This document shows, one piece after another, positions 1 to 64,000 of a stretch of 64,000 nucleotides of DNA. Position 1 is the first letter of the stretch, and each line of letters opens with the position of its first letter. The notes beneath the pieces are model-generated. The model saw only the letters and a list, made by a program, of their open reading frames with translations. It was not told the DNA's origin and made no database searches. Both the position numbers and the translations under genes were made by a program. This DNA is from a bacterium. Its GTDB lineage: Bacteria > Planctomycetota > SZUA-567. Location of the stretch: positions 62,001-126,000 of the forward strand of contig QKCJ01000005.1 in assembly GCA_003245715.1 (NCBI GenBank), in the 5' to 3' direction.

Positions 1-660
<660 letters not shown>

Positions 661-683
661 CCATAAACTTTTTGGAGTTTAAT

Positions 684-1169
684 GTGGAAAATACAACTCA
701 GAAAAATGATGAGGAAATCCTGACGTTCAACCTCTGTGTTATTACACCTGAGCGGAAGGTTTTTGACGGGGAAGTTCTTCAGGCGTCAATGACTGGTGTT
801 TCTGGTGAGTTTGATATTCAGCCCAGACATGAGCCGTTTCTCACCCCGCTTAAGGTGGGTGAGGTTATTTTCTCTCTTCCTTCATCTGATGGTGTTGATT
901 CTGAAGAAATTGTTCTTGCTGTTCATGGTGGTTTTCTTGATATGGACGGAACAACAGCGACTGTATACGCGTCTTCGGCGGAAAAAGCAGGTGAGATTGA
1001 CATTGAAAGAGCGAAGGAAGCTGAAAAGCGCGCCAGAGAACGTCTTGAGCAGGTCACTCTGCATCAGGGTGATGAAGCTCCGGTTGATTTTGACCGCGCT
1101 CAACTTGCTCTGCTTCGTGCGGTTCTGAGAATTCAGATTGTTGAACATTATATCAATAACCGCAATTAG
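684..1169 (+). CDS. atpC: F-type ATP synthase epsilon subunit
   Basis: The protein has 161 residues when started at GTG 684, which has GGAG six bases upstream; a longer frame from TTG 672 lacks such a site. Epsilon is part of the rotating central stalk, couples F1 to Fo and can inhibit ATP hydrolysis. The N-terminal beta-sandwich is recognised by LCVITPERKVFDGEV and by GEFDIQPRHEPFLTPLKVG; a C-terminal helical hairpin (about 105-155) is rich in Glu, Arg and Ala. It is longer than the usual 130-140 residues because of an acidic loop around 68-75 and a longer helical region. It is the last gene of the atp operon and is followed by a strong terminator. Confidence 0.95.
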   Translation: MENTTQKNDEEILTFNLCVITPERKVFDGEVLQASMTGVSGEFDIQPRHEPFLTPLKVGEVIFSLPSSDGVDSEEIVLAVHGGFLDMDGTTATVYASSAEKAGEIDIERAKEAEKRARERLEQVTLHQGDEAPVDFDRAQLALLRAVLRIQIVEHYINNRN

Positions 1170-1190
1170 TAAATACACCAGTTTTTATTC

Positions 1191-1217
1191 AGGCCGGACT
1201 TTTGTCCGGCCTTTTTT
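1191..1217 (+). terminator. Rho-independent terminator of the atp operon
   Basis: A perfect 9 bp stem, AGGCCGGAC with GTCCGGCCT, closes a TTTT loop and is followed by a run of T. It starts about 20 bases after the atpC stop and ends the ATP synthase operon. Confidence 0.93.
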
Positions 1218-1280
1218 ATTTGTTCAACCGGCCTTGAGCGCTATACTATTAGCTGATTATATATTTTTTGCGGATATTTT

Positions 1281-3362
1281 ATGTCGGGTATTCTTGATAA
1301 AAGCGTTCAATACCTCAAAGGTGTTGGTGAGGCCAGGGCAAAGGATTTTGCCAGACTGGGTGTCTGCACATTACGCGATCTGGTTTTCACATTCCCGCGC
1401 GATATCTCCGATCGTTCAAACATCTCTACTATTGCCGGCATTGAGAACGAGGGCGAGGTGGTCATTCTCGGTAACGTTATTAAATATCGCGAGCGTAACA
1501 TCAGGCGCGGTAAGCTGCGATGTGTGGTCACGGCTATTATTGATGATGGTACGGGGCATCTTGAAGCTAGTTGGTTTAATGCGCCGTGGATTGCGGAAAA
1601 ACTTAATGACGCGACACTTCTTTTATATGGCAAGGTTCGCCGGGACGGCAAAGCTTTGAAGATGGATCATCCGGTCTTTGAGGTTGTGCCGGATTCAGGC
1701 GATATTTCCGACAGCCTGACCGCGGGCAGGATGGTGCCGATTTATCCGTGTACAGGAAAGCTTAACCAGAATGTCTGGCGCAAGGTGATTGATGCTGCCC
1801 TGAATGAGGCAAAAGATGTTATTCCGGAGATTTATCCACCAGACTATCTGCGCGAACATCAGCTTCTTGACCGGGCGAGTGCGGTCTGCAATATGCATTT
1901 TCCTGAGGATGAAGAAACACGGATGATGGCCAGATACCGCCTTGCTTATGATGAGTGCATCATGATGCAGCTTGCCATTGCCATGCGGCGCAAGAATTAT
2001 CATGATTCGTTCCCGGGCAGGAGTTTTAACTATAACCGTTCTATTGATACGCGTATTCGCAGGCTCTTCCCCTTCAGGCTTACTGATAGTCAGGAGCGGG
2101 TTATCCGTGAGGTTGTTGAGGATATGCAGAAGCCAGATCCGATGCACCGGCTGATTCAGGGGGATGTTGGCTCAGGTAAGACGGCGGTGGCTTTTTATGC
2201 GATACTCGTGGCTGTCGCCAACAAGACGCAGGTCTGTTTTATGGCGCCGACAGCACTTTTGGCAACACAGCATTTTAATACGATAACATCGTTTCTTGCT
2301 GCCAGTGATAAGTCACGCGTTCAGATGCGTCTGCTTAGCAGTGGAATGAAAAAATCTGAGCGCGAACTGTTAAAGGCTGAACTGGCAAGCGGTGCTATTG
2401 ATATTCTCATTTCAACTCACGCCGCTATTCAGACAGATGTGGAGTTTGCGGATCTTGGCTTGGTTATCATTGATGAGCAACATAAATTCGGCGTCAATCA
2501 GCGTGGGGCACTTATTAATAAAGGTGTCAGGCCTGATACAATTGTTATGACAGCGACGCCTATTCCGCGAAGTCTGGCGCTTACGCTTTATGGTGATCTT
2601 GATGTGAGTGTAATTGACTCGCTGCCGCCTGGCCGTAAACCGGTCAAGTCATCATTAATGCCATTGTCTGCCCAGGCCAAGGTCTGGTCGTTTGTTCGTA
2701 AGGAACTGGCTAAGGGGGCGCAGGCATATGTCGTTAGTCCGCTGCTTGAAGAGAATGAGGAGATCAGTCTGATCTCTGCGAAGGAAGCTTTCGAACAACT
2801 TAAGAATGAAGAGTTTAAGGGATACTCTGTCGGGTTGATGAGCGGCAAGATGAGTAAGGACGAGCAGCATCAGGTAATGACTAAATTCCGCAACCAGGAG
2901 GTTGATCTGCTGGTCAGTACAGTGGTTATCGAAGTTGGCGTTGATGTGCCTAATGCCAATATCATGGTTATTATTCATGCGGAACGCTTTGGACTGGCGC
3001 AGTTGCATCAATTACGCGGACGGGTGGGACGCGGTTCGGAGCAGGGGTATTTTGTCCTGCTTGCTGGTGGCAATTGCGGTGTCTCCCGGGAACGGCTTGA
3101 GATTCTTGTTTCAACCAATGACGGTTTTGATATCGCTGAACAGGATCTCAGGCTGCGCGGACCCGGTGAATTTCTCGGGACACGCCAACATGGTTTGCCT
3201 GAGTTAAAACTTGTTGATATTGTTAATGATTTTGATATGATTAAACATGCTCAGAAAGAGGTCGCTGCAATGCTACCGGATATTAAATCACCGCGTTTTT
3301 CGGCGTTACTGAGCGAACTTGTATATTTTATGCGTGGCATTGATGCTGCGGTTTCAGGTTAA
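1281..3362 (+). CDS. recG: ATP-dependent DNA helicase RecG
   Basis: RecG remodels stalled replication forks and branch-migrates Holliday junctions. The 693 residues match the family length. The N-terminal OB-fold wedge domain spans roughly 1-150 and opens with an HhH-like stretch (YLKGVGEARAKDFARLGV). The superfamily 2 helicase core follows: Walker A GDVGSGKT at 294-301, the DEQH box at 398-401, TATPIPR in motif III and QLRGRVGRG in motif VI near 575-584. The C-terminal RecG part (LRLRGPGEFLGTRQHGLP) is intact. It begins about 64 bases after the atp terminator and is transcribed in the same direction as the next genes. Confidence 0.97.
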   Translation: MSGILDKSVQYLKGVGEARAKDFARLGVCTLRDLVFTFPRDISDRSNISTIAGIENEGEVVILGNVIKYRERNIRRGKLRCVVTAIIDDGTGHLEASWFNAPWIAEKLNDATLLLYGKVRRDGKALKMDHPVFEVVPDSGDISDSLTAGRMVPIYPCTGKLNQNVWRKVIDAALNEAKDVIPEIYPPDYLREHQLLDRASAVCNMHFPEDEETRMMARYRLAYDECIMMQLAIAMRRKNYHDSFPGRSFNYNRSIDTRIRRLFPFRLTDSQERVIREVVEDMQKPDPMHRLIQGDVGSGKTAVAFYAILVAVANKTQVCFMAPTALLATQHFNTITSFLAASDKSRVQMRLLSSGMKKSERELLKAELASGAIDILISTHAAIQTDVEFADLGLVIIDEQHKFGVNQRGALINKGVRPDTIVMTATPIPRSLALTLYGDLDVSVIDSLPPGRKPVKSSLMPLSAQAKVWSFVRKELAKGAQAYVVSPLLEENEEISLISAKEAFEQLKNEEFKGYSVGLMSGKMSKDEQHQVMTKFRNQEVDLLVSTVVIEVGVDVPNANIMVIIHAERFGLAQLHQLRGRVGRGSEQGYFVLLAGGNCGVSRERLEILVSTNDGFDIAEQDLRLRGPGEFLGTRQHGLPELKLVDIVNDFDMIKHAQKEVAAMLPDIKSPRFSALLSELVYFMRGIDAAVSG

Positions 3363-3401
3363 CTTATTTAAACATAATTTGTTATATAGAATGGAGAAAT
3401 C

Positions 3402-4028
3402 ATGATTATCGAACCAAATGATGTTATCTTGTTTCAGGGCGACAGTATTACAGACGCTGGCCGTGACAGAAATAACCCGGATAATTTGGGTTCTGGTTAC
3501 GCTTATCTTCTCGGTTGCTGGCTCAAGGCCATGTACCCAGATTTTAATCTCACCATTTATAACCGCGGCATCAGCGGTAACAGGGTCAAGGACCTTGAAG
3601 CTCGCTGGCAGGAAGATACTCTTGACCTCAAGCCAACCCTGGTGTCAATTCTGATTGGTATTAATGACACCTGGCGTCGCTACGACAGCAATGATGCAAC
3701 TTCAGTAGAAGATTATGAAGCAGGTTATCGCCGTATTGTTGAAAAAGCCCGTGAAGAACTTGACTGCAAGATTGTAATTATGGAACCATTCCTGCTGCAC
3801 ACTCCTGAAGACCGGGCGCAGTGGCGGGTTGATCTTGATCCGAAGATTCATGCCGCACGCCGCGTTGCTGCTGATTATGCTGATTGTTTTGTACCGCTTG
3901 ACGGTGTTTTCGCTGCTGCGGCTATGGAAGTCAGCCCTGAGTACTGGCTGCCAGATGGCGTACACCCTAATGAACAGGCGCGCGCTCTTATTGCACAAAA
4001 ATGGCTGGAGGCTACTGACGCTTGCTAA
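3402..4028 (+). CDS. SGNH/GDSL-family hydrolase
   Basis: A 208-residue esterase-type hydrolase without a signal peptide, so probably cytoplasmic. All four SGNH blocks are visible: block I GDSIT with nucleophile Ser15, block II Gly in NRGISGN, block III Asn in GINDTW, and block V DGVHP with catalytic Asp185 and His188. Family members remove acetyl or acyl groups from sugars, lipids or peptidoglycan; the substrate cannot be read from sequence. The form resembles the short rhamnogalacturonan-acetylesterase-like or lysophospholipase-like proteins. It lies 39 bases after recG and 83 bases before mgtE, with AATGGAG-type ribosome binding sequence at 3390-3397. Functional linkage to its neighbours is not evident. 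Confidence 0.85.
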   Translation: MIIEPNDVILFQGDSITDAGRDRNNPDNLGSGYAYLLGCWLKAMYPDFNLTIYNRGISGNRVKDLEARWQEDTLDLKPTLVSILIGINDTWRRYDSNDATSVEDYEAGYRRIVEKAREELDCKIVIMEPFLLHTPEDRAQWRVDLDPKIHAARRVAADYADCFVPLDGVFAAAAMEVSPEYWLPDGVHPNEQARALIAQKWLEATDAC

Positions 4029-4111
4029 TAGTAATCTCATGTTATGCTAATAACTGATAAATATTTCAGTCGATAATGCCGGTTTTACTAAATTTTTCAC
4101 GGGGGGAGTCA

Positions 4112-5593
4112 ATGCTTGAAGAAATAAATCATTTCAGCATAGTTGACGAGTTGATATTGGCGCTTCCCAATATTGATGACCGTGATTCAATGCGCCTGTT
4201 GATGCAGCGTTATCACAGTGCTGACGTTATGGAAGCGCTGCGTGAACTGCCTGAGGTTGAACAGGCCAGACTTCTTGAGTTTATGGAAGCTGACGAGCAG
4301 GGCTACATCCTTGATGAAGCGACCGAGGAAGAGGCAGCTGAATATACTGTAGGCATGGCGCCTGAAAAACTTGCTGAAATCGTTGAGTCGATGCAGCATG
4401 ACGATGCGGCTGACCTGCTTGATACCATGAGTAAGTCCCGCGCGGAGAGCATTCTCTCGCTTATCCCGCGTGAAGAAGCTAATGGCATCCGTGAATTATT
4501 GAGCTATGAGCCTGATACCGCCGGTGGTATCATGACCAATGAGTTTTTTCACGCCCTGCCGCAGATGACGGTTGCTGAGGTCATAAACAAACTAAAGACT
4601 GAAGACCGTGAAGTAGAGAACCTTGATACGATTGTGGTTTGCCGTGAAGACATGAAGTTTATTGGTTTGCTTGCCGTTGAGGATCTCCTGCAGGCTGGCA
4701 ATGACAGTCTGGTTAGCTCTCTGATGGAGAGGGCGGCGGTTACTGTGGGTACGAACGCCGACCAGGAAGTCTGCGCGCGGTACATGACAAAATATGAACT
4801 GCCGATTCTGCCGGTGCTTGATCCACGCCGCAGGATTATTGGCATTATCACCTTCGATGATATCCTTGAGGTTATTGATGAGGAAGTATCTGAGGATATG
4901 TACCGAATGGCCGGTGTCGGTGCGGAACGTCCGCTTGACGAGAACGCTTTTGCCCGAGCCTTCAAGCGCCTTCCCTGGTTTATCGTGACCTTCTGCGGTA
5001 TGTCCCTACTTGGCATTGTGATAAGTCATTATCAGGTTACAATCTCGAAAGTTGTTGCCGTAAGTTTCTTTATCCCCGCGATTATGGGCTTGTCTGGTAA
5101 TGTCGGAATTCAAGCTTCAACCATTACTGTTCGCGGTCTGGCCATGGGGGATATTAATTTTTCTGACGTATTCTGGCTTCTTCGCCGTGAGCTTTTGGTT
5201 GGGGTTATTATTGGTGTAATATGTGGAACCGCTCTTGGCCTGGTTTCCGGGCTAATCACAAGTAACCAGCACAGTTCAAATGTTACTGCTCAAGTCAAGG
5301 TCAAGGAAAGCGGTGATCCAAACGATCCGCTAATTGAGGAAGATATTGTTGTCAAGGATTATATGCACCCGCCCTTGATGTGGGACTTTTTGCCACGGTT
5401 TCCCTTTACTGTCGGCTTTGCCATGTTTGTCGGTATCATGGGGGCGGTATCGCTTGGCACTTGTGTTCCGATGATCTGTTACCGCTTCGGAGTTGACCCT
5501 GCGCTTGCCAGCGGACCTTTTGTTACAACTCTTATTGATATTGGCACACAAACTCTGTATCTTGCTCTTGCCACCTGGCTGCTTATCGGTTAA
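4112..5593 (+). CDS. mgtE: MgtE-type magnesium transporter
   Basis: The 493-residue protein starts at ATG 4112, chosen because GGGGGAG stands just upstream; an in-frame ATG at 4076 lacks this. MgtE is a magnesium-gated magnesium channel of the inner membrane. The N-terminal superhelical domain comes first, with a duplicated repeat including YEPDTAGGIMTNEF. Two CBS domains follow (about 140-255, including YELPILPVLDPRRRIIGII), then a plug helix and five membrane helices from about residue 285. The pore-forming DPALASGPFVTT motif is intact. Unusually, about 45 hydrophilic residues are inserted between the third and fourth membrane helices (roughly 390-435). The nth gene starts 9 bases downstream, suggesting co-transcription. 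Confidence 0.94.
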   Translation: MLEEINHFSIVDELILALPNIDDRDSMRLLMQRYHSADVMEALRELPEVEQARLLEFMEADEQGYILDEATEEEAAEYTVGMAPEKLAEIVESMQHDDAADLLDTMSKSRAESILSLIPREEANGIRELLSYEPDTAGGIMTNEFFHALPQMTVAEVINKLKTEDREVENLDTIVVCREDMKFIGLLAVEDLLQAGNDSLVSSLMERAAVTVGTNADQEVCARYMTKYELPILPVLDPRRRIIGIITFDDILEVIDEEVSEDMYRMAGVGAERPLDENAFARAFKRLPWFIVTFCGMSLLGIVISHYQVTISKVVAVSFFIPAIMGLSGNVGIQASTITVRGLAMGDINFSDVFWLLRRELLVGVIIGVICGTALGLVSGLITSNQHSSNVTAQVKVKESGDPNDPLIEEDIVVKDYMHPPLMWDFLPRFPFTVGFAMFVGIMGAVSLGTCVPMICYRFGVDPALASGPFVTTLIDIGTQTLYLALATWLLIG

Positions 5594-5602
5594 AATACCG
5601 GT

Positions 5603-6238
5603 ATGGCAAAAGTAGAGATAAAAACAATCATCCGGCTGCTAAAAAAAGCTTACCCCAGTCCTGAGTGTGAGCTGGATTTTACCAATGCTTACGAGGTTCT
5701 GGTTGCTACAATTCTGTCGGCTCAGTGTACGGATAAAAAAGTCAACACGGTTACGCCGACCCTCTTTAAAAAATATCCGGATCCGCAAATATTGTCACGC
5801 GCGCGCCTGGCCTCTGTCGAGAAAATAATCAAGTCTCTGGGATTGTATCACAATAAGGCCAAAAGCATAATTTCGGCGGCTAAATGTATCTGTTCGGAAT
5901 TTAATGGTGTTGTCCCTGAGACGATGGATGAACTGACCAGACTTGCCGGAGTCGGTCGAAAGACGGCAAACTGTGTTCTGGTCAACGCTTTTAATAAACC
6001 CGGGATTATGGTCGATACCCACTGCATCCGTGTTTCGAACCGGCTTGGGCTTGTTGCCACTAAAGACGCGGTGAAGATTGAACTTGCGCTCAAGGAGATT
6101 GTTCCGCTTAAAGAGCAGGGGGCTTTTTCCCACCGTGTTATCCTCCATGGCAGAAGGGTTTGTTTTGCCAGAAAACCCAATTGCCTTGAGTGTATTTTGG
6201 GTAATGTATGCCCGTCATGTGAGGTTGATAATGGCTAA
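5603..6238 (+). CDS. nth: Endonuclease III
   Basis: A base-excision-repair DNA glycosylase and AP lyase that removes oxidised pyrimidines. The 211 residues match the family. The helix-hairpin-helix LAGVGRKTANCVL contains catalytic Lys120, and the catalytic Asp138 lies in VDTHCIRVSNRLGL; both fall at the same numbers as in the E. coli enzyme. The [4Fe-4S] cluster cysteines are Cys187, Cys194, Cys197 and Cys203, with the normal C-x6-C-x2-C-x5-C spacing. The last eight bases overlap the start of rnc, so the two are probably translationally coupled. Confidence 0.97.
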   Translation: MAKVEIKTIIRLLKKAYPSPECELDFTNAYEVLVATILSAQCTDKKVNTVTPTLFKKYPDPQILSRARLASVEKIIKSLGLYHNKAKSIISAAKCICSEFNGVVPETMDELTRLAGVGRKTANCVLVNAFNKPGIMVDTHCIRVSNRLGLVATKDAVKIELALKEIVPLKEQGAFSHRVILHGRRVCFARKPNCLECILGNVCPSCEVDNG

Positions 6239-6917
6239 TAAACAGGGATTACTCGATGATTTCCAGAGCAGGCTTGGTTATCGTTTTACCGATATCTCAC
6301 ATCTGCGGCAGGCTCTTACCCATGGCAGCAGCACAAAATCAAAGACAGACAATAATGAACGCATGGAGTTTTTTGGTGATGCAATCCTTGATTTTATTAT
6401 CTGTGAGATTTTGTTGAAGGAATTGCCTGAGAGTAGTGAGGGCGACCTTACGGAGATCAAGGGGGAGGTTGTCTCGCGAAAGTCATTGGCGAAGGCTGCA
6501 AAGCGTCTTAAATTGCGCGAAGTTATTATTCTCGGTAAAGGAATAGCCACAAGAGATGAGCTTCCCGGTTCGGTCTATGCAAATGTTTTTGAAGCGTTAA
6601 TTGCTGCTGTATATTATGACAGTGATATTTCTACGGTGCGCGAAATATTTGTTAAATTGCTGCTTCCTGAAATTGAGAATGCAAAACAATCCGCCCAGAA
6701 ACGTAATTACAAATCACTTCTACAGGAATGGGTGCAGAAAAATACTGACTCAGCTCTAGAATATAAAGTAGTTGATATGCAGGGGCCGGAGCACCTTAGA
6801 TACTTTACTGTTGAGGTTTATATCGGGGGTGAATGCTGCGGAAAGGGCGAAGGGCGCAGCAAGAAGGAGGCTGAACAGAAAGCCGCCGCTATAGCCATAA
6901 CCTCCCGTCAGCCCTGA
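6231..6917 (+). CDS. rnc: Ribonuclease III
   Basis: Cleaves double-stranded RNA, processing rRNA precursors and some mRNAs. The 228-residue protein begins at ATG 6231 inside the nth stop region; the frame continues further upstream but without similarity. The catalytic signature NNERMEFFGDAILD gives metal ligands Glu46 and Asp50; the second acidic site is Asn118-x-x-Glu121, where Asn in place of Asp is common in the family. The C-terminal double-stranded RNA-binding domain (about 155-226) includes NYKSLLQEWVQ and KGEGRSKKEAEQKAAAIA. It is the last gene of the mgtE-nth-rnc run. Confidence 0.96.
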   Translation: MANKQGLLDDFQSRLGYRFTDISHLRQALTHGSSTKSKTDNNERMEFFGDAILDFIICEILLKELPESSEGDLTEIKGEVVSRKSLAKAAKRLKLREVIILGKGIATRDELPGSVYANVFEALIAAVYYDSDISTVREIFVKLLLPEIENAKQSAQKRNYKSLLQEWVQKNTDSALEYKVVDMQGPEHLRYFTVEVYIGGECCGKGEGRSKKEAEQKAAAIAITSRQP

Positions 6918-7071
6918 TGTTATCGGACCAACTCAATCCAGAAACATCCTTTATTGTCTTGCGCTTTTAAATATTAATGATATAGTAACTTATGTGGTTG
7001 GTTTAGTATTTTTAATGTTTTATAACTAGTTATTATATTTTTTGTTTAAAGTAGTGACAAGGGGGGGTACC

Positions 7072-7407
7072 ATGAAACTTTCAAAAATTATGCTGGCTAC
7101 TGCTGTGGCCGGAATGATGTTGGCTGGGTGTGCAACAAAGAAGGAAGCGAAGAAGACTTGTTTTGAACCGCGCGATCTTGATGCAAATCATGACGGCAAG
7201 CTCACCAAGGAAGAGGCAAAAAGCTTCTACACTGAAGAGTTCAAGTGGTTTGACCAGGATAATGACGGCAAGATCAAGCTTGATGATTTTGTCTCTGCAC
7301 CTGATGTAAAAGCCAAGATTGATACCAATAAAGACGGTATTGCAACTGAAAAAGAGTACGTTGATTACTACACTGCCAATCCTTGTATGTGTGGCAAGTA
7401 CATGTAA
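7072..7407 (+). CDS. Small EF-hand lipoprotein
   Basis: A 111-residue predicted lipoprotein. ATG 7072 is preceded by a strong purine-rich site (AAGGGGGGG). The signal peptide ends in the lipobox LAGC with lipidated Cys20. Three complete 12-residue EF-hand calcium loops follow at 37-48 (D-x-N-x-D-G-x-x-x-x-x-E), 61-72 and 84-95; the second ends in Asp rather than Glu. The C-terminus holds a short CMC pair. It is likely a periplasmic calcium-binding protein or structural lipoprotein, but no specific function can be given. It has its own terminator and long AT-rich upstream DNA, so it appears to be a single-gene transcript. Confidence 0.85.
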   Translation: MKLSKIMLATAVAGMMLAGCATKKEAKKTCFEPRDLDANHDGKLTKEEAKSFYTEEFKWFDQDNDGKIKLDDFVSAPDVKAKIDTNKDGIATEKEYVDYYTANPCMCGKYM

Positions 7408-7432
7408 TTTCTGCGTTATCAATAAGTTTAGG

Positions 7433-7466
7433 ACAGCCGGCTTTTTAGTCGGCTGTTTTTCTTTTT
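7433..7466 (+). terminator. Rho-independent terminator after the EF-hand lipoprotein
   Basis: A 10 bp stem, ACAGCCGGCT with AGTCGGCTGT (one G-T pair), closes TTTT and runs into a T-rich tail. It lies 25 bases after the lipoprotein stop. Confidence 0.9.
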
Positions 7467-7508
7467 ATCTGCTTGTTACTGGAGGCTGGTGTATGTAAAA
7501 TCAGCATC

Positions 7509-10382
7509 ATGAAGATAGAAAGCCTTAATATTACCGGTTTCGGAGCGTTGAGCGGGGAGTATGAATTTACTCCGGGGCTGAATATTATTTTAGGTGATAA
7601 CGAAGCCGGCAAGAGTACTTTGTCCTCCGCAATAATGGCGCTTCTCTATGGTACGCATCAGATTCGCGGCCAGAAGCGGCTTGCCCATGAAGATCATAAG
7701 CACTTCCGCCCCTTTTCGTCAAACAGTTATGCGCTGAGTGGTGTTATTGATATTGGCAAAAAGCGGCTTAATGTCTGGCGGGACTTTGGCAAGGATATCT
7801 TCCGGATTGTTGACCTTGCTGCCGGGAAGGATATCTCTTCTGAATATTCACGATCACCCAATGGTGATATACTGGGCCAGGTATTATTCGGTTTATCACG
7901 GACTGAATTTGAAAAGCTTTGTTTTATCCGGCAGGAAGACCTGACCAGAGTTTGGGATTTTTCTGAGTTTTCTGACTCGCTGTCGGCCTTATTCAGTTCC
8001 GAAGACGGGCAGGGTCAGACTATCGAGTCTGCAATTACCGCACTTAATCAGGCTCTGCTTAAATATCCGGGGCTAACCGGTTCATCCCGCATTAAAATTG
8101 AAACCGAAATAAAGAGAATCGAGACCCGACTTGCCGAAATTGATTCAGAGTTAAGGCAGCTTGAAGAAGACTGCGCGGGAACAGAGCAGTCCTTCGCCAA
8201 TATCGCTGACAAGGTTGCAAGAAACAATTCTTTGGTGCATGAGGTCGCGCAGTATGAGTATCTTGCAACCAGAGCCAGACATTCCGAGCTTAAGGACGTT
8301 GTCGGTAAACGCGAGCAGGCGCGCTTGCTGATTCATACGCTTAATGAGAAGATTGCCAAACTTGAAGAACTTGATGCGTTAGACCTTTCACAAATATCAC
8401 GTCTGACGGAACTTCTGACGATTAAACGAGACCGCGTTAATAAATTATCCGGCTATGAAAAAGAAATATCAGTAGCTTCGGCACGCCTTGATATTTTAAA
8501 ATCACGCCTTGAGGCCGTGGGTAGTATTGCGCAGCTCCCTGATGATATTCTGCGTGAGATCGAATTTTCCTCGCAGAATATTTCCGATATCCAGCGGCGT
8601 GAATCGTCTGCAGCTATCGACGCACAGAGCGCGGCGAGTGCCTTGAAGTCCGGGGGGCATGATCCTGAAAAAGTGGGTAAGGCTCTTGCCTGGTTTAATT
8701 CTCTCTCTGACGATGACAAGGAATTCTTGTCCGGCTACGAGCAACAACAGTCAACAATTGAGCTTGAACTTGCAAAGCTTAACTCTAAACGCAAAGAGAT
8801 TGAAAGTGCCAAGGATAATATTATCCACTTTCGTAAAGATACCGCTAAGTCAGCCAGGACTCATGTCCTTCTCTCTCTGCTTTTGTTTGTTATATCAATT
8901 GGAGCCTTTTTATTGCTGGGTATGCTCTGGTTTATGCTCTTGCCGCCAATCCTTTGTCTTGGGTGGGGTGCGTTTGGCTTTTATAAGGTTTTCACGGCTG
9001 CTTCACTAGAGGCGGATTCGCTGGATAAAATCAATGGTGATTTGACAATCCTTTTTGCTGCGGAAGACGAGCTTGACAGAAAACGGCGCGAAGTAAGTAC
9101 GGAATTTGATGGTTTGTCATCAGGTTTTATGACGTCAACAAATGAGGATGATCTTTCAAAATTTCTCCCGCTGTTCTCGAAGAATATTCCTGCAATTTCA
9201 AATTGGCTCAACACCAGAACACGGCTCAGTGAGTTGTCTGATAAGCGCCACGAAATTATCGGCGCAGTCAGGTCGAAGCTTTCTTCCTGCTCTGATATCA
9301 ATGTACCAGATTCTCTCGATCTTCGCTGGCTGGATCAGTTCGCCAGAGATCTTAAGGATGCGCTTATTGTGCAAAAACAGTTCCGCCAGACCGAGGACGA
9401 ACTGGCGCGTATCTCTGCATGCTCTTCTGAACTCCAGAGAGAATTGTCTCTGGTTAAGGATGAGCTTAAGTCGATTGCTGCAGCGGCGGCAATTGCTGAG
9501 GACATCTCAGACGAAGGTCTGCTTGAGCAATATAAAATCCGCAGCGATAATAAAGCGGAGTTGATGCGTTTACGCAGCGCTGATTTGCCACAGGCGATTA
9601 ATAATGCCGGCGACGAAACATCACTTAACGCCTTGAAAGCCGATATGGTCGCGCTTGAGAAGAGAAGCGAGATGATGCTTGGGAAGTATCCAGAGTTTGC
9701 TGGTCTTGAGCCGGATAAAGCGGTATCAGATTATGAGTTTCTCTGCAATTGCACCAGGCAGCACATGACTGACGACAGCGATGCGCTGAGTCACCTCGAG
9801 CGCGAGATGGCGCTTGAGATGAACCGTTTTCGTGAGGTTGCGCCTGGATTGTATATTGAAAAAGAAGAACTGGAGCAGGGGCTGCGCAAGGCTCAGGCTT
9901 TTGATAAGGCTATTGTCATTGCTGCCAGCAAGATGGAAGGCATCGCGTCTGAACTTCACGCCCGCTGGAGTCCGTTCCTTTCACAGGAGCTTAACGAGTT
10001 GGTGCGCCGCTTCAGTGATCGCTGGACACTTGATATTTCCCGTGATCTTCGCCTGACTGTTTGTGCGGCGGCGTCTGGAAATCTTATTGACGAGGATTCA
10101 ATTGGCATGTATCTTTCCTCAGGAATGCGCGAACAGGTTTACCTTTCTCTGCGCTCAATACTTGCCTGCAAACTTGGCAACGACCAACCCTACCCGCTTA
10201 TTATGGACGATCCATTTGTAAATGCCGATGACAAACGTTTTCTTGAGGGCATGGATTATATACTCAAGCTTTCAGAGAATAATCAGGTCTTTGTCTTCTC
10301 CTGCCATAACTCGCGACATCAGGAGCTGATAAAAAATGACCCCAGATTTTCCGGGGCCATCCTTGATTTTTTTTATAAATGA
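7509..10382 (+). CDS. YhaN-like SMC/Rad50-type AAA ATPase with membrane hairpin
   Basis: A 957-residue coiled-coil ATPase started at ATG 7509, where the ATPase fold begins. The N-terminal half-site has Walker A GDNEAGKST near residue 37. The C-terminal half-site has an ABC-like signature (SSGMREQVYLSLRSILA), a Walker B stretch PLIMDDPFVNADD and the switch region VFVFSCH. Between them are long coiled coils interrupted near residues 455-500 by two adjacent hydrophobic segments (LLLFVISIGAFLLL and a second one), as in Bacillus YhaN-type proteins. Family members often pair with an SbcD-like nuclease; none is next to it here. A role in DNA or membrane-associated maintenance is inference. It converges with the anti-sigma gene, with five bases between the stops. 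Confidence 0.8.
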   Translation: MKIESLNITGFGALSGEYEFTPGLNIILGDNEAGKSTLSSAIMALLYGTHQIRGQKRLAHEDHKHFRPFSSNSYALSGVIDIGKKRLNVWRDFGKDIFRIVDLAAGKDISSEYSRSPNGDILGQVLFGLSRTEFEKLCFIRQEDLTRVWDFSEFSDSLSALFSSEDGQGQTIESAITALNQALLKYPGLTGSSRIKIETEIKRIETRLAEIDSELRQLEEDCAGTEQSFANIADKVARNNSLVHEVAQYEYLATRARHSELKDVVGKREQARLLIHTLNEKIAKLEELDALDLSQISRLTELLTIKRDRVNKLSGYEKEISVASARLDILKSRLEAVGSIAQLPDDILREIEFSSQNISDIQRRESSAAIDAQSAASALKSGGHDPEKVGKALAWFNSLSDDDKEFLSGYEQQQSTIELELAKLNSKRKEIESAKDNIIHFRKDTAKSARTHVLLSLLLFVISIGAFLLLGMLWFMLLPPILCLGWGAFGFYKVFTAASLEADSLDKINGDLTILFAAEDELDRKRREVSTEFDGLSSGFMTSTNEDDLSKFLPLFSKNIPAISNWLNTRTRLSELSDKRHEIIGAVRSKLSSCSDINVPDSLDLRWLDQFARDLKDALIVQKQFRQTEDELARISACSSELQRELSLVKDELKSIAAAAAIAEDISDEGLLEQYKIRSDNKAELMRLRSADLPQAINNAGDETSLNALKADMVALEKRSEMMLGKYPEFAGLEPDKAVSDYEFLCNCTRQHMTDDSDALSHLEREMALEMNRFREVAPGLYIEKEELEQGLRKAQAFDKAIVIAASKMEGIASELHARWSPFLSQELNELVRRFSDRWTLDISRDLRLTVCAAASGNLIDEDSIGMYLSSGMREQVYLSLRSILACKLGNDQPYPLIMDDPFVNADDKRFLEGMDYILKLSENNQVFVFSCHNSRHQELIKNDPRFSGAILDFFYK

Positions 10383-10387
10383 TTTTT

Positions 10388-11239
10388 TCAGACCGCCCGA
10401 CCGGTCAGGTAATTCACGGTGTCTTTCAGAAAGCTGATAAGCTGACGTGAGAAATAATCCCAGCGGCTCTCGCTCCAGAATTCAAGATGGTTGTCCATAT
10501 CAATGATTCTGGTGTTGAGATCCGGATCAAGCCTGACACTGGCAAGCTCCGCCGGAATAACAACCCAGCCGTCTTTCACATCAACCCTGCGGCCAATGAC
10601 TTTATCGCCATCCCTGAAGGCTTTGATGCAGCCAAGCTCCGGTGAGTCAACAAGGGTCAGCTGTTTTTCGCTGCTATTAAATGACGAAATGTTATAAGAA
10701 ATTCCGTTTTTAGCCTTAACACCTTTTTGCTTGATAAAAGGTTTATCGTGGCGCATCAGCCACTGGGATGAACGTTCCTGCCGCTCAGGAATGAAATATT
10801 CATAACTATTGACAGTTTCTGAATATTGCGTGACATATTTCTTGGGTTCGCTCTTTGTGTTGTATACCAATACAACTATAGCAACCGCAGCGGCAACATG
10901 GACAAGCATCGACGCCGCAAAATACGGTGAACGCCTGAAGATGTTATAGATATTAAGCCAATGCACTTCATTTTTGCAGTGATTTTTTCTTTGTGAAGAT
11001 GCGGCGGTGGCTGAAGGCTGTTCTTTGAGTCTGGCCATGATTAAAGCGCGTTGATCCGTGATTTTAGGCAACGTATGAAGCGAATTTCTTACCGTTGAGG
11101 TAGCCTTGAGAAGCTGGTTGTATTTTAACTGACATTCACGACAATCAGTCAAGTGCTCCTGCAATTCAAGAGCCTTGTCACAGGTAAGTTCATTCTGTAT
11201 GAAGGCGACCAGATTCTCGCCAGTGTCTTTACAGTTCAT
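10388..11239 (-). CDS. Membrane anti-sigma factor with zinc-finger N-terminus
   Basis: The 283-residue protein starts at ATG 11239, five bases after AGGGG; a GTG six bases upstream is the alternative. The N-terminal anti-sigma zinc module shows the H-x3-C-x2-C signature in HLTDCRECQ, with an earlier Cys in MNCKD. A single membrane segment (about 107-127, HVAAAVAIVVLVYN region) separates this cytoplasmic domain from a periplasmic domain of about 150 residues with no family I recognise. It is encoded eight bases after the ECF sigma gene, so it almost certainly binds and restrains that sigma factor until an envelope signal acts on its outer domain. Confidence 0.82.
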   Translation of the reverse strand: MNCKDTGENLVAFIQNELTCDKALELQEHLTDCRECQLKYNQLLKATSTVRNSLHTLPKITDQRALIMARLKEQPSATAASSQRKNHCKNEVHWLNIYNIFRRSPYFAASMLVHVAAAVAIVVLVYNTKSEPKKYVTQYSETVNSYEYFIPERQERSSQWLMRHDKPFIKQKGVKAKNGISYNISSFNSSEKQLTLVDSPELGCIKAFRDGDKVIGRRVDVKDGWVVIPAELASVRLDPDLNTRIIDMDNHLEFWSESRWDYFSRQLISFLKDTVNYLTGRAV

Positions 11240-11247
11240 TGTCACCC

Positions 11248-11814
11248 CTATAGTAAACCCTTATCAAGCAATCCTTCGCGGATAGTATTAATGGCATTAA
11301 ATATCCTGCTTTTAACCGTCCCAACTGGTATTTGCAAAATTTCGGCGATCTCGTTGTATTTCAAGTCAAGTTCTTCCGAAAGTATCAGCGTATCGCGCTG
11401 CTTCTGCGGTAATTGGTTGATGAGTGTGCTTACCGCGCCATCAAGCTCAGACTTTTCCATATTTTCAGTTGGATTGAACTCAACTGGGGCAAAATAGGCG
11501 TCCTCTTCAAGCAGAACCCAATCACCCTGATTTCTTTTTTTTCGGATGTTGTCAATCCAGCAATTTCTCGCCACCTTGAATAAAAAAGTTGTGAATTTGG
11601 CCGTCTCACGGTATTTTTCAGCGTATCTATATATTTTTATAAATGTTTCCTGAACCAGATCCTCAGCAAGATCACTTTGAGCGCCTGAGCGTATGAAGAA
11701 ACCGAAGAGGGCGTTCTGATACCTTGTGATCAATTCAGCAAAAGCGCAATCATCGCCTTTGGCAGTCTCAAGCAGTAAATCAGCATCAGAAAAATCGCAA
11801 TAATCAATTCCCAT
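11248..11814 (-). CDS. ECF-family RNA polymerase sigma factor
   Basis: A 188-residue group 4 sigma factor. Region 2 is seen as DLAEDLVQETFIKIYRYA followed by the -10 recognition part around FLFKVARNCWIDNIRKKRN. Region 4 is LPQKQRDTLILSEELDLKYNEIAEILQIPVGTVKSRIF, a helix-turn-helix that reads the -35 element. The linker contains an acidic stretch (about 95-115). It is transcribed leftward together with its anti-sigma factor and diverges from the alpha-toroid protein gene at 11957. The targets are unknown; self-regulation is usual in this family but I could not identify a promoter for it. Confidence 0.93.
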   Translation of the reverse strand: MGIDYCDFSDADLLLETAKGDDCAFAELITRYQNALFGFFIRSGAQSDLAEDLVQETFIKIYRYAEKYRETAKFTTFLFKVARNCWIDNIRKKRNQGDWVLLEEDAYFAPVEFNPTENMEKSELDGAVSTLINQLPQKQRDTLILSEELDLKYNEIAEILQIPVGTVKSRIFNAINTIREGLLDKGLL

Positions 11815-11846
11815 ATATATTTATTAACGCTTTCTTGAAGTTTTAG

Positions 11847-11875
11847 TTCATAAAATTAGTTAAAAAGACTATAAT
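11847..11875 (+). promoter_or_regulatory. Possible sigma-70 promoter for the alpha-toroid protein gene
   Basis: TTCATA and TATAAT are spaced by 17 bases in the divergent region. The -10 box is perfect and the -35 box matches four of six. The predicted start leaves about 75 bases of leader before ATG 11957. Confidence 0.4.
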
Positions 11876-11956
11876 AGTTTTACGCAATTTATAATCCGGT
11901 TATAACAGACGATTATATGAATTTTCTGTCAGATTTTATGGCATAAGGTCGCTTTT

Positions 11957-13147
11957 ATGAAAAAAACACTAAAAATCATTGGCATTATTCTGGGTTTGGT
12001 CGTTCTGAGTGGTATTGCTGGTTATATCTGGTTTTCACAGAACTATATGATAGAGCAGGTCAATAAAGATAAATCTCTTCATTTTACATTAACCGGTGAT
12101 AAAACGCTCGATTCAATCGGCCGTGGGGTTGAATTTCTGACTTCAACGCAGAGTGATAGCGGAGCCTTTATCAGCGGAAGTTTGTCACCGAGCGTTGAGT
12201 TTACCGCTCTGGCCCTGCAAGCCGTCAGCAATTTGCCTGAAAAATTTCTCATTAAACAACCCCCAGAATATCGCTCAAAATTAGCAGCGGTAATCAGTCT
12301 TGGCCTTAATTACATTAAAAACAATGGTCTGAAAGCGGATGGCGGTATTTATACAAAATTACCGGGTTTTAATTTTGGCGTGTACGGAACGGCGGTCTCG
12401 CTGATGGCCATGCGAGATCTTGGTATAAACGAAACTGATCCACTCATTGTTTCTGCCCAGAAATATTTACTCAATGCACAGCACAAGGAAAAGGGGTTAT
12501 ATAAAAATGGTTTTGGCTATAACGATTCCTCACGGCCTGATCTGAGCAATACGGTAAACGCTCTTGAGGCTCTGCGGGCAAGTGGCCTTCCGGCGGATGA
12601 CCCGGCTTTGAAGGCGGCAGTGAGTTTTATTGAAAACTGCCAGAACCGTTCTGAATCAAATAAATCAGGTATCCCTCTGACTGACGACGGCGGTTTTTTT
12701 TATAAGCCGGATACGAGCCTGTCACGTGCAGACGCCAAGCTTCTTGATGGCAGAAAGGCTTATGCCAGTTATGGCGCTATGAGTTATGCAGGGCTAGTTT
12801 CATTTCTCTATGCCGACGTTGACAAGAACGACCCGCGAGTACAGTCCGCCTGGAAATGGATTCAGAATAATTATGACCTTGATTCAAATGTAAACCGTGG
12901 TCAGATGGGATTATTCTACTACTACCGGATCATGGCCAAAGCCCTTAATGAATATGGTCAGAAAACAATTATGACCAAGGACGGTAAAAGTCATGACTGG
13001 GCGCAGGAACTTTCGGCTAAACTTATTGAGGCACAAAGAGCTGATGGCAGCTGGCAGAACGGTAACTCTGCATTCCTCGAGGATAGCAAGGTTATGGTGA
13101 CGTCATTTGTTATAAGTATTTTAAAGATCTGTTATTCTGCCAAATAA
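11957..13147 (+). CDS. Membrane-anchored prenyltransferase/squalene-cyclase-repeat (alpha-toroid) protein
   Basis: A 396-residue protein with an N-terminal membrane anchor (about 5-26) and an outer domain of terpenoid-cyclase-type repeats. The repeats are seen as SGAFISG, GGIYTKLPGFNFGVYGTAVSLMAM, a segment around NTVNALEAL, GRKAYASYGAMSYAGLVSFLY and ADGSWQNG. The DxDD motif of squalene-hopene cyclases is absent, so it is unlikely to cyclise a terpene. Similar anchored toroid proteins are common as uncharacterised proteins in the Planctomycetes-Lentisphaerae group. It diverges from the ECF sigma operon and may respond to it. Its function is unknown; protein-protein or glycan binding is possible. 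Confidence 0.72.
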   Translation: MKKTLKIIGIILGLVVLSGIAGYIWFSQNYMIEQVNKDKSLHFTLTGDKTLDSIGRGVEFLTSTQSDSGAFISGSLSPSVEFTALALQAVSNLPEKFLIKQPPEYRSKLAAVISLGLNYIKNNGLKADGGIYTKLPGFNFGVYGTAVSLMAMRDLGINETDPLIVSAQKYLLNAQHKEKGLYKNGFGYNDSSRPDLSNTVNALEALRASGLPADDPALKAAVSFIENCQNRSESNKSGIPLTDDGGFFYKPDTSLSRADAKLLDGRKAYASYGAMSYAGLVSFLYADVDKNDPRVQSAWKWIQNNYDLDSNVNRGQMGLFYYYRIMAKALNEYGQKTIMTKDGKSHDWAQELSAKLIEAQRADGSWQNGNSAFLEDSKVMVTSFVISILKICYSAK

Positions 13148-13166
13148 AAACTCAGGCAAGTGGGAT

Positions 13167-15440
13167 TTATCGCAGGTTCTTGAGCGTTTTTTTCTCGCTG
13201 AAGATAACCCGTGTCAACAGATCGCATAATTCCTGCCGACTGTATGGCTTGCTGATGAAGCCAGAAAGTCCATTATCCATAAGTTCGTTGATACTTGCGT
13301 CCTTTGAGAAGCCGGAAGAGATAATAACCTTTACTTGCGGATTAAATTTTATCAATTCATAAAAACAGTCTTTGCCGTTCATCTCCGGCATAACCATATC
13401 AAGAATAATGGCATCAATTTTATCGCTATTTTCTTTGTAGACGTTAAGCCCCAACAGTCCGTTTTCAGCCACCATTGTGCTGTAACCGATGCTGGCAATC
13501 AAAGCTTCAGCCATTTTTCTCATAACCGGCTCATCATCAATTATCAGAATGCAACCTGTTTGCTGTGATTTGGATTTCGGTAATATGCGCTCAGATACTG
13601 CTGCTTCCATAATAACCGGAAAAAGCAGGCTGAAGGTTGTGCCGACTCCGACTTCACTTTTAACAGTAATTGCGCCCTTATGGTCTTTTACCGTTCCATA
13701 GACGGCAGAAAGTCCAAGCCCTGTACCTTTGCCAACATCTTTGGTTGTATAGAATGGCTCAAAAATCCTCTTGTATAAATCGTCGGCAATCCCAGTACCG
13801 GTATCTTCAAAACTGATTTTTATATACTTGCCAGGATTTAGTCTGAACTCACTTTCATTGCAGAAATCTTCATCAATGTTGATATTTTCACTGCAAATCC
13901 GAATCTCTCCACCCATTGGCATCGCATCCCGAGAGTTTGTCCCCATATTAAGGAATATATTCTGAAGCTGTGAAGGGTCACCGTAAATCATCGAATAATT
14001 GGCTTTATGGGCAAAATTAATTTTAATCCTTTTATCGATACTGTGTTGAAGTATGTCGACGGCATCCTTTATGCAATTATGAAGATTGGTTTTTACTGTG
14101 ACAAAGTTGTTTTTTCTGGCAAAGGCAAGAAGCTTGCTTGTAAGGTCTGCGGCTTTTGAAGATGCTTCATTGATTATTTCAACATATTTCTTCAGAGGGG
14201 AGCCTTGTGAGAGGCTGTTCTCCAATAGTTCCGCCGCGCCCCTGATTCCGCCAAGCATATTATTGAAATCATGCGCTACTCCTCCGGCAAGCTTTCCGAT
14301 TGAGTCCATCTTTGCGCTCTGTTGAAGCTTATCCTGCATGATTATCGCTTCTGAAACATCCCTTAAAACAACCACCACCCCAAGCTTTGTCCCATCTTCT
14401 GCGGTAATATAGGTGAAGGTCGTATTTATTATATGATTGGTATTATTCAGGTCCGAGAGAATAAGTCGTGAAGAAGGGGTATTCGAATTCAGTTCAAGCT
14501 CTGCAATGATTTCCGTAAAATTAGTACAGTATTTATCCTGCGTCTCTCTTTTTATTTTCAGTACGCTGCCAATATGAAGACCTATTGCTTTTTCACTCGA
14601 CCAACCGGTAAGGTTTTCGGCACTACGGTTAAAACGCTGAATGATACCGTAGGGATTGGTTGTTATTACAGCGTCACCGATCGATTCAAGCGTTATTCTG
14701 AGGTCTTGCTCCCTCTCCCTAAGCGCTTCTGTAAATTCCTGATTTTTTTGGGATGAATTAACGCTTTTCCAGGCCAGCCAGAAGAGTAAAATTGAGGCAA
14801 TGGAAGCGCTTATGCCGCCAACAATCAAAATGGATGACTTGAGAGCGGTTAGGTCATTTTGCATATCATCAAGATAGACCCCGGTACCGATTATCCAGTC
14901 CCACGGTTTAAAATACATGAAGTATGAGGTTTTCTTGACAATAAGCCCCGGGTTGTCTTTCCACTGCCATTGGTAGTCGACAAAGCCACCGCCTTTATGC
15001 ATTGCCGCGTTTTTCATTTTAACAAAAAGATCATAGCGGAGGTTCTCTGAGGGGGCGTTTATCTGCTCGATTGTCTGCGGGGTCATGTAGGGGTGCATGA
15101 TTATTGACGGCTTTGAGTCCATAAGCCAGAAATAATCTTTTTTCTCTTTGCCGTAACGCATCATTTTTATTCGCTGCATGGCAAAGTACTGGGCGTCTTT
15201 AAGTGTTCTTGTTCCTGCTTCTACTTCCTTCTGCCGGGAGACCAGCCCGCTGTAAACCGTCTCAACAAGGTTTTTGGCTGTTTCTCGTTTATCGTTGAAA
15301 TATCTCATCTCGACTGTTGGCAGAAGAACGCTGTAAATACCATACATAATCAGCAATAAAACCGCCAAAGCAGGTATTCCTGATATGGCAATTTGCGAAT
15401 AGATGCTGGTACTGGTGCTTTTTGTTTTTAAATTATTCAT
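13167..15440 (-). CDS. Hybrid sensor histidine kinase (Cache-PAS-HisKA-HATPase-REC)
   Basis: A 757-residue membrane sensor kinase. A membrane helix (about 17-40) leads to a periplasmic single Cache domain (about 45-190, with KKDYFWLMD and WDWIIGTGVYLDD), then a second helix (about 203-223). A PAS domain follows (about 243-365), then HisKA with phospho-acceptor His390 in GGVAHDFNN, and HATPase with N-box NMGTNSRDA, FEDTGTG and KGTGLGLS. The C-terminal receiver (about 628-745) has the acidic pair Asp635-Asp636 and phospho-acceptor Asp681. The Cache domain suggests a small organic ligand. It converges with the toroid gene and diverges from the HD-GYP gene; no separate response regulator is adjacent. 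Confidence 0.93.
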   Translation of the reverse strand: MNNLKTKSTSTSIYSQIAISGIPALAVLLLIMYGIYSVLLPTVEMRYFNDKRETAKNLVETVYSGLVSRQKEVEAGTRTLKDAQYFAMQRIKMMRYGKEKKDYFWLMDSKPSIIMHPYMTPQTIEQINAPSENLRYDLFVKMKNAAMHKGGGFVDYQWQWKDNPGLIVKKTSYFMYFKPWDWIIGTGVYLDDMQNDLTALKSSILIVGGISASIASILLFWLAWKSVNSSQKNQEFTEALREREQDLRITLESIGDAVITTNPYGIIQRFNRSAENLTGWSSEKAIGLHIGSVLKIKRETQDKYCTNFTEIIAELELNSNTPSSRLILSDLNNTNHIINTTFTYITAEDGTKLGVVVVLRDVSEAIIMQDKLQQSAKMDSIGKLAGGVAHDFNNMLGGIRGAAELLENSLSQGSPLKKYVEIINEASSKAADLTSKLLAFARKNNFVTVKTNLHNCIKDAVDILQHSIDKRIKINFAHKANYSMIYGDPSQLQNIFLNMGTNSRDAMPMGGEIRICSENINIDEDFCNESEFRLNPGKYIKISFEDTGTGIADDLYKRIFEPFYTTKDVGKGTGLGLSAVYGTVKDHKGAITVKSEVGVGTTFSLLFPVIMEAAVSERILPKSKSQQTGCILIIDDEPVMRKMAEALIASIGYSTMVAENGLLGLNVYKENSDKIDAIILDMVMPEMNGKDCFYELIKFNPQVKVIISSGFSKDASINELMDNGLSGFISKPYSRQELCDLLTRVIFSEKKTLKNLR

Positions 15441-15610
15441 ATATAACCTGCCGGATCTATTTATATAATACTTTTTTTCAAATTAAAAGAAAACAGATTT
15501 TTCACCTCACATATACTTAATTTATATGACCATAATTTTCTTGACGTAAAATATTCCTTCGGTTAGCGTTACTTTTATAAGCCTCTAAGCTGCTTGAAGG
15601 AGAGTATTGG

Positions 15611-17434
15611 ATGGGTAATGACGTACAGACAACACAGAAAAGTCTGCTGGGGCAATTTTCAAATTGCTTTTCTTTCTTCATCCATTTTCAGTTTCTCCGT
15701 ACCGTTTATAATAAAGCAATCCGCAAGACCCGTCCCCTGGCAATTCATCTTGAGAAAGATATCTTCCCCGAACTTAAAGAAACCGGACACAGATATATCC
15801 GGCTCTTCTGGAATGAGGGCGGGTGTGTAAAGTGGGAATCGGCCACCCGTGAACACATAATCAGTAATACCGAGTTTTTTCCCGAGATGTTTTCCGGACT
15901 CCCCGTAAATGAACTTATTCTCGACACGTCACTGGAAGCAAACCAGATTACAGACTTTATCGTTCTTGTTTTCAGCGCAATGGATAAGACGAATATTGAT
16001 TTGATTGTCGAGAAGAATTACTCTGCAATCAGCAACAGGGTTATTCTCGACATGCTTGAACCGGAGAAGGGGCACCACAAGTTCTGTATGAAGATATTTT
16101 TTGACCCCGGGAAGAAGATTATCAGGGTTGATTATTCATATTGCGAGCTTTTCTTCTCAAGTGTCATCAGCCGTTATCTGTCCAGAAGCAGTGAGGGCGA
16201 TCACCGGGATTTGTTTTATATAGCTCCACGGGCTGGTTTGTTCATCACCCTTCTTTTAATGTCGATCCTTCTTCTGTTTCTTGGCTTTGAGACACATAAG
16301 TTATTGCTTTCGCTGGCATTATCATTTCTTTTCGGGGGCGGTGTCTGGTATTTTTGGTACACTATCGGATCTTTACGCTATGATAATGAACATCGCGAAA
16401 GACTTCTTGCAGAATCTGCCCGTGAAATGCGCGCGTTATCATATTTTCCTGAGAATAATCCCAATATGGTTCTTAAGTTTTCCGCATCCGGCGAGCTTTT
16501 GTATTCAAACCCGGCGGCGGAGAAAGTTATCAAATCCGGTGAAATCAGCTTAGATGAGATCTTGCCTAAAGATTTTATGGATAAACTTTCAGAGATAATT
16601 TCAGGAAGCAGCGTTAAGTTTGAGTGGACCGAAACAATCCTGAGGGCAAGCTACCAATATACGATGGGAAAATTGGGTAATTTTGATGAAGTTGTAATTG
16701 TCGCTACCGATATTTCACATCTGATGGAGCTTGAGAATGAACTACGGATGCTCAATGCCGATCTCGAGAACAAGGTTATTGAACGTACAAAACAGCTCAA
16801 GGATACCCGGGATGTCACTATCCTGACCCTTTCAAGTCTCGCAGAAACCAGAGACCCTGAGACTGGTGCGCATATTGATAGAACCAGCGCCTATGTTAGG
16901 ATTTTAGCACAGGAACTCAGAAATATCGAGCCATATAAAACAGCGCTTGATTCTGATGAAACAATTGATCTGCTCTACCGCAGTGCGCCGCTTCATGATA
17001 TTGGCAAAGTTGGTATTCCTGACAGGATCCTCCAAAAACCGGGTAAACTTACCGCCGATGAATTCAAAATCATGATGTCGCACCCGATACTGGGCGGCGA
17101 TGCGCTGAAAAAAGCGGAAGATCTTCTCGGTGGTGATTCATTTTTACATTATGCTTTGGAAATTGCCTACACACACCATGAAAAATGGGACGGAAGCGGC
17201 TACCCTTATGGCCTTATGGGTGAGAATATTCCCATTTCAGGCAGATTAATGGCTCTGGCTGACGTTTACGACGCCCTTATCAGCAAACGCGTCTATAAAG
17301 AAGCTTTTTCACATGAAAAAGCCCGTGAAATCATAATTAATGGGCGCGGTACACATTTTGAACCAATAATTGTCGATACCTTCGTTGCCAATGAGGTCCA
17401 ATTCAAACAAATTGCGGAAAAATTTCAGGACTGA
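15611..17434 (+). CDS. HD-GYP domain protein with membrane helices and PAS-like domain
   Basis: A 607-residue protein, ATG 15611 with AAGGAGAG upstream. HD-GYP domains usually hydrolyse cyclic-di-GMP. The catalytic core (about 400-600) has HD at His462-Asp463 in HDIGKVGIP and the HHEKWDGSGYP motif from His522 to Pro532, so it looks active. Upstream are an N-terminal region of about 200 residues that I cannot assign, two membrane helices (about 212-255), a PAS-like region (about 285-380) and a short coiled coil. Together with the flanking hybrid kinase and chemoreceptor it forms a signalling block. The trigger is unknown. Confidence 0.88.
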   Translation: MGNDVQTTQKSLLGQFSNCFSFFIHFQFLRTVYNKAIRKTRPLAIHLEKDIFPELKETGHRYIRLFWNEGGCVKWESATREHIISNTEFFPEMFSGLPVNELILDTSLEANQITDFIVLVFSAMDKTNIDLIVEKNYSAISNRVILDMLEPEKGHHKFCMKIFFDPGKKIIRVDYSYCELFFSSVISRYLSRSSEGDHRDLFYIAPRAGLFITLLLMSILLLFLGFETHKLLLSLALSFLFGGGVWYFWYTIGSLRYDNEHRERLLAESAREMRALSYFPENNPNMVLKFSASGELLYSNPAAEKVIKSGEISLDEILPKDFMDKLSEIISGSSVKFEWTETILRASYQYTMGKLGNFDEVVIVATDISHLMELENELRMLNADLENKVIERTKQLKDTRDVTILTLSSLAETRDPETGAHIDRTSAYVRILAQELRNIEPYKTALDSDETIDLLYRSAPLHDIGKVGIPDRILQKPGKLTADEFKIMMSHPILGGDALKKAEDLLGGDSFLHYALEIAYTHHEKWDGSGYPYGLMGENIPISGRLMALADVYDALISKRVYKEAFSHEKAREIIINGRGTHFEPIIVDTFVANEVQFKQIAEKFQD

Positions 17435-17501
17435 CTATTTCTTCACATTTAACTCACAATTGCGTAATATGAATATTTTACTATTGTCTGGTTAAAATAA
17501 C

Positions 17502-17530
17502 TTGACATTAGCGCATAACTATGGTATTTT
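17502..17530 (+). promoter_or_regulatory. Sigma-70-type promoter of the chemoreceptor gene
   Basis: A perfect TTGACA is followed after 17 bases by TATTTT. The predicted start lies about 45 bases before ATG 17582, and a strong GGAGG site stands at 17571-17575. Confidence 0.65.
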
Positions 17531-17581
17531 CCGGTATATTGATATTATAATTGTATCATAATTTCTTCAAGGAGGTTTTTT

Positions 17582-20272
17582 ATGCAATTTAAGAGTATCA
17601 GCAACAGGGTTATTTTCTGGGTTGTGATAATCATGGTGCTGTCTTTTGCCATGATATCCGGTTATTCAGTTTATCGCACAAACCTGACATCTAGAATTCA
17701 TGCTAAAAACAACAGTCTTGGGATGGCCGGGGAGTATTCGGCAATTGTTGAGAACAGGGTCGAATCTGCGCTGGATACAGCCAGAGGTATGGCTGATTTA
17801 TTTGCTACATTGAATACCGGTGACGGTGATGATATTACTTTTACGCGTGCTGAGGTTGTGCATGTCTTGAAACGTACTCTGCAGCAGCATGGGGATTTTG
17901 TTGGTATTTCTACCTGTTGGGAACCGCAAGCCTTTGACAATAAGGATAATCAATTCAAGGACAAGCCGACGCATGACTCGACAGGTCGTCTTATCCCTTA
18001 TCTGTATTTTGACAAGGATAAAAAGATTGTTGTCGAACCGCTTGTTGATTATGAAAATGCAAAAAAGAATGAGTACGGGGTAGAAGCTGGCGAATATTAT
18101 CTTTTCCCCCGCAAAAACATGATCGAGTATGTAACCGAACCTTATCTTTATAATGTCGGCGGCAAAGACGTATTGATCGCTACCGCTTCAGCACCGATAA
18201 TAACTAACGGTAAGTTTCGCGGAGTGGTTACGGTTAATATATCCCTTTCCTCTTTTCAAAAAATTATGGATGACGCAAAGATTTATAATGGTGAGGGGAC
18301 GATCTTGATTATCAGTAACAAAGGATTGCTGGTAGCTGTTTCAGATCGTCCGGAACTTAGCGGTAAATTCATGAAGGCGGTACATCCGGTTGTTGAAAAA
18401 CAGCTCTGTAAAATTCAAGCAGGTGATAATTGGGTGGATTTAGAAGATGACGGCGTTGAGGCTTTTTCTAAAATTCGATTCGGTAACTCACCTAATCCGT
18501 GGTCGGTTAATGTTATTGCTCCGGTGAGTCTTGTTATGGAGAACGTCAATAAAATCCTCGAGTGGCAGATTGCCATTGCCATCATCTGTACCCTGCTTGC
18601 CATAATCTTTATCTACAAGGTTATCAGTAATATTTCCAGACCGATCTCAGAGGCATCTGAGCTTTTAAATACGGTTGCTGGTGAAGGTAATCTTAATGTC
18701 AAATTTAATCAGCTTTATCTGAAAAGGCGTGATGAAGTTGGCAAAATGTTTAATTCTATTGACCGTCTGCTTAAATTTAACCGCAATGAACTGGAAATTG
18801 TTGATGGGTTTGCCAATGGCAATTGGACGACGGCTATCAATATCCGCTCTGATTTCGATGAACTTGGCATATCGTATGGCAGGATGACGCAACAGGTAAG
18901 TAGTGCTCTTGCCGCAGTTGCTGAAACGAGTAGCCATGTCAATGACAACTCACAACACATTGCCGAAGCCAGTCAGTCTTTATCCGAAGGCTCGACCAAA
19001 TCAGCGTCAAGTCTTCAGGAGATTACCGCGTCAATGGCTCAGATCGGCGCCCAGACTACGCAGAATGCGGACAATGCTCAGGAAGCTAATAATTTTAGTA
19101 ACAGTGCGCAGGAATCCGCCAGAACCGGCAGTGAACGCATGCGCGAGATGGTAGAGGCGATGAACGATATCAATGAATCAAGTCAGCATATCAGCAAAAT
19201 TATCAAGGTTATTGATGACATTGCTTTCCAGACAAATCTTCTTGCTCTTAATGCTGCAGTTGAAGCAGCTAGGGCAGGGCGTCATGGCAAGGGTTTTGCT
19301 GTCGTTGCCGAAGAGGTCAGAAATCTGGCGGCAAGGAGTGCTAAGGCTGCTCGCGAGACGGCAGAACTTATAGAGTCATCCTCTAAGAAAGTAGAACATG
19401 GAACCGCTATTGCTTCCCAGACCTCAGAAGCCCTGAATGAAATAGTTGAGAATATTACCCACACCACGGACCTTGTTGCCGAGATTGCCGCTTCAAGTAA
19501 TGAGCAGGCGCAAGCTGTATCGCAGATTAACATTGGTCTATCCCAGATTGACAGTGTTACCCAGCAGAATACTGCAAACGCAGAACAGACCGCTTCTTCA
19601 GCTTTTGAATTGTCTGAATATGCGGACAAACTCATGCAGCTTCTTTCACATTTCAAGCTTGCGCAAAATGATTATCAGAGCCGTTATGAGAGTCGCAAAG
19701 CACAAAAGGTCGTAGAAAATGAACTAGCTTTCACACGCGCTAAAAGTCTCCTTGAGCCAAAGCAAATTTCTGCAGGTGGTGACCGTCAATGGGGTGAGGC
19801 GATTACAAATAAACCTGTGATTTATCTTGATAATTATGAAACACCGGCTGCCAACCGTGGTCCTTCAAAACTTATCCGCTGGAATGACAACAAGCATTCT
19901 GTCGGTATTCTGGCTATGGACTCGCAACACCTCAAACTGGTTGATATTATTAATGAACTGTATGCGGCGATGATGAAGGGGACTGCACAGAAGATTCTTA
20001 ATGAGATTCTGGCAAAACTTATCGAGTACACTACCTCGCATTTCTCACAGGAAGAGGCATTGATGCGTGTACATTCATATCCGGGACTAACAGGCCAGCA
20101 ACAGCAGCACAAGGATCTGGTTGACAAGGTTAAGGTTATAAAGAACGAGTTTGAGGGCGGTCATGCCAATGCTGTTGATACGATGAACTTTCTCAAGAAC
20201 TGGCTGCTTGAACATATCTCAAAATCCGATAATGAGTATGGCAAATATCTGAACTCCAAAGGTGTTTTTTAA
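17582..20272 (+). CDS. Methyl-accepting chemotaxis protein with C-terminal bacteriohemerythrin domain
   Basis: An 896-residue chemoreceptor. A membrane helix (about 10-30) leads to a double-Cache-like periplasmic domain (about 35-320), a second helix (about 328-348), HAMP, then a long signalling coiled coil whose hairpin tip is [18 protein letters not shown]. After the receptor core, about 130 C-terminal residues form a hemerythrin fold: WND, MDSQH, HFSQEE, the QQQQH stretch, and [10 protein letters not shown] non-haem di-iron site here would sense oxygen, or in some members redox state. One canonical ligand, the first His of the H-x3-H pair, reads Gln. No CheA, CheW or CheR gene is nearby. 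Confidence 0.93.
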
Positions 20273-20275
20273 TGG

Positions 20276-20311
20276 TAAAAAAAGTACGCCACTAGTAAAC
20301 CGGTGGCGTAT
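20276..20311 (-). terminator. Terminator of the leftward DUF2225-rlmN-bioD-mntR operon
   Basis: The inverted repeat TACGCCAC (20285-20292) and GTGGCGTA (20303-20310) is followed, on the minus strand, by a run of seven T. It lies just past the mntR-like stop and also separates it from the convergent chemoreceptor gene. Confidence 0.85.
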
Positions 20312-20347
20312 GAAATTAGTTGGCTTAGAACTTTTGATGACGGGTGT

Positions 20348-20797
20348 TTACTCTTGCTCGTTCTGTAGATACTCCCTGAACATTAATTGCCAGTCTGCTC
20401 CCTTTTCAACAGACTCCTCCATGAAATTCATATAACTGACAAATTTCTGCAGGATATGCGGGGTTATTGCATGCTCCATCTGGCAGGCAGCCTCTTGCGC
20501 TTCTTCTTCTGTGACAAAGAGAATATCAGTCATAAAGCTTTTTAATAGTTGATGGCGCCGCAGAATGCCTTTAGCGATTTTTTCGCCGGCCGCAGTCAGT
20601 GTGATTTTTTCATAAGGCGCGTAATTAATTAACCCACGTTCTCCCAATACTTTTAATGCGCCAGTCACTGATGGACGGTTGACGCCTATTATTGCGCCGA
20701 TTACACTGGCCTTGGCTTGGTTCTCCTTCTGCAGGATGCTGTATATCGCCTCCAGATAGTCCTCAAGACTTGGTGAGAGTTTTTGTGTGTCTGGCAT
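20348..20797 (-). CDS. DtxR/MntR-family metal-dependent transcription regulator
   Basis: The 149-residue protein has an N-terminal winged helix-turn-helix (LSPSLEDYLEAIYSI, then RPSVTGALKVLGERGLI) and a helical dimerisation and metal-binding domain containing RRHQLLKSFM and ACQMEHAITP. It lacks the C-terminal SH3-like domain of DtxR, so it is of the short MntR type, which senses Mn(II) or Fe(II). It is the last gene of a leftward operon, 42 bases after bioD, and is followed by a terminator. No metal transporter gene is adjacent, and the targets cannot be deduced here. Confidence 0.88.
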   Translation of the reverse strand: MPDTQKLSPSLEDYLEAIYSILQKENQAKASVIGAIIGVNRPSVTGALKVLGERGLINYAPYEKITLTAAGEKIAKGILRRHQLLKSFMTDILFVTEEEAQEAACQMEHAITPHILQKFVSYMNFMEESVEKGADWQLMFREYLQNEQE

Positions 20798-20839
20798 TAT
20801 ATGCCTTTCATTTATAGGCTCTGCAGGTGAAGCACGGTT

Positions 20840-21559
20840 TCACGAAAAATCCTTGATAAAATCAAAATATTCAACAAGCTGATCCCAATGATTGGGGTTG
20901 GTGACAGAAAAATCCGGGATATGCGGGACTTCGGCAAGGATCTCCTGACCTGAGAAACGCCTGATGGTTCTGATATTGTCCTTGCGTATATATCTGTTTT
21001 CATCTGTCGTCGGGGACGTATGATTGATGATAATGCCTCTTATTCTTATATTTGCATTTACCAGCGACTCTACAGTCAGGAGTGCGTGATTGATTGCGCC
21101 AAGGCAATTATCAACGACGATAATCACAGGAAGTTCAATCTGCGCAATAAGCTCTTTCATGGTAAACTTGTCATTAACGGGAACTAGTAATCCGCCAGCC
21201 CCCTCAACCAGCAGGTATTCATGAATCTCGGAGAGTTTCTTAAGGTTATTTTTTATGACATCGGCAAAGATCGGTTTGTCCTCTAGTTCAGCCGCTAGAT
21301 GTGGCGAACAGGCTGGTTTATAACCGTAATAAAAAACCAGCGAAGCTGTTTCTTGGGTATAAATTTCAGGAGCAGCAGCCTTATAGACTTCAACATCCGG
21401 CGCAATAATTTCACCTGATTTGCTGTAGTTGATACCAGTCTGCACGGGTTTAGCCGCAATCGTATCGTACCCTCGGGAAAGCATGGTGCGCAGCAATGCC
21501 GCGGTTATAATTGTCTTGCCGGAATCAGTATTGGTTGCGGTTATGAAAAAACCTTTCAT
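20840..21559 (-). CDS. bioD: Dethiobiotin synthetase
   Basis: Forms the ureido ring of dethiobiotin from diaminopelargonate, CO2 and ATP, the penultimate step of biotin synthesis. The 239-residue protein has the modified P-loop TATNTDSGKT at the N-terminus, KPVQTGI after it, and the LLVEGAGGLLVP motif of the family. Its ATG shares one base with the rlmN stop (TAATG), so translation is probably coupled. No other biotin gene (bioA, bioB, bioF) is in the window, so the pathway is split across the genome. Confidence 0.94.
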   Translation of the reverse strand: MKGFFITATNTDSGKTIITAALLRTMLSRGYDTIAAKPVQTGINYSKSGEIIAPDVEVYKAAAPEIYTQETASLVFYYGYKPACSPHLAAELEDKPIFADVIKNNLKKLSEIHEYLLVEGAGGLLVPVNDKFTMKELIAQIELPVIIVVDNCLGAINHALLTVESLVNANIRIRGIIINHTSPTTDENRYIRKDNIRTIRRFSGQEILAEVPHIPDFSVTNPNHWDQLVEYFDFIKDFS

Positions 21560-22653
21560 TATACGTCCTTTTGCTGCTGTAATGATTTCTGCCGCAACTG
21601 TCCGCAGGCGGCATTGATATCCTGTCCCTTTTCCTCACGCAGGGTTGCGGATAGTCCGTGGCTCTCCAGGGTACTCTGAAAAGCACGGATGCGGTCTTTG
21701 GGTGGTGGCGTATGATTAAACTCTTCTGTCGGATTTAACGGGATCAGGTTTACCTTGCAGGGAATTGGCTTGAGCAGTTCGACCAGTTCGCGCGCCTGTT
21801 TCTTACTGTCATTGATTTTGTTGATAAGACAGTATTCAATTGTGATATGCCGGCTGCTGGTTTGAGAAAACTCTTTTAATGCAGAGATAATATCAGGAAG
21901 TTTCCACTTTGCTGCGACCGGAATCAGCGACTCACGCAACTTCTGCTCCGGTGCGTGCAACGAAAGGGCGAGGCGGAAATTGACATTCTCAGCCGCCAGT
22001 CGACGGATGCCGCTAGGGATGCCGACTGTGGAGATAGTCACATGGCGGCCACTCATATTAAGGCCATCCTCAGAGCAAACCGTTCTTGCTGCTTTAATCA
22101 CATGGTCATAGTTAAGCAGCGGCTCACCCATCCCCATAAAAACAATGTTTGTCAGCCCCGGCTGATCGTTTTCGGTGCAGCGTCTCTCTACTGTATAGAT
22201 CTGCTCAAGTATCTCACCTGAAGTGAGGTTTCTTTCAAATCCGCACTGACCAGTAGCGCAGAAGGCGCAGCCAATCGGGCAGCCAGACATACAGGATACA
22301 CAGACAGTCCGTCTACGGCCTTTAATTTCACGAATTAGTACCGACTCGATATACGTCGGCGTGTCTGGTATGACTCCTGAATTCAAGTCCGGAGAAAATA
22401 GCCACTTCTCGGTCAATTCATCTTTTGAAACAAGGTGTTTCTGTTCTTTGAGTGACGAAAAAACAAATTCCTCATTGAGCATTGCCATAAATGTTTTGGA
22501 TAAATTAGTCATCTGCTGGGGCGTGGAAACTATCTTCTGGTGCAGCCATTGCCATAATTGTTTTGCGCGGAATTTTTTCTCACCAAGTTCAATAAGTCTG
22601 GTGGTGAGTTCATTCATATCATAATCAAGAATCTTTGCTCTGGTTTCGTGCAT
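21559..22653 (-). CDS. rlmN: 23S rRNA/tRNA adenine-C2 methyltransferase RlmN
   Basis: A radical-SAM enzyme that methylates C2 of A2503 in 23S rRNA and A37 in some tRNAs. The 364 residues match the family. The cluster-binding motif is C-x3-C-x2-C in GCPIGCAFCATG; NIVFMGMGEPLLNYD and HVTISTVGIPSGI are family hallmarks. The C-terminal ACGQL supplies the substrate-binding cysteine of the RlmN mechanism. It starts five bases after the upstream DUF2225-like gene and overlaps bioD by one base. Confidence 0.96.
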   Translation of the reverse strand: MHETRAKILDYDMNELTTRLIELGEKKFRAKQLWQWLHQKIVSTPQQMTNLSKTFMAMLNEEFVFSSLKEQKHLVSKDELTEKWLFSPDLNSGVIPDTPTYIESVLIREIKGRRRTVCVSCMSGCPIGCAFCATGQCGFERNLTSGEILEQIYTVERRCTENDQPGLTNIVFMGMGEPLLNYDHVIKAARTVCSEDGLNMSGRHVTISTVGIPSGIRRLAAENVNFRLALSLHAPEQKLRESLIPVAAKWKLPDIISALKEFSQTSSRHITIEYCLINKINDSKKQARELVELLKPIPCKVNLIPLNPTEEFNHTPPPKDRIRAFQSTLESHGLSATLREEKGQDINAACGQLRQKSLQQQKDV

Positions 22654-22658
22654 TTCTG

Positions 22659-24143
22659 TTACCTGGCTGGAGCCTTATCTGCTGGAGCGGTTTTCTGATT
22701 CGCTTTTGCGCTTGCGCGGTAATCCATGTATTTTTTTGCCAGAACCTGAAGGAGCTGCCAGTCGGTCTGCTCTCTGGGTGATTTTTGGGGAGTGACCTTC
22801 TGATCTGTCACATAACGCTTTAAAATATCAATTTGCACCCCGGCGTAATGCTGGACAAATTCAGGGTTCTCGCCTTTAATCATTTGCCTGGTTGCATCAA
22901 GCCACATCAGGCTTCGCGAATACATCTCCCGCCTTCTCTCAAATTCTCCGATGATATAGGTGAATGCGGGGATATCCTTGTCTTCATACTGGCCCTTGCG
23001 CAGTCCATCCTCAATAAGCAAAACAGAAAATCCCAGAAAATCAAGTTCATTTCTCAGGCTTTCATCACGTCTTTTTGTCTCATGTGAAAGAGCAAAGCGC
23101 ATTTCTGACAGTGTTTTAATCCGTTGTTCAGGGGGGATTTTTTCGAGGCTCTTGGAGGAAAACCACGGGTCCATTGCTGGCTCTTGGTATTTTTTCATTG
23201 CTGCAGTATTGGCCTGAAGCAGAACCATATGCGCCCAGCTATTTAGTCCGAAACGGTTATAGTATCCTGCCTGAATGATACGCAGAACTTGACGCCCGAT
23301 ATCATCGAATTTCTCCGTATCCTGAAATAGCTGCGTCAGAAGTTTGATCGAGCCTTCAACATCATCATCGGCAATTCCGGCAGCTTTTAGTGAGTGATTG
23401 ATCTTTCTGACATAAAAAAGAAGCGGGCCAGACTGGACAGGTTCGCAGACTGTCCGGCGAAATGACCAAGCAGTCATCCACGCAACACGCGCCACACCAG
23501 CCGCATTGACCTCAGGATCTTTATGATCCATGCGCAGTTTATAATAGGAGTAGGCGTTCATTGTCCGTAGGGTATCCGGAATATCACTCTGCTTTTCAAA
23601 TAATGCCATCAGTTTTTCATGAGTAATTTTTGTTTTCTGCCCCAGCAGTTTGTGTAGTGTTTCGTCCATACTTGGCTGAAGATTAGCCTTAACCCATTCC
23701 TTGATATAATCTGCCTGTGGCTTGCGGAAATCTGCCTGAAACGCCGAAAAACCGCAGTTAGGGCAGATTGTTATTGAAGAAATAAAGCGCACATTTCCAG
23801 AATTGTGCGGACACAGGTCAGAATCAACATTCTGATATTTGCGGTCTTTAGTAGGCATATTGACCTTGTGACCGCAGACGGAGCAATTGTAGGGGCGGAG
23901 TTTGCCGAAAAAATACGGATCTAGGTTATTCTGGCCGATCTCCTTGGTCAGAGGTGAGCCGATATACTTTATAATGGTTTTCTTCCCATCCGGTTCATTG
24001 TAGATCAGGGTTTCCTGTGGATCCTTGAGCGCAGGCATTCCGCTGGATTCCTTTACCTTTGTCGGGGCAGGAGGTTCAGCAGAAAAAGTGGCGCTTGAAA
24101 ACACCAGAACGCAGAGTGTGACTATTGATAAAACAAATCTCAT
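22659..24143 (-). CDS. Exported DUF2225-like protein with cysteine zinc-ribbon pairs
   Basis: The 494-residue protein begins with a signal peptide (cleavage expected near SATFSAEP). Residues about 80-250 resemble DUF2225: CSVCGH (Cys87, Cys90), Cys111 in LCPHN, and CPNCGF (Cys127, Cys130), which probably bind metal. The remainder looks helical and could be TPR-like. DUF2225 proteins of Firmicutes are shorter and cytoplasmic, so the secretory leader and the extra C-terminal 240 residues are notable. It is first in the operon with rlmN, bioD and the MntR-like regulator. Function unknown. Confidence 0.6.
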   Translation of the reverse strand: MRFVLSIVTLCVLVFSSATFSAEPPAPTKVKESSGMPALKDPQETLIYNEPDGKKTIIKYIGSPLTKEIGQNNLDPYFFGKLRPYNCSVCGHKVNMPTKDRKYQNVDSDLCPHNSGNVRFISSITICPNCGFSAFQADFRKPQADYIKEWVKANLQPSMDETLHKLLGQKTKITHEKLMALFEKQSDIPDTLRTMNAYSYYKLRMDHKDPEVNAAGVARVAWMTAWSFRRTVCEPVQSGPLLFYVRKINHSLKAAGIADDDVEGSIKLLTQLFQDTEKFDDIGRQVLRIIQAGYYNRFGLNSWAHMVLLQANTAAMKKYQEPAMDPWFSSKSLEKIPPEQRIKTLSEMRFALSHETKRRDESLRNELDFLGFSVLLIEDGLRKGQYEDKDIPAFTYIIGEFERRREMYSRSLMWLDATRQMIKGENPEFVQHYAGVQIDILKRYVTDQKVTPQKSPREQTDWQLLQVLAKKYMDYRASAKANQKTAPADKAPAR

Positions 24144-24308
24144 TTGATATCTTCTCCGGAAAATTGTATAAGTTATCTCGTAGTTAGAGGGCGTCTGGCT
24201 AATTGTGAACGCGCTCTATTATTATTTATATGGATTATACCCCTGCAGGTAAAGCTAATGTTTGCCTCGCATAATTTTTTTACTTCACTTTACAGGAAAT
24301 ACAGCCAT

Positions 24309-25046
24309 ATGTTTCGCAAATTCATTAATACTCTGTCTTTTCTGACGATCCTTCCCTTGCCAAAGAGCCTGATACGGATGGATGATTTTAAGGCCTACTA
24401 TTCGTTTTTCCCGGTTATTGGAATAATTGTCGGGGTGATTGCGGCGATTTGCGGATATTTTATGGGTTTATTGTTTCCGCCTTTTCTGGCTTCGGTAATG
24501 GCAATTGTCATTATTATTAAAATCACCGGAGCGATTCATCTTGACGGCCTTGCTGATACGGCAGACGGTTTTTTAAGCGCCCGCCCGAAAGAAAAAATAC
24601 TCGAAATCATGAAAGACAGCAGGATCGGGGTTATGGGGGCGGTGATTCTGATTTCTGTAATAATTATCGACATGACTGCGCTTTCTTCCAGTGGGCAGTA
24701 TTTTACGTTATCGCTGCTCTTTGCGCCTTTTTGCGCGAGAATCGGTGTCGCGTTTATACCATTATTAATTGGTTGCGCGCGCCCCGGCGGACTTGGAGAT
24801 ACGTTATGCGTTAAAGCCGGACTAACTACCTGTTTGCTCTGGGCTTGCGTATGCTCGTTGGTGTCATATATGGTTGGAGGCAGTCGGCTTCTGTTAGCCA
24901 CGCTGGTTGTCTATCTTATAAATATAATCATCGCTTTTTATGCCAGACGTAAAATTGGCGGCTATACCGGCGATGTTCTGGGGGCTGCTGTTGAAATCGG
25001 TCAGATGTGGTTCTTTCTTGTGTGCGCTACTAGAATCAATTATTAG
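24309..25046 (+). CDS. cobS: Adenosylcobinamide-GDP ribazoletransferase (cobalamin synthase)
   Basis: The integral membrane enzyme joins adenosylcobinamide-GDP and alpha-ribazole, the last steps of cobalamin assembly. ATG 24309 gives 245 residues and the usual start FINTLSFLTILPLPKS; ATG 24258 is in frame but would add atypical residues. The metal-binding signature HLDGLADTADGF, then EIMKDSRIGVMGA and the C-terminal GGYTGDVLGA, are all present, with about six membrane helices. The stop overlaps the convergent truA stop by four bases. The other nucleotide-loop genes (cobT, cobU, cobC) are not in the window. Confidence 0.94.
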   Translation: MFRKFINTLSFLTILPLPKSLIRMDDFKAYYSFFPVIGIIVGVIAAICGYFMGLLFPPFLASVMAIVIIIKITGAIHLDGLADTADGFLSARPKEKILEIMKDSRIGVMGAVILISVIIIDMTALSSSGQYFTLSLLFAPFCARIGVAFIPLLIGCARPGGLGDTLCVKAGLTTCLLWACVCSLVSYMVGGSRLLLATLVVYLINIIIAFYARRKIGGYTGDVLGAAVEIGQMWFFLVCATRINY

Positions 25047-25786
25047 GCGTATCTGATCCATTCAAGGCACAAACCGCACGCCGGAGCGCCCTGACCGGCT
25101 GCTTTTCGGTCGCGGGCGGCAAAAATCCAGTCTATATCCTCCGGGCAGATCTTTCCGGTGCCGACATCAACCAGCGTACCTACAATATTTCTAACCATGT
25201 TATATAAAAAACTGCGGCCGATAACATCAACAATCAACTTGTCTTCATCTTGTCGTATATCACAGACATCTACCGAACGGATATTATTGGCATCTTCTGC
25301 GTTGCATTCCTGATTTGAAAAAGATGTAAAATCATGTTCACCAACAATTTTTGTCGCAGCCGCTTTCATTTTATCGATAGCAAGCGGCCATTTGACATGC
25401 CAGCAATACTGCCGTCCAATAGCAGGGGCAATCCTGCAGGCGTGTATGGTGTAACGATATAACTTCAGTTTGGCATCATGCCGCGGATCAAAATCATCCG
25501 CAACCAGCTCGGAACTTCGCACGCAAATATCTTTGGGTAATCGGGTTGTGAGGGCAGGGGCGAACTTTTCGGGTGGTATATCCGAATTTGTCATAAATAC
25601 CGCGACCTGACCGCGTGCGTGAACACCGGCGTCAGTCCGTCCTGCGCCGTAAACTTTTGTCGGCGTTGACGTGAGAAATTCCACCGCCTTCTCCAACTGC
25701 TGCTGTACTGATGGGCCGTTAGGTTGGACTTGCCAGCCACAGTATGCGCTGCCGTCATATTCAACCGTGATTTTTATTTTTGGCAA
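25043..25786 (-). CDS. truA: tRNA pseudouridine(38-40) synthase
   Basis: Isomerises uridine to pseudouridine at positions 38-40 of the tRNA anticodon arm. The 247-residue protein has the catalytic Asp52 in GAGRTDAGVHARGQ, the N-terminal EYDGSAYCGWQ, and FLYNMVRNIVGTLVDVG in the C-terminal half. It converges with cobS with a four-base overlap and diverges from the lipoprotein gene at 25914. Very secure. Confidence 0.97.
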   Translation of the reverse strand: MPKIKITVEYDGSAYCGWQVQPNGPSVQQQLEKAVEFLTSTPTKVYGAGRTDAGVHARGQVAVFMTNSDIPPEKFAPALTTRLPKDICVRSSELVADDFDPRHDAKLKLYRYTIHACRIAPAIGRQYCWHVKWPLAIDKMKAAATKIVGEHDFTSFSNQECNAEDANNIRSVDVCDIRQDEDKLIVDVIGRSFLYNMVRNIVGTLVDVGTGKICPEDIDWIFAARDRKAAGQGAPACGLCLEWIRYA

Positions 25787-25835
25787 TTTGTTTCCTGATT
25801 ATGTAACGCATTAATATAATTTTACAAATATATAC

Positions 25836-25864
25836 TTGAAAAAACAATCTTTTCATTGTATAAA
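25836..25864 (+). promoter_or_regulatory. Sigma-70-type promoter of the lipoprotein gene
   Basis: TTGAAA and TATAAA are separated by 17 bases. Transcription would start near 25871, about 43 bases before ATG 25914. Confidence 0.65.
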
Positions 25865-25913
25865 ATATTATCGGAATTAGGTTTTGCATTTAAATATACT
25901 CGGGAGCGGTCAT

Positions 25914-26474
25914 ATGTACAAGGTGTTAGCCATATTTACTTCTGTGATAATGGTTATCGGGTCACTCTTTTTTACCGGTTGCGGCGAGAAGGAAAAAAAG
26001 AGCAAGCCACAAGCTAAAGCCAAGGTTGAGAAACAGATAGAGCGAGCCAGCTATACAGCTGCTAAAGCTATACCGCAAAGCCAGTCGGTTGATTCCATAC
26101 TTGCTTCAAGCCAGACCGTTTCCACACAGCGCCTTCATATGCAGGCCCGTAACGTATTGGCACAAACCCAGATACTTCGTCAGCAGAGCGATATGCGCTT
26201 TGCCGAAATCGACAGTTCAATGCTTGTTCAGGGTGGGGGATATACCGGTACTGCCATAATTGAAAAACCAAAGATGCCGGACCATCTTGATCTTGAAGGC
26301 CCGGAACTTGGTAAAGATCTTGATCTGCCTGACTTTATAACTTCACGCAGCACTGCAATGGCAACTCCGGCAGCGCAAAAGGTTGCAAGGCTTACTTCTG
26401 CCCGTCGGGTTGACCTTGATGAAGGCCCTGAAATTGGCTGGGCGAATATTTGCGGCAGAAAGCGTTCTTACTAG
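25914..26474 (+). CDS. Predicted lipoprotein of unknown function
   Basis: A 186-residue protein. ATG 25914 has GGGAGCGG upstream. The signal peptide ends in FFTGC, a lipobox, followed by a Lys-rich stretch (EKEKKSKPQ). The mature part is rich in Ala, Gln and Ser, has two similar acidic segments (DLEGPELGKDLD and DLDEGPEIGW) and no family I recognise. A good promoter, a strong terminator and no co-transcribed gene suggest a free-standing, possibly abundant envelope lipoprotein. Confidence 0.65.
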   Translation: MYKVLAIFTSVIMVIGSLFFTGCGEKEKKSKPQAKAKVEKQIERASYTAAKAIPQSQSVDSILASSQTVSTQRLHMQARNVLAQTQILRQQSDMRFAEIDSSMLVQGGGYTGTAIIEKPKMPDHLDLEGPELGKDLDLPDFITSRSTAMATPAAQKVARLTSARRVDLDEGPEIGWANICGRKRSY

Positions 26475-26500
26475 TGCCGTTTGTTTTATTTAATCACTAT

Positions 26501-26535
26501 AATGCCGGTTCATCTGAGAACCGGCATTTTTAACT
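26501..26535 (+). terminator. Rho-independent terminator after the lipoprotein gene
   Basis: A perfect 10 bp stem AATGCCGGTT with AACCGGCATT, an 8-base loop and a T-rich tail. Confidence 0.92.
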
Positions 26536-26553
26536 TTTGATTTTAGGGATTCA

Positions 26554-27549
26554 ATGATGACAGGGTCTTCAGGAGAGGTTATCTCATATTTGCGTGATAA
26601 ACGGAAATTCATTATTACTTCTCATGAAAAACCTGATGGTGATGCGCTTGGGTCTTCTCTTGCCCTCAAGCGGATTCTGATCGCCAACGGTTATGAGGCG
26701 GTACTTGTTGACTTCTCACCGCTTGCACCGCGCTACCATTTCATGATTGAAGAAGGCGAAATAAATGATTGCCCCACCTATGACACTCTGGGGGCGGACG
26801 CATTTATTGTTGTTGATTGTGGCGATAATACCAGAGTCGGCAGGACTGCGGCAAAACTGCTTGACAAATTCCCCGTTGTCAATATCGACCATCATGGATC
26901 AAATTCCGGTTTTGGCGAGGTAGACTGGATTAATCCGGATGCCAGCAGTGCCGGAGAGATGGTTTATGAATTATGCCGCGAGTGGGGGCTTGATATCCCG
27001 CCTTCTGCGGCTGAACCGCTATGGGTTGCCATTTCGACCGATACAGGAGATTTCAGCTTTTCCAATACCAATTCCAGGGTAATGCGTATTGCTGCGGATC
27101 TGCTTGATCTTGGAGCCCAGCCCAGCCACGTCCGGCGTAATATTCAGGAAAACATGCGTTATGAAGAACTTATGATGACCAAGCTCTGTCTTGACAGGCT
27201 GGTTGTCTGTGATGATATGCCGGTTGCCTATATAACTCTCACTGAGGCTGATTTTAAGCAATACAACTGCGGGCCACAGGATCTGCACGAGCCGATTGAT
27301 CTGGCGCGTTCCATTAAAGGCGTCTGCGTGGCTGTTCTGGCTTATGAAAATCCTGGCGAAAACCGGGTAAAAGTGAGTCTGAGGTCTTATCCGCCTTATG
27401 ATTCATCTGACCTGTGTACCCAGTTTGGTGGCGGTGGCCATCCGAGAGCTGCCGGTTGCAGTTTTTATGATACAACTGTTTCGGCTGCACTGCCTCAGGT
27501 ACTTGAGAAAATCCGGTTACTGTTTTTTAATACGGAACATATTGCATAA
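26554..27549 (+). CDS. nrnA: DHH/DHHA1 phosphoesterase, NrnA-like nano-RNase
   Basis: The 331-residue protein belongs to the DHH family that degrades very short oligoribonucleotides and often pAp. Motifs are HEKPDGDALGS (residues about 24-34), VVDCGDN, and NIDHHGSN, which supply the manganese ligands, and the DHHA1 substrate-binding motif GGGGHPRAAG near the C-terminus. ATG codons at 26554 and 26557 are both possible starts. The intergenic distance to the next gene is 60 bases. The exact substrate range is inferred from the family. Confidence 0.87.
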   Translation: MMTGSSGEVISYLRDKRKFIITSHEKPDGDALGSSLALKRILIANGYEAVLVDFSPLAPRYHFMIEEGEINDCPTYDTLGADAFIVVDCGDNTRVGRTAAKLLDKFPVVNIDHHGSNSGFGEVDWINPDASSAGEMVYELCREWGLDIPPSAAEPLWVAISTDTGDFSFSNTNSRVMRIAADLLDLGAQPSHVRRNIQENMRYEELMMTKLCLDRLVVCDDMPVAYITLTEADFKQYNCGPQDLHEPIDLARSIKGVCVAVLAYENPGENRVKVSLRSYPPYDSSDLCTQFGGGGHPRAAGCSFYDTTVSAALPQVLEKIRLLFFNTEHIA

Positions 27550-27609
27550 ACACATTTTCGGATTATAATTTTTTTATTTCTAAATTGTCTAAATTCATCG
27601 GTTAATATT

Positions 27610-28173
27610 ATGCCAAACGATCATAGAGATTCAGCAGAAAGCCGACTTTGGGAGGCTATTCAGAAAAAACGTGCAGGAACACCTGGAAGCTCCGACTCAT
27701 CCTCACCGGCGCCTGCACCACAACCAAAGCCTTCAAAAAAACCTGTGGTAAAACAGAAGGTAAAGCTCGAAGGAAAGGCTGCGACCAATTATCTGGCTTC
27801 GGCTCTGGTGGTCGAACCTAATAAGCGAATATCTTTGAATATGGTTAATTTGCTGAAGTCCATGAAGATCAGGGCAGACAGCGTTGCTACAGGTGAGGAC
27901 GCTCAGAAACTGCTTCAATCCAGTAAGTATCTGATAATAATAATAGAAAAAAACCTGCCTGACATCGCCGGGTTTAACCTTAGCACAAAATTGCGCACCA
28001 TGGATAACGGACGCAATGCCGTTATTATTATCACCTCCGAGGAGCGTGATCCCTCCATGAAAGATCAGGCACTTATGGTCGATGCGGATGATTATCTGCC
28101 CAAACCTATCCATACAGCAGAATTGACTGAAACAGTTAAGTTTCATCTGCTGGAGCGCAAGAAACAGGGTTAG
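27610..28173 (+). CDS. Degenerate response-regulator receiver protein
   Basis: A 187-residue protein with a Pro/Ser/Lys-rich N-terminal tail (about 1-60) and a single CheY-like domain (about 62-182). The fold is recognisable from YLASALVVEPN, LLKSMKIRADSVATGEDA, LPDIAGF, IITSEERD and DDYLPKPI. The usual acidic pair is Glu69-Pro70, and the phospho-acceptor Asp position reads Glu113. The Thr/Ser (142-143) and Lys165 of the switch are kept. It therefore probably cannot be phosphorylated in the usual way and may be locked in one state. There is no output domain. It sits between nrnA and the antiporter. Confidence 0.82.
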   Translation: MPNDHRDSAESRLWEAIQKKRAGTPGSSDSSSPAPAPQPKPSKKPVVKQKVKLEGKAATNYLASALVVEPNKRISLNMVNLLKSMKIRADSVATGEDAQKLLQSSKYLIIIIEKNLPDIAGFNLSTKLRTMDNGRNAVIIITSEERDPSMKDQALMVDADDYLPKPIHTAELTETVKFHLLERKKQG

Positions 28174-28233
28174 CTGTAAGCCGTGAGTGGGCTTGGATAC
28201 GAATTTTTATCATTAAAGTAACAGGAGTTGTAG

Positions 28234-30102
28234 GTGGGATTTTTTGCAGCTGCTGAACTGGCTAAACAAGTCGCTGTACATGATGCGGCTAAAGTCCCTG
28301 TTCAGATGATTGCCCTTGGGCTTGTTGTTTTAGGGGCTTATATTGGCGGTAGGATAACAAAACGTCTTCGGATGTCGGATGTTACAGGGCAGATGCTTGG
28401 CGGTGCATTGATGGGGCCATACGCACTGCATACACTCGGCATTATTACCCTGGCAGACCACCGTTATGATGACGCACTGTACGCGTTTAATTTCTTTGTT
28501 TTTGTTTTTTTATGCCTGATCGCCTTTGGTATCGGTGAAGAACTTCATGTCAGCCGGTTACGTAAAGTAGGCTGGGCGGCGGTGATAATATCGTTTGTCC
28601 ATTGCGTTATCACCTTCTCTCTGATTGCCGTTTCCCTTTATATTTTCAGTGATCTGAGTACTCTGAAAATCCTTCTTCTTTCATCAATCGGCATTACCTC
28701 TGCGCCGGCAATTTCCTTTGTCATGCTTAACCAGATGCGTATTGAAGGGCATTTGCGTCATATTACCGGTGGCGTTCTGGTTCTTACAGACCTTCTTGGT
28801 GTGCTGTTATTTTCCCTGTTTATGCAACTCTGTCAGAGTGAGTCCAAAGGACTGGATATGTCGGCGGCTTCTATTCTGGGGCCGGTTGTTTATGAGGTAG
28901 GGTTGGCGACGGCTATCGGTGTTGGTGTATATATTGTTCTGCGAATTCTTGTCAGACGTGAAGCCGCAGTTTATGATGAACTTTCCGAGAATAAAAACTT
29001 TAAAGACCAGCCGCTTCTGGTACGCTTATTTTCAGCCCATCCTTCGCCTTCAGTTGAAATCCTGATGATTACAATCGCAGCGATTTCAATCGGCACAGGC
29101 ATTGCCTACTGGTGTCATCTGCCTTTTCTGGTGACAGCGGTTGTTGCTGGTTTTCTTGTTGCCAACCGTCACTCATTTGCGATTTTCGACTCTCTCAAAA
29201 TTGACAATATCGCCCCGATCTTCAACCTGCTTTTCTTTGCTCTGGTTGGTGCGTCAATGACTATTCACTTTGACAACAGCAAGGTGATGACTCTGGCCGG
29301 CATTTATATCCTGATGCGGACTGTCGGCAAGATCGCCGGTACGTGGATTGGCTGTAAGGTTGCAGGGGAGGACAGGAAGGTTGTTACGGCTCTGCCAAGC
29401 CAGTTGTTGCCACAGACCGGGGTTGCGGCAGTTGAGGCGGTTTATATGGGGCAGGTTCTGAATAATCCCGAGCTTTCCGGTGTTATCCTTCCGGGCATCG
29501 TCTTTTTTGGTGTCTTTGGTGTCATTAAAGTAGAACGCGCATTACGCAAATACCTTAAACTTGAAGAAGAGGAAGTTGATGATGTACGCGAGAAGGGCAG
29601 CCCGCTTTCAGAAGCGGCAAGGCGTCTTTTGGCTTACCTATCACCGGAATCAGTTATTCTTGATCTTAAGGGTACGACTAAATTTGAAGTAATTGAAGAG
29701 ATGATAGACAAGGCGCGGGCAGTCAGTCCGCACCACATAGACCGCGAACAGGCTATTCAGGTTGTCAATGAACGGGAACGTCTTGCGCCGACTGGGGTGG
29801 GGCATGGCATTGCTTTGCCGCATTGCCGTCTTATTGGTCTTGATGAGCCGGTGCTGATTTTGGGGCGTCATGAGAAGGGGGTTGTCTTTGGCGGCATTGA
29901 TGAAGAACCGTGTTCATTGATTTTGCTGATTATAACCAGCGGGCGTAATCCCTCAGAACACCTGCATATAATGGCTTCTGCCGCGCATGTTTTCAATAAC
30001 CCGGTAATCAGACATAACCTCAAGAGCGCAGCTACTTCAGAATTGCTGATGCTCAGCATTATCGAAATTGCCGAACAGAAGGGTGGAGTTGGCGGGTTAT
30101 AA
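28234..30102 (+). CDS. Cation:proton antiporter (CPA2-like) fused to a PTS EIIA domain
   Basis: The 622-residue membrane protein starts at GTG 28234, six bases after AGGAG. Residues about 20-440 form the antiporter with around 12 membrane helices, of the monovalent cation:proton CPA type (IALGLVVLGAYIGGRITKRL at the N-terminus, a long KefB/NhaP-like core). Residues about 470-620 match the mannitol/fructose-type PTS EIIA domain with GIALPHCR, giving phosphorylatable His530. Such fusions are known in several phyla and suggest control of transport by the phosphotransfer state or a nucleotide-like signal. The transported ion (Na+ or K+) is not clear. It converges with the unknown gene at 30109. 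Confidence 0.87.
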   Translation: MGFFAAAELAKQVAVHDAAKVPVQMIALGLVVLGAYIGGRITKRLRMSDVTGQMLGGALMGPYALHTLGIITLADHRYDDALYAFNFFVFVFLCLIAFGIGEELHVSRLRKVGWAAVIISFVHCVITFSLIAVSLYIFSDLSTLKILLLSSIGITSAPAISFVMLNQMRIEGHLRHITGGVLVLTDLLGVLLFSLFMQLCQSESKGLDMSAASILGPVVYEVGLATAIGVGVYIVLRILVRREAAVYDELSENKNFKDQPLLVRLFSAHPSPSVEILMITIAAISIGTGIAYWCHLPFLVTAVVAGFLVANRHSFAIFDSLKIDNIAPIFNLLFFALVGASMTIHFDNSKVMTLAGIYILMRTVGKIAGTWIGCKVAGEDRKVVTALPSQLLPQTGVAAVEAVYMGQVLNNPELSGVILPGIVFFGVFGVIKVERALRKYLKLEEEEVDDVREKGSPLSEAARRLLAYLSPESVILDLKGTTKFEVIEEMIDKARAVSPHHIDREQAIQVVNERERLAPTGVGHGIALPHCRLIGLDEPVLILGRHEKGVVFGGIDEEPCSLILLIITSGRNPSEHLHIMASAAHVFNNPVIRHNLKSAATSELLMLSIIEIAEQKGGVGGL

Positions 30103-30108
30103 GCACAC

Positions 30109-31686
30109 TCAGTCGTTACCGGTGGACAATTCCCAATATCCGATAATCATTTCATTTTCCGTAGAGCTGTTGAGTGTTCCCGCTTTCAGCTCATAGCCAG
30201 CGGGTGGATAGTTCTCATCAAGATAAATCTGCATGAAATGTTTATGCCGATAATGCTCAGGATCTCCCAGCCCCGTTATTTGCGGTTTGCATATATTACC
30301 GTTTAATATAGCCTGCTTGAAATAAAGTTGCTGGTTTGAGGAAAATACGAAAGCATCACTGAGTTTTATCTGATTAAAAGGCTGGTTTTGAACGAGTAAC
30401 GATCTGGAAAAGACAACCGGAAGCGGATTGTCAATCCCTGTATTTATTTCAGCACCAACTATCCATAAGCCATTATTAAGTTCGTTTAGCGTTATAATGG
30501 TATTGCGCAGTTCTCGTTCGGTAGCCGAAAGCGGCCGCATTGGATATTGGGTTTTGGCCGAATAAGCAGCATTCCCTGAAAAAGGCCGGACAACTTCCAT
30601 ATGTTCAACTTTGGCAAGTTCATCAGCCTGAGAGGCGTTTGGATGGATAAACATCACAGATCTGTTATTGCTGACAGGAGGTGATGGCATGAATAACAAA
30701 AGTATTATTGTTGATATTCCTATAACAATAATACCATATTTTTTTTGAAAGAACAGTAATGAGCAAAGCGCTATCAATAACCATACCGCGATATACAGAA
30801 CAATTTGCTTTACCGGCATCATTGGTCTGGGTGGCCAATTTCCCAAGATACTGTAACGCTCCGGAGCAAGTCTGGGGTTACGCAGATAAGGGGTGAGCAG
30901 TTTTTTCTTTTTCACCAGTTCTGCGATCTCTTCAGGCAGGCTGGTAAGGCTTGTTTTAGCGTTTTTCGCATATACAACCGAGCCCTTGCCGTAGCGTTTG
31001 AGGAGCAGGGCCGTTTTCAATGATTTTAAATACAACTCGGAAGCTGGTGAGAAAACAACGGCGTTGGGGGTGTGGCTTAAAAAAAACAGACTGTCTTTGC
31101 TCTGTGTAAAAATTAGGATACCGCCGTTATACACCCAGTATGACAAAGCCACAATCAGGTTGTCCGGTAACTGGCTTTCATCATTTAACGCATCAGCAAA
31201 AATAATGGCATCCACACCTTCATACTGATAGAAATTATGGGGCATACCTTCAACTGGTATTGCAAGGTCATGGTCTGATATATTCAGGCTATAACCAGAA
31301 TCATTGCAAACCCATATTGACTTGGTGTCAGAGGGACTTGATGGATGGATTTCCCTTCGCCGTAGCGACATGCTCGACCGTTTGTTTTTAAGGACAATTT
31401 GTGCCGTCAATTCATACTCTGAAGACAGATACGGAAAGATGACTGTTCTAGCGCCATTTAAGGATATTTCCTTAAGAACGCATTTCTGGACAAGTTCATC
31501 CTGCCGGTAAAGCTCAAGAACCGGGGTGAACTTCCCTGACTGGCTTGAAATATCAACACTGATAAATGACCATTGCCCGGGGCTTGCGCTAAAGGGGTGT
31601 ACAGCATTATGATCTGCCCGTACAGTCCTGCCAAACAGGGCTGCCAGAATAAAAAGTACGATTAACAGACTTTTAATATTTATCAT
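30109..31686 (-). CDS. Membrane protein of unknown function, third gene of the malic enzyme/asnB operon
   Basis: The 525-residue protein has a signal peptide (about 1-24), an outer region of about 270 residues, two membrane helices (about 298-345, YIAVWLLIALCSLLFF and IIVIGISTIILLLF) and a C-terminal outer region. The middle part (DAIIFADALN and YWVYNGGILIFTQ) resembles the glutamine-amidotransferase-like fold of DUF4350-type proteins seen in operons for large outer-surface or Bat-like proteins, but I see no catalytic triad. It starts 23 bases after asnB. No function is proposed. Confidence 0.55.
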   Translation of the reverse strand: MINIKSLLIVLFILAALFGRTVRADHNAVHPFSASPGQWSFISVDISSQSGKFTPVLELYRQDELVQKCVLKEISLNGARTVIFPYLSSEYELTAQIVLKNKRSSMSLRRREIHPSSPSDTKSIWVCNDSGYSLNISDHDLAIPVEGMPHNFYQYEGVDAIIFADALNDESQLPDNLIVALSYWVYNGGILIFTQSKDSLFFLSHTPNAVVFSPASELYLKSLKTALLLKRYGKGSVVYAKNAKTSLTSLPEEIAELVKKKKLLTPYLRNPRLAPERYSILGNWPPRPMMPVKQIVLYIAVWLLIALCSLLFFQKKYGIIVIGISTIILLLFMPSPPVSNNRSVMFIHPNASQADELAKVEHMEVVRPFSGNAAYSAKTQYPMRPLSATERELRNTIITLNELNNGLWIVGAEINTGIDNPLPVVFSRSLLVQNQPFNQIKLSDAFVFSSNQQLYFKQAILNGNICKPQITGLGDPEHYRHKHFMQIYLDENYPPAGYELKAGTLNSSTENEMIIGYWELSTGND

Positions 31687-31709
31687 AGTTGCATAATCCT
31701 GCCCAAGTC

Positions 31710-33557
31710 TCAGCGCTGGAAATTATCAAGCATATATTCCGACCACAGGTAGCGCGTGTGGTCACACTCATAGCTGTTGTGCTGTGCGGACATCTTTGAG
31801 AAAAAATCCTTACTGTCAATTGTAGCATCACGCCCGGAAAAGGTGAAGCTTAATTCTTTATTTCTGAACCATTCTGCCGTTGGTGGTGAAAAACCCTGTT
31901 TGCCGCGGTATAGGATATCTGACGGTAATAAAGGTTCAAGTGATTTTTTCAGCAGATACTTGGTTTGTCCCTGCCGGTAGCGGTAATTTGCCGGTATACG
32001 CCGGGCAAAGTCTGCAACGTTTACATCCAGAAACGGGCAGCGCAGCTCCAGTGAATTAAGCATCGACGCACGGTCACCTTTGGTAAGTATCTCATTCTGC
32101 AGGTATAGCCTGATATAATATTGCGTCATCCGGTCAGCCGGGTATTCGCTCGCGCAGTCATCCCACGCCTCAATTGCTTCACTGTACAGCTCATCAAGTG
32201 TAAGTGACTGGTCTGAGAAAAGGTCGCAAATATCAGAAAAGCCCAGCGGAGCCATAATCGCCGGAACCCAGACCTTCATGTTATAACCGGATGCACGGAA
32301 GAAGCGTTTAAGCTTCATCGGTGTTGACATATATTTTCTTGAGCTGCTGAGTTTATTGATAAAATGCTCTACAACTCTATGAACGGGGCGGGGCAGGTAA
32401 ATATTATAGCGCCTGGCCCACTTCCAGACCTTAAACGGCAGGTATCCGCAAAATAACTCATCCCCTCCATCACCGCCGAGGGCGACAGTGACTTTTTTAC
32501 GTGCTTCACGGCAGACCATCCAGGTCGGTATTAGCGAATCATCGGCAAACGGTTCATCGACCTGTTTGAGAATTTCAGGAGAGAGTTTCCGCGCTTCCTC
32601 ACGGCTGAGGCGTGATTCATAATGGGTTGTGCCAAGATACTCTGAAACCTGCCTGGCGTAGGGCGATTCATCATAAGTGTCTTCATCAAAGCCTATGGAA
32701 AAGGTCTTTACTTCACGCGCGTGTCTGACGGCAAAGGCGGCGATACATGATGAATCTATCCCCCCGCTTAAAAGTACGCCAAGCTCAACATCCGAGATCA
32801 TTCTCAGTTTTACCGCCTCAGATAAACGCGTGCGCAGCTCCTCCCCCCATTCAAGTTCAGGATTTTTCGGGATACTGGTAAATGGTTCAATCACATAATC
32901 CCAGTAGCGCCATATTTTATGCTCTGAGGTAGTCAGGTCAAAAATCATGTTGTGCGCTGCAGGAAGTTTGGAAATATTCTTGAAGATCGTCCTCGGTGCC
33001 GGAACAAAGGCGTAAGCAAAATATTTCTTAAGGCTCAATATATCAGTTTCTGCCTTAATTCCCGGATGGCGGCGGAGTGCTGTAAGCTCGGAGGCGAAGA
33101 TTATCTCGCCATCAATAATCGAATAATACAGCGGTTTTTGTCCATAACGGTCACGTGAGAAGAAAAGCTTGCTGGCCTGTTTATCATAAATGCAGAATGC
33201 CCACATACCGTTGAGGCGCGCTACAAGTTTCTCGCCCCATTCCCGCCAGGCGTAGAGGAGCACTTCTGTATCTGAGTGGTCAGTCTGAAATTTATGCCCC
33301 AGATCCTCCAGCTCTTTTCGCAGCGTTTGATGGTTGTAAATCTCACCGTTAAATATGATGCATAAATCACCGTCAGGAGTCTGCATCGGTTGCGCGCCCT
33401 GAGCCAGGTCGATAATTGAGAGACGACGGTGCGCCAGATGAATGCGCCCCTGATTATAAGCACCCAAAGCGTCCGGCCCACGATGAACAAGTGTGCCTGA
33501 CATTTCAGCAAGCACACCTGTGATTTCATTTCCCGTGTATCCAGCAATCCCACACAT
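31710..33557 (-). CDS. asnB: Asparagine synthetase (glutamine-hydrolysing)
   Basis: Makes asparagine from aspartate, glutamine and ATP. The 615-residue protein begins MCGIAG, so Cys2 becomes the N-terminal nucleophile of the glutaminase domain (about 1-200; RRLSIIDL, FNGEIYNH). The synthetase domain carries the PP-loop SGGIDSS from residue 264 and the later GGDGGDELFCGY. A role as an amidotransferase in surface polysaccharide synthesis is possible for AsnB homologues, but no such genes are nearby. It is preceded by the malic enzyme gene with a 27-base gap containing GGAAAGG. Confidence 0.93.
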   Translation of the reverse strand: MCGIAGYTGNEITGVLAEMSGTLVHRGPDALGAYNQGRIHLAHRRLSIIDLAQGAQPMQTPDGDLCIIFNGEIYNHQTLRKELEDLGHKFQTDHSDTEVLLYAWREWGEKLVARLNGMWAFCIYDKQASKLFFSRDRYGQKPLYYSIIDGEIIFASELTALRRHPGIKAETDILSLKKYFAYAFVPAPRTIFKNISKLPAAHNMIFDLTTSEHKIWRYWDYVIEPFTSIPKNPELEWGEELRTRLSEAVKLRMISDVELGVLLSGGIDSSCIAAFAVRHAREVKTFSIGFDEDTYDESPYARQVSEYLGTTHYESRLSREEARKLSPEILKQVDEPFADDSLIPTWMVCREARKKVTVALGGDGGDELFCGYLPFKVWKWARRYNIYLPRPVHRVVEHFINKLSSSRKYMSTPMKLKRFFRASGYNMKVWVPAIMAPLGFSDICDLFSDQSLTLDELYSEAIEAWDDCASEYPADRMTQYYIRLYLQNEILTKGDRASMLNSLELRCPFLDVNVADFARRIPANYRYRQGQTKYLLKKSLEPLLPSDILYRGKQGFSPPTAEWFRNKELSFTFSGRDATIDSKDFFSKMSAQHNSYECDHTRYLWSEYMLDNFQR

Positions 33558-33584
33558 TCGACGATAACCGCCTTTCCGGTTTAA

Positions 33585-35036
33585 TTAGCGGTTGATCTGA
33601 TCAAAGGTCGGTGCAGGTTTAGGCTGGAGCTGGCCGACGCCTTCTTCAATCGCCTTCTCACGGACGGCCTTGGCTACAGCCGGCGCAACACGGTCGTCAA
33701 ACGGTGATGGGATAATATAATCAGCGTTAAGCTCTTCTGTGGTGACAATCTCACTGATTGCCATAGCTGCTGCAACCTTCATGCCCTCAGTAATGTCTGT
33801 TGCCCTGGCATCAAGCGCACCACGGAAAATACCGGGAAACGCCAGAACATTATTGATCTGGTTAGGATAATCAGAGCGGCCGGTAGCCATAACCGCAACA
33901 TATTCACGCGCAACTTCCGGCATGATCTCAGGAGTCGGATTAGCCATCGCAAAGATAATCGGATCGTGGTTCATCTTCTTGATGTCTTCAACGGTCAGAA
34001 CTCCCGGAGCAGAAACACCGAGGAAGAGGTCCGCGCCTTCAATAACCTCAGACAGTTTACCGGTCAAACCTTCAGGGTTAGTGTTCTCGGCATACCAATG
34101 ACGGGAAGGGCTGTTAAGATCATCACAGCCTTTATGGATAGCGCCGTTTTTATCAACACCAATGACATTTTTCAGGCCGGCCTCAACCATGATCTTGGTG
34201 CAGGCAGTACCCGCCGCACCAATACCACAGACAACGGCCTTGATGTCTTCAATGTTTTTTTGGGTAAGCTTCAACGCGTTATAGAGCGCAGAAAGAACAA
34301 CTACTGCCGTACCGTGCTGGTCGTCATGGAAGATCGGAATATTTGACTGCTTCTTGAGCTTTTCTTCAATCTCAAAGCAGCGCGGAGCGGCTATATCCTC
34401 AAGGTTAATACCGCCAAATGTCGGCTCGAGGAGCTTGACAAGTTTGACGATTTCATCAACGTCCTTAGTGCCAACACAAAGAGGAATCGCGTCGACATTG
34501 GCAAAACGCTTAAAGAGCAGACATTTGCCTTCCATAACCGGCATCGCTGCTTCCGGCCCGATATCACCAAGACCAAGAACCGCTGTGCCGTCTGATACAA
34601 CCGCAACAGTATTTCCCTTGCTGGTAAGGTTATACGCCTGCTCGACATCATCGCTGATAGCCATGCAGGGGCGGGCAACACCGGGGGTATAGGAAATTGA
34701 AAGATCGTTTTTGCTTTCAAGCGGATATTTTGAGGCAATCTCCATTTTTCCACCCTGATGACGGGTGAAAGTAACATCAATAATCTCGTCTACAATAGCA
34801 CCTTCAAGTTTGCGCAGGTCATTTGCGACCTGTTTTTCATGCTCAAGGCTGTTGCAGAAAACTGTAATACGGCGTGTTTTGTGTGGCCCCATATCAGAGA
34901 GCATCTCGACAATATCAAGGTCAGCTCCAGCATTGGCGACAATTTTTGCCACTTTCACAAAGTTTCCGGGTCTGTTGGCAATACGGATAGTCACTTTCAG
35001 GCTGTAGGCAGCGCTGTTATTTTTTTTGTCAGACAT
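33585..35036 (-). CDS. NAD(P)-dependent malic enzyme with N-terminal ACT domain
   Basis: Decarboxylates malate to pyruvate with reduction of NAD(P). The 483 residues comprise an ACT-like regulatory domain (about 10-90, including IANRPGNFVKVAKIVANAGADL), the catalytic domain with SYTPGVARPC, VSDGTAVLGLGDIG, GGINLEDIAAPRCFEIE and FHDDQHGTAVV, and a Rossmann domain with CGIGAAGTACTKIM. The ACT domain suggests allosteric control by an amino acid or other small molecule. AGGAG stands before ATG 35036. It heads a leftward operon with asnB and diverges from argH. Confidence 0.93.
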   Translation of the reverse strand: MSDKKNNSAAYSLKVTIRIANRPGNFVKVAKIVANAGADLDIVEMLSDMGPHKTRRITVFCNSLEHEKQVANDLRKLEGAIVDEIIDVTFTRHQGGKMEIASKYPLESKNDLSISYTPGVARPCMAISDDVEQAYNLTSKGNTVAVVSDGTAVLGLGDIGPEAAMPVMEGKCLLFKRFANVDAIPLCVGTKDVDEIVKLVKLLEPTFGGINLEDIAAPRCFEIEEKLKKQSNIPIFHDDQHGTAVVVLSALYNALKLTQKNIEDIKAVVCGIGAAGTACTKIMVEAGLKNVIGVDKNGAIHKGCDDLNSPSRHWYAENTNPEGLTGKLSEVIEGADLFLGVSAPGVLTVEDIKKMNHDPIIFAMANPTPEIMPEVAREYVAVMATGRSDYPNQINNVLAFPGIFRGALDARATDITEGMKVAAAMAISEIVTTEELNADYIIPSPFDDRVAPAVAKAVREKAIEEGVGQLQPKPAPTFDQINR

Positions 35037-35223
35037 CAGTTATCTCCTGTAATTATCTGTGAATGTATCAATTTAAATGATCTTTTGTCATCTTTACATT
35101 ATCCACTTTCAATTATCCCATTAATAAAAGATTTGTCAATAATATTGCCTTAATATGCGATAATCCATAATATTATATACAGATTATTTTTATCAGATTC
35201 AGAAAGCATAGAGGACAGCAATA

Positions 35224-36597
35224 ATGGCAAAACTCTGGAAGGGTCGCTTCAAAGCCGGAACTAATGAACTTATGGAATTATTCAGCGAGTCAATCTCCTT
35301 TGACCGGGAGCTGGCGTATGTTGATATCGAAGGCAGCCTTGCACATGCCAAGATGCTTGCCGAGTGCAAGCTGATAACACAGAAAGACCTTGCCGCTATC
35401 CGCAGGGGCATGAAAGAGATTAAAAAGGAACTTGAGACTGGGAAATTCAAATTCAATATCTCGGATGAAGATATTCATATGGGTATTGAAGCCGAGCTTA
35501 CCCGCAAAGTCGGCGACCCGGCCAAGAAACTTCATACTGCCCGTTCGCGAAACGATCAGGTCGCTACCGACCTGCGCCTTTGGACCCGCGGAAAAATTGA
35601 CGAACTGGTTAAGCTAATCAGGAATCTGCAGAAAGCCCTCCTCGGCGTGGCTGATGACTATAAAGATCTGGTTATTCCCGGCTACACCCATCTGCAGCGG
35701 GCACAACCGGTGCTTATTTCGCAACACCTGATGGCATATATTGAGATGCTTGAGCGCGATTGTGAGCGTCTGACTGATGCGCGCAAACGTGTCAACCGCA
35801 TGCCGCTTGGCTCATGTGCGATGGCTGGAACTACTTTGCCCATTGACCGCAGTATCACCTGCAGGGAGCTTGGGTTTGATGATATCTGCCGCAACAGCAT
35901 GGACGCGGTCAGTGACCGAGACTTTGTGATCGAAGTTCTGGCGGCGCTCTCAACGATGTTTATTCATCTTTCACGTTTTTCTGAAGATGTTATTCTGTGG
36001 GCAAGTTCTGAGTGGCGGCTGATACGTTTGCATGATGCGTGGAGTACGGGAAGTTCCATCATGCCGCAGAAACGAAACCCTGACCTGCTTGAGTTGACCC
36101 GCGGCAAGTCCGGCCGGGTTATCGGTGCGCTGATGAGCATTCTGACCGTTGTAAAAGGTTTGCCGATGACTTACAACCGTGATCTGCAGGAAGACAAAGA
36201 GCCGTTATTTGATGCTGTTGCCACGGCAGAGTTGACCCTTAAATGTCTTGAAGGGTTTGTCCCGACTCTTGAGTTTAACCGAGAGATTGCGCTTTCAATG
36301 CTGCAGGGCGGATTTCTTGATGCGACTGTCCTTGCCGAGTATCTGGTCTGCAAGGGGCTGCCGTTTCGTGAATGTCATGAGGTGTCGGGGACGCTGGTAC
36401 GGATGGCGGAAGACAGTAATCTGCGCCTGTGCGACCTCACCCTCAAGCAGATGCAGGGCGTCTGCAAACTGATTGAGCAGGATGTATTCAAATGCCTTAA
36501 CCCGGCAATTACGCCAAAGGCATATGTTTCAGCCGGAAGTGCTGGGCATAAAGAGGTTAGTAAAAATATCAGCCGCTGGAAAAAGGTGCTTAAGTAG
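35224..36597 (+). CDS. argH: Argininosuccinate lyase
   Basis: Splits argininosuccinate into arginine and fumarate, the last step of arginine synthesis. The 457 residues match the family. Hallmarks are HTARSRNDQVATDLRLW, IPGYTHLQRAQPV and the flexible loop GSSIMPQKRNPD, where Ser278 is the predicted catalytic base. It is read away from the malic enzyme operon across a 187-base gap and is joined directly, with no gap, to cbiL downstream (TAG followed at once by ATG), so the two are co-transcribed. Confidence 0.97.
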   Translation: MAKLWKGRFKAGTNELMELFSESISFDRELAYVDIEGSLAHAKMLAECKLITQKDLAAIRRGMKEIKKELETGKFKFNISDEDIHMGIEAELTRKVGDPAKKLHTARSRNDQVATDLRLWTRGKIDELVKLIRNLQKALLGVADDYKDLVIPGYTHLQRAQPVLISQHLMAYIEMLERDCERLTDARKRVNRMPLGSCAMAGTTLPIDRSITCRELGFDDICRNSMDAVSDRDFVIEVLAALSTMFIHLSRFSEDVILWASSEWRLIRLHDAWSTGSSIMPQKRNPDLLELTRGKSGRVIGALMSILTVVKGLPMTYNRDLQEDKEPLFDAVATAELTLKCLEGFVPTLEFNREIALSMLQGGFLDATVLAEYLVCKGLPFRECHEVSGTLVRMAEDSNLRLCDLTLKQMQGVCKLIEQDVFKCLNPAITPKAYVSAGSAGHKEVSKNISRWKKVLK

Positions 36598-37335
36598 ATG
36601 GACTTTTCAAGAGCACTTGGCGGACATTTTTATGCTACGGGTATCGGGCCGGGGGCTGCAGATCTTCTGACCGTTCGCGCGGTTAATATCATAAAAAGCG
36701 CCGATATCATAATTGCGCCGCGCTCTAAAATCAGTGACACAAGTCTGGCGCTCAATGCGGTTAAAGGCTATTTGAATGAAAGCCAGACCATTCTTGAGCG
36801 TGAGTATCCGATGACGCGCGAGAATGATTCGACGGTCAGTTTCTGGGACTCTGTTTCGGCTGAGGTTGCGAAATATTGTAAAGCAGGTAAATCGGTCGCG
36901 CAGATCACCCTTGGCGATCCACTGATCTACAGTACAAGTTCCTATCTGCTGGCGTGTCTGAGTACGAAAATGGCTGCTGAAAATATTCATATTATAACCG
37001 GAGTCAGCTCTTTTCAAGCTGCTGCGGCAAAATTTAACGAGGTCTTGTGCCTGCAGGAAGACCGGATGCTGCTGATGCCGGCATCGGATTTAGCAGAGGT
37101 TGAGAAGGGTCTTGATAACTGTGAGACGCTGATATTATATAAGGCCGGTAAAAAACTTGGAGAGCTTCGGGAACTCTTCAGGGCGCGCGGGGTGCTTGAA
37201 CGGGCGAAGGCGGCTTTTTATGTCGAACAGGAAGATCAGGCATTATGGAAGGATATGTCTGAGGATTTTGACTACTCGGGCCGGTATATGACTACTGTGA
37301 TTGTGCAGAGTAAAAGACGCGGCTGGGAGTCCTGA
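36598..37335 (+). CDS. cbiL: Precorrin-2/cobalt-factor II C20-methyltransferase
   Basis: A 245-residue SAM-dependent tetrapyrrole methylase that adds the C20 methyl group in corrin synthesis. Family motifs are YATGIGPGAADLLTVRAVNII at the start, the ITLGDPLIYST loop and ITGVSSFQAAAAKF. ATG follows the argH stop with no spacer. The other corrin-ring genes are not here; cobS is about 12 kb away. CobI (aerobic) and CbiL (anaerobic) are close relatives, and CbiL is preferred because the organism looks anaerobic. That choice is inference. Confidence 0.9.
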   Translation: MDFSRALGGHFYATGIGPGAADLLTVRAVNIIKSADIIIAPRSKISDTSLALNAVKGYLNESQTILEREYPMTRENDSTVSFWDSVSAEVAKYCKAGKSVAQITLGDPLIYSTSSYLLACLSTKMAAENIHIITGVSSFQAAAAKFNEVLCLQEDRMLLMPASDLAEVEKGLDNCETLILYKAGKKLGELRELFRARGVLERAKAAFYVEQEDQALWKDMSEDFDYSGRYMTTVIVQSKRRGWES

Positions 37336-37348
37336 AAAAGGGGCGGTT

Positions 37349-38152
37349 ATGATTATGACAGGCGCAAATCTTTCCGGTGAAGGAGAACCGGAGGAGGATA
37401 TCTCCGGCGGACTTCTGACGGTTGATATCGGTAATTCGAATATCAAGCTACTCTGCTACAAAGATGGAAAAGTTGTCTGGCGTGACACCATCCCCACCCC
37501 TGAGATCAATTACGAAATCGCTGCCGGTTTTTTAAAATCCTCACAGGCGATAAAGGTTGCTGTCTCTTCGGTGGTTAAACCGGTTGATACTTTTTTTGAT
37601 GAGGGGATGCGTGAAGCTGGCGCGGAGGGTGTTCTTTTTATAAGGCCCGGTGAAGTTGAAATAATGCCGCATGACCTTCTTACCCCGGAAACTACCGGCG
37701 CAGACCGTTTGCTGGCCAGTTACGCGGCGAAGATGCTCAAACCCAAAGAGCCGGTTATTGTTATTCAGGCGGGTACGGCTCTGGTCGTTAATGCCGTAGA
37801 TATTGACGGGGTTTTTCGTGGCGGTTTTATCCTACCCGGCCCTGAAATGTGGCTTGACAGCCTGACCAGTGCCGCGCAGCTTCCTTATTATCCGTATCAG
37901 GATATCGCCTGGGGGACAAGGTCGGCCGGACGCCAGACCAGTGAGGCGATTCTTGGTGGGGCGGGAGTCGGTTTGCGCGGGGCTTTGCGTGAAGCGGTCA
38001 GGATTCTGGCAATGTCCCTTGGCGGCGCTCCGGTTCTTGTTTTTACCGGAGGCTGGTCGCAATCACTCTGTGAGTTTCTGCCTGGAGAAAACCGTCCTGA
38101 TCTGGTTAATCTCGGCATTTTCCTGTACGCAAAAAATAACGGCTTTATCTGA
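37349..38152 (+). CDS. coaX: Type III pantothenate kinase
   Basis: Phosphorylates pantothenate in the first step of coenzyme A synthesis; the type III enzyme is not inhibited by CoA. ATG 37349, preceded by AAGGGGCGG, gives 267 residues. Actin-like ASKHA motifs are visible: VDIGNSNIKL (phosphate 1), TTGADRLLASYAAK, QAGTALVVNAVD and GGFILPGPEMWL. It follows cbiL by 13 bases and ends eight bases before the promoter of the aromatic operon. Confidence 0.94.
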   Translation: MIMTGANLSGEGEPEEDISGGLLTVDIGNSNIKLLCYKDGKVVWRDTIPTPEINYEIAAGFLKSSQAIKVAVSSVVKPVDTFFDEGMREAGAEGVLFIRPGEVEIMPHDLLTPETTGADRLLASYAAKMLKPKEPVIVIQAGTALVVNAVDIDGVFRGGFILPGPEMWLDSLTSAAQLPYYPYQDIAWGTRSAGRQTSEAILGGAGVGLRGALREAVRILAMSLGGAPVLVFTGGWSQSLCEFLPGENRPDLVNLGIFLYAKNNGFI

Positions 38153-38160
38153 AAAATATC

Positions 38161-38188
38161 TTGACAACCAAGGGCTTAGCGGTAATAT
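38161..38188 (+). promoter_or_regulatory. Promoter of the aromatic amino acid operon
   Basis: A perfect TTGACA and TAATAT are separated by 16 bases (TATAAA three bases further on is an alternative -10). Transcription would start near 38195, about 30 bases before the leader peptide ATG. Confidence 0.75.
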
Positions 38189-38224
38189 AAACAAAAAGAT
38201 TTATTTTTTAGGAATGCAATAATA

Positions 38225-38305
38225 ATGCTTAATAACGCCGCTAGTTTTTTTGCCAGCTTTACCTGGCGCTTCTGGTATTATGGAAGCGCGAGCGGTCGTT
38301 TGTAA
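38225..38305 (+). CDS. trpL: Aromatic leader peptide (TrpL-type) of the trp-aro-phe-tyr operon
   Basis: A 26-codon reading frame begins at ATG 38225 and ends at TAA 38303-38305. Eight of its residues are aromatic: Phe at 8, 9 and 12, Trp at 14, Phe at 16, Trp at 17 and Tyr at 18 and 19, with the core W-R-F-W-Y-Y. It lies between a strong promoter and an intrinsic terminator just before trpE. This is the layout of a ribosome-mediated attenuator. Shortage of charged Trp, Phe or Tyr tRNA would stall the ribosome at codons 14-19, next to the segment-1 RNA arm at 38284-38293. No ribosome binding site stronger than AGGAATG is visible. The peptide has no expected function of its own. Confidence 0.82.
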   Translation: MLNNAASFFASFTWRFWYYGSASGRL

Positions 38306-38405
38306 GCATTGTTTATCAAGCGGCTGCGAGCTTTTTAAAAGGTTCGTGGCTTATACAGAGTTTCAACAAAAGCCACGGACAACCAGTTCGTGGCTTTTTA
38401 TTTTA
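38284..38405 (+). promoter_or_regulatory. Transcription attenuator of the aromatic operon (mutually exclusive hairpins)
   Basis: Four RNA segments can be read. Segment 4 (GTTCGTGGCTT, 38386-38396) pairs with segment 3 (38370-38380) to form the terminator, a 13 bp stem with a 5-base loop followed by TTTTTATTTTATT. Segment 2 (38342-38352) is an exact 11-base copy of segment 4 and can pair with segment 3 instead, giving an antiterminator. Segment 1 (AAGCGCGAGC, 38284-38293), just after the aromatic codons, can pair with segment 2 through ten pairs with one bulge and two G-U pairs. Stalling at Trp or Tyr codons would cover segment 1 and favour antitermination. Confidence 0.8.
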
Positions 38406-38464
38406 TTACAGAATTTTACAATTATTTATATATTTTTCCGGAAACCGTGCTTGGAAGGTAGAAA

Positions 38465-39964
38465 ATGTTTTTACGCGAATATCCGACAAAATCCGAATTT
38501 GCAGAACACGCAAAAAAATCCGGAGTTGTGCCGGTTTGTGAGGAGATTCTGGCTGATTCAGAGACACCGGTATCTCTTCTTGGACGCTTCTTTGCTAATG
38601 ACCGCAGCCGCAAGGTCTTTCTGCTTGAGTCAGTAGAAGGCGGCGAGCGTTGGGGGCGTTACAGTTTTCTTGGTGTTTCGGCTCACGCGACTGTACGAGT
38701 TTATGCAAAGCATATTGATATTGCCCGTGGTGAGGATATCGAACGGATTGAGCATTACGGCAAGCCTCTGCCGGCGCTTCGTGAACTGATGGCGCGTTAT
38801 ACTCCAGCCAATATCCCACAACTTCCGCGCTTCTGGGGCGGACTTGTCGGGTACTTTACTTATGAATCAGTCTCGTTTTTTGAGAGTCGCGTGCCGAATA
38901 AGCTCGGTGATAATGAGCCGCTGGCAGTATTTGTCATCCCGGATGAACTGCTGATTTTTGATAATGTCAGTAACAGCCTGACAGTTTCGGTTCTGACCTA
39001 TCCCGAGAAAGGTGCGGACACGGACAAACTTTTTGACAGCGCCAAGGAGCGCATTAAAGAACTGATTACAAAAATCAAGTCAGCCGTTGAGCCTGAGTCT
39101 GAGCCAATTAACGGTGAACTTGAGCTTAAGGCGGTAATTGATCCGGAAGTATACAGGCAGAAGATTGTAAAAACCAAAGAGATGATTGTTGATGGTGAGA
39201 TTATTCAGGCGGTTATTGCGCAGAAATTCACCACTCAGGCACCACAGGACCTTATTGCTCTTTACCGCGCCCAGCGCTACATCAATCCTTCACCTTATAT
39301 GTACTTCATCAATATCGCAGACCAGACAATTGTCGGCAGTTCACCAGAAACCATGGTTCGCCTAGAAGGACGTCAGGCGACAGTCCGTCCGATTGCGGGT
39401 ACGCGAAAGCGTGGCGTTACTGAGCAGGAGGACAGGGCGCTGGCTGATGAGCTGCTTAAAGACGAAAAAGAACGCGCCGAGCATCTGATGCTGGTTGATC
39501 TTGGTCGTAATGATTTGGGACGAGTGGCGGTAACCGGTACTGTTCAGGTGACGGATCTGATGTTTATCGAGCGCTACTCACACGTCATGCACCTTGTTTC
39601 CAATGTTATCTGTGATGTGCGTGATGAGTTTGACGCTTTTGATCTGTTCGGTGCGACCTTCCCGGCGGGTACGCTTTCGGGTGCGCCGAAAGTTAGGGCG
39701 ATGGAAATTATTGCCGAGCAGGAAGATTTCTCACGGGGCTTTTATGGAGGCGCGGTCGGTTATATCTCATTCAACGGTAATATGGATTTTGCGATTACTA
39801 TCCGTACGGCCAGCGTCAAGGATGATGAACTGACGGTTATTGCCGGTGGTGGCATCGTTTATGATTCCGACCCCGAGTTTGAACGTCAGGAATCACTCAA
39901 CAAGTCGCGCAGTGTGCAACGCTCGCTGGAACTGATGAAGCAGTCGCTGCGCCACCGTCAGTAA
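38465..39964 (+). CDS. trpE: Anthranilate synthase component I
   Basis: Converts chorismate and ammonia (delivered by TrpG) to anthranilate. The 499-residue protein starts at ATG 38465 after GGAAGG. The N-terminal domain holds the LLES motif (about residues 58-61) that forms the tryptophan feedback site, so the enzyme is likely inhibited by Trp. The catalytic part shows RPIAGTRKRG, the metal-binding HLMLVDLGRNDLGRVA, SYSHVMHLVSNV-like YSHVMHLVSN, and GTLSGAPKVRAMEII. First structural gene of the operon. Confidence 0.97.
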   Translation: MFLREYPTKSEFAEHAKKSGVVPVCEEILADSETPVSLLGRFFANDRSRKVFLLESVEGGERWGRYSFLGVSAHATVRVYAKHIDIARGEDIERIEHYGKPLPALRELMARYTPANIPQLPRFWGGLVGYFTYESVSFFESRVPNKLGDNEPLAVFVIPDELLIFDNVSNSLTVSVLTYPEKGADTDKLFDSAKERIKELITKIKSAVEPESEPINGELELKAVIDPEVYRQKIVKTKEMIVDGEIIQAVIAQKFTTQAPQDLIALYRAQRYINPSPYMYFINIADQTIVGSSPETMVRLEGRQATVRPIAGTRKRGVTEQEDRALADELLKDEKERAEHLMLVDLGRNDLGRVAVTGTVQVTDLMFIERYSHVMHLVSNVICDVRDEFDAFDLFGATFPAGTLSGAPKVRAMEIIAEQEDFSRGFYGGAVGYISFNGNMDFAITIRTASVKDDELTVIAGGGIVYDSDPEFERQESLNKSRSVQRSLELMKQSLRHRQ

Positions 39965-40000
39965 GATCTGCGGCGGTAATAAGAAAACAGGAGAAATTCG

Positions 40001-40579
40001 ATGATTTTAATGATAGATAATTATGATTCGTTTACCTATAACCTTGTTCAGTACCTGCGTATGCTTGATGTTGAGGTGCAGGTCAGGCGTAATGACGAGA
40101 TCACTGTTGAGGGAATTGAAGAGCTGAACCCCGAGGCGCTGGTTATCTCACCCGGACCAAGCTGTCCTGATAATGCCGGTATATCACTTGCGGCAGTCAG
40201 GGCTTTTTCCGGCAAGATTCCGCTACTCGGCGTTTGCCTTGGGCACCAGACGATCGGTCAGGCATTCGGCGGCAAGGTTATTCACGCAAAAAAAGTAATG
40301 CACGGCAAGGTTTCAGAGATAAAAACTGATGGTAAAGGTGTATTTGCCGGTATGGATAAGCCGATAAACGTTATGCGTTATCATTCTCTTGCGGTTGAAC
40401 GGGAGTCTTTACCTGACTGTCTTGAGATTTCGGCGGAGACTGATGATGGCGAGATCATGGGCCTACGCCACAAGGAATTCAAGGTCGAGGGGATGCAGTT
40501 TCATCCTGAGTCAATTATGACGACTGTCGGCAAGCGTATGCTGCGTAATTTCCTTAAACTTGCGCGCGGTGAAGAATAA
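40001..40579 (+). CDS. trpG: Anthranilate synthase component II (glutamine amidotransferase)
   Basis: Hydrolyses glutamine and passes ammonia to TrpE. The 192-residue class I amidotransferase begins [19 protein letters not shown] and has the nucleophile Cys79 in [13 protein letters not shown], and the His-x-Glu pair in MQFHPESI. It is not fused to trpD. It could also serve p-aminobenzoate synthesis, as TrpG/PabA sometimes do. It follows trpE by 36 bases. Confidence 0.96.
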
Positions 40580-40624
40580 TTAAGCTTTTTAAACGATGTT
40601 TTTTGCTATAAACGGGGAGTATTA

Positions 40625-41638
40625 ATGTTTACTGACCTTTTGAAAAAAATTATAACCCGCACTGATCTGAGTGAGTCTGAAGCTGCTGAGGTGGTTGATT
40701 GCATCCTTTCCGGCGAACTTAACAATTGTCAGATTGCCGGTTTTCTTACAGCTCTTGCCACGAAAGGCGAGACCTTCGCCGAGCTTGCCGGCGCGGCGCG
40801 GGCGATGCGCTCAAAGGCTACCCGTATTCAGGTCAGCGGCTCGCCTGTAATTGATATCGTCGGTACCGGCGGTGACGAGCTTCATACTTTTAATGTTTCT
40901 ACAACTACAGCGTTTGTTGTTGCCGGTGCGGGGGTGGTAGTTGCCAAGCACGGAAACCGTTCAGTATCCAGCAAGTGCGGCAGTGCGGACGTTCTTGAGG
41001 CGTTGGGGCTGAATCTGGATCTTGACCCGGAAGTTGTTGAAGAGGCAATTGAGGCGATCGGCATTGGCTTTCTCTTTGCGCCAAAATATCACGGCGCAAT
41101 GAAATATGCTGCGCCTGTGCGTAAGGAACTTGGTGTGCGCAGTATCTTTAATATGCTCGGGCCGCTTACTAATCCGGCCGGTGCGTCCTGTATTCTGCTT
41201 GGTGTTTACGCTCCTGAGCTTACGGAGATGTTTGCTGAAGCGTTAAAACTGCTTGGGGCTAAACGAGCGCTGGTTGTGCATGGACATGACGGCATGGATG
41301 AAATCACAGTGACTGCAGAGACCCGTGTTACCGAGCTTGTTGACGGGCAAATCAAGACTTACGACATTATGCCGCAGCAGTATTTTGGCGAGGTGGCTGA
41401 TCCGGAGGATCTGGTTGGCGGTGATGCGAAGGTCAATGCGGAGATTATGAAGAAAATCCTTGATGGCGAGAAAGGCCCGAGGCGCAATATTATTCTTCTT
41501 AATACTGCGGCGGCATTGGTCGCTGCAGGTAAGGCTGCAGATATCCGCACGGGAATCAAGCTCGCAGAAGAATCTCTTGACAGTGGTGCGGCTCTTCTGA
41601 AGCTCAACAAACTGATTGAATTTACCCAGAACAACTGA
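40625..41638 (+). CDS. trpD: Anthranilate phosphoribosyltransferase
   Basis: Transfers phosphoribosyl from PRPP to anthranilate. The 337-residue protein has the GTGGD motif (DIVGTGGDELHTFNVST) that binds PRPP pyrophosphate, KHGNRSVSSKCGSADVLEALG, and FNMLGPLTNPA. TTAATG with an AGGAG-like GGGGAGT stands at the start. It lies third in the operon and is followed by a weak hairpin. Confidence 0.97.
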   Translation: MFTDLLKKIITRTDLSESEAAEVVDCILSGELNNCQIAGFLTALATKGETFAELAGAARAMRSKATRIQVSGSPVIDIVGTGGDELHTFNVSTTTAFVVAGAGVVVAKHGNRSVSSKCGSADVLEALGLNLDLDPEVVEEAIEAIGIGFLFAPKYHGAMKYAAPVRKELGVRSIFNMLGPLTNPAGASCILLGVYAPELTEMFAEALKLLGAKRALVVHGHDGMDEITVTAETRVTELVDGQIKTYDIMPQQYFGEVADPEDLVGGDAKVNAEIMKKILDGEKGPRRNIILLNTAAALVAAGKAADIRTGIKLAEESLDSGAALLKLNKLIEFTQNN

Positions 41639-41641
41639 TTA

Positions 41642-41675
41642 CAGGCGCACATTAATTTTATGGCGCCTGATTTTA
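41642..41675 (+). terminator. Hairpin between trpD and trpC (weak terminator or processing site)
   Basis: A 7 bp stem CAGGCGC with GCGCCTG and a 14-base loop is followed by ATTTTATTG. The interrupted T tail and large loop make it a poor terminator, so it may only lower or stabilise downstream mRNA. Confidence 0.4.
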
Positions 41676-41688
41676 TTGAGGATTATTG

Positions 41689-42465
41689 ATGTCTGATTTT
41701 TTAACCAGGATTATGGAACTTAAAAAAGCTGAAGTTGAAGAGGCCAAGCAGAATGTCGGTGAGATATCATTGCGGGTGGCCTCTGGTGCGCGAACTGATT
41801 ACCGGTCCTTCTATAACGCGCTCAAGGAAGAGGGCGTTAATGTAATTGCTGAGATCAAGCGCGCCTCACCAAGCAAGGGCGATATCCAGCCTGACCTTGT
41901 TCCGGCTCAGATGGCGGCGCTTTATCAGGAAGGTGCGGCGGCGGCGGTTTCTGTCCTTACTGAGAAGAATTTCTTTAAAGGCTCACTTGATGATCTCCGT
42001 TCAGCCCGTGCGGCGTGCAACCTGCCGGTACTGCGCAAGGACTTTATCTTCGATTCATATCAGCTTTATGAAGCGAGTGCGGCCGGTGCTGATGCGGTTT
42101 TACTTATCGCGCGGATTCTTGATAAAGAATTACTCTCAGACCTCCTTGCTCAGGCGCATGCGTTATGTATTGACGCGCTGGTAGAGATTCACAATGAAGA
42201 CGACCTTGATAAAATTCAGGGGCTTGGTGCAAAAATAGTCGGCATCAATAACAGGGATCTTAAAACGTTTGATACGGATCTTGATATCGCGCTTAAACTT
42301 GCGCGCAATCTTGAGCCGGAGCAGATTGCGGTTGCGGCCAGTGGCATATTCACACGGGATGATATTGATAAATATCTGCCGGAGGTTTGTTGTTTTCTTG
42401 TTGGTGAGAGTATCGTGCGTGCGGAGAGTCCTTCCGGTTTTCTGCGTGAGCTTAATGGCAGGTAG
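41689..42465 (+). CDS. trpC: Indole-3-glycerol-phosphate synthase
   Basis: Closes the indole ring from carboxyphenylaminodeoxyribulose phosphate. The 258-residue TIM barrel starts at ATG 41689. Motifs are VIAEIKRASPSKGDI, with the catalytic Glu and Lys, VLTEKNFFKGSLDDL, LRKDFIFDSYQLYEA, VGINNRDLKTF and VAASGI. It is separate from trpF, which starts 18 bases downstream. Confidence 0.97.
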   Translation: MSDFLTRIMELKKAEVEEAKQNVGEISLRVASGARTDYRSFYNALKEEGVNVIAEIKRASPSKGDIQPDLVPAQMAALYQEGAAAAVSVLTEKNFFKGSLDDLRSARAACNLPVLRKDFIFDSYQLYEASAAGADAVLLIARILDKELLSDLLAQAHALCIDALVEIHNEDDLDKIQGLGAKIVGINNRDLKTFDTDLDIALKLARNLEPEQIAVAASGIFTRDDIDKYLPEVCCFLVGESIVRAESPSGFLRELNGR

Positions 42466-42483
42466 ATTCTTCTGGAGTTTTTT

Positions 42484-43122
42484 ATGCAGATTAAAATTTG
42501 CGGTTTAACCATAGCAGATCAAGCCAAAGAGTGCGTTGAACTTGGCGCGGATGCGATTGGACTTATTTTTTATCCGCCGAGTCCGAGAAATATTTCAATC
42601 TCTGACGCGGTGGCAATCCGTGATGCGATTGGTGATGATGTGGCACTTGTCGGTGTGTTTGTTGATATGTCCCCAGAGAAGGTGATGGCTGTCTATAAGG
42701 ACTGCAGGCTTAACACCATTCAGCTTCACGGTGATGAATCGCCTGAATATGTACGTGAACTTGCAGCGAAAGATGTACGCATTGTCAAGGCTCTAAAGTC
42801 GCATGAAGCGCTTAATGATGCTGCGCGGTATAAGGCTGATGCGTTTCTGCTTGAACTTGGCAAAGGTGTTCTTCCCGGAGGTAACGGCGCAGACTGGGAC
42901 TTTTCTTCTGTCAGCGGTTTTGACTATCCTTTTGCGCTGGCTGGCGGAATTAATCCTGATAATATCGCCATGGCCATTAACGGTGCTTCACCACAGGCAA
43001 TTGACCTCAGCTCATCTGTTGAGTCCGCCCCTGGCATAAAAGATATGGCAAAAGTCAAAGAGATAATCGACCTGGCCAGAGAACTATCTCCGGCTGATGA
43101 TAAATCTGAAAGGGTTTTTTAA
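42484..43122 (+). CDS. trpF: Phosphoribosylanthranilate isomerase
   Basis: Catalyses the Amadori rearrangement before indole-ring closure. The 212-residue TIM barrel begins MQIKICGLT, where the Cys is the general base, and contains [28 protein letters not shown] with the acidic catalytic residue, [11 protein letters not shown] and IDLSSSVES. Its stop is separated from the trpB start by one base. Confidence 0.96.
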
Positions 43123-43123
43123 A

Positions 43124-44335
43124 ATGAAAGCAATTACAAATTACGCTGAGCCTGACAGTGGCGGTCATTTTGGACAGTTTGGCGGTCGTTATGTCGGCGA
43201 GACCTTGATGCCGGCGATTCTTGAGGTTGAAGAAGCTTACCGCAGATTTGTTGCCGGCGCTGATGAGGAATTCATGGACAAGTTCCATTATCTGCTGCGT
43301 CATTATGTCGGCCGTGAAACTCCGCTGTTTCATGCCCAGCGCCTGACTGAATATGTCGGCGGTGCGCAGATTTATCTAAAACGTGAAGATCTGACCCACT
43401 CTGGTGCGCATAAGATTAATAATACCATCGGCCAGTGCCTTCTGGCAAAATATATGGGCAAGAAAAAGGTTATCGCTGAAACTGGTGCTGGTCAGCATGG
43501 GGTGGCGACAGCTACTACGGCCGCGCTTATGGGGCTTGAATGCAAGGTCTTTATGGGGGCTGAAGATACGCGCCGCCAGGCTCCGAATGTGCAGCGCATG
43601 AAGCTTCTTGGCGCTGAGGTTGTTCCGGTCAATTCCGGCGCGGCGACCTTGAAAGATGCGATGAATGAAGCGTTGCGTTATTGGGCTGGCGCGGTTGAGG
43701 ATACTTTTTATGTGATTGGTACGGTTGCCGGTCCGCATCCGTATCCGGCGATGGTGCGTGATTTTCAGAAGGTAATCGGCGATGAAGCCAAGCGCCAGAT
43801 TTTCGAGATGTGTGACCGCCTTCCTGATGCGCTGGTTGCCTGCGTTGGTGGCGGCAGTAACGCCATGGGGCTGTTCTACTCATTTATAGGCGAGCCTGTT
43901 GACATGATCGGAGTCGAAGCGGCAGGTGAGGGCATCAGTACCGGCAGACACGCTGCGCCTCTTTGCCATGGCAGTGTGGGTGTGCTTCATGGCTGCAAGT
44001 CTTATCTTCTGCAGGATGAATGGGGGCAGGTATCGGAAGCACATTCAATTTCTGCCGGCCTTGACTATCCCGGTGTAGGCCCGGAGCATTCACTGCTCAA
44101 AGATCTGAAGCGGGTGGAATATCGCTCTATTACTGATACCGAAGCGCTTAATGCATTTAAGACCTTATCTCGGCTTGAAGGTATTATTCCGGCGCTTGAA
44201 AGTTCACACGCATTGGCTGAGGGGATGAAAGAGGCTGCCCGTCGTGATAAGGACCAGATTGTTCTGGTTAATCTTTCGGGGCGTGGCGATAAGGACCTGG
44301 CGCACGCGATCTCTGCTCTAGGTGGGCTTGAATAA
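43124..44335 (+). CDS. trpB: Tryptophan synthase beta chain
   Basis: Pyridoxal phosphate enzyme that condenses indole with serine. ATG 43124 gives 403 residues; AAAGGG lies about ten bases upstream. The family start [19 protein letters not shown] is clear. The PLP lysine is Lys97 in [14 protein letters not shown], followed by [13 protein letters not shown], and [10 protein letters not shown] binds the cofactor phosphate. It is the classical TrpB1 type, matching the adjacent trpA. Confidence 0.98.
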
Positions 44336-44365
44336 TTAAATTAATAAAACTGAGAGGGAAATCTC

Positions 44366-45157
44366 ATGAATAGAATAAATAAAAAATTTGCGGAGTTGAA
44401 AGAGCAGGGGCGCAGCGCGCTTGTCGGTTTTATCTCTGCGGGTGACCCGGACTTTGATTTGTCGTATGAAATAATCGACGCCATGTGCAGAGCCGGACTT
44501 GATGTTCTTGAGCTGGGTGTACCTTTTTCTGATCCGACTGCGGATGGTCCGGTTATTCAGAGATCATCACAGCGTGCCCTTGCTTCCGGCATAAACATGG
44601 AAAAGTGCATGGCCATGGTTGGCAAGCTGCGCATCGAACATGAACTGCCGATTATTCTTTTCAGCTATTATAATCCGATCTTCAAGTACGGCGTAGAGCG
44701 TTTTTGCAATGACGCCAAGATTGCCGGTGCTGACGGTACGCTGATTGTTGACCTTCCGCCTGAAGAGGGTGCGGAGCTTAAGGGCAAGTTTACCGATGAT
44801 TTCTCGGTTATCCGACTGATTGCGCCAAATACCTCACTTAACAGGGTGCAGAGTATTGCCAGTGATGGTTCCGGTTTTCTGTATGTAATCTCAAAGACCG
44901 GTGTGACTGGTTCGGGCGGGCTTGATACTGAAGCAGTCGCTAAGCACGTTGCGCAGATTAAAACAATTACCGATCTGCCGCTTTGCGTTGGCTTTGGCAT
45001 TTCTACCGCAGAGCAGGCCAGGGCTGTTGCCGGTTGCGCGGAAGGCGTTGTCATCGGCAGTGCTTTTGAGCGTCTTATTGAAGATAACGTCGGCAAATCA
45101 GATCTGCCTGAGATAATGTATTCGTATGTCAGTGAGATCAGAGCCGCGCTTGGTTAA
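44366..45157 (+). CDS. trpA: Tryptophan synthase alpha chain
   Basis: Splits indole-3-glycerol phosphate into indole and glyceraldehyde-3-phosphate and channels indole to TrpB. The 263-residue TIM barrel has the two catalytic acids at Glu49 in LELGVPFSDP and Asp60 in TADGP, the same numbers as in the Salmonella enzyme, plus SKTGVTGSGG and VGFGIS. Directly downstream of trpB by 30 bases. Confidence 0.97.
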   Translation: MNRINKKFAELKEQGRSALVGFISAGDPDFDLSYEIIDAMCRAGLDVLELGVPFSDPTADGPVIQRSSQRALASGINMEKCMAMVGKLRIEHELPIILFSYYNPIFKYGVERFCNDAKIAGADGTLIVDLPPEEGAELKGKFTDDFSVIRLIAPNTSLNRVQSIASDGSGFLYVISKTGVTGSGGLDTEAVAKHVAQIKTITDLPLCVGFGISTAEQARAVAGCAEGVVIGSAFERLIEDNVGKSDLPEIMYSYVSEIRAALG

Positions 45158-45196
45158 AATATTAATTCCTAATTTATATAGAAACGGAAACATGAA

Positions 45197-46009
45197 ATGA
45201 AAAATCTTAAGCTGGCAGCCAAAAGCGCCAAAGAGGGAAAAACGGTTGTCGAGGTCGGTGATGTTCGTATTGGTGATGAATTTGTTGTTATTGCCGGTCC
45301 TTGCAGTGTTGAATCAGAGCAGCAGGTTCTTGAGAGTGCGATTGCCGTGAAAGAAGCGGGTGCAAAAGTTTTGCGCGGTGGTGCGTTCAAGCCGCGTACT
45401 TCTCCTTACGCCTTCCAGGGACTTGGCCTTAAAGGGCTGAAATTTCTCAAAAAGGCCGGCAATGAAGTAGGTTTGCCGATCATCACCGAGGTCATTGACC
45501 CGCGGGATGTTTCATGGGTTTGCGAGTACGCTGACATTGTCCAGATTGGCGCGCGCAACATGCAGAATTTCTCTCTTCTGCAGGAAGTTGGCAAGGCCGG
45601 TAAGCCGGTTCTGCTTAAACGCGGAATGTACTCGACAATAGCCGAGTGGCTTAACTGTGCTGAATATATCCTTGCTGAAGGTAATCCTAATGTTATTTTA
45701 TGCGAGCGCGGCATCAGAACCTTCGAGACATACACCAGAAACACGCTTGATCTGTCGGCGATTCCGTCAGTAAAAGAAGTCTCGCACCTGCCGATTGTTG
45801 TTGACCCTTCGCACGCTACGGGTAAACTTAGTCTTGTAGAACCGATGAGTCTGGCGGCTGTTGCTGCGGGGGCTGACGGCCTTATTATTGAGGTTCACGC
45901 TAACCCGTGCGAGGCCCTCTGTGATGGTGCACAGTCACTCGACGGCCCTGGCATTAAGCAGCTTATTGAAAAAGTCAATAAGCTTAATGCTGCTTATAAG
46001 GCTCTATAA
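45197..46009 (+). CDS. aroF: 3-deoxy-7-phosphoheptulonate synthase (DAHP synthase, KDO8P-synthase-like type)
   Basis: Condenses phosphoenolpyruvate and erythrose-4-phosphate, the committed step to chorismate. The 270-residue barrel is the short type I-beta kind: [11 protein letters not shown] with the metal-binding Cys, [34 protein letters not shown] and VVDPSHATG. There is no ACT or chorismate mutase extension, so the isolated chain lacks an obvious feedback domain. Control would then depend on the operon attenuator or a partner protein; that is inference. Confidence 0.95.
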
Positions 46010-46052
46010 ATTTAATATTTCAATTACCCGATATAAAGGCAAGTGAATTAAA

Positions 46053-47129
46053 ATGAAAGATGAAAAAATCGACCTTAGTTATGTGCGCCGCAAGATTGAC
46101 CAGCTTGACAACAATATGCTCCAGCTTCTACAGAAGCGTATGGAGGTTGCGCGTATCTCTGCGGTATTTAAAGACCCTGACAAGATTGATGACCCTAAAC
46201 GCGAGAGTGAAGTTGTCAAGGCCCTGACTGATCGCGAAAATGCTCTGCTAAAGGGCGAATTCATCGAAAGTCTGTATTCACTGATTTTTAAGGAGAGTAA
46301 ACGTATTCAACGCGAGACAACAACACTCGCTGCTTTTCAGGGTGAACATGGTGCGTACAGTGAATCGGCCTGCCGCTTGTGGAATCCGAACTTTGCACCA
46401 ATGCCTTGTGAAGAGTTTGCAGATATCTTTCGCGGTGTTGAAAGTGGCATTTATGATTACGGTGTTATCCCTGTCGAAAATACTCTCGGCGGTATGGTCG
46501 GACAGGTTAACGGACTGATGCTTTTCTCTGATGTCTTTGTTGTCGGCGCCATCAAGCTGCCGATTCATCATTGTCTGCTTGCTACACCTGGCACTGATTA
46601 CCGCTCGATCCGCCGTGTTTATTCCCATCCGCAGGCTCTGTCACAGTGCCGTGAGTATCTGCGTCGCCAGAACTTTGAGCCGATGCGCTATTATGATACT
46701 GCCGGTGCCGCGAAGATGCTCTCGAAGGAAAACCCGGCCTCAAGCGCCGCGATTGCTGGCAAGCTTGCCGCAAGCTATTATAACCTTGAGATTATTCAGG
46801 AAGATATCGAAGACCTTGACACCAATCAGACCCGTTTTCTGATTATTGCCAAAGAACCGACCCGAGGTGATGGCAACAAATGCTCTATCTGTTTCTGTAC
46901 TGACGACCGTGCCGGTGCGCTCTTCAAGGTTCTGCAGATTTTTGCCGACAAGAACATTAACCTTACTCGTATTGATTCAGTTCCGGAGCATCCTGGTGAA
47001 TTCGCGTTCTTCCTCGACTTTGATGGCAACCTGAAAGATCCTAATATCCAGGAAGTCCTTTCACGGGTTGAAGACGTTTCTGCCAATTACCGTTTCCTCG
47101 GCTGTTATGAGGAAAGGAGTGCGCTGTGA
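46053..47129 (+). CDS. pheA: Bifunctional chorismate mutase/prephenate dehydratase (P-protein)
   Basis: Carries out two steps to phenylpyruvate. The 358 residues give a chorismate mutase domain (about 5-90, LSYVRRKIDQLDNNMLQLLQKRM), a prephenate dehydratase domain (about 95-270, LAAFQGEHGAYSESA; VIPVENTLGGMVG; TNQTRFLIIA) and a C-terminal ACT domain (about 280-355). In ACT the usual phenylalanine-binding motifs read GALF and DSVP instead of GALV and ESRP. The tyrA start overlaps its last four bases. Confidence 0.95.
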   Translation: MKDEKIDLSYVRRKIDQLDNNMLQLLQKRMEVARISAVFKDPDKIDDPKRESEVVKALTDRENALLKGEFIESLYSLIFKESKRIQRETTTLAAFQGEHGAYSESACRLWNPNFAPMPCEEFADIFRGVESGIYDYGVIPVENTLGGMVGQVNGLMLFSDVFVVGAIKLPIHHCLLATPGTDYRSIRRVYSHPQALSQCREYLRRQNFEPMRYYDTAGAAKMLSKENPASSAAIAGKLAASYYNLEIIQEDIEDLDTNQTRFLIIAKEPTRGDGNKCSICFCTDDRAGALFKVLQIFADKNINLTRIDSVPEHPGEFAFFLDFDGNLKDPNIQEVLSRVEDVSANYRFLGCYEERSAL

Positions 47130-47899
47130 AGATATTTATTTACGGTGCAGGAAAGATGGGCGCATGGCTGACGGAAGAACTCTGCACAGACCATGAGGTC
47201 GCGGTTTATGACCGTGATATCAACAAACTGAAGTTTTTTTTCTCAGTAACCAGAATTAGCAAGCTTGAAGAGGTAACTGATTTCAAACCTGAGCTTCTGA
47301 TTAACTGCGTAAGCCTAAATCATACCCGTGAAGCGTTCAAGGAGGTTTTGCCGCTGCTTGATAAAAGTTGCATCCTTTCTGATATAATGTCAATCAAGGG
47401 CGATATTGAAGAATTCTACAAACAGTCCGGTCATCCGTATGCCTCTGTGCATCCGATGTTCGGTCCGACCTTTGCCAACTTGCGTAATCTCGAGAATGAA
47501 AATGCGATTATAATTTCTGAGTCATGTCAGGCCGGTAAGGATTTCTTTCACGAGCTATTCAGGAAGATTAAGCTCAATGTTTATGAGTTTACCTTTAAAG
47601 ACCATGACCGCGAGATGGCCTACAGTCTTTCTACACCGTTTACCTCTTCACTTGTCTTTGCCGCCTGCCTTGAGAAGACGGATGTTCCCGGCACGACCTT
47701 CCGCAAACACTATGATATTGCCAAGAAGCTGCTTGCCGAGGATGACAGCCTGCTTGTGGACATTCTCTGTAACCCAGAAACCCTGCGGCAGATTGAAGAG
47801 ATCAATAACAAGCTTAATTATCTTCGCCATATCATTATGTGTAATGACGCAGACGAGATGACAAACTTCCTTAACAAGTTACGAGCAAACCTTTATTAA
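47126..47899 (+). CDS. tyrA: Prephenate dehydrogenase (TyrA-type)
   Basis: A 257-residue NAD(P)-binding oxidoreductase that makes hydroxyphenylpyruvate from prephenate. GTG 47126 overlaps the pheA stop (GTGA). The Rossmann motif is IYGAGKMGAWLTEEL; HPMFGPTFANL supplies the substrate-binding His region. It is shorter and more divergent than common TyrA proteins and has no ACT domain, so Tyr feedback is not evident. It is the last gene of the aromatic operon, before a strong terminator. Confidence 0.85.
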   Translation: MKIFIYGAGKMGAWLTEELCTDHEVAVYDRDINKLKFFFSVTRISKLEEVTDFKPELLINCVSLNHTREAFKEVLPLLDKSCILSDIMSIKGDIEEFYKQSGHPYASVHPMFGPTFANLRNLENENAIIISESCQAGKDFFHELFRKIKLNVYEFTFKDHDREMAYSLSTPFTSSLVFAACLEKTDVPGTTFRKHYDIAKKLLAEDDSLLVDILCNPETLRQIEEINNKLNYLRHIIMCNDADEMTNFLNKLRANLY

Positions 47900-47934
47900 A
47901 CTTAATTGCCATCGTTTAATATCACGATATTCAT

Positions 47935-47980
47935 AAAACGCGGAGAAACTGATTTTATCAGCTCCGCGTTTTATAATTTT
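47935..47980 (+). terminator. Rho-independent terminator of the aromatic operon
   Basis: A perfect 11 bp stem AAAACGCGGAG with CTCCGCGTTTT, a 16-base loop that can fold further, and a T-rich tail, 36 bases after tyrA. Confidence 0.92.
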
Positions 47981-48017
47981 ATAGCATCCGAGAACTTGTC
48001 AAAGTGTGGTAAAACAA

Positions 48018-48053
48018 AAAGCCGTAAACTCTTATAAGAAGAATTTACGGCTT
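48018..48053 (-). terminator. Terminator of the tRNA-Gly transcript
   Basis: The inverted repeat AAAGCCGTAAA and TTTACGGCTTT is followed on the minus strand by TTTTTGTTTT, just downstream of the tRNA 3' end. Confidence 0.85.
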
Positions 48054-48060
48054 TAATATT

Positions 48061-48136
48061 TGGAGCGGGCGAAGAGATTCGAACTCTCGACCCCCACCTT
48101 GGCAAGGTGGTGCTCTAGCCACTGAGCTACGCCCGC
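48061..48136 (-). tRNA. tRNA-Gly (anticodon GCC)
   Basis: A 76-base cloverleaf on the minus strand. The acceptor stem is GCGGGCG with CGCCCGC, the D arm is GCTC...GAGC, the anticodon stem CCACC with GGTGG holds loop TTGCCAA (anticodon GCC), and the T arm has GTTCGAATC. The 3' CCA is encoded. A promoter lies upstream and a terminator directly downstream, so it is a single-gene transcript. Confidence 0.97.
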
Positions 48137-48189
48137 ATTTTTATTGGCTAAAGTTGTAAGCGTTATGGTTATTGCTTCAACGAGGTAAA

Positions 48190-48217
48190 ACTATATTGAA
48201 TATCGCCTGTGAGTCAA
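48190..48217 (-). promoter_or_regulatory. Promoter of tRNA-Gly
   Basis: On the minus strand TTGACT and TATAGT are separated by 16 bases. The predicted start is about 45 bases before the mature tRNA 5' end. Confidence 0.65.
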
Positions 48218-48324
48218 CGGGTTATTTCTCTTTTTTTATTTTTTTGTCAGAGATTTATAAGCATTTGTTTTATCTCGCTATTTATACATATGTTACAAAT
48301 ATTTGCGCAGGATAAAAATATATG

Positions 48325-49602
48325 TTATATTAAGGCGTTATCTCCGTTTGTAGGAAAATGGAATCTGAAAACGGCGCCACGGGGCGGGGGAGCGTTCTCG
48401 ACGGTTACCTGCCCTCCATGATCCTGAACGATTTTATGGACTATCGCAAGCCCCAAACCGGTTCCGTCTTTTCTGGTTGTAAAGAAGGGATTGAACAACT
48501 TGGGAAGCACATCATCGCTAATCCCTTTTCCACCATCCTCAAACTCGACAACAACCCTGTCACCAGCACTATCGGCGATTTCATAAGACGAAATTATAAT
48601 TTTCTCACCCTCAGGGGTAAACTGAACGGCATTTAATATAACATTCAGGAATGCCTGCGCAATCTGATCGGAATCAAGCATGAACTGCTTTTTACCCAGT
48701 GCATGACGGTACTCAATAGCGATATTCTTTTTATCAATTTCTTTGGCTGCCATATCAACAGCAGTCGCGCATACCCGTTCAAGAATAGTCTTTTTCCTGA
48801 TCGGTTCGCGACCACGCGTGAAGGTCAGCATGTCAGTTACGATACGGTTTAAAGCTCCGGCCGCGGCAATGATCTTCTCCGCGATCTCGCTTTCCTTGGA
48901 GTCATCTTCAAACCTTCGCTTCAGGGTTGAGGCGTACAATTCAATACCGCCCAGAGGATTGCGTATCTCATGCGCAACTCCGGCAGCCATTTCGCCAAGC
49001 GCAGCCAGCCGATCTTGTCTGGTGGCTTTTTCTTCGAGTATTTTGATATCAGTAAGGTCGCGGAAGGTCTCAACCGCACCAAGTACTTCGCCCTTGCTAT
49101 TTCTTATCGGACTCGCCGAAACTGAAAGAATTCTGTTCTCTTTGCCGCGTAAGGTTACCTGAATATTCTCAAACTCACGTTGTTCAGTAAGCGCCTTAAT
49201 CAGAATTTTGCCAAGCTCCTGACAGGTTGCCGGAAGAACATCTGCGATAGGCCGGCCCATCTGGTCTGTGGCAATTGACAGTACAACCTCAGCTGCTGAC
49301 TGGTTAAAAGCCATCACGCGCCGGTCAGGGTCAATTGCGATAACGCCGTCGGTAATACTTTCAAGAATATTCGCAAGATAATTTTTAAGCGCGCTGACTT
49401 CTTCAAGCGAAAGACTCAGTTCATTATTCTTACGGCTGACTTCGCCAGTAAGATGTTCAACCTGTTTTTTTAAGCTGTCGTGGGTTTTCTGAAGTTCAGT
49501 CGTGGCCTGATCGTAAGCAGAAATTATCTGCATGAGATCATTCTGACTGAGTGTCTCGTTGTCAGCGGCTAACGGTTTCATATCTTCATCAGTACCGGAC
49601 AT
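48325..49602 (-). CDS. Cytoplasmic PAS sensor histidine kinase (NtrB-like)
   Basis: A 425-residue protein without membrane helices; ATG 49602 is preferred to the upstream TTG. A coiled coil (about 28-75) is followed by a PAS domain (about 75-190, ESITDGVIAIDPDRRVMAFN), HisKA with His211 in AAGVAHEIRNPLGGIE, and the HATPase domain with NVILNAVQFTPEG, FEDGGKGI and KDGTGLGLAIVHKI. Soluble NtrB-like kinases usually sense nitrogen or internal redox state and pair with an NtrC-type regulator, but none is adjacent. The signal is unknown. Confidence 0.92.
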   Translation of the reverse strand: MSGTDEDMKPLAADNETLSQNDLMQIISAYDQATTELQKTHDSLKKQVEHLTGEVSRKNNELSLSLEEVSALKNYLANILESITDGVIAIDPDRRVMAFNQSAAEVVLSIATDQMGRPIADVLPATCQELGKILIKALTEQREFENIQVTLRGKENRILSVSASPIRNSKGEVLGAVETFRDLTDIKILEEKATRQDRLAALGEMAAGVAHEIRNPLGGIELYASTLKRRFEDDSKESEIAEKIIAAAGALNRIVTDMLTFTRGREPIRKKTILERVCATAVDMAAKEIDKKNIAIEYRHALGKKQFMLDSDQIAQAFLNVILNAVQFTPEGEKIIISSYEIADSAGDRVVVEFEDGGKGISDDVLPKLFNPFFTTRKDGTGLGLAIVHKIVQDHGGQVTVENAPPPRGAVFRFHFPTNGDNALI

Positions 49603-50033
49603 AATAAACAATCTTTCTGTTTAATATAAAACAACAATATCAAAGTAATTAATTTCCAACAATAATACACAATAACAGGGCTATATCCAGAAATATCTCC
49701 CAATCAGCATAATGTCCGATAATGTATATTATGTTGCGTTTGGTTTGTTGTGCGGTTATAGCAAATAATGCCTGTTATGTTTATGGTTGATTTCCAATCA
49801 TTAATAAGTATACGGTTTTTAATCGGTAATTAAAAGAAACCTTCTTCTTCGTTAGATATTTCGTCTTTCCTTTTTGATAATTTACCTAATTTTGGAAATA
49901 AAAACAGAAATTAGTGCCTTTTTTGCTGGCGTATATATTGTTTACAAGGCAAAATAACTTATGGGCACATATTCAATTCATAAATTGCGGGCATTTATAT
50001 CAGTTGTTATTTGAAAAGTAAGGGGGAAATATC
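49603..50033. other. AT-rich 431-base intergenic region upstream of the symporter
   Basis: No gene is visible. Between the divergent kinase and symporter genes the DNA is AT-rich, and a small cluster of repeats lies at 49708-49735: CATAAT and ATTATG as an inverted pair, and ATAATGT twice with a period of nine to ten bases. These could be operator-like, but nothing was recognised. The symporter has AAGGGGG before its ATG. No convincing sigma-70 promoter was found. Confidence 0.4.
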
Positions 50034-51638
50034 ATGATTCTATTCGGTTCATTCTTTTTCTTTACTGCTCTGGTGGCAGTTCTAAGTTGGTATTTTACTA
50101 AAAATGCGGAGCGTTCGACCAATGATGGTTATTTTCTCGCCGGGCGAAGCCTGACTTTTCCCTTTATTGCCGGCTCACTCTTGCTTACAAATCTTTCAAC
50201 CGAGCAGATGGTCGGCCTGAATGGTTCGGCTTTTAAAGACGGTCTCAGTGTTATGGCCTGGGAAGTTGAAGCGGTTGTGGCCCTGGTTCTGATGGCGATT
50301 ATTTTCCTCCCGAAGTTTCTCCGAAGCGGGGTTACAACGGTGCCGGAATTTCTAGAAATCCGCTTTGACCATAAAGTTAGCGTAATCACTAATATCATTT
50401 TTCTGGCGGCATATGCGGTGATTCTTCTGCCGATCATTCTCTATACAGGTGCTAACGGCCTTACGGATATTCTTGATATTTCGGCAATTACCGGTATGGA
50501 GGATCGCTGGCACAATATCTGGCTAATGGTCTGGATTGTCGGTATTATCGGCTCGATTTATGCGCTGTTTGGCGGTCTTAAGACAATTGCTGTCTCTGAT
50601 ACGCTCAACGGTATTGGACTTCTGACAGGGGGGTTATTAATCATTTATTTTGCCCTTGATACTGTTGGCAACGGCAACGGGATTATTTCCGGTTATGAGA
50701 CTATTACAACCGCCCTGCCCGAGAAATTCAACTCAATCGGACGTGCCGATCAGGAAGTTCCCTTTGGTACTTTATTCTCCGGCGTTCTGATTATCAACCT
50801 CTTTTACTGGTGTACCAACCAGCAGATTATCCAGCGTACCTTCGGGGCGCGCGACCTGGCTGAAGGACAGAAAGGTGTTCTGCTGACCGGCTTATTAAAG
50901 CTGATTGGTCCGTTGTATCTTGTTCTTCCGGGTATCATTGCCTACTACCTTTTTGCGGATCAGAATATTCAGCCGGTTGAAGCCTATGGTAAGCTGGTGC
51001 GCCATGTTCTGCCAAAACCGCTTACCGGTTTCTTTGCGGCGGTTATGGTCGGCGCAATTCTCAGTTCATTCAACTCGGCTCTGAACTCAACCTGTACATT
51101 GTTTAGTATGGGTATTTACAGAACCTTGATTAATAAACATGCAACAGAAATCAAGACGGTTAATTCCGGTAAATGGTTTGGTCTGGTTCTGGCGATTTTC
51201 TCAATGACTCTGGCGCCATTTCTTTACGGTCAGAAGAGCATCTTTGATTATCTGCAAACGATGAATGCGATATACTTTATCCCGATTTTCTCTGTTGTTC
51301 TGGTCGGAATGTTCAGCAAGTACGTTCCACCGATAGCTGCCAAGGTGGCGCTGATTGCCGGTATTTTAATAATTGCCATTGGTTATTTTGTACCTCTGCC
51401 GTTTATTGAAGGCTCTCCGACCTTTACCAAAATTCTTAATCCGTTCCATTTTGTCGGCGGAGTATTTCTGCTGCTTTGTGTGATGATGTATGGCTGGGGA
51501 ATGGTCAGGCCTACAGCAGAAGCGTTTGTTCAGAAAGATGTTAAAGCTGTTGATATGACGCCATGGAAGTATACAAAGGCTGCCGGTTTAATACTCATTG
51601 TTATCGTTGTTACAATTTATGTGACATTTGCCAAGTAA
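50034..51638 (+). CDS. Sodium:solute symporter (SSS/SLC5 family)
   Basis: A 534-residue inner-membrane symporter of the SGLT type with about 14 helices. It uses the sodium gradient to bring in sugars or similar organic solutes. Seen are YFLAGRSLTFPFIAGSLLLTNLSTEQMVGLNG, which forms the first sodium-site helix; FGGLKTIAVSDTLNGIG; YWCTNQQIIQRTFGARDLAEGQKG, the family signature; and GAILSSFNSALNSTCTLFSM. This detailed motif set is closest to glucose/galactose-type members. No sugar-use gene is next to it. Confidence 0.9.
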   Translation: MILFGSFFFFTALVAVLSWYFTKNAERSTNDGYFLAGRSLTFPFIAGSLLLTNLSTEQMVGLNGSAFKDGLSVMAWEVEAVVALVLMAIIFLPKFLRSGVTTVPEFLEIRFDHKVSVITNIIFLAAYAVILLPIILYTGANGLTDILDISAITGMEDRWHNIWLMVWIVGIIGSIYALFGGLKTIAVSDTLNGIGLLTGGLLIIYFALDTVGNGNGIISGYETITTALPEKFNSIGRADQEVPFGTLFSGVLIINLFYWCTNQQIIQRTFGARDLAEGQKGVLLTGLLKLIGPLYLVLPGIIAYYLFADQNIQPVEAYGKLVRHVLPKPLTGFFAAVMVGAILSSFNSALNSTCTLFSMGIYRTLINKHATEIKTVNSGKWFGLVLAIFSMTLAPFLYGQKSIFDYLQTMNAIYFIPIFSVVLVGMFSKYVPPIAAKVALIAGILIIAIGYFVPLPFIEGSPTFTKILNPFHFVGGVFLLLCVMMYGWGMVRPTAEAFVQKDVKAVDMTPWKYTKAAGLILIVIVVTIYVTFAK

Positions 51639-51666
51639 AAGTTGTAATTATCATTTCGCAGTAATG

Positions 51667-51706
51667 AATCAAGGGCAAGGGATTACTCCCCTGCCCTTGA
51701 TTATTC
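51667..51706. terminator. Stem-loop between convergent symporter and small basic protein genes
   Basis: A 15 bp stem with one mismatch (AATCAAGGGCAAGGG with CCCCTGCCCTTGATT) closes a 6-base loop. T tails are weak on both strands, but its place between two converging genes suggests a bidirectional terminator. Confidence 0.6.
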
Positions 51707-51723
51707 GCCTGACTAACGGCGTT

Positions 51724-51849
51724 CTATTTTTCTGAAGCTTTGATCCAGCGCTTGCGGCCGCGAACTTTTACGCGGGCAAAACCTGCTGACTTCTTGGCCC
51801 TGGCGCTTGCATTTTTCTTCTTCTGTACCAGACGTCTCTTGAATTCCAT
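51724..51849 (-). CDS. Very short, highly basic protein of 41 residues
   Basis: ATG 51849 is preceded on the minus strand by AAAGGAAAA, and the frame ends at TAG 51724-51726. The protein starts MEFKRRLVQKKKNA and continues with Ala, Lys and Arg, containing VKVRGRKRW near the end. About 17 of 41 residues are Lys or Arg. It resembles ribosome-associated or nucleic-acid-binding small proteins, but I recognise no family. It follows the glycyl-tRNA synthetase gene by 52 bases in the same direction and may be co-transcribed. Its codon choice and Shine-Dalgarno site support a real gene. Confidence 0.65.
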   Translation of the reverse strand: MEFKRRLVQKKKNASARAKKSAGFARVKVRGRKRWIKASEK

Positions 51850-51901
51850 TGTGTTTTCCTTTCATGAAAATAAGCGATAGTGAATATAGAAACAAAAGTG
51901 G

Positions 51902-53416
51902 TTAACGAAGTTTGCTCTTGATAAAGGCGATCACCTCAGAAACAGGCATACGCTGCTGCTCCATTGTGTCACGGTCGCGCACAGTAACGGTGTCATCATT
52001 AAGGGAATCACCATCAACAGTTATGCACCACGGGGTTCCGACCTCGTCCATGCGGCGGTAACGGCGTCCGATTGCCCCAGCTTGGTCATAAGTAGTGCTG
52101 ATACCTTCATCAAGAAGCGCATCGACGATTTCTCGCGCCTTTTCCGGCATTCCATCTTTCTTGACCAGCGGGAATACAGCAGCTTTAATCGGCGCGAGGC
52201 GGGGGTGGAATTTAAGAATCGAACGGATGTCCTCATTGCCCTTGGCGTCAGTTACTGTCTCTTCGCAGAAAGCGTCACAGAGAAAAGCCAAGGTTGCGCG
52301 GTCAGCACCGGCAGCCGGTTCAATAACATAAGGAATATAACGTTTCTTAGTCTCGGTCTCAAAGTAGGTTAGATCCTTGCCGGTTGCTTCCGCGTGCTTG
52401 GTAAGGTCGTAATCAGTACGGTTGGCAATACCTTCAAGTTCGCCCCACTCGCCTTCACCTTCCTCATTTTCGAACGGATAGAAGTACTCAACGTCTGAAC
52501 AACCCTTGGCGTAGTGCGCAAGTTCAGACACTTCATGCTCACGCAGGCGCAGGCGCTCTTCAGAGATACCAAGGCTTTTGTACCAGTTAAGGCGTGCGTT
52601 TTTCCAGTAATCATACCACTCATCGTCAGTACCCGGCTCGACAAAGAACTCAAGTTCCATCTGTTCAAATTCACAGGTACGGAAGGTCAGGTTTGAAGTT
52701 GTAATCTCGTTACGGTAGCTCTTTCCCTGCTGGGCGATACCAAATGGAGGCTTGACGCGTGAGCTATCGAGGATATTCTTGAAGTTTACAAACATTCCCT
52801 GAGCCGTTTCCGGACGCAGATAAACAGCGCTTTTGTTGATAATCTCGGCGACCTTCTCCTTGCGGGCATTCTTGTCAAGGCCGGACAATTCATCAATATG
52901 GTTGATAAGTTCCTGCATCGGATCAACCGGGCCGAGGCTGGTGCGGAACATCAGATTAAACTGTCTCTCATCAGAAAGATCGCCACAGCCGCAAACCGGG
53001 CAGATATAACCCTGTTCGCCAACAACGCCCTTAACCTTCTTGCCGCTTGATTTGCCACCCTCAAGATAAGTCGTTTCGCTTCCGGGTTCACGCTCTGGAG
53101 CGTGGTCGGCGCGGAAACGTTCCTTACAGTTTTTGCAGTCAACAAGCGGATCAGAAAAACCTGCAAGGTGACCTGAGGTCTTCCAGACATCCGGGTGCAT
53201 GATAATCGAGCAGTCAAGACCAACCACATCTTCACGCTTGTGAACAATATCGCGCCACCAGGCATTCTTGACATTACGTTTTAATTCAACACCAAGCGGG
53301 CCGTAATCATAACAGGCCTTAAGTCCGCCGTAAATCTCAGACGATTGAAAAATAAAACCCCGGCGCTTTGCCAGAGAGACAATCTTTTTCATGGTTTCAC
53401 TGCTTTTTTCTGCCAT
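51902..53416 (-). CDS. glyQS: Glycine-tRNA ligase, single-chain (eukaryote/archaea-like class II) type
   Basis: Charges tRNA-Gly. ATG 53416 has GGAG seven bases upstream and gives 504 residues. The class IIa core is clear: RRGFIFQSSEIYGGLKACYDYGPLG, motif 2 around SYRNEITTSNLTFRTCEFEQMELEFF, and motif 3 with GADRATLAF. A zinc-type knuckle uses CKNC and CPVCGC. The C-terminal anticodon-binding domain (about 395-500) has LAPIKAAVFPLVKKDG. This is the homodimer type and not the alpha2-beta2 enzyme of most Gram-negatives. No T-box leader was seen. Confidence 0.95.
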   Translation of the reverse strand: MAEKSSETMKKIVSLAKRRGFIFQSSEIYGGLKACYDYGPLGVELKRNVKNAWWRDIVHKREDVVGLDCSIIMHPDVWKTSGHLAGFSDPLVDCKNCKERFRADHAPEREPGSETTYLEGGKSSGKKVKGVVGEQGYICPVCGCGDLSDERQFNLMFRTSLGPVDPMQELINHIDELSGLDKNARKEKVAEIINKSAVYLRPETAQGMFVNFKNILDSSRVKPPFGIAQQGKSYRNEITTSNLTFRTCEFEQMELEFFVEPGTDDEWYDYWKNARLNWYKSLGISEERLRLREHEVSELAHYAKGCSDVEYFYPFENEEGEGEWGELEGIANRTDYDLTKHAEATGKDLTYFETETKKRYIPYVIEPAAGADRATLAFLCDAFCEETVTDAKGNEDIRSILKFHPRLAPIKAAVFPLVKKDGMPEKAREIVDALLDEGISTTYDQAGAIGRRYRRMDEVGTPWCITVDGDSLNDDTVTVRDRDTMEQQRMPVSEVIAFIKSKLR

Positions 53417-53626
53417 TTTCAACTCCGTAAAGTTATATCTGAATAATACTTATTTCTCTGAAGGCCAGTTTTCACAGCCGCAGAGGTGTTAAGAACAACA
53501 ATATAATTGCCGCAAATATTACAAATCGGCTTAATGAAACGTAAAAGTTTACACAAAAATAAGTTATACGCAAGAATAACTGTAATTATTTTAGTTTAAT
53601 GGTTTTTTTGCATATATTAAACACTT

Positions 53627-53670
53627 CAAAAAAAACGATGGAGCCGACTGGATTAAAGTCGACGCCATCG
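53627..53670 (-). terminator. Terminator of the NifX/MinD cluster
   Basis: The imperfect hairpin between CGATGG (53636-53641) and CCATCG (53665-53670), with an inner CGACT/AGTCG pair, is followed on the minus strand by eight T. It lies about 24 bases after the last gene of the cluster. Confidence 0.85.
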
Positions 53671-53694
53671 CAGTTTACCAAACAAACGTTATTG

Positions 53695-54030
53695 TTAGTG
53701 AGAACAGGCGTTTGTCCCGGTTTTTAAAGTATTATCAAGAAACTGACCGACGAGTTCTGCAGCTGTTCCCTCAATTGCGCCGACCACTACATTGATGCTG
53801 TTCTGCATAAACAGGCTCTGCGCCTTCTGGCCCATTCCGCCGGCAATAATATGGGTGACCCCCCTCTCGCCAAGCCATTTAGGCAGAAGCCCCGGTTCAT
53901 GCGGTGGAGGAACAATTTCTTCGGTTTTGGTAATCTGATTGTTTTCATCCACGTCAATAATCGCAAAGGTCTGACAGTGGCCAAAGTGCATACAGAGCTT
54001 TCCCTCCGCACATGGAACAGCAAAACGCAT
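53695..54030 (-). CDS. NifX/NifB-like dinitrogenase-cofactor-family protein (second copy)
   Basis: A 111-residue protein of the Dinitrogenase Fe-Mo cofactor biosynthesis family (RNase-H-like fold). Seen are the N-terminal FAVPCAEGKLCMHFGHCQTFAIIDVD, the loop PPHEPGLLPKWL and GVTHIIAGGMGQKAQSLF. The Cys and His residues in the first 20 positions could bind metal clusters. Such proteins also occur in organisms without nitrogenase, next to MinD-type ATPases, where the function is unknown. It is the last gene of the cluster. Confidence 0.88.
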   Translation of the reverse strand: MRFAVPCAEGKLCMHFGHCQTFAIIDVDENNQITKTEEIVPPPHEPGLLPKWLGERGVTHIIAGGMGQKAQSLFMQNSINVVVGAIEGTAAELVGQFLDNTLKTGTNACSH

Positions 54031-54082
54031 AATTATCTCCTCTAAAAAGTATTCTCAATAAGTTACCACTTAACAGTAAAAA

Positions 54083-54970
54083 TTAATTCATTGTTTTCAT
54101 TAAGACATTTTCGCAGACGAATATAATCTCGCCAAAAATCTCACAATCAGCAAGCTCAAGCACAGAACAACGATCGTTTTGCGCTCGGGTAAAATCTTCA
54201 GAGTATCTGATATTCCCGATAAGCTCGCCCCCATTATTCCGGCAGAAATCACTGATTCTGTCCTTGACATCAGGATTAATGTCGCATTTATTGATGCAGA
54301 CGAGGATTTTGACACCAAAATGCTTTGTCAGCCTGATTACCCGCTCAAGATCATGCAGCCCTGATAACGTCGGCTCGGTTACAACAAGGGCTACATCAGT
54401 GTCGGTAATTGATGCAATAACCGGGCAACCGATTCCGGGAGGGCCATCACTGATTATCAGTTCCGCCTGAGATTTAACGGCTATTTCCTGCGCCTGCTTT
54501 CTGACTGCACTGACAAGTTTGCCCGAGTTCTCCCCCCCTACCCCGAGTCTGGCGTGCGAGAGCATGCCTTTGTCCGTTTTTGTAAGAAAAATCTGACCGC
54601 AGAGAGCTTCGACAAGCTTTATACTTCCGGCCGGGCAGTGATCCTCGCAGATTCCGCAGCCCTCACAGCCGTTTTCAGATATTGCCGGTTTTCCCTCTAT
54701 TATTTTAATAGCATCAAAAGGACAGAGCTCCCCGCATTTTCCGCAACCGACACAATCATCACCAGTTATAGCAACAAATCCGCTGTAAAAGTCAGCCCGC
54801 TTATCAAGTCTTCCCGGTATTACCAAATTAAGGTCAGCCGCGTCAACATCGCAATCCGCAAGAACTGTCCTCAGATTATTCTTGGCGTACGCCGCAAGCG
54901 CTGCAGTGATGCTGGTCTTGCCGCTGCCACCTTTACCGCTAATTATCAGGAGTTCTTTATATGATTTCAT
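54083..54970 (-). CDS. MinD-superfamily P-loop ATPase with ferredoxin insert (second)
   Basis: The 295-residue ATPase has a deviant Walker A GKGGSGKTSITAAL at the start and DGPPGIGCPV as Walker B. Between them lie two [4Fe-4S] motifs, CVGCGKCGELCPFDAI and CEGCGICEDHCPAGS (about 73-115). Proteins of this type are related to MRP/NBP35 cluster carriers and to nitrogenase iron-protein-like ATPases. The likely role is ATP-driven handling of iron-sulfur or other metal clusters, with the adjacent NifX proteins as partners; this is inference. It overlaps the upstream ATPase gene by four bases. Confidence 0.88.
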   Translation of the reverse strand: MKSYKELLIISGKGGSGKTSITAALAAYAKNNLRTVLADCDVDAADLNLVIPGRLDKRADFYSGFVAITGDDCVGCGKCGELCPFDAIKIIEGKPAISENGCEGCGICEDHCPAGSIKLVEALCGQIFLTKTDKGMLSHARLGVGGENSGKLVSAVRKQAQEIAVKSQAELIISDGPPGIGCPVIASITDTDVALVVTEPTLSGLHDLERVIRLTKHFGVKILVCINKCDINPDVKDRISDFCRNNGGELIGNIRYSEDFTRAQNDRCSVLELADCEIFGEIIFVCENVLMKTMN

Positions 54971-55824
54971 CCAAACTCCTTCGTACTCAGCGCTGACCTG
55001 ATTCCATGAAAAACATCAACCAGTCTCTTGTTTAAATCCGGGCGTAACGCAGTAATAGGAACGCCCCTTGAATAGCCCTCGGCAATGTCACGTGAAGCAG
55101 CTACCTCAAGTAATAAGTCAATACCCTCAGAGAGACAGTAATTGCGGATTATGTCATTATCCGGGGTGCTGCGGTTGACGATAACACCAAACGCTTTATT
55201 ACTTGAACGCACTGCAGCAACCGCCATCTCAAGATCGTTAATCCCAAACGGGGTCGGCTCTGTTACAAGTATCACATAATCAGCAGCCTCAACTGCCGCA
55301 AGCATCGAGCAACTTGTTCCAGGTGGTGAGTCAATAATCAGGTCAAAATCATTATCCGCAGAAGCAATAACATGGCGTATCAGCGGAGCAGACATGCTCT
55401 CGCCAATATCAAGCAAACCCGATAAAAAACGTAAATTCGCCCTTGATACTTTATTGATAACACCAATCTCGCGCTTGCCGGTTATTACCGCCTCAGCCGG
55501 ACAGGCCAGTACGCAGCCCCCACAGCCATGGCAGATCTCGTTGAAAAATACCGGATAATCTCTAGCCATGCCAATGGCGTTAAAACGGCAGGACACGGCA
55601 CACTTTCCGCATGAGGTACACTTTTTCTTATCTACTGCGTATGAATTGACAAATGCCGGAACTGTAATACAGCTTCCCATATCAAGAAATAACCCGGCAT
55701 TAGGCTCCTCAACATCACAATCAAGAAGCTGCACCGCTCTTTCTTCGGCAACCGAAAGCGCCAGTCCGACAGAAATCGTCGTCTTTCCCGTTCCGCCCTT
55801 ACCGGAAGCAATAGCAATTTTCAT
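54967..55824 (-). CDS. MinD-superfamily P-loop ATPase with ferredoxin insert (first)
   Basis: The 285-residue paralogue of the next gene. It starts with GKGGTGKTTISVGL and has DSPPGTSCSMLAA as Walker B. The ferredoxin-type insert is CTSCGKCAVSCRFNAI with CHGCGGCVLACPAEAV (about 70-110). The pair of paralogues in tandem, overlapping by four bases, suggests a heterodimer, as with related ATPase pairs in anaerobes. No experimental function is known to me. Confidence 0.88.
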   Translation of the reverse strand: MKIAIASGKGGTGKTTISVGLALSVAEERAVQLLDCDVEEPNAGLFLDMGSCITVPAFVNSYAVDKKKCTSCGKCAVSCRFNAIGMARDYPVFFNEICHGCGGCVLACPAEAVITGKREIGVINKVSRANLRFLSGLLDIGESMSAPLIRHVIASADNDFDLIIDSPPGTSCSMLAAVEAADYVILVTEPTPFGINDLEMAVAAVRSSNKAFGVIVNRSTPDNDIIRNYCLSEGIDLLLEVAASRDIAEGYSRGVPITALRPDLNKRLVDVFHGIRSALSTKEFG

Positions 55825-55825
55825 A

Positions 55826-56191
55826 TCAGACCCAATGCCCCTCTACATCCGCATTTTTCGCAGCCTGAAGCTGCCCGTTCACGACTAGCGCCGCAACTTC
55901 CCTGATCTTTTTTCCCTGCATCTGGAGGTAAACATCAGTCTGTGACTCGTGTAAAACACGGAATGCCTTTGGACCGCAATGCCCAGTAACCAGACACTCC
56001 GCACCTTCTTTCAGTACAGTCTGCGCCGCCTGAATACCAGCACCTTGCGCCGCATTAAGATTCTGTACATTATCAACATACCTGATTGAATCATCTGCAG
56101 AGTCGTAAAGCATAAAACCCTGAGCGCGACCGAAACGGCCGTCAATAATTCCGTCAGGATCAGCACTGCTCACAGAAAATGCGATAATCAT
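55826..56191 (-). CDS. NifX/NifB-like dinitrogenase-cofactor-family protein (first copy)
   Basis: ATG 56191, preceded by GGAGAGG, gives 121 residues; the start overlaps the stop of the upstream Gly/Arg-rich gene by four bases. The family fold is seen as IIAFSVSSADPDGIIDGRFGRAQGF, QGAGIQAAQTV and CLVTGHCGPKAFRVL. It has Cys residues only in the second half, unlike the other copy in the cluster. The two copies are distinct, not a recent duplication. Confidence 0.87.
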   Translation of the reverse strand: MIIAFSVSSADPDGIIDGRFGRAQGFMLYDSADDSIRYVDNVQNLNAAQGAGIQAAQTVLKEGAECLVTGHCGPKAFRVLHESQTDVYLQMQGKKIREVAALVVNGQLQAAKNADVEGHWV

Positions 56192-56433
56192 ACACCTCTC
56201 CTGCAACCAAACGCACCAGCCATCCGGCCACGGCCACTACACCCCATACCGCGCCCTGCAGCCAAACCGAACCCGCGCCCCCGTCTGCGACCAAAACCCA
56301 TTGTCACGCCAAAGTCATCAAAATCCGTAGCACTGTTATCCTGCAGATACTTTCCCCGGCAACGACCACGCCCGCTGCCACAGATCAATTCCGGAAGATC
56401 AGATGTGTTATTTTCTGAATTTTGCCCAGACAT
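56188..56433 (-). CDS. Small Gly/Arg-rich protein (DUF5320-like)
   Basis: The 81-residue protein starts at ATG 56433 after AAGGAG. Its C-terminal half is Gly-, Arg- and Cys-rich: GFGRRRGRGFGLAAGRGMGCSGRGR. This composition is typical of short proteins found beside MinD/NifX clusters in anaerobes, often called DUF5320. It is the first gene of the cluster and overlaps the NifX-like gene by four bases. Function unknown. Confidence 0.7.
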   Translation of the reverse strand: MSGQNSENNTSDLPELICGSGRGRCRGKYLQDNSATDFDDFGVTMGFGRRRGRGFGLAAGRGMGCSGRGRMAGAFGCRRGV

Positions 56434-56539
56434 CACTTTCTCCTTATTTGTAGAAAATTATCCAAAGTCAGCAAAAAAATACTGCAAAGCAGAATAAAAT
56501 CACTATAATGAGTGCCAATATATTTTGCTTAAGCAGGAT

Positions 56540-56570
56540 CTTATTATAAACCATAGTTTATAATAAGCAA
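56540..56570 (-). promoter_or_regulatory. Promoter of the NifX/MinD cluster overlain by a 28-base palindrome (operator)
   Basis: Forward arms CTTATTATAAAC (56540-56551) and GTTTATAATAAG (56556-56567) are a perfect 12 bp inverted repeat around CATA. On the minus strand TTGCTT and TATAAT are separated by 16 bases (56543-56570), so the palindrome spans the spacer and -10 box. This is a likely repressor or regulator site. The divergent DUF134 regulator is the natural candidate to bind it; that link is inference. Confidence 0.72.
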
Positions 56571-56609
56571 GATTAATTTTGAACTATTGATTATAATTAT
56601 GAGGTATGT

Positions 56610-57002
56610 ATGCCCAGACCACAGGGAAAAAGAAAACTTTGCTGTAAACCAGGACACACGCTCTATAAGCCTAACAGCATACCAATGCGAAACTTAGAAA
56701 GAATCGAGCTTCATCTTGATGAGATGGAGGCATTACGTCTTGCTGACAAGGAAGGATTGCTTCAGGAAGACGCCGCAACAAGCATGGGTGTATCCAGGCC
56801 GACCTTTACGCGGATAATCGGTAATGCCAGAAAGAAGGTTGCGACGGCTCTTTGGGAGGGCAAGGCCTTGGAAATTACTGGCGGAAATATTGAATTTTCA
56901 CAACAGAGCAGCACCTGTTCGCGCTGTAACGCCGAGTATGAAGGTAATCACGATAAGCCGGATATCTGCCCTAATTGCAATAAAGAGAGTGAGACAAAGT
57001 AG
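56610..57002 (+). CDS. DUF134-family helix-turn-helix regulator with C-terminal zinc-ribbon cysteines
   Basis: The 130-residue protein begins with the family block MPRPQGKRKLCCKPG and contains a helix-turn-helix, DEMEALRLADKEGLLQEDAATSMGVSRPTFTRII (about 34-70). The C-terminus (about 100-125) adds two C-x2-C pairs, CSRC and CPNC, rubredoxin-like or zinc-ribbon-like. It is divergent from the NifX/MinD cluster, a pairing seen often in anaerobes, and probably controls it. The cysteines might sense metals or redox state. Confidence 0.87.
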   Translation: MPRPQGKRKLCCKPGHTLYKPNSIPMRNLERIELHLDEMEALRLADKEGLLQEDAATSMGVSRPTFTRIIGNARKKVATALWEGKALEITGGNIEFSQQSSTCSRCNAEYEGNHDKPDICPNCNKESETK

Positions 57003-57059
57003 TTTCGGCACAGATTTATTTAATTCAGGAGTAAAATGTCACAGATATACAATGCGCTC

Positions 57060-57087
57060 TTGCACATACTGTAAGTCTGTGTATAAT
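57060..57087 (+). promoter_or_regulatory. Promoter of the STAS-domain gene
   Basis: TTGCAC and a perfect TATAAT are separated by 16 bases. The predicted leader is about 37 bases. A second TATAAT at 57114-57119 is too near the ATG to be the main promoter. Confidence 0.6.
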
Positions 57088-57130
57088 TTTTGTAAAATTT
57101 TAAACAATTAATTTATAATCAGGATACGGA

Positions 57131-57637
57131 ATGGATTCCAAATATATTGAAGTTGCAACCTCAAACAGTGATGCACTGATAAAAATTATCGGGCTGGGTG
57201 ATATGAATCTGGCTCCGACACTTGACGACCTTACCATGGTTCTATGTCAGGAAGGGTGTCGTCATCTTGCCATTGACCTCTCAGAATGCGCGGGTATGGA
57301 CAGCACATTTATGGGTACGCTAATCAGCATTAACATCAGGTTTTCAGAAGACAACGGCTGGATGTGCCTGATTAATGTAAATCCGGAGCATAAATCCCTG
57401 CTTAAAATGCTTGGCGTCTGGGGAATGCTCAAGGTGCGTGAAAACTTCCCGATGGTGCCTGTAAAGACCGCCAAGATCAAACCTCCGAGTGAATACATTG
57501 CAGAGAAACGGATGCAGGTTATTCAGGTGGCACATGAACGGCTGGCGGAGATCAGCGAAAACAATAAAGAGCGCTTCGGGCCATTTCTTGAAAGTCTGCG
57601 CAACGAAATAAACAAGGAAGTTGAATCTGAAGATTAG
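57131..57637 (+). CDS. STAS-domain protein (anti-anti-sigma factor-like)
   Basis: The 168-residue protein has a STAS domain (about 8-110) with the signature HLAIDLSECAGMDSTFMGTL. Ser58, after Asp57, is at the position phosphorylated in SpoIIAA and RsbV; the neighbour SpoIIE-type phosphatase could remove the phosphate. A C-terminal helical tail (about 118-168) is acidic. It is convergent with the phosphatase gene, overlapping by four bases. No anti-sigma kinase is visible nearby. Confidence 0.88.
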   Translation: MDSKYIEVATSNSDALIKIIGLGDMNLAPTLDDLTMVLCQEGCRHLAIDLSECAGMDSTFMGTLISINIRFSEDNGWMCLINVNPEHKSLLKMLGVWGMLKVRENFPMVPVKTAKIKPPSEYIAEKRMQVIQVAHERLAEISENNKERFGPFLESLRNEINKEVESED

Positions 57638-58809
57638 CAGTAACTGATTGAGACTTTTTTGCGGTACTTTTCTTCAAGAACTCGGGCAATGCGGCTGATG
57701 ATGTTTCTGCGGGGAAGCAGGTCCGGTGGACACTCGCCTGAGATATAAGCGCCGTTAATACCCATACCAACGACAAAATAAATTCTGTCATTATGCAGAA
57801 GCAGTCGGACAAGCCTGCCGGCGGCATTCATTACATGACTGGCATCTTCTTCATTTTCGAGCATTGCTGCAACCCGCGACAAGGTAACCAGACCCTCCGT
57901 AACCAGATCAACCCCCGGCATATATGCACAGGGAGGCAGATCACTGTCGCCGCGTCCGCGTTCAGTCTCGGCTTTTACCCCCATGATCCGCTGGATAATA
58001 TTACAGGTCGTTCCGCCACAGATTATTTTTTTACCGTCAAAACAGTAGAAGTCCTTACTGAATTTCTCATCATCATCCTTACTCGCCGGCGGGCCACTGA
58101 CAAGCATCAGCTTCCGCGGTTCATGAAAATGCATCACAGCGCAGGTAATATCATCATAAGCTCTCTTGCCGCGCTCGCGGCTGATAGCGGCACTGACAAT
58201 ACCGTTCGCAAGAGCCAATGCGTTAATGGAGGGGTGACGCTCAAGAGCTTCATAAACATACGCCCGGAACCCATGCTCGCCCCATCCCATCGGATACTGG
58301 TCAGTACCGACACCAGCCTGAACAACTCCGTCACTGACAAAGATCAGCCTGTCATCAGCCTGAATATCAAACTCGCTGAGATAAATTGCACGGTTTTTCC
58401 AATTGGGCGAAGTAAGTTTGCGGCGCTTTATCGGCATCAGTTCATGGTTTCGGAAAAACAAGAGCTGCGGGTTGTCCATTTCAATAACCCGTATCCCCTC
58501 CCCCTCACGATAGTCAATAACCGTGAAGGTTGCGTAGCTGATATTTCTGACTTTGCAGATCGGCAGAGCGTCGAGCATGGTCTGCATTGAGCGGATAATA
58601 TCGTTATCACTGCCGATAAACTTGATGGCCATATGTGCGGTCATTGTAGACAGGACACTGGCTTTTATGCCACTGCCCATCCCGTCAGACAGAACAGCAA
58701 GCGTCCGGTCGTCCTCAGAGATGCGGCGGCTTAGAAAGTAGTCACCATACGCATTCTCAGAGTATTTTTTTTCCTGAACACATTCTATTTCAAGGAACAA
58801 TTCACTCAT
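57634..58809 (-). CDS. SpoIIE-type PPM phosphatase
   Basis: A 391-residue serine phosphatase of the SpoIIE/RsbU family. Manganese-binding motifs are SDGMGSGIKA near residues 37-46, and RLIFVSDGVVQ near 155 and YDDITCAV near 218. The C-terminal 160 residues (GKKIICGGTTCNIIQRI onward) are not part of the common catalytic domain and I cannot assign them. The gene follows the sensory hydrogenase gene by 15 bases in the same direction, so the two form an operon. Its likely substrate is a phosphorylated STAS protein. Confidence 0.88.
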   Translation of the reverse strand: MSELFLEIECVQEKKYSENAYGDYFLSRRISEDDRTLAVLSDGMGSGIKASVLSTMTAHMAIKFIGSDNDIIRSMQTMLDALPICKVRNISYATFTVIDYREGEGIRVIEMDNPQLLFFRNHELMPIKRRKLTSPNWKNRAIYLSEFDIQADDRLIFVSDGVVQAGVGTDQYPMGWGEHGFRAYVYEALERHPSINALALANGIVSAAISRERGKRAYDDITCAVMHFHEPRKLMLVSGPPASKDDDEKFSKDFYCFDGKKIICGGTTCNIIQRIMGVKAETERGRGDSDLPPCAYMPGVDLVTEGLVTLSRVAAMLENEEDASHVMNAAGRLVRLLLHNDRIYFVVGMGINGAYISGECPPDLLPRRNIISRIARVLEEKYRKKVSISYC

Positions 58810-58824
58810 GACATTCCGCCTGTA

Positions 58825-60558
58825 TTATTCTTCTGTAACTTCAACACTGTCATCACCGCTTGAGGCATAGTCCTCAGCAAGCGAGCGCAGCAGTATCTCG
58901 GTCTCTGCCATATTCTCGCCAAGTTCTGCCGCGATACTCTGGACGGTTTCAAGATTCTTCTTGATAACCTGTTGCGCTTTTCTGGCGATCTGCTCACGCT
59001 TCATTCCGGGATTGGTGATATCAAGCAAAATTACCCCGGCCGCCTGATTAGGCTCAATGGTAAAGACATGAAGATCAAGAATCTTGCCAAATACCTTGAC
59101 TGATTCCTTGCGGATATCACGTCCGGTCTTTAGTGTCTGCTCGACAAGGTCACAGAAAGGCAAAAGCTTGGCCGCATTAGCCCCCTCAAGGCCGGGATTT
59201 GCCTCCCATAACAATAAGGCGTCACCCCCGACAATATCGGCAAAATACTGATTACTCTCAATTATGCGAAGATCTGAGTCAATAATAACTACACCATTAG
59301 GCATACAGCGCAAGAGAGCATTGGCCTTGCGCTGGCTCATTTTGCGCAAATAGTTCAGGCACATCTGCGGTTCTGCCCTGCCCTCAAGTAACGCCGCGGC
59401 AAAACTCCTGCATGAGTTATAGCCGCAGGCGCCACAGTTAAGCTCATCATCAAGAGAGTGCTTGCCGACCCTGGCCAGCGCAGAGCGGATCTCCTCGTCG
59501 GTGTGATCCAACTCATGAATATTGGTTACCGGCACAGAGCCTTTTACTGATACACCTTCACCGGTAATAGGAAGACGCTCTTTTAATTTGCTGACATCTT
59601 CTGCCGCCAGAATGTTAAGAAGCCCCGGCCTCCCCTCACTCATACATGGCCCATTGATACAACCGCCGTCGCAGGCAAGAATCTCAACAAAGACCTTTTC
59701 CTTGAGGCCCTCTTCTTTTAATCCCGACAACGCACGCTCGATCTCGTTAAGGCCGGAGACAGTCACATATCTGATACCCTTTCCGCCGCGGGCTTTTAAA
59801 GTATCAAGCATCCCCCCCTCTACCGGGTAAAGTGCGCCGTCAGCGGCTTTTTCGGGAACAAAGGCATCATCTTCAGTTACTGCAACGCGCTTGGGAGCAA
59901 TTTCCTTTATCGAGAACCAGTTGGAAAGATCCTTGAAAGTCAGGGCCAGATTCATTGATTCTTCAAACTCATCCGCCTCGGTTTTTTTCGCAATACACGG
60001 ACTGAAGAAAACAATCGCAATATCATCGCCAAAAGATTCGCGCAATAATTTACAGTGTGCCAGCGCCGGTGAGAGGACATCAGTAATCTTCCCGGCAAGG
60101 TCAGGCAGGTATTTTCTTATGTATGCACTCGCCGCAGGACATGCTGAGGAAATCGCCAGCTTGCTCGCAGAAGCCGGAAAAGATTCTGCAAGAGCCTGTG
60201 AAACCATCTGAGCCCCAAGCGCTGTTTCACTCACAGCCTTGAAGCCAAGTTTCTTTAAGGATGCAATCATATGCGCGTCATCAATCCCCTGAAACTCACT
60301 AGCCCAGGATGGTGCAAGAGATGCATAAACATCTTTGCCGCTGTTAATAAGTTCTACCGCCCTTGGCAAATCATCGCGTACATGCTTGGCCTTGCTCGGA
60401 CAGACCAGAACACAGGTCCCGCAGGCGACACAACGCTCCGGCATAACCGCAGCCCGGCCATTTTCAATCCTGATTGCCTTTGCCGGACAGTGGCGAAGAC
60501 ATTTGTAACAGTCTTGACACTCTGTTTTTTCAGTATATACTGGATATTTATCAGTCAT
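58825..60558 (-). CDS. Sensory-type [FeFe]-hydrogenase homologue with ferredoxin, Fe-S and PAS domains
   Basis: The 577-residue protein has, in order: an N-terminal two-cluster ferredoxin (Cys14, 17, 20, 24 and Cys43, 46, 49, 53), the H-cluster domain (about 75-350), an extra Fe-S domain (Cys375, 378, 383 and 400) and a PAS domain (about 412-515), then a helical tail. H-cluster ligands are kept: Cys140 in SSACP, Cys187 in SPCIAKK, Cys296 and Cys300 in LACDGGC. The proton-transfer Cys of the canonical TSCCP motif is Ala139. This matches group C/D putative sensory hydrogenases. It is co-transcribed with the SpoIIE phosphatase. Confidence 0.9.
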   Translation of the reverse strand: MTDKYPVYTEKTECQDCYKCLRHCPAKAIRIENGRAAVMPERCVACGTCVLVCPSKAKHVRDDLPRAVELINSGKDVYASLAPSWASEFQGIDDAHMIASLKKLGFKAVSETALGAQMVSQALAESFPASASKLAISSACPAASAYIRKYLPDLAGKITDVLSPALAHCKLLRESFGDDIAIVFFSPCIAKKTEADEFEESMNLALTFKDLSNWFSIKEIAPKRVAVTEDDAFVPEKAADGALYPVEGGMLDTLKARGGKGIRYVTVSGLNEIERALSGLKEEGLKEKVFVEILACDGGCINGPCMSEGRPGLLNILAAEDVSKLKERLPITGEGVSVKGSVPVTNIHELDHTDEEIRSALARVGKHSLDDELNCGACGYNSCRSFAAALLEGRAEPQMCLNYLRKMSQRKANALLRCMPNGVVIIDSDLRIIESNQYFADIVGGDALLLWEANPGLEGANAAKLLPFCDLVEQTLKTGRDIRKESVKVFGKILDLHVFTIEPNQAAGVILLDITNPGMKREQIARKAQQVIKKNLETVQSIAAELGENMAETEILLRSLAEDYASSGDDSVEVTEE

Positions 60559-60877
60559 AATAATACCTGTTTTAACTATGGCGAAATGTGAAACTAATAT
60601 GTATTTATTTATTTTCAGCTAATAATAATATATTGCAATTTGATGTTTTTGTCAAATTTAATACTCATTTTTTAATAATCCAGCCTTCATGTAAGGCATT
60701 GCAATTTAGCTGGTTATATTTATTGTAATCATTTTTTGGATTATTCGCGAAATTTTTATCTAAAACTCCTTGACAAAGATGTAGGTTCATTGTATATAGA
60801 TATTAAATTACTGAATAATTCTGGCGCGGGCAGAGCCTGTTTCGGCAGGTGCGCAGGAAGGGAGATGAGAGAGTAAG
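60559..60877. other. 319-base divergent control region between the sensory hydrogenase and rex
   Basis: No gene is seen. The palindrome ATTGCAAT occurs twice (60632-60639 and 60698-60705), each followed by TT, 66 bases apart. CCAGC and GCTGG flank the second copy as an inverted pair. The rex promoter lies further right, and the rex leader (60822-60851) can fold as a GC-rich hairpin around CCTG...CAGG. No classical Rex operator half-sites were recognised. Confidence 0.5.
60770..60798 (+). promoter_or_regulatory. Strong sigma-70-type promoter of rex
   Basis: A perfect TTGACA and TATATA are separated by 17 bases. The predicted leader is about 75 bases and ends in a purine-rich ribosome binding site (GGAAGGGAG, 60853-60861). 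Confidence 0.75.
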
Positions 60878-61582
60878 ATGGTTAACGGTGACAATAAAAC
60901 TTCAGACAGGTCCAATATCGCCCCGGTGCCGACACTGCGGCGTCTTCCACGTTACCTTGAATATTTAAAGGGGTTGCGTGTTCATGGTGATGCGCATGTC
61001 TCCTGTACGCAGATTGCCGGAGCGCTTGATCTTGTCCCGACGCAGGTCCGTAAAGATCTTGCTTGTACGGGAATTGTCGGGAAGCCCAAGAAGGGTTATC
61101 CCGTTTTTGCATTAATGTCATCAATCGAGAATTTTCTTGGCTGGAATGACCCGCGTGATGCTTTTCTTATTGGTGCGGGTGCACTGGGTACGGCAATTCT
61201 CGGTTATGAAAGTTTCCGCAGCAATGGTCTTAACATTGTTGCCGCCTTTGACACCGATACCTCGAAAATTGGCACGAAAGTCCGTGGGGTCGAGGTGCTG
61301 GCTCTGGATAAACTTGAAGATCTCTGCCGACGCATGAAGATACTTATCGGTGTACTCACCATGCCTGCTCATTACGCTCAGGCCGTGACCGATATGCTTG
61401 TGCGCGGTGGAATTAAAGCTATATGGAATTTTACAACAGCTCGTCTGGTTGTGCCAGATGAGGTAGTTCTTGAGAACGCACAGCTTGCATCAAGCTTTGC
61501 GGTATTAAGCAGTAAGTTACGCTCAACCATGCATGATCCTCTTGAGGAGGAATCATCCGAGGAGGTTTTCGTCTCCAACTAA
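60878..61582 (+). CDS. rex: Redox-sensing transcriptional repressor Rex
   Basis: A 234-residue repressor that leaves DNA when the NADH/NAD+ ratio rises. The N-terminal winged helix (about 18-90) has LRRLPRYLEYLKGL and LVPTQVRKDLACTGIVGKPKKGYP. The Rossmann domain shows LIGAGALGTAILGYE and AFDTDTSKIGTKV, and GIKAIWNF with TTARL. A short acidic tail (EEESSEEVF) is added at the C-terminus. Its neighbours are a sensory hydrogenase and an NADH-linked hydrogenase operon, an expected Rex target. Confidence 0.95.
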   Translation: MVNGDNKTSDRSNIAPVPTLRRLPRYLEYLKGLRVHGDAHVSCTQIAGALDLVPTQVRKDLACTGIVGKPKKGYPVFALMSSIENFLGWNDPRDAFLIGAGALGTAILGYESFRSNGLNIVAAFDTDTSKIGTKVRGVEVLALDKLEDLCRRMKILIGVLTMPAHYAQAVTDMLVRGGIKAIWNFTTARLVVPDEVVLENAQLASSFAVLSSKLRSTMHDPLEEESSEEVFVSN

Positions 61583-61844
61583 AGCTCTGAAAATTTAAGA
61601 CTTACAATTTTAAAATTTTCTATCCTGTTGATACAGGTATGGGTTTTTCATGGCTTCATGCAGAATTATGAGCATAAATCGATAATTATGTCAGTAAGAA
61701 AATAATATTTACTGATTTAATTACCTAATAATTTCTTGCCGTTAAAGAGTAGGCGTTCTGGCAATACGCTTTAAATAGAAATCTTAAAATTTAATGTTTA
61801 GAATTGAGTAATTCTTTTTTTTATATTCAGAGGAGTAATTCATT

Positions 61845-62333
61845 ATGGCAGCAGTAACAGATGAAGAGATGGCAGTAGTTGACACCATTCTCGAAAAGTA
61901 CGGCTTGAGCGAATCGAAACTGATTCCAATTCTGGCTGAGATTCAGGAGCATTTCCGTTATGTTCCGACCAAGGCTATGGCACACGTTGCCCAGAAGCTT
62001 GGTGTTCCGGCAGCCAAGATTTACGGTGTTGCAACATTCTATGCACACTTTGCTCTTGAGCCAAAGGGTAAGTTTGTTATCAAGGTTTGTGATGGTACAG
62101 CCTGCCACGTTAAAGGCTCTACAAAAATCATTGATGCTCTTTATGAGAAGCTTGGAGTTAACGCTGAGTCAAAGACTACCAAGGATCAACTATTCACTGT
62201 TGAGACTGTTTCATGTCTTGGAGCTTGTGGTCTGGCTCCTGTGATGCTTGTAAATGAAGATGTATATGGTCAGGTTAAGGCTGATAAAGCCGCTGAGATT
62301 GTTGACTCAATCATTGAGGCCGAAAAAGCCTGA
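61845..62333 (+). CDS. hydC: NADH-dependent [FeFe]-hydrogenase gamma subunit (NuoE-like)
   Basis: The 162-residue thioredoxin-fold subunit carries one [2Fe-2S] cluster with Cys82, Cys87, Cys124 and Cys128 (VCDGTACHVKG and SCLGACG), typical of NuoE and HydC. It moves electrons between the flavin subunit and the ferredoxin-type centres of the hydrogenase or an NADH complex. The gene stands 262 bases after rex and 65 bases before hydB. NuoE of complex I would be followed by nuoF in the same order, so the hydrogenase label rests on the N-terminal 2Fe-2S domain of the next gene. Confidence 0.88.
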   Translation: MAAVTDEEMAVVDTILEKYGLSESKLIPILAEIQEHFRYVPTKAMAHVAQKLGVPAAKIYGVATFYAHFALEPKGKFVIKVCDGTACHVKGSTKIIDALYEKLGVNAESKTTKDQLFTVETVSCLGACGLAPVMLVNEDVYGQVKADKAAEIVDSIIEAEKA

Positions 62334-62398
62334 TTTAGCTTTTTATGTTTTTGATATTCAACTTAATAAAAAATTATTAACTGAAAGGTAACCTGATA

Positions 62399-64000
62399 AT
62401 GAGTGCTGATCTAAAGAAAATTGCTGATGACTACGCAGCAGCAGATAAAAAAATAACAAGACGAATTGTTATTTGTGCCGGTACCGGATGTGTTGCTAAC
62501 GGCTCACTTAAGGTTCGTGATGCGTTGGTTGCTGAACTGAAGAAAAAGAATATCAACGTTAGCGTTGAGCTTGATGTTCATAACTGCGGTGATGAGACTA
62601 CTTATGTTTCAAAGAGTGGCTGTCAGGGCTTCTGCCAGCAGGGTCCACTTCTTCACATTGCCCCGGATGACATCCTTTATGTTATGGTCAAGCCGGAAGA
62701 TGTTGAAGAGTTGGTGGCAAAGACAATCGTCGGCGGCGAAGTTGTTGAACGCCTGCTCTACACTGAGCCATCATCCGGCAAGAAGTGCAAGGGTGATGCT
62801 GAGATTCCGTTCTACAACCGTCAGACTCGTACAGTTCTCAAGAACTGCCGCATTGAGCCAGGCAGCATTGAGGAATATATTGCGACAGGCGGTTATGCTG
62901 GTGCAATGAAAGCACTTTGCGACATGAGTGCTGAAGGCGTTTGCCAGGAAGTGCTTGCCAGTGGCCTGCGTGGTCGAGGTGGTGGCGGCTTCCCGACTGG
63001 TCTTAAGTGGAAATTTACACTCCCTAACAAGAGTGACAAAAAGTATGTTATCTGTAATGGTGACGAAGGTGACCCGGGCGCGTTTATGGACCGTTCAGTT
63101 CTTGAAGGTAACCCGCACAGTGTTATCGAAGGTATGTTGATTGCTGCTAAAGCAATCGAAGCTAACGAAGGTTATATCTACGTCCGTGCTGAATATCCTC
63201 TTGCTGTTGAGCGCATGAACCGCGCGGTTGAAGACGCCATGAAGGTGGGTGTACTTGGCAAGAACATCTTCGGTTCAGGTCAGGATTTCATTCTTCACGT
63301 TATGGAAGGTGCCGGCGCGTTTGTCTGTGGTGAAGAAACAGCCCTTATCGCTTCTATCGAAGGTCAACGCGGTATGCCACGTCCAAAGCCACCGTTCCCT
63401 GCTGTCAGCGGTCTCTGGGGCAAGCCAACTGTTATCAACAACGTTGAAACCCTTTCATCAATCGGCCGAATTATCAAGGACGGTGCTGATGAATACAAGA
63501 AGATCGGTACAGAAAAGTCACCGGGTACAAAGACCTTTGCACTTACCGGTCACGTTGCCAACACCGGTCTTATCGAAGTTCCGTTTGGCACAACACTCCG
63601 CGAAATCGTTATGGAGATTGGTGGCGGTGTTACAGATGACGAAGGTAACCTTACCGGCGAATGCTTCAAGTCTGTCCAGATTGGTGGTCCTTCAGGTGGT
63701 TGTCTGACTGAAGAGATGCTTGATCTGCCGCTTGACTTTGACTCACTCAAGTCTGTTGGCGCGATGGTTGGTTCGGGTGGTCTTGTTGTTATGAACAAAC
63801 AGACCTGTATGGTAAGTGTTGCGAAGTTCTTCATGCAGTTCACCCAGAATGAATCATGCGGCAAGTGTGTTCCATGCCGTGAAGGTACAAAGCAGATGCT
63901 CTCAATGCTTGAAGACATTACAAGCGGCGAAGCGACTGTTGAGACACTTGACCTGCTTGAGCAGCTGGCAAGATCAGTTCAGAAAGCATCACTCTGCGGA
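62399..64000 (+). CDS. hydB: NADH-dependent [FeFe]-hydrogenase beta subunit (HydB/NuoF-like), partial
   Basis: The open frame from ATG 62399 runs off the window at codon 534. An N-terminal thioredoxin-like [2Fe-2S] domain (Cys26, 31, 75, 79) is followed by the NuoF-type flavoprotein: FMN-binding GRGGGGFPTGLKW (about 192-204), NAD-binding NGDEGDPGAFMDRS, CGEETALIASIEG, and the [4Fe-4S] motif SCGKCVPCREGT (Cys487, 490, 493) with the fourth Cys533 at the very end. The extra N-terminal domain is usual for bifurcating HydB or NADP-reducing HndC/HymB proteins. The expected HydA catalytic subunit would lie beyond the window. Confidence 0.93.
   Translation, partial: MSADLKKIADDYAAADKKITRRIVICAGTGCVANGSLKVRDALVAELKKKNINVSVELDVHNCGDETTYVSKSGCQGFCQQGPLLHIAPDDILYVMVKPEDVEELVAKTIVGGEVVERLLYTEPSSGKKCKGDAEIPFYNRQTRTVLKNCRIEPGSIEEYIATGGYAGAMKALCDMSAEGVCQEVLASGLRGRGGGGFPTGLKWKFTLPNKSDKKYVICNGDEGDPGAFMDRSVLEGNPHSVIEGMLIAAKAIEANEGYIYVRAEYPLAVERMNRAVEDAMKVGVLGKNIFGSGQDFILHVMEGAGAFVCGEETALIASIEGQRGMPRPKPPFPAVSGLWGKPTVINNVETLSSIGRIIKDGADEYKKIGTEKSPGTKTFALTGHVANTGLIEVPFGTTLREIVMEIGGGVTDDEGNLTGECFKSVQIGGPSGGCLTEEMLDLPLDFDSLKSVGAMVGSGGLVVMNKQTCMVSVAKFFMQFTQNESCGKCVPCREGTKQMLSMLEDITSGEATVETLDLLEQLARSVQKASLCG

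Follow-up and report, generated by a model that had tools for sequence, protein, structure and literature searches.

Ten genes in the order trpEGDCFBA-aroF-pheA-tyrA lie on the forward strand, behind a predicted terminator, in the window, that is, the whole 64,000-nucleotide stretch of DNA analysed here (contig C3 of a 3.75 Mb genome in 63 contigs, with ~91% completeness). Profile matches identified trpE, encoding anthranilate synthase component I (38465..39964, TIGR00564), trpG (40001..40579, TIGR00566), trpD (40625..41638, TIGR01245), trpC (41686..42465, NF001377), trpF (42484..43122, NF002298), trpB (43097..44335, TIGR00263; the true start is probably slightly 3′ of 43097), trpA (44366..45157, TIGR00262), an aroF-type DAHP synthase gene (45197..46009, TIGR01361), and pheA for a chorismate mutase-prephenate dehydratase (46053..47129, profile match). 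The last gene of the operon, tyrA (47126..47899), encodes a divergent prephenate dehydrogenase that matched NF006409 at 1e-16, below the curated cut-off, and has homologues at the same operon position in two other genomes of combined aromatic operons, G127 and G062. These matches agree with the preliminary description of this DNA, which had placed genes for Trp synthesis, DAHP synthase, PheA and TyrA downstream of one attenuator. The operon pheA is the sole prephenate dehydratase (PDT domain) found in the genome, and the only other PF00793 protein is a KDO8P synthase, so that no further DAHP synthase of this family turned up in the genome. TyrA of the window type was found in only 6 of the 392 genomes of the phylum, and its gene adjoins pheA in all six.

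Upstream of trpE, a candidate sigma-70-like promoter, TTGACA-N16-TAATAT (38161..38188, forward strand, 10/12 consensus positions), was found where a promoter had been claimed, followed by AGGA (38210..38213) as a candidate Shine-Dalgarno sequence 11 nt 5′ of an ATG. From this ATG runs the proposed leader peptide ORF, MLNNAASFFASFTWRFWYYGSASGRL, of 26 codons and a stop (38225..38305, forward strand), to which a similar peptide exists in G127. Eight of its 26 codons are aromatic: Phe at codons 8, 9, 12 and 16, Trp at 14 and 17, and Tyr at 18 and 19, the two Trp codons being separated rather than adjacent. Given the composition of nearby proteins, the probability of at least two Trp, four Phe and two Tyr in 25 codons is ~1e-5. 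The aromatic leader described earlier is thus present, and the region carries a short predicted ORF with codons of the putatively regulated amino acids, as expected of a ribosome-mediated attenuator. Rfam covariance models gave no family above the gathering threshold in 37900-38700, and the leader is not claimed as a member of the Rfam Trp, Phe or His leaders. A Trp repressor as the main regulator was rejected, because no TrpR-family protein (PF01371) was matched in the ~91% complete genome.

Predicted competing RNA arms and the position of the ribosome

The 11-base sequence GTTCGTGGCTT occurs in exact copies at 38342-38352 and 38386-38396, and both are complementary to 38370-38380 (11 pairs, one G-U), precisely as first described. 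The second copy lies in arm F (38386-38398), which pairs with arm E (38368..38380) in a predicted 13-bp stem spanning 38368-38398 (-18.5 kcal/mol); arm F and the T-rich tail together occupy 38386..38405, and the assignment of this copy to an intrinsic terminator was retained. The first copy lies in arm D (38339..38352), whose pairing with arm E would form an antiterminator of -14.8 kcal/mol. The predicted antiterminator D:E and terminator E:F would be mutually exclusive, sharing arm E, with the T-rich tail placed before the first gene of the operon.

Two further helices were predicted upstream. Arm C (38317..38334) can pair with arm D (38322-38334 with 38339-38351; 13 bp, -15.4 kcal/mol) or with arm B (38292..38307), which lies within the last leader codons; the B:C helix joins 38292-38302 to 38317-38327, is extended by 38303-38307 with 38311-38315, and reaches -17.7 kcal/mol. 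Arm A (38221..38242) is predicted to pair with the B region when the leader is untranslated. Since both B:C and C:D are predicted, the region comprises six arms rather than the four segments originally proposed, and all five pairings of the his-type plan (A:B, C:D and E:F vs. B:C and D:E) are found. The arm just past the Tyr codons, the fourth arm of that proposal, does pair with the repeat copy in D (duplex of -12.5 kcal/mol), but the four-arm reading, with this arm as the partner of D, was set aside in favour of C:D, which is local and stronger.

The leader region folds with a z-score of -5.7 against dinucleotide shuffles, none of the 200 shuffles being as stable. In 2000 shuffles of the sequence running from the Tyr codons to arm D, the stability of C:D was never reached, that of B:C was reached nine times, and both together never. 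Across the 64 kb window, both strands included, the pattern of an 11-mer followed by its complement and by the same 11-mer within 80 nt occurs only once.

The check by folding under a ribosome mask, suggested in the preliminary description, was made with the front edge of the model ribosome 12 nt past the first base of the A-site codon, or 15 nt for a larger footprint. With the 12-nt footprint, B:C had a probability of 0.95-0.99 whichever of the eight aromatic codons the ribosome stalled at, the Phe codons 8, 9 and 12 being as effective as the Trp codons in opening the switch. From codon 21 onward B:C was 0.00, and C:D was formed with a probability of 0.99-1.00 before arm E was synthesised. 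With the 15-nt footprint the changeover came one codon earlier (B:C 0.00 from codon 20), and Tyr19 was intermediate at 0.89. The B:C probability is therefore 0.89-0.99 at the aromatic codons and nil past them, which places the switch boundary just after the last aromatic codon. The modelled loss of B:C falls between codons 19 and 21, while the outcome of D:E vs. E:F assumes kinetics: equilibrium folding of the full leader favoured the terminator even with a stalled ribosome, and equilibrium folding before arm F is made favoured D:E in stalled and unstalled states alike. Because equilibrium folding does not decide between D:E and E:F, the choice must be kinetic and rely on the order of folding; the co-transcriptional kinetics and the response to each single amino acid are both inferred.

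The proposed mechanism would then run as follows. With all three tRNAs charged, the ribosome would reach the stop codon and cover arm B, C:D and E:F would form, and transcription would end before trpE. With any one aromatic amino acid short, the ribosome would stall at one of the eight aromatic codons, all 5′ of arm B, and leave B free, whereupon B:C and D:E would form, the terminator would be blocked and the operon read. If the leader were not translated, A:B would pair and the terminator would form.

Mixed leaders before mixed operons in other genomes

The exact window leader is carried by one genome only, and the comparison of the leader in relatives suggested earlier was made with two other combined operons. 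G127 is a complete genome from the same phylum, with a TrpE 61% identical to that of the window; it carries in one run trpEGDCFBA-aroF-aroB-aroK-aroA-aroC-pheA-tyrA, that is, the window operon with aroB, aroK, aroA and aroC added. Its leader, MIKFAANNFYFGFNWRYWYRSGAVTVGLQF, includes F.F.WRYWY, so the aromatic core, F.F.WR[FY]WY, is common to the two leaders; their RNA arms differ. In G127 the arm immediately after the aromatic codons is predicted to act as an antiterminator by pairing directly with the terminator's 5′ arm, and in the model it stays free for stalls up to about Tyr19 and is lost by the stop codon. The G127 region (L112:147-14023) places much of the common pathway and the three end branches behind one leader, with apparent tandem terminators.

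The second combined operon, in G062, reads trpEGDCFBA-aroF-pheA-tyrA-aroF, and its leader, MNINSSRFNGFTRLNHWWWYYINGRGG (also written FNGFTRLNHWWWYY), contains WWWYY plus Phe and has the classical four-arm layout (1:2/2:3/3:4). The aromatic core is thus kept in G127, and the six arms of the window are conserved in neither G127 nor G062. Since the same arms are not kept there, the likeness of the window leader to the his attenuator is one of plan, not of descent.

On the TrpE tree the window and G127 group together with moderate support (89/80), and the TrpE of G062 lies far from that of the window. The window TrpE is also close to those of Desulfobacterales, while none of the 16 genomes of the window's own family has a close TrpE; those of two of them (L115 and L116) are only ~40% related. 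This placement of TrpE, distant from its own family and near G127 and Desulfobacterales, raises the possibility that leader and operon were acquired together.

Mixed leaders were also found in a second clade, the order of G530/G531 with 21 genomes, reached from loci L083 and L087 and covered by loci L141, L145-L161 and L162-L173. Leaders mixing Trp, Phe and Tyr, such as FWYFWRRFDGRYYYY and MNAFATYFWYFWRRFDGRYYYYRRPSKSVVCPAF, were present in 19 of the 21 genomes. In this clade tyrS lies between trpF and trpB in all 12 regions examined, the last of which, L173, is cut before trpB, and by similarity in L087 also. The operons checked further contain an AroFGH-type DAHP synthase, a prephenate dehydrogenase (tyrA) of another type, aroA and aroE. 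As their DAHP synthase and TyrA belong to families other than those of the window operon, comparison of the genes suggests that this aromatic operon was assembled separately. Most of the examined leaders have at their end an arm of the TGCCC type or the GUUUGUCC type, complementary to the terminator's 5′ arm, and in the FWYFW leaders the antiterminator arm is written in conserved V-C-P codons.

Several side observations were made at these and other loci. Most of the second clade carries an aldolase-like protein between tyrS and trpB (L087:16031-17005 and relatives), 88-97% identical between genomes and assigned to the 4-hydroxy-2-oxovalerate aldolase family below the cut-off. At L166:9080-10291 and L172:9908-11131 the same operon position holds a different tyrosyl-tRNA synthetase, only 28-31% identical to the others, as if replaced in place; that of L166 was confirmed by TIGR00234. 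In L039, the short ORF MHLVSARNFWFWWLFWRGGARLTG lies ~420-340 nt 5′ of aroF, before an aroF-trp operon, and carries FWFWWLFW, mixing Phe and Trp codons without Tyr.

Probable joint reading of Trp, Phe and Tyr codons

We consider it probable that the window leader is a ribosome-mediated attenuator that reads charged tRNA-Trp, tRNA-Phe and tRNA-Tyr jointly for one operon making all three amino acids. The observations behind this reading are the sequence elements, a structure beyond chance expectation, the modelled place of the switch, and the recurrence of mixed leaders before mixed operons. The earlier proposal of a single attenuator for three aromatic amino acids gains strong comparative support from the two other supra-operons and the independent clade, while its mechanism needs changing, the stalled ribosome acting through the free arm B.

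An ordinary Trp attenuator, in which only the two Trp codons matter and the Phe and Tyr codons are incidental, would suit an operon whose first gene is trpE, and is the form seen in related operons: the trp leaders of Desulfobacterales and Lentisphaeria are of the WWW type. Within the phylum, operons with trp genes only have the leaders NENWWLWRWQ (G216) and NSFYWCW (G215 and G211), and TTWRLWCSW was found in G240, where the contig ends after trpC. One or two Phe or Tyr codons also stand next to the Trp run in some Trp-only leaders (YFWWW, FYWCW). Phe and Tyr are however about three-fold enriched in the supra-operon leaders: they make up 18 of 73 non-Trp residues (25%) in the three of clade 1 (window, G127 and G062), on which the comparison rests, vs. 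21 of 245 (8.6%) in twelve Trp-only leaders (Fisher p 5e-4; Mann-Whitney p 0.013), and because residues within one leader and leaders within one clade are non-independent, for some comparison leaders the start codon was picked by eye, and some Trp-only leaders contain Phe or Tyr too, this enrichment is support, not proof. The mixture recurs in independent supra-operons, the window leader has just two Trp codons, which are separated, and in the model stalling at each of the Phe and Tyr codons throws the same switch as at Trp. Reading of Trp alone is accordingly judged unlikely.

The presence of a codon is by itself no proof of sensing. In Corynebacterium glutamicum the AroR leader before aroF has Phe-Tyr-Phe codons and responds to Phe, not Tyr, limitation (PMC11802643), and the window leader might likewise sense Trp and Phe (or Trp and Tyr) with the third codon silent. 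The Tyr pair in particular, Tyr18-Tyr19, sits at the edge of the switch, where the state at Tyr19 was less clean with the larger footprint. Tyr codons nevertheless occur in all three clade-1 supra-operon leaders and are dominant in the second clade, where the operon contains tyrS, and we regard such a two-input sensor as quite unlikely. That the arms are a plain constitutive terminator or chance hairpins beside an untranslated ORF is highly improbable: the E:F hairpin by itself would be a plain terminator, but the shuffle tests, the single occurrence of the repeat pattern in the window, and the persistence of the aromatic core in G127, where the RNA arms differ, all speak against it.

The joint reading of the three amino acids may also extend beyond the window. 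We think it somewhat favoured that pan-aromatic attenuators are a recurring, undescribed class, in which a trp operon merged with Tyr and/or Phe genes has a leader of matching codon mix on different RNA layouts, with two independent origins at least and probably three. The layouts among the mixed leaders are the six-arm one of the window, the direct B-arm one of G127 and the G530/G531 clade, and the four-arm one of G062. If the three-aromatic leader is real, the cell would control a branched pathway as a whole, and the codon content of a leader could be read as a record of what its operon makes, which would offer a rule, open to testing, for the annotation of attenuators in uncultured bacteria. 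The leader would also be an OR gate with three inputs found in nature, and one that could be transferred to a laboratory host.

Comparison with known leaders

Leaders that read a single amino acid (Trp, Phe or His) are the classical cases. Escherichia coli trpL and the actinobacterial trp attenuators resemble the window leader in having Trp codons before trpE and a competition between antiterminator and terminator, but read Trp alone, whereas in the window leader Phe codons outnumber Trp codons two to one, and there are Tyr codons in addition, and extra arms. Several amino acids of one pathway group are read by a single leader in ilvGMEDA and thrABC, which are therefore alike in principle, although the amino acids are the branched-chain ones or Thr and Ile, not aromatic.

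Among aromatic leaders, the Phe-rich leader peptide of E. coli pheL controls pheA (PMC11802643); pheA has its own leader there, whereas in the window it is the ninth gene under a mixed one. AroR of C. glutamicum shares with the window leader two kinds of aromatic codons and a DAHP synthase controlled by ribosome stalling, but has no reported Trp codons, no effect of Tyr and no trp supra-operon behind it. A 2005 list gives aromatic supra-operons, with trp and/or aro, pheA and tyrA genes together, and sequence-predicted attenuators for Desulfovibrio vulgaris, Enterococcus and Streptococcus; the word ‘leader’ does not appear in it, and its passages on them name no leader peptides or codons and leave the attenuator types unstated (PMC1173090). 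A search of an open-access library gave no description of a leader that reads Trp, Phe and Tyr; the preliminary description had likewise known of none.

The closest likeness is to the his leader of enteric bacteria, in which A:B, C:D and E:F terminate, B:C and D:E read through, and a stall 5′ of B decides. The arm logic (arms A-F) is the same in the window leader; the differences are that the his attenuator reads one amino acid, vs. three here, and serves another operon, and no sequence similarity is claimed. What is new in the window leader would therefore be its three inputs, with an individual response inferred for each, on an otherwise his-type ribosome-mediated attenuator.

Follow-up and report, generated by a model that had tools for sequence, protein, structure and literature searches.

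A phosphatase-linked sensory [FeFe]-hydrogenase, probably of group C3, beside a bifurcating hydrogenase operon

The partial pressure of H2 controls fermentation. A sensory [FeFe]-hydrogenase (HydS) encoded next to a phosphatase is not a new arrangement: the pair is known from many bacteria, and a coupling of its two members has been proposed in print before. HydDB defined group C3 as the phosphatase-linked hydrogenases and proposed that H2 is sensed via Ser/Thr phosphatases (PMC5037454). The HydS operon of Ruminococcus albus holds the same kind of pair, and the cluster is 111-fold repressed in co-culture, a difference that the authors of that study ascribe to the H2 level. In Thermoanaerobacterium, HfsB is described as carrying a PAS domain and HfsC as a serine phosphatase homologue. 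Deletion of hfsA or hfsB raises the adhE transcript two- to threefold; the enzyme activities of T. saccharolyticum are not explained by the adhE transcript changes, and hfsD expressed alone in an hfsABCD-less strain of T. thermosaccharolyticum gives a high-ethanol phenotype. In Hydrogenedentota, C3 genes lie next to A3 hydrogenases (PMC11406978), and a study of T. maritima HydS names C299, M353 and M497 as the positions altered in sensory hydrogenases (PMC10055695). The HydS proteins of T. maritima and T. mathranii retain low H2 turnover.

Here we describe a pair of this kind in “the window”, by which we mean the whole 64,000-nucleotide stretch of DNA analysed. In our view the two genes probably encode a phosphatase-linked (group C3) sensory [FeFe]-hydrogenase and the PP2C/SpoIIE phosphatase that belongs to it, the equivalent of HfsB–HfsC, and the pair would control hydrogenase and fermentation via a target protein. 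The original prediction had read the locus as an H2 sensor driving a partner switch; the sensory hydrogenase and its coupling to the phosphatase are supported, and the proposed output through the neighbouring STAS protein is not, its gene being convergent and unlinked in relatives.

Architecture of the hydrogenase and the phosphatase

Table 1. Features of the locus, in window positions
Feature	Position	Strand	Evidence or remark
STAS-domain protein, 168 aa	57131..57637	+	PF01740, 3.2e-8; judged outside the HydS system
SpoIIE/PP2C phosphatase (HfsC-like), 391 aa	57634..58809	-	PF07228 SpoIIE, 1.5e-13; AF2 pLDDT 90
Phosphatase C-terminal domain, aa 232-391, motifs GPP, GGTT, PP, TEG, GxxxN	57637..58116	-	Conservation in alignment A4
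HydS, probable C3-type group C sensory [FeFe]-hydrogenase, 577 aa	58825..60558	-	Pfam/NCBIfam, alignment A5, tree, AF2 pLDDT 86
PAS-like domain of HydS, about aa 401-515	59014..59358	-	AF2 secondary structure
Cx2Cx4Cx16C [4Fe-4S] site, C-terminal part of HydS, aa 375-400	59359..59436	-	FeS PF04060 at aa 373-400
H-cluster domain of HydS, aa 75-304	59647..60336	-	PF02906 Fe_hyd_lg_C, 1.1e-44
SSACP motif of HydS, aa 137-141	60136..60150	-	Ala139 instead of the proton-transfer Cys (CpI C299)
2x[4Fe-4S] ferredoxin domain, N-terminus of HydS, aa 8-57	60388..60537	-	Fer4 families
Sigma-70-like promoter TTGACA-17-TATATT, upstream of hydS	60627..60655	-	Consensus scan only
rex, hymA, hymB (start)	60878..64000	+	Operon of the bifurcating group A hydrogenase, running away from hydS

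The eight cysteines of the N-terminal ferredoxin domain of HydS are fully or nearly invariant in the alignment, and the four H-cluster cysteines, C140, C188, C296 and C300, are all present and invariant in 49 of 49 sequences (alignment A5). The original description, a complete set of H-cluster ligands with SSACP in place of TSCCP, thus holds: alanine occupies the CpI C299 position in the window copy and in 46/49 aligned sequences overall, and alignment to the motif gives Ser186 and Leu294 as the equivalents of CpI M353 and M497. Each of the four cysteines of the C-terminal Cx2Cx4Cx16C site is likewise found in 49/49. The PAS domain that had been claimed is also borne out. The AlphaFold2 model has the strand and helix order of a PAS-like fold at ~401–515, followed by a long helix (520–546), and the HydS paralogue has a clear Pfam PAS match (3.5e-6, PAS_8/PAS_9); in the window copy the Pfam signal is weak (PAS_8, E 0.0034, below cut-off).

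In an IQ-TREE phylogeny, a check named with the original prediction, the HydS proteins form one clade (99/97), separate from catalytic group A (100/100) and from group B (100/97), in a tree whose A and B sequences came from this genome and its relatives; a long MCP-type row has an uncertain position in it. Both HydS proteins of this genome fall far below all NCBIfam group A and B cut-offs; HymC and the protein of contig C51 lie above the group A6 cut-off and the 481-aa protein of contig C24 above that of group B1. Judged on its sequence, HydS is of the predicted sensory type, outside catalytic group A and group B, and a putative slow, H2-sensing form of the hydrogenase. Complete H-cluster ligands, change at all three of C299, M353 and M497, a cluster followed by PAS, and a position outside A and B are the marks of group C; group D (TamHydS type) is marked by the lack of a PAS domain, and the modelled window HydS has a PAS-like fold. 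The label C3 is given for architecture and gene context, i.e. the Ser/Thr phosphatase gene adjoining hydS, and not for clustering with HydDB C3 references.

The phosphatase gene starts 15 bp past the HydS stop on the same strand, in keeping with the coupling originally proposed. Its residues G22-D23, D42-G43, S159-D160-G161 and D219-D220 are invariant (alignment A4), so that the metal-binding aspartates D23, D42, D160, D219 and D220 are kept across 49 sequences. The sequence relatives in the PDB are SpoIIE (3t91, 5mqh) and RsbX (3w40), and the best Foldseek matches of the AlphaFold2 model are PP2C; the active site appears intact. The ~160 residues that follow, absent from the original description, form a domain conserved in all members and across phyla (G239, D247, G265, T267, P292, T304-E305-G306, D341, G348 and N352), with an alpha/beta fold in a confident AlphaFold2 model. 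This C-terminal domain has no consistent Pfam match across the 49 members, and neither Pfam and PDB sequence searches nor Foldseek with the full phosphatase returned anything for it. It offers the most promising way to the output of the HydS system, and a concrete handle for finding it.

Taken together, these parts suggest a route for the signal. H2 or redox state would be read at the H-cluster of HydS and could pass through the C-terminal cluster to the PAS domain, along the signalling helix and on to the bound phosphatase, which would dephosphorylate a target protein and so tune the neighbouring hydrogenase and fermentation genes.

Distribution and gene neighbourhood of the pair

When 84,980 species genomes were scanned with the phosphatase as query, at least 564 relatives came back, and the best 80 loci were read. 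HydS lies immediately upstream of the phosphatase in all 80 of these, with a gap below 30 bp in 77 (starts were chosen mechanically, so overlaps are approximate). By record titles and tree labels, the pair occurs in Alphaproteobacteria, Gastranaerophilales/Melainabacteria, Lentisphaerota, Spirochaetota, Acidobacteriota, Bacteroidota, Planctomycetota, Nitrospirota, Synergistota, Thermodesulfobacteriota and Hydrogenedentota. In 71/80 loci there is a [2Fe-2S] thioredoxin-like gene of the type that precedes HydS. Downstream or nearby are a second [2Fe-2S] gene and a group B hydrogenase in 47 loci, and hymABC in 10–12.

The window genome has both settings. In the window, the pair adjoins rex-hymABC, with hymC extending past the window end, as it likewise does in family- and phylum-level relatives. 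A second copy of the pair, on contig C24 (L041:7934-12862), sits in an hfs-like operon of the order [2Fe-2S]–HydS–phosphatase–[2Fe-2S]–group B hydrogenase (B1), both [2Fe-2S] proteins being thioredoxin-like. Elsewhere in the genome, on contig C59 (L043:5120-7003), an [FeFe]-hydrogenase domain and an FeS domain are fused to an MCP signalling domain of the C2 chemotactic type, so C2- and C3-type sensors are both found here. Near the hydrogenase region of the window (53695-57002) are two MinD/Mrp-type ATPases with ferredoxin motifs, two NifX/MrpORP-like small proteins, an 82-aa Gly/Arg-rich protein and a DUF134 regulator.

The low turnover kept by the T. maritima and T. mathranii proteins would suit a HydS that is simply a slow catalytic enzyme with a minor redox role, its link to the phosphatase being mere co-expression. 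We consider this very improbable, given the PAS-like domain, the pairing with the phosphatase in every one of the 80 loci, and the rise of adhE expression upon hfsB deletion, which suggests regulation.

That hydrogenase genes are the constant neighbours of the pair fits another proposal, namely that the phosphatase acts post-translationally and directly dephosphorylates a hydrogenase or metabolic enzyme such as HymABC, the group B hydrogenase or AdhE. The mismatch between adhE transcripts and enzyme activities in T. saccharolyticum and the effect of hfsD alone in T. thermosaccharolyticum point the same way; against it, no phosphosite or kinase is known, and the adhE transcript does change, so transcriptional control must be at least part of the response. 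Direct action on an enzyme is possible, if on the unlikely side, and it overlaps with the reading preferred here, control via a target protein, as one possible identity of the substrate.

The STAS neighbour and the partner-switch question

In the original prediction, the adjacent STAS protein is dephosphorylated by the phosphatase, and an RsbW-like anti-sigma kinase is released or bound as a result. The STAS protein does carry the serine ascribed to it: in its motif GMDSTFMG the serine is at the position of SpoIIAA Ser58, and DSTFMG is kept in orthologues. The gene is convergent with the phosphatase gene, and the two share 4 bp at their ends; being on the opposite strand, it is not co-transcribed with it. 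Among 98 related genomes, a full-length STAS orthologue is found in 37, the phosphatase in 15 and both in 12. This co-occurrence (12/15 versus 25/83, p 0.0004, with no correction for kinship) speaks for a partner switch, but it weakens outside the family (p 0.03) and is gone within it (p 0.56), and 25 of the 37 STAS genomes have no phosphatase. Neither HydS nor the phosphatase lies near the orthologous STAS gene in any of 20 related loci read, some on short contigs.

In six genomes of the same family, the STAS gene instead stands beside a second STAS gene and genes for HPF, a PtsN-like EIIA and a YvcK/CofD-type protein (e.g. L105:4638-8017, L108:6030-9815 and L112:4244-7716), a cluster that suggests a connection with ribosome hibernation and with control of the PTS. 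Since the window genome has its HPF and YvcK homologue on contig C50 without STAS, the adjacency of STAS to HydS looks like a rearrangement. It is most likely an incidental neighbour, adjacent in this one genome only, and is probably not the substrate of the phosphatase.

The wider survey agrees. In the 80 loci, HMMs found neither a STAS nor an RsbW-type ATPase gene within ~6 kb of the pair, the same HMMs having recovered known members; an unrelated STAS protein ~3.6 kb from the phosphatase of one relative (G003, L132:5170-5490) is an isolated case. Among 50 genomes that carry the pair, 20 lack a HATPase_c_2 match over cut-off. Thirty of the 50 were also surveyed for STAS, and in 16 of these both a kinase of this type and a STAS match in a frame below 200 aa are missing. 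Most STAS matches in those 16 genomes sit in frames of 530–610 aa, a size that points to SulP transporters. The genomes are drafts, and absence in any single one is no proof, but the pattern recurs in two lineages. A PADLOC search gave no match.

RsbW-like kinases do exist in the window genome, as the original prediction had suggested looking for, in two complete partner-switch modules: contig C29 (phosphatase, kinase, STAS, STAS) and contig C31 (response-regulator phosphatase, STAS, kinase). Each module has its own phosphatase. Contig C51 carries a fusion of a response regulator with an RsbW-like ATPase (HATPase_c_2; L042:6285-7190), whose gene converges on that of a group A6 hydrogenase. A survey of Ser/Thr kinases (PF00069) singled out no partner kinase: this genome and Lentisphaeria have them in abundance, whereas in many pair-bearing Gastranaerophilales the matches are weak or missing.

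A partner switch would have an anti-sigma kinase and a STAS antagonist linked to its phosphatase, and in the loci read here the pair has neither link. The STAS protein was rejected as the substrate for this lack of linkage, and we regard the partner switch as very improbable. Conservation of the pair across many phyla, also in genomes without recognisable STAS or RsbW, argues for a substrate search beyond partner switching. Under the preferred reading, the pair may then act on a target outside STAS/RsbW logic, with the C-terminal domain of the phosphatase as a docking or ligand module; we offer this part tentatively. If true, it would be a new H2-driven output route for a phosphatase of the SpoIIE family.

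Comparison with described systems

With the RsbU/SpoIIE–RsbW/SpoIIAB–RsbV/SpoIIAA partner switch, the likeness lies in the SpoIIE-family phosphatase domain; it differs in that the pair stands without a linked kinase, and without a linked STAS gene outside this genome, and in that the phosphatase has the extra C-terminal domain. The group C HydS of T. maritima shares with the window protein an alanine at C299 (A131 in T. maritima), altered M353 and M497, the C-terminal [4Fe-4S] site and PAS; it has Ser for M497 and Gly for M353, where the window HydS has Leu and Ser, respectively.

HydDB group C3 has the same arrangement of an H-domain sensor and an adjacent Ser/Thr phosphatase gene (PMC5037454), and we see no essential difference from it, the comparison being one of architecture without alignment of C3 references. 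BfuT of Hydrogenedentota, also of group C3, is encoded beside BfuABC, so that there too a C3 sensor gene adjoins an A3 bifurcating hydrogenase. Its published description gives it PAS or histidine-kinase domains, and a phosphatase is not named in the text (PMC11406978); the Hydrogenedentota loci read here (L148 and L153) do have the phosphatase.

The closest counterpart in gene order is hfsABCD of Thermoanaerobacterium, in which HfsD is a hydrogenase. The window pair is equivalent to HfsB–HfsC; unlike hfsABCD, it has neither an hfsD-like gene nor the [2Fe-2S] thioredoxin-like gene upstream of HydS and adjoins rex-hymABC instead, and it is the C24 copy that keeps the hfs-like order.
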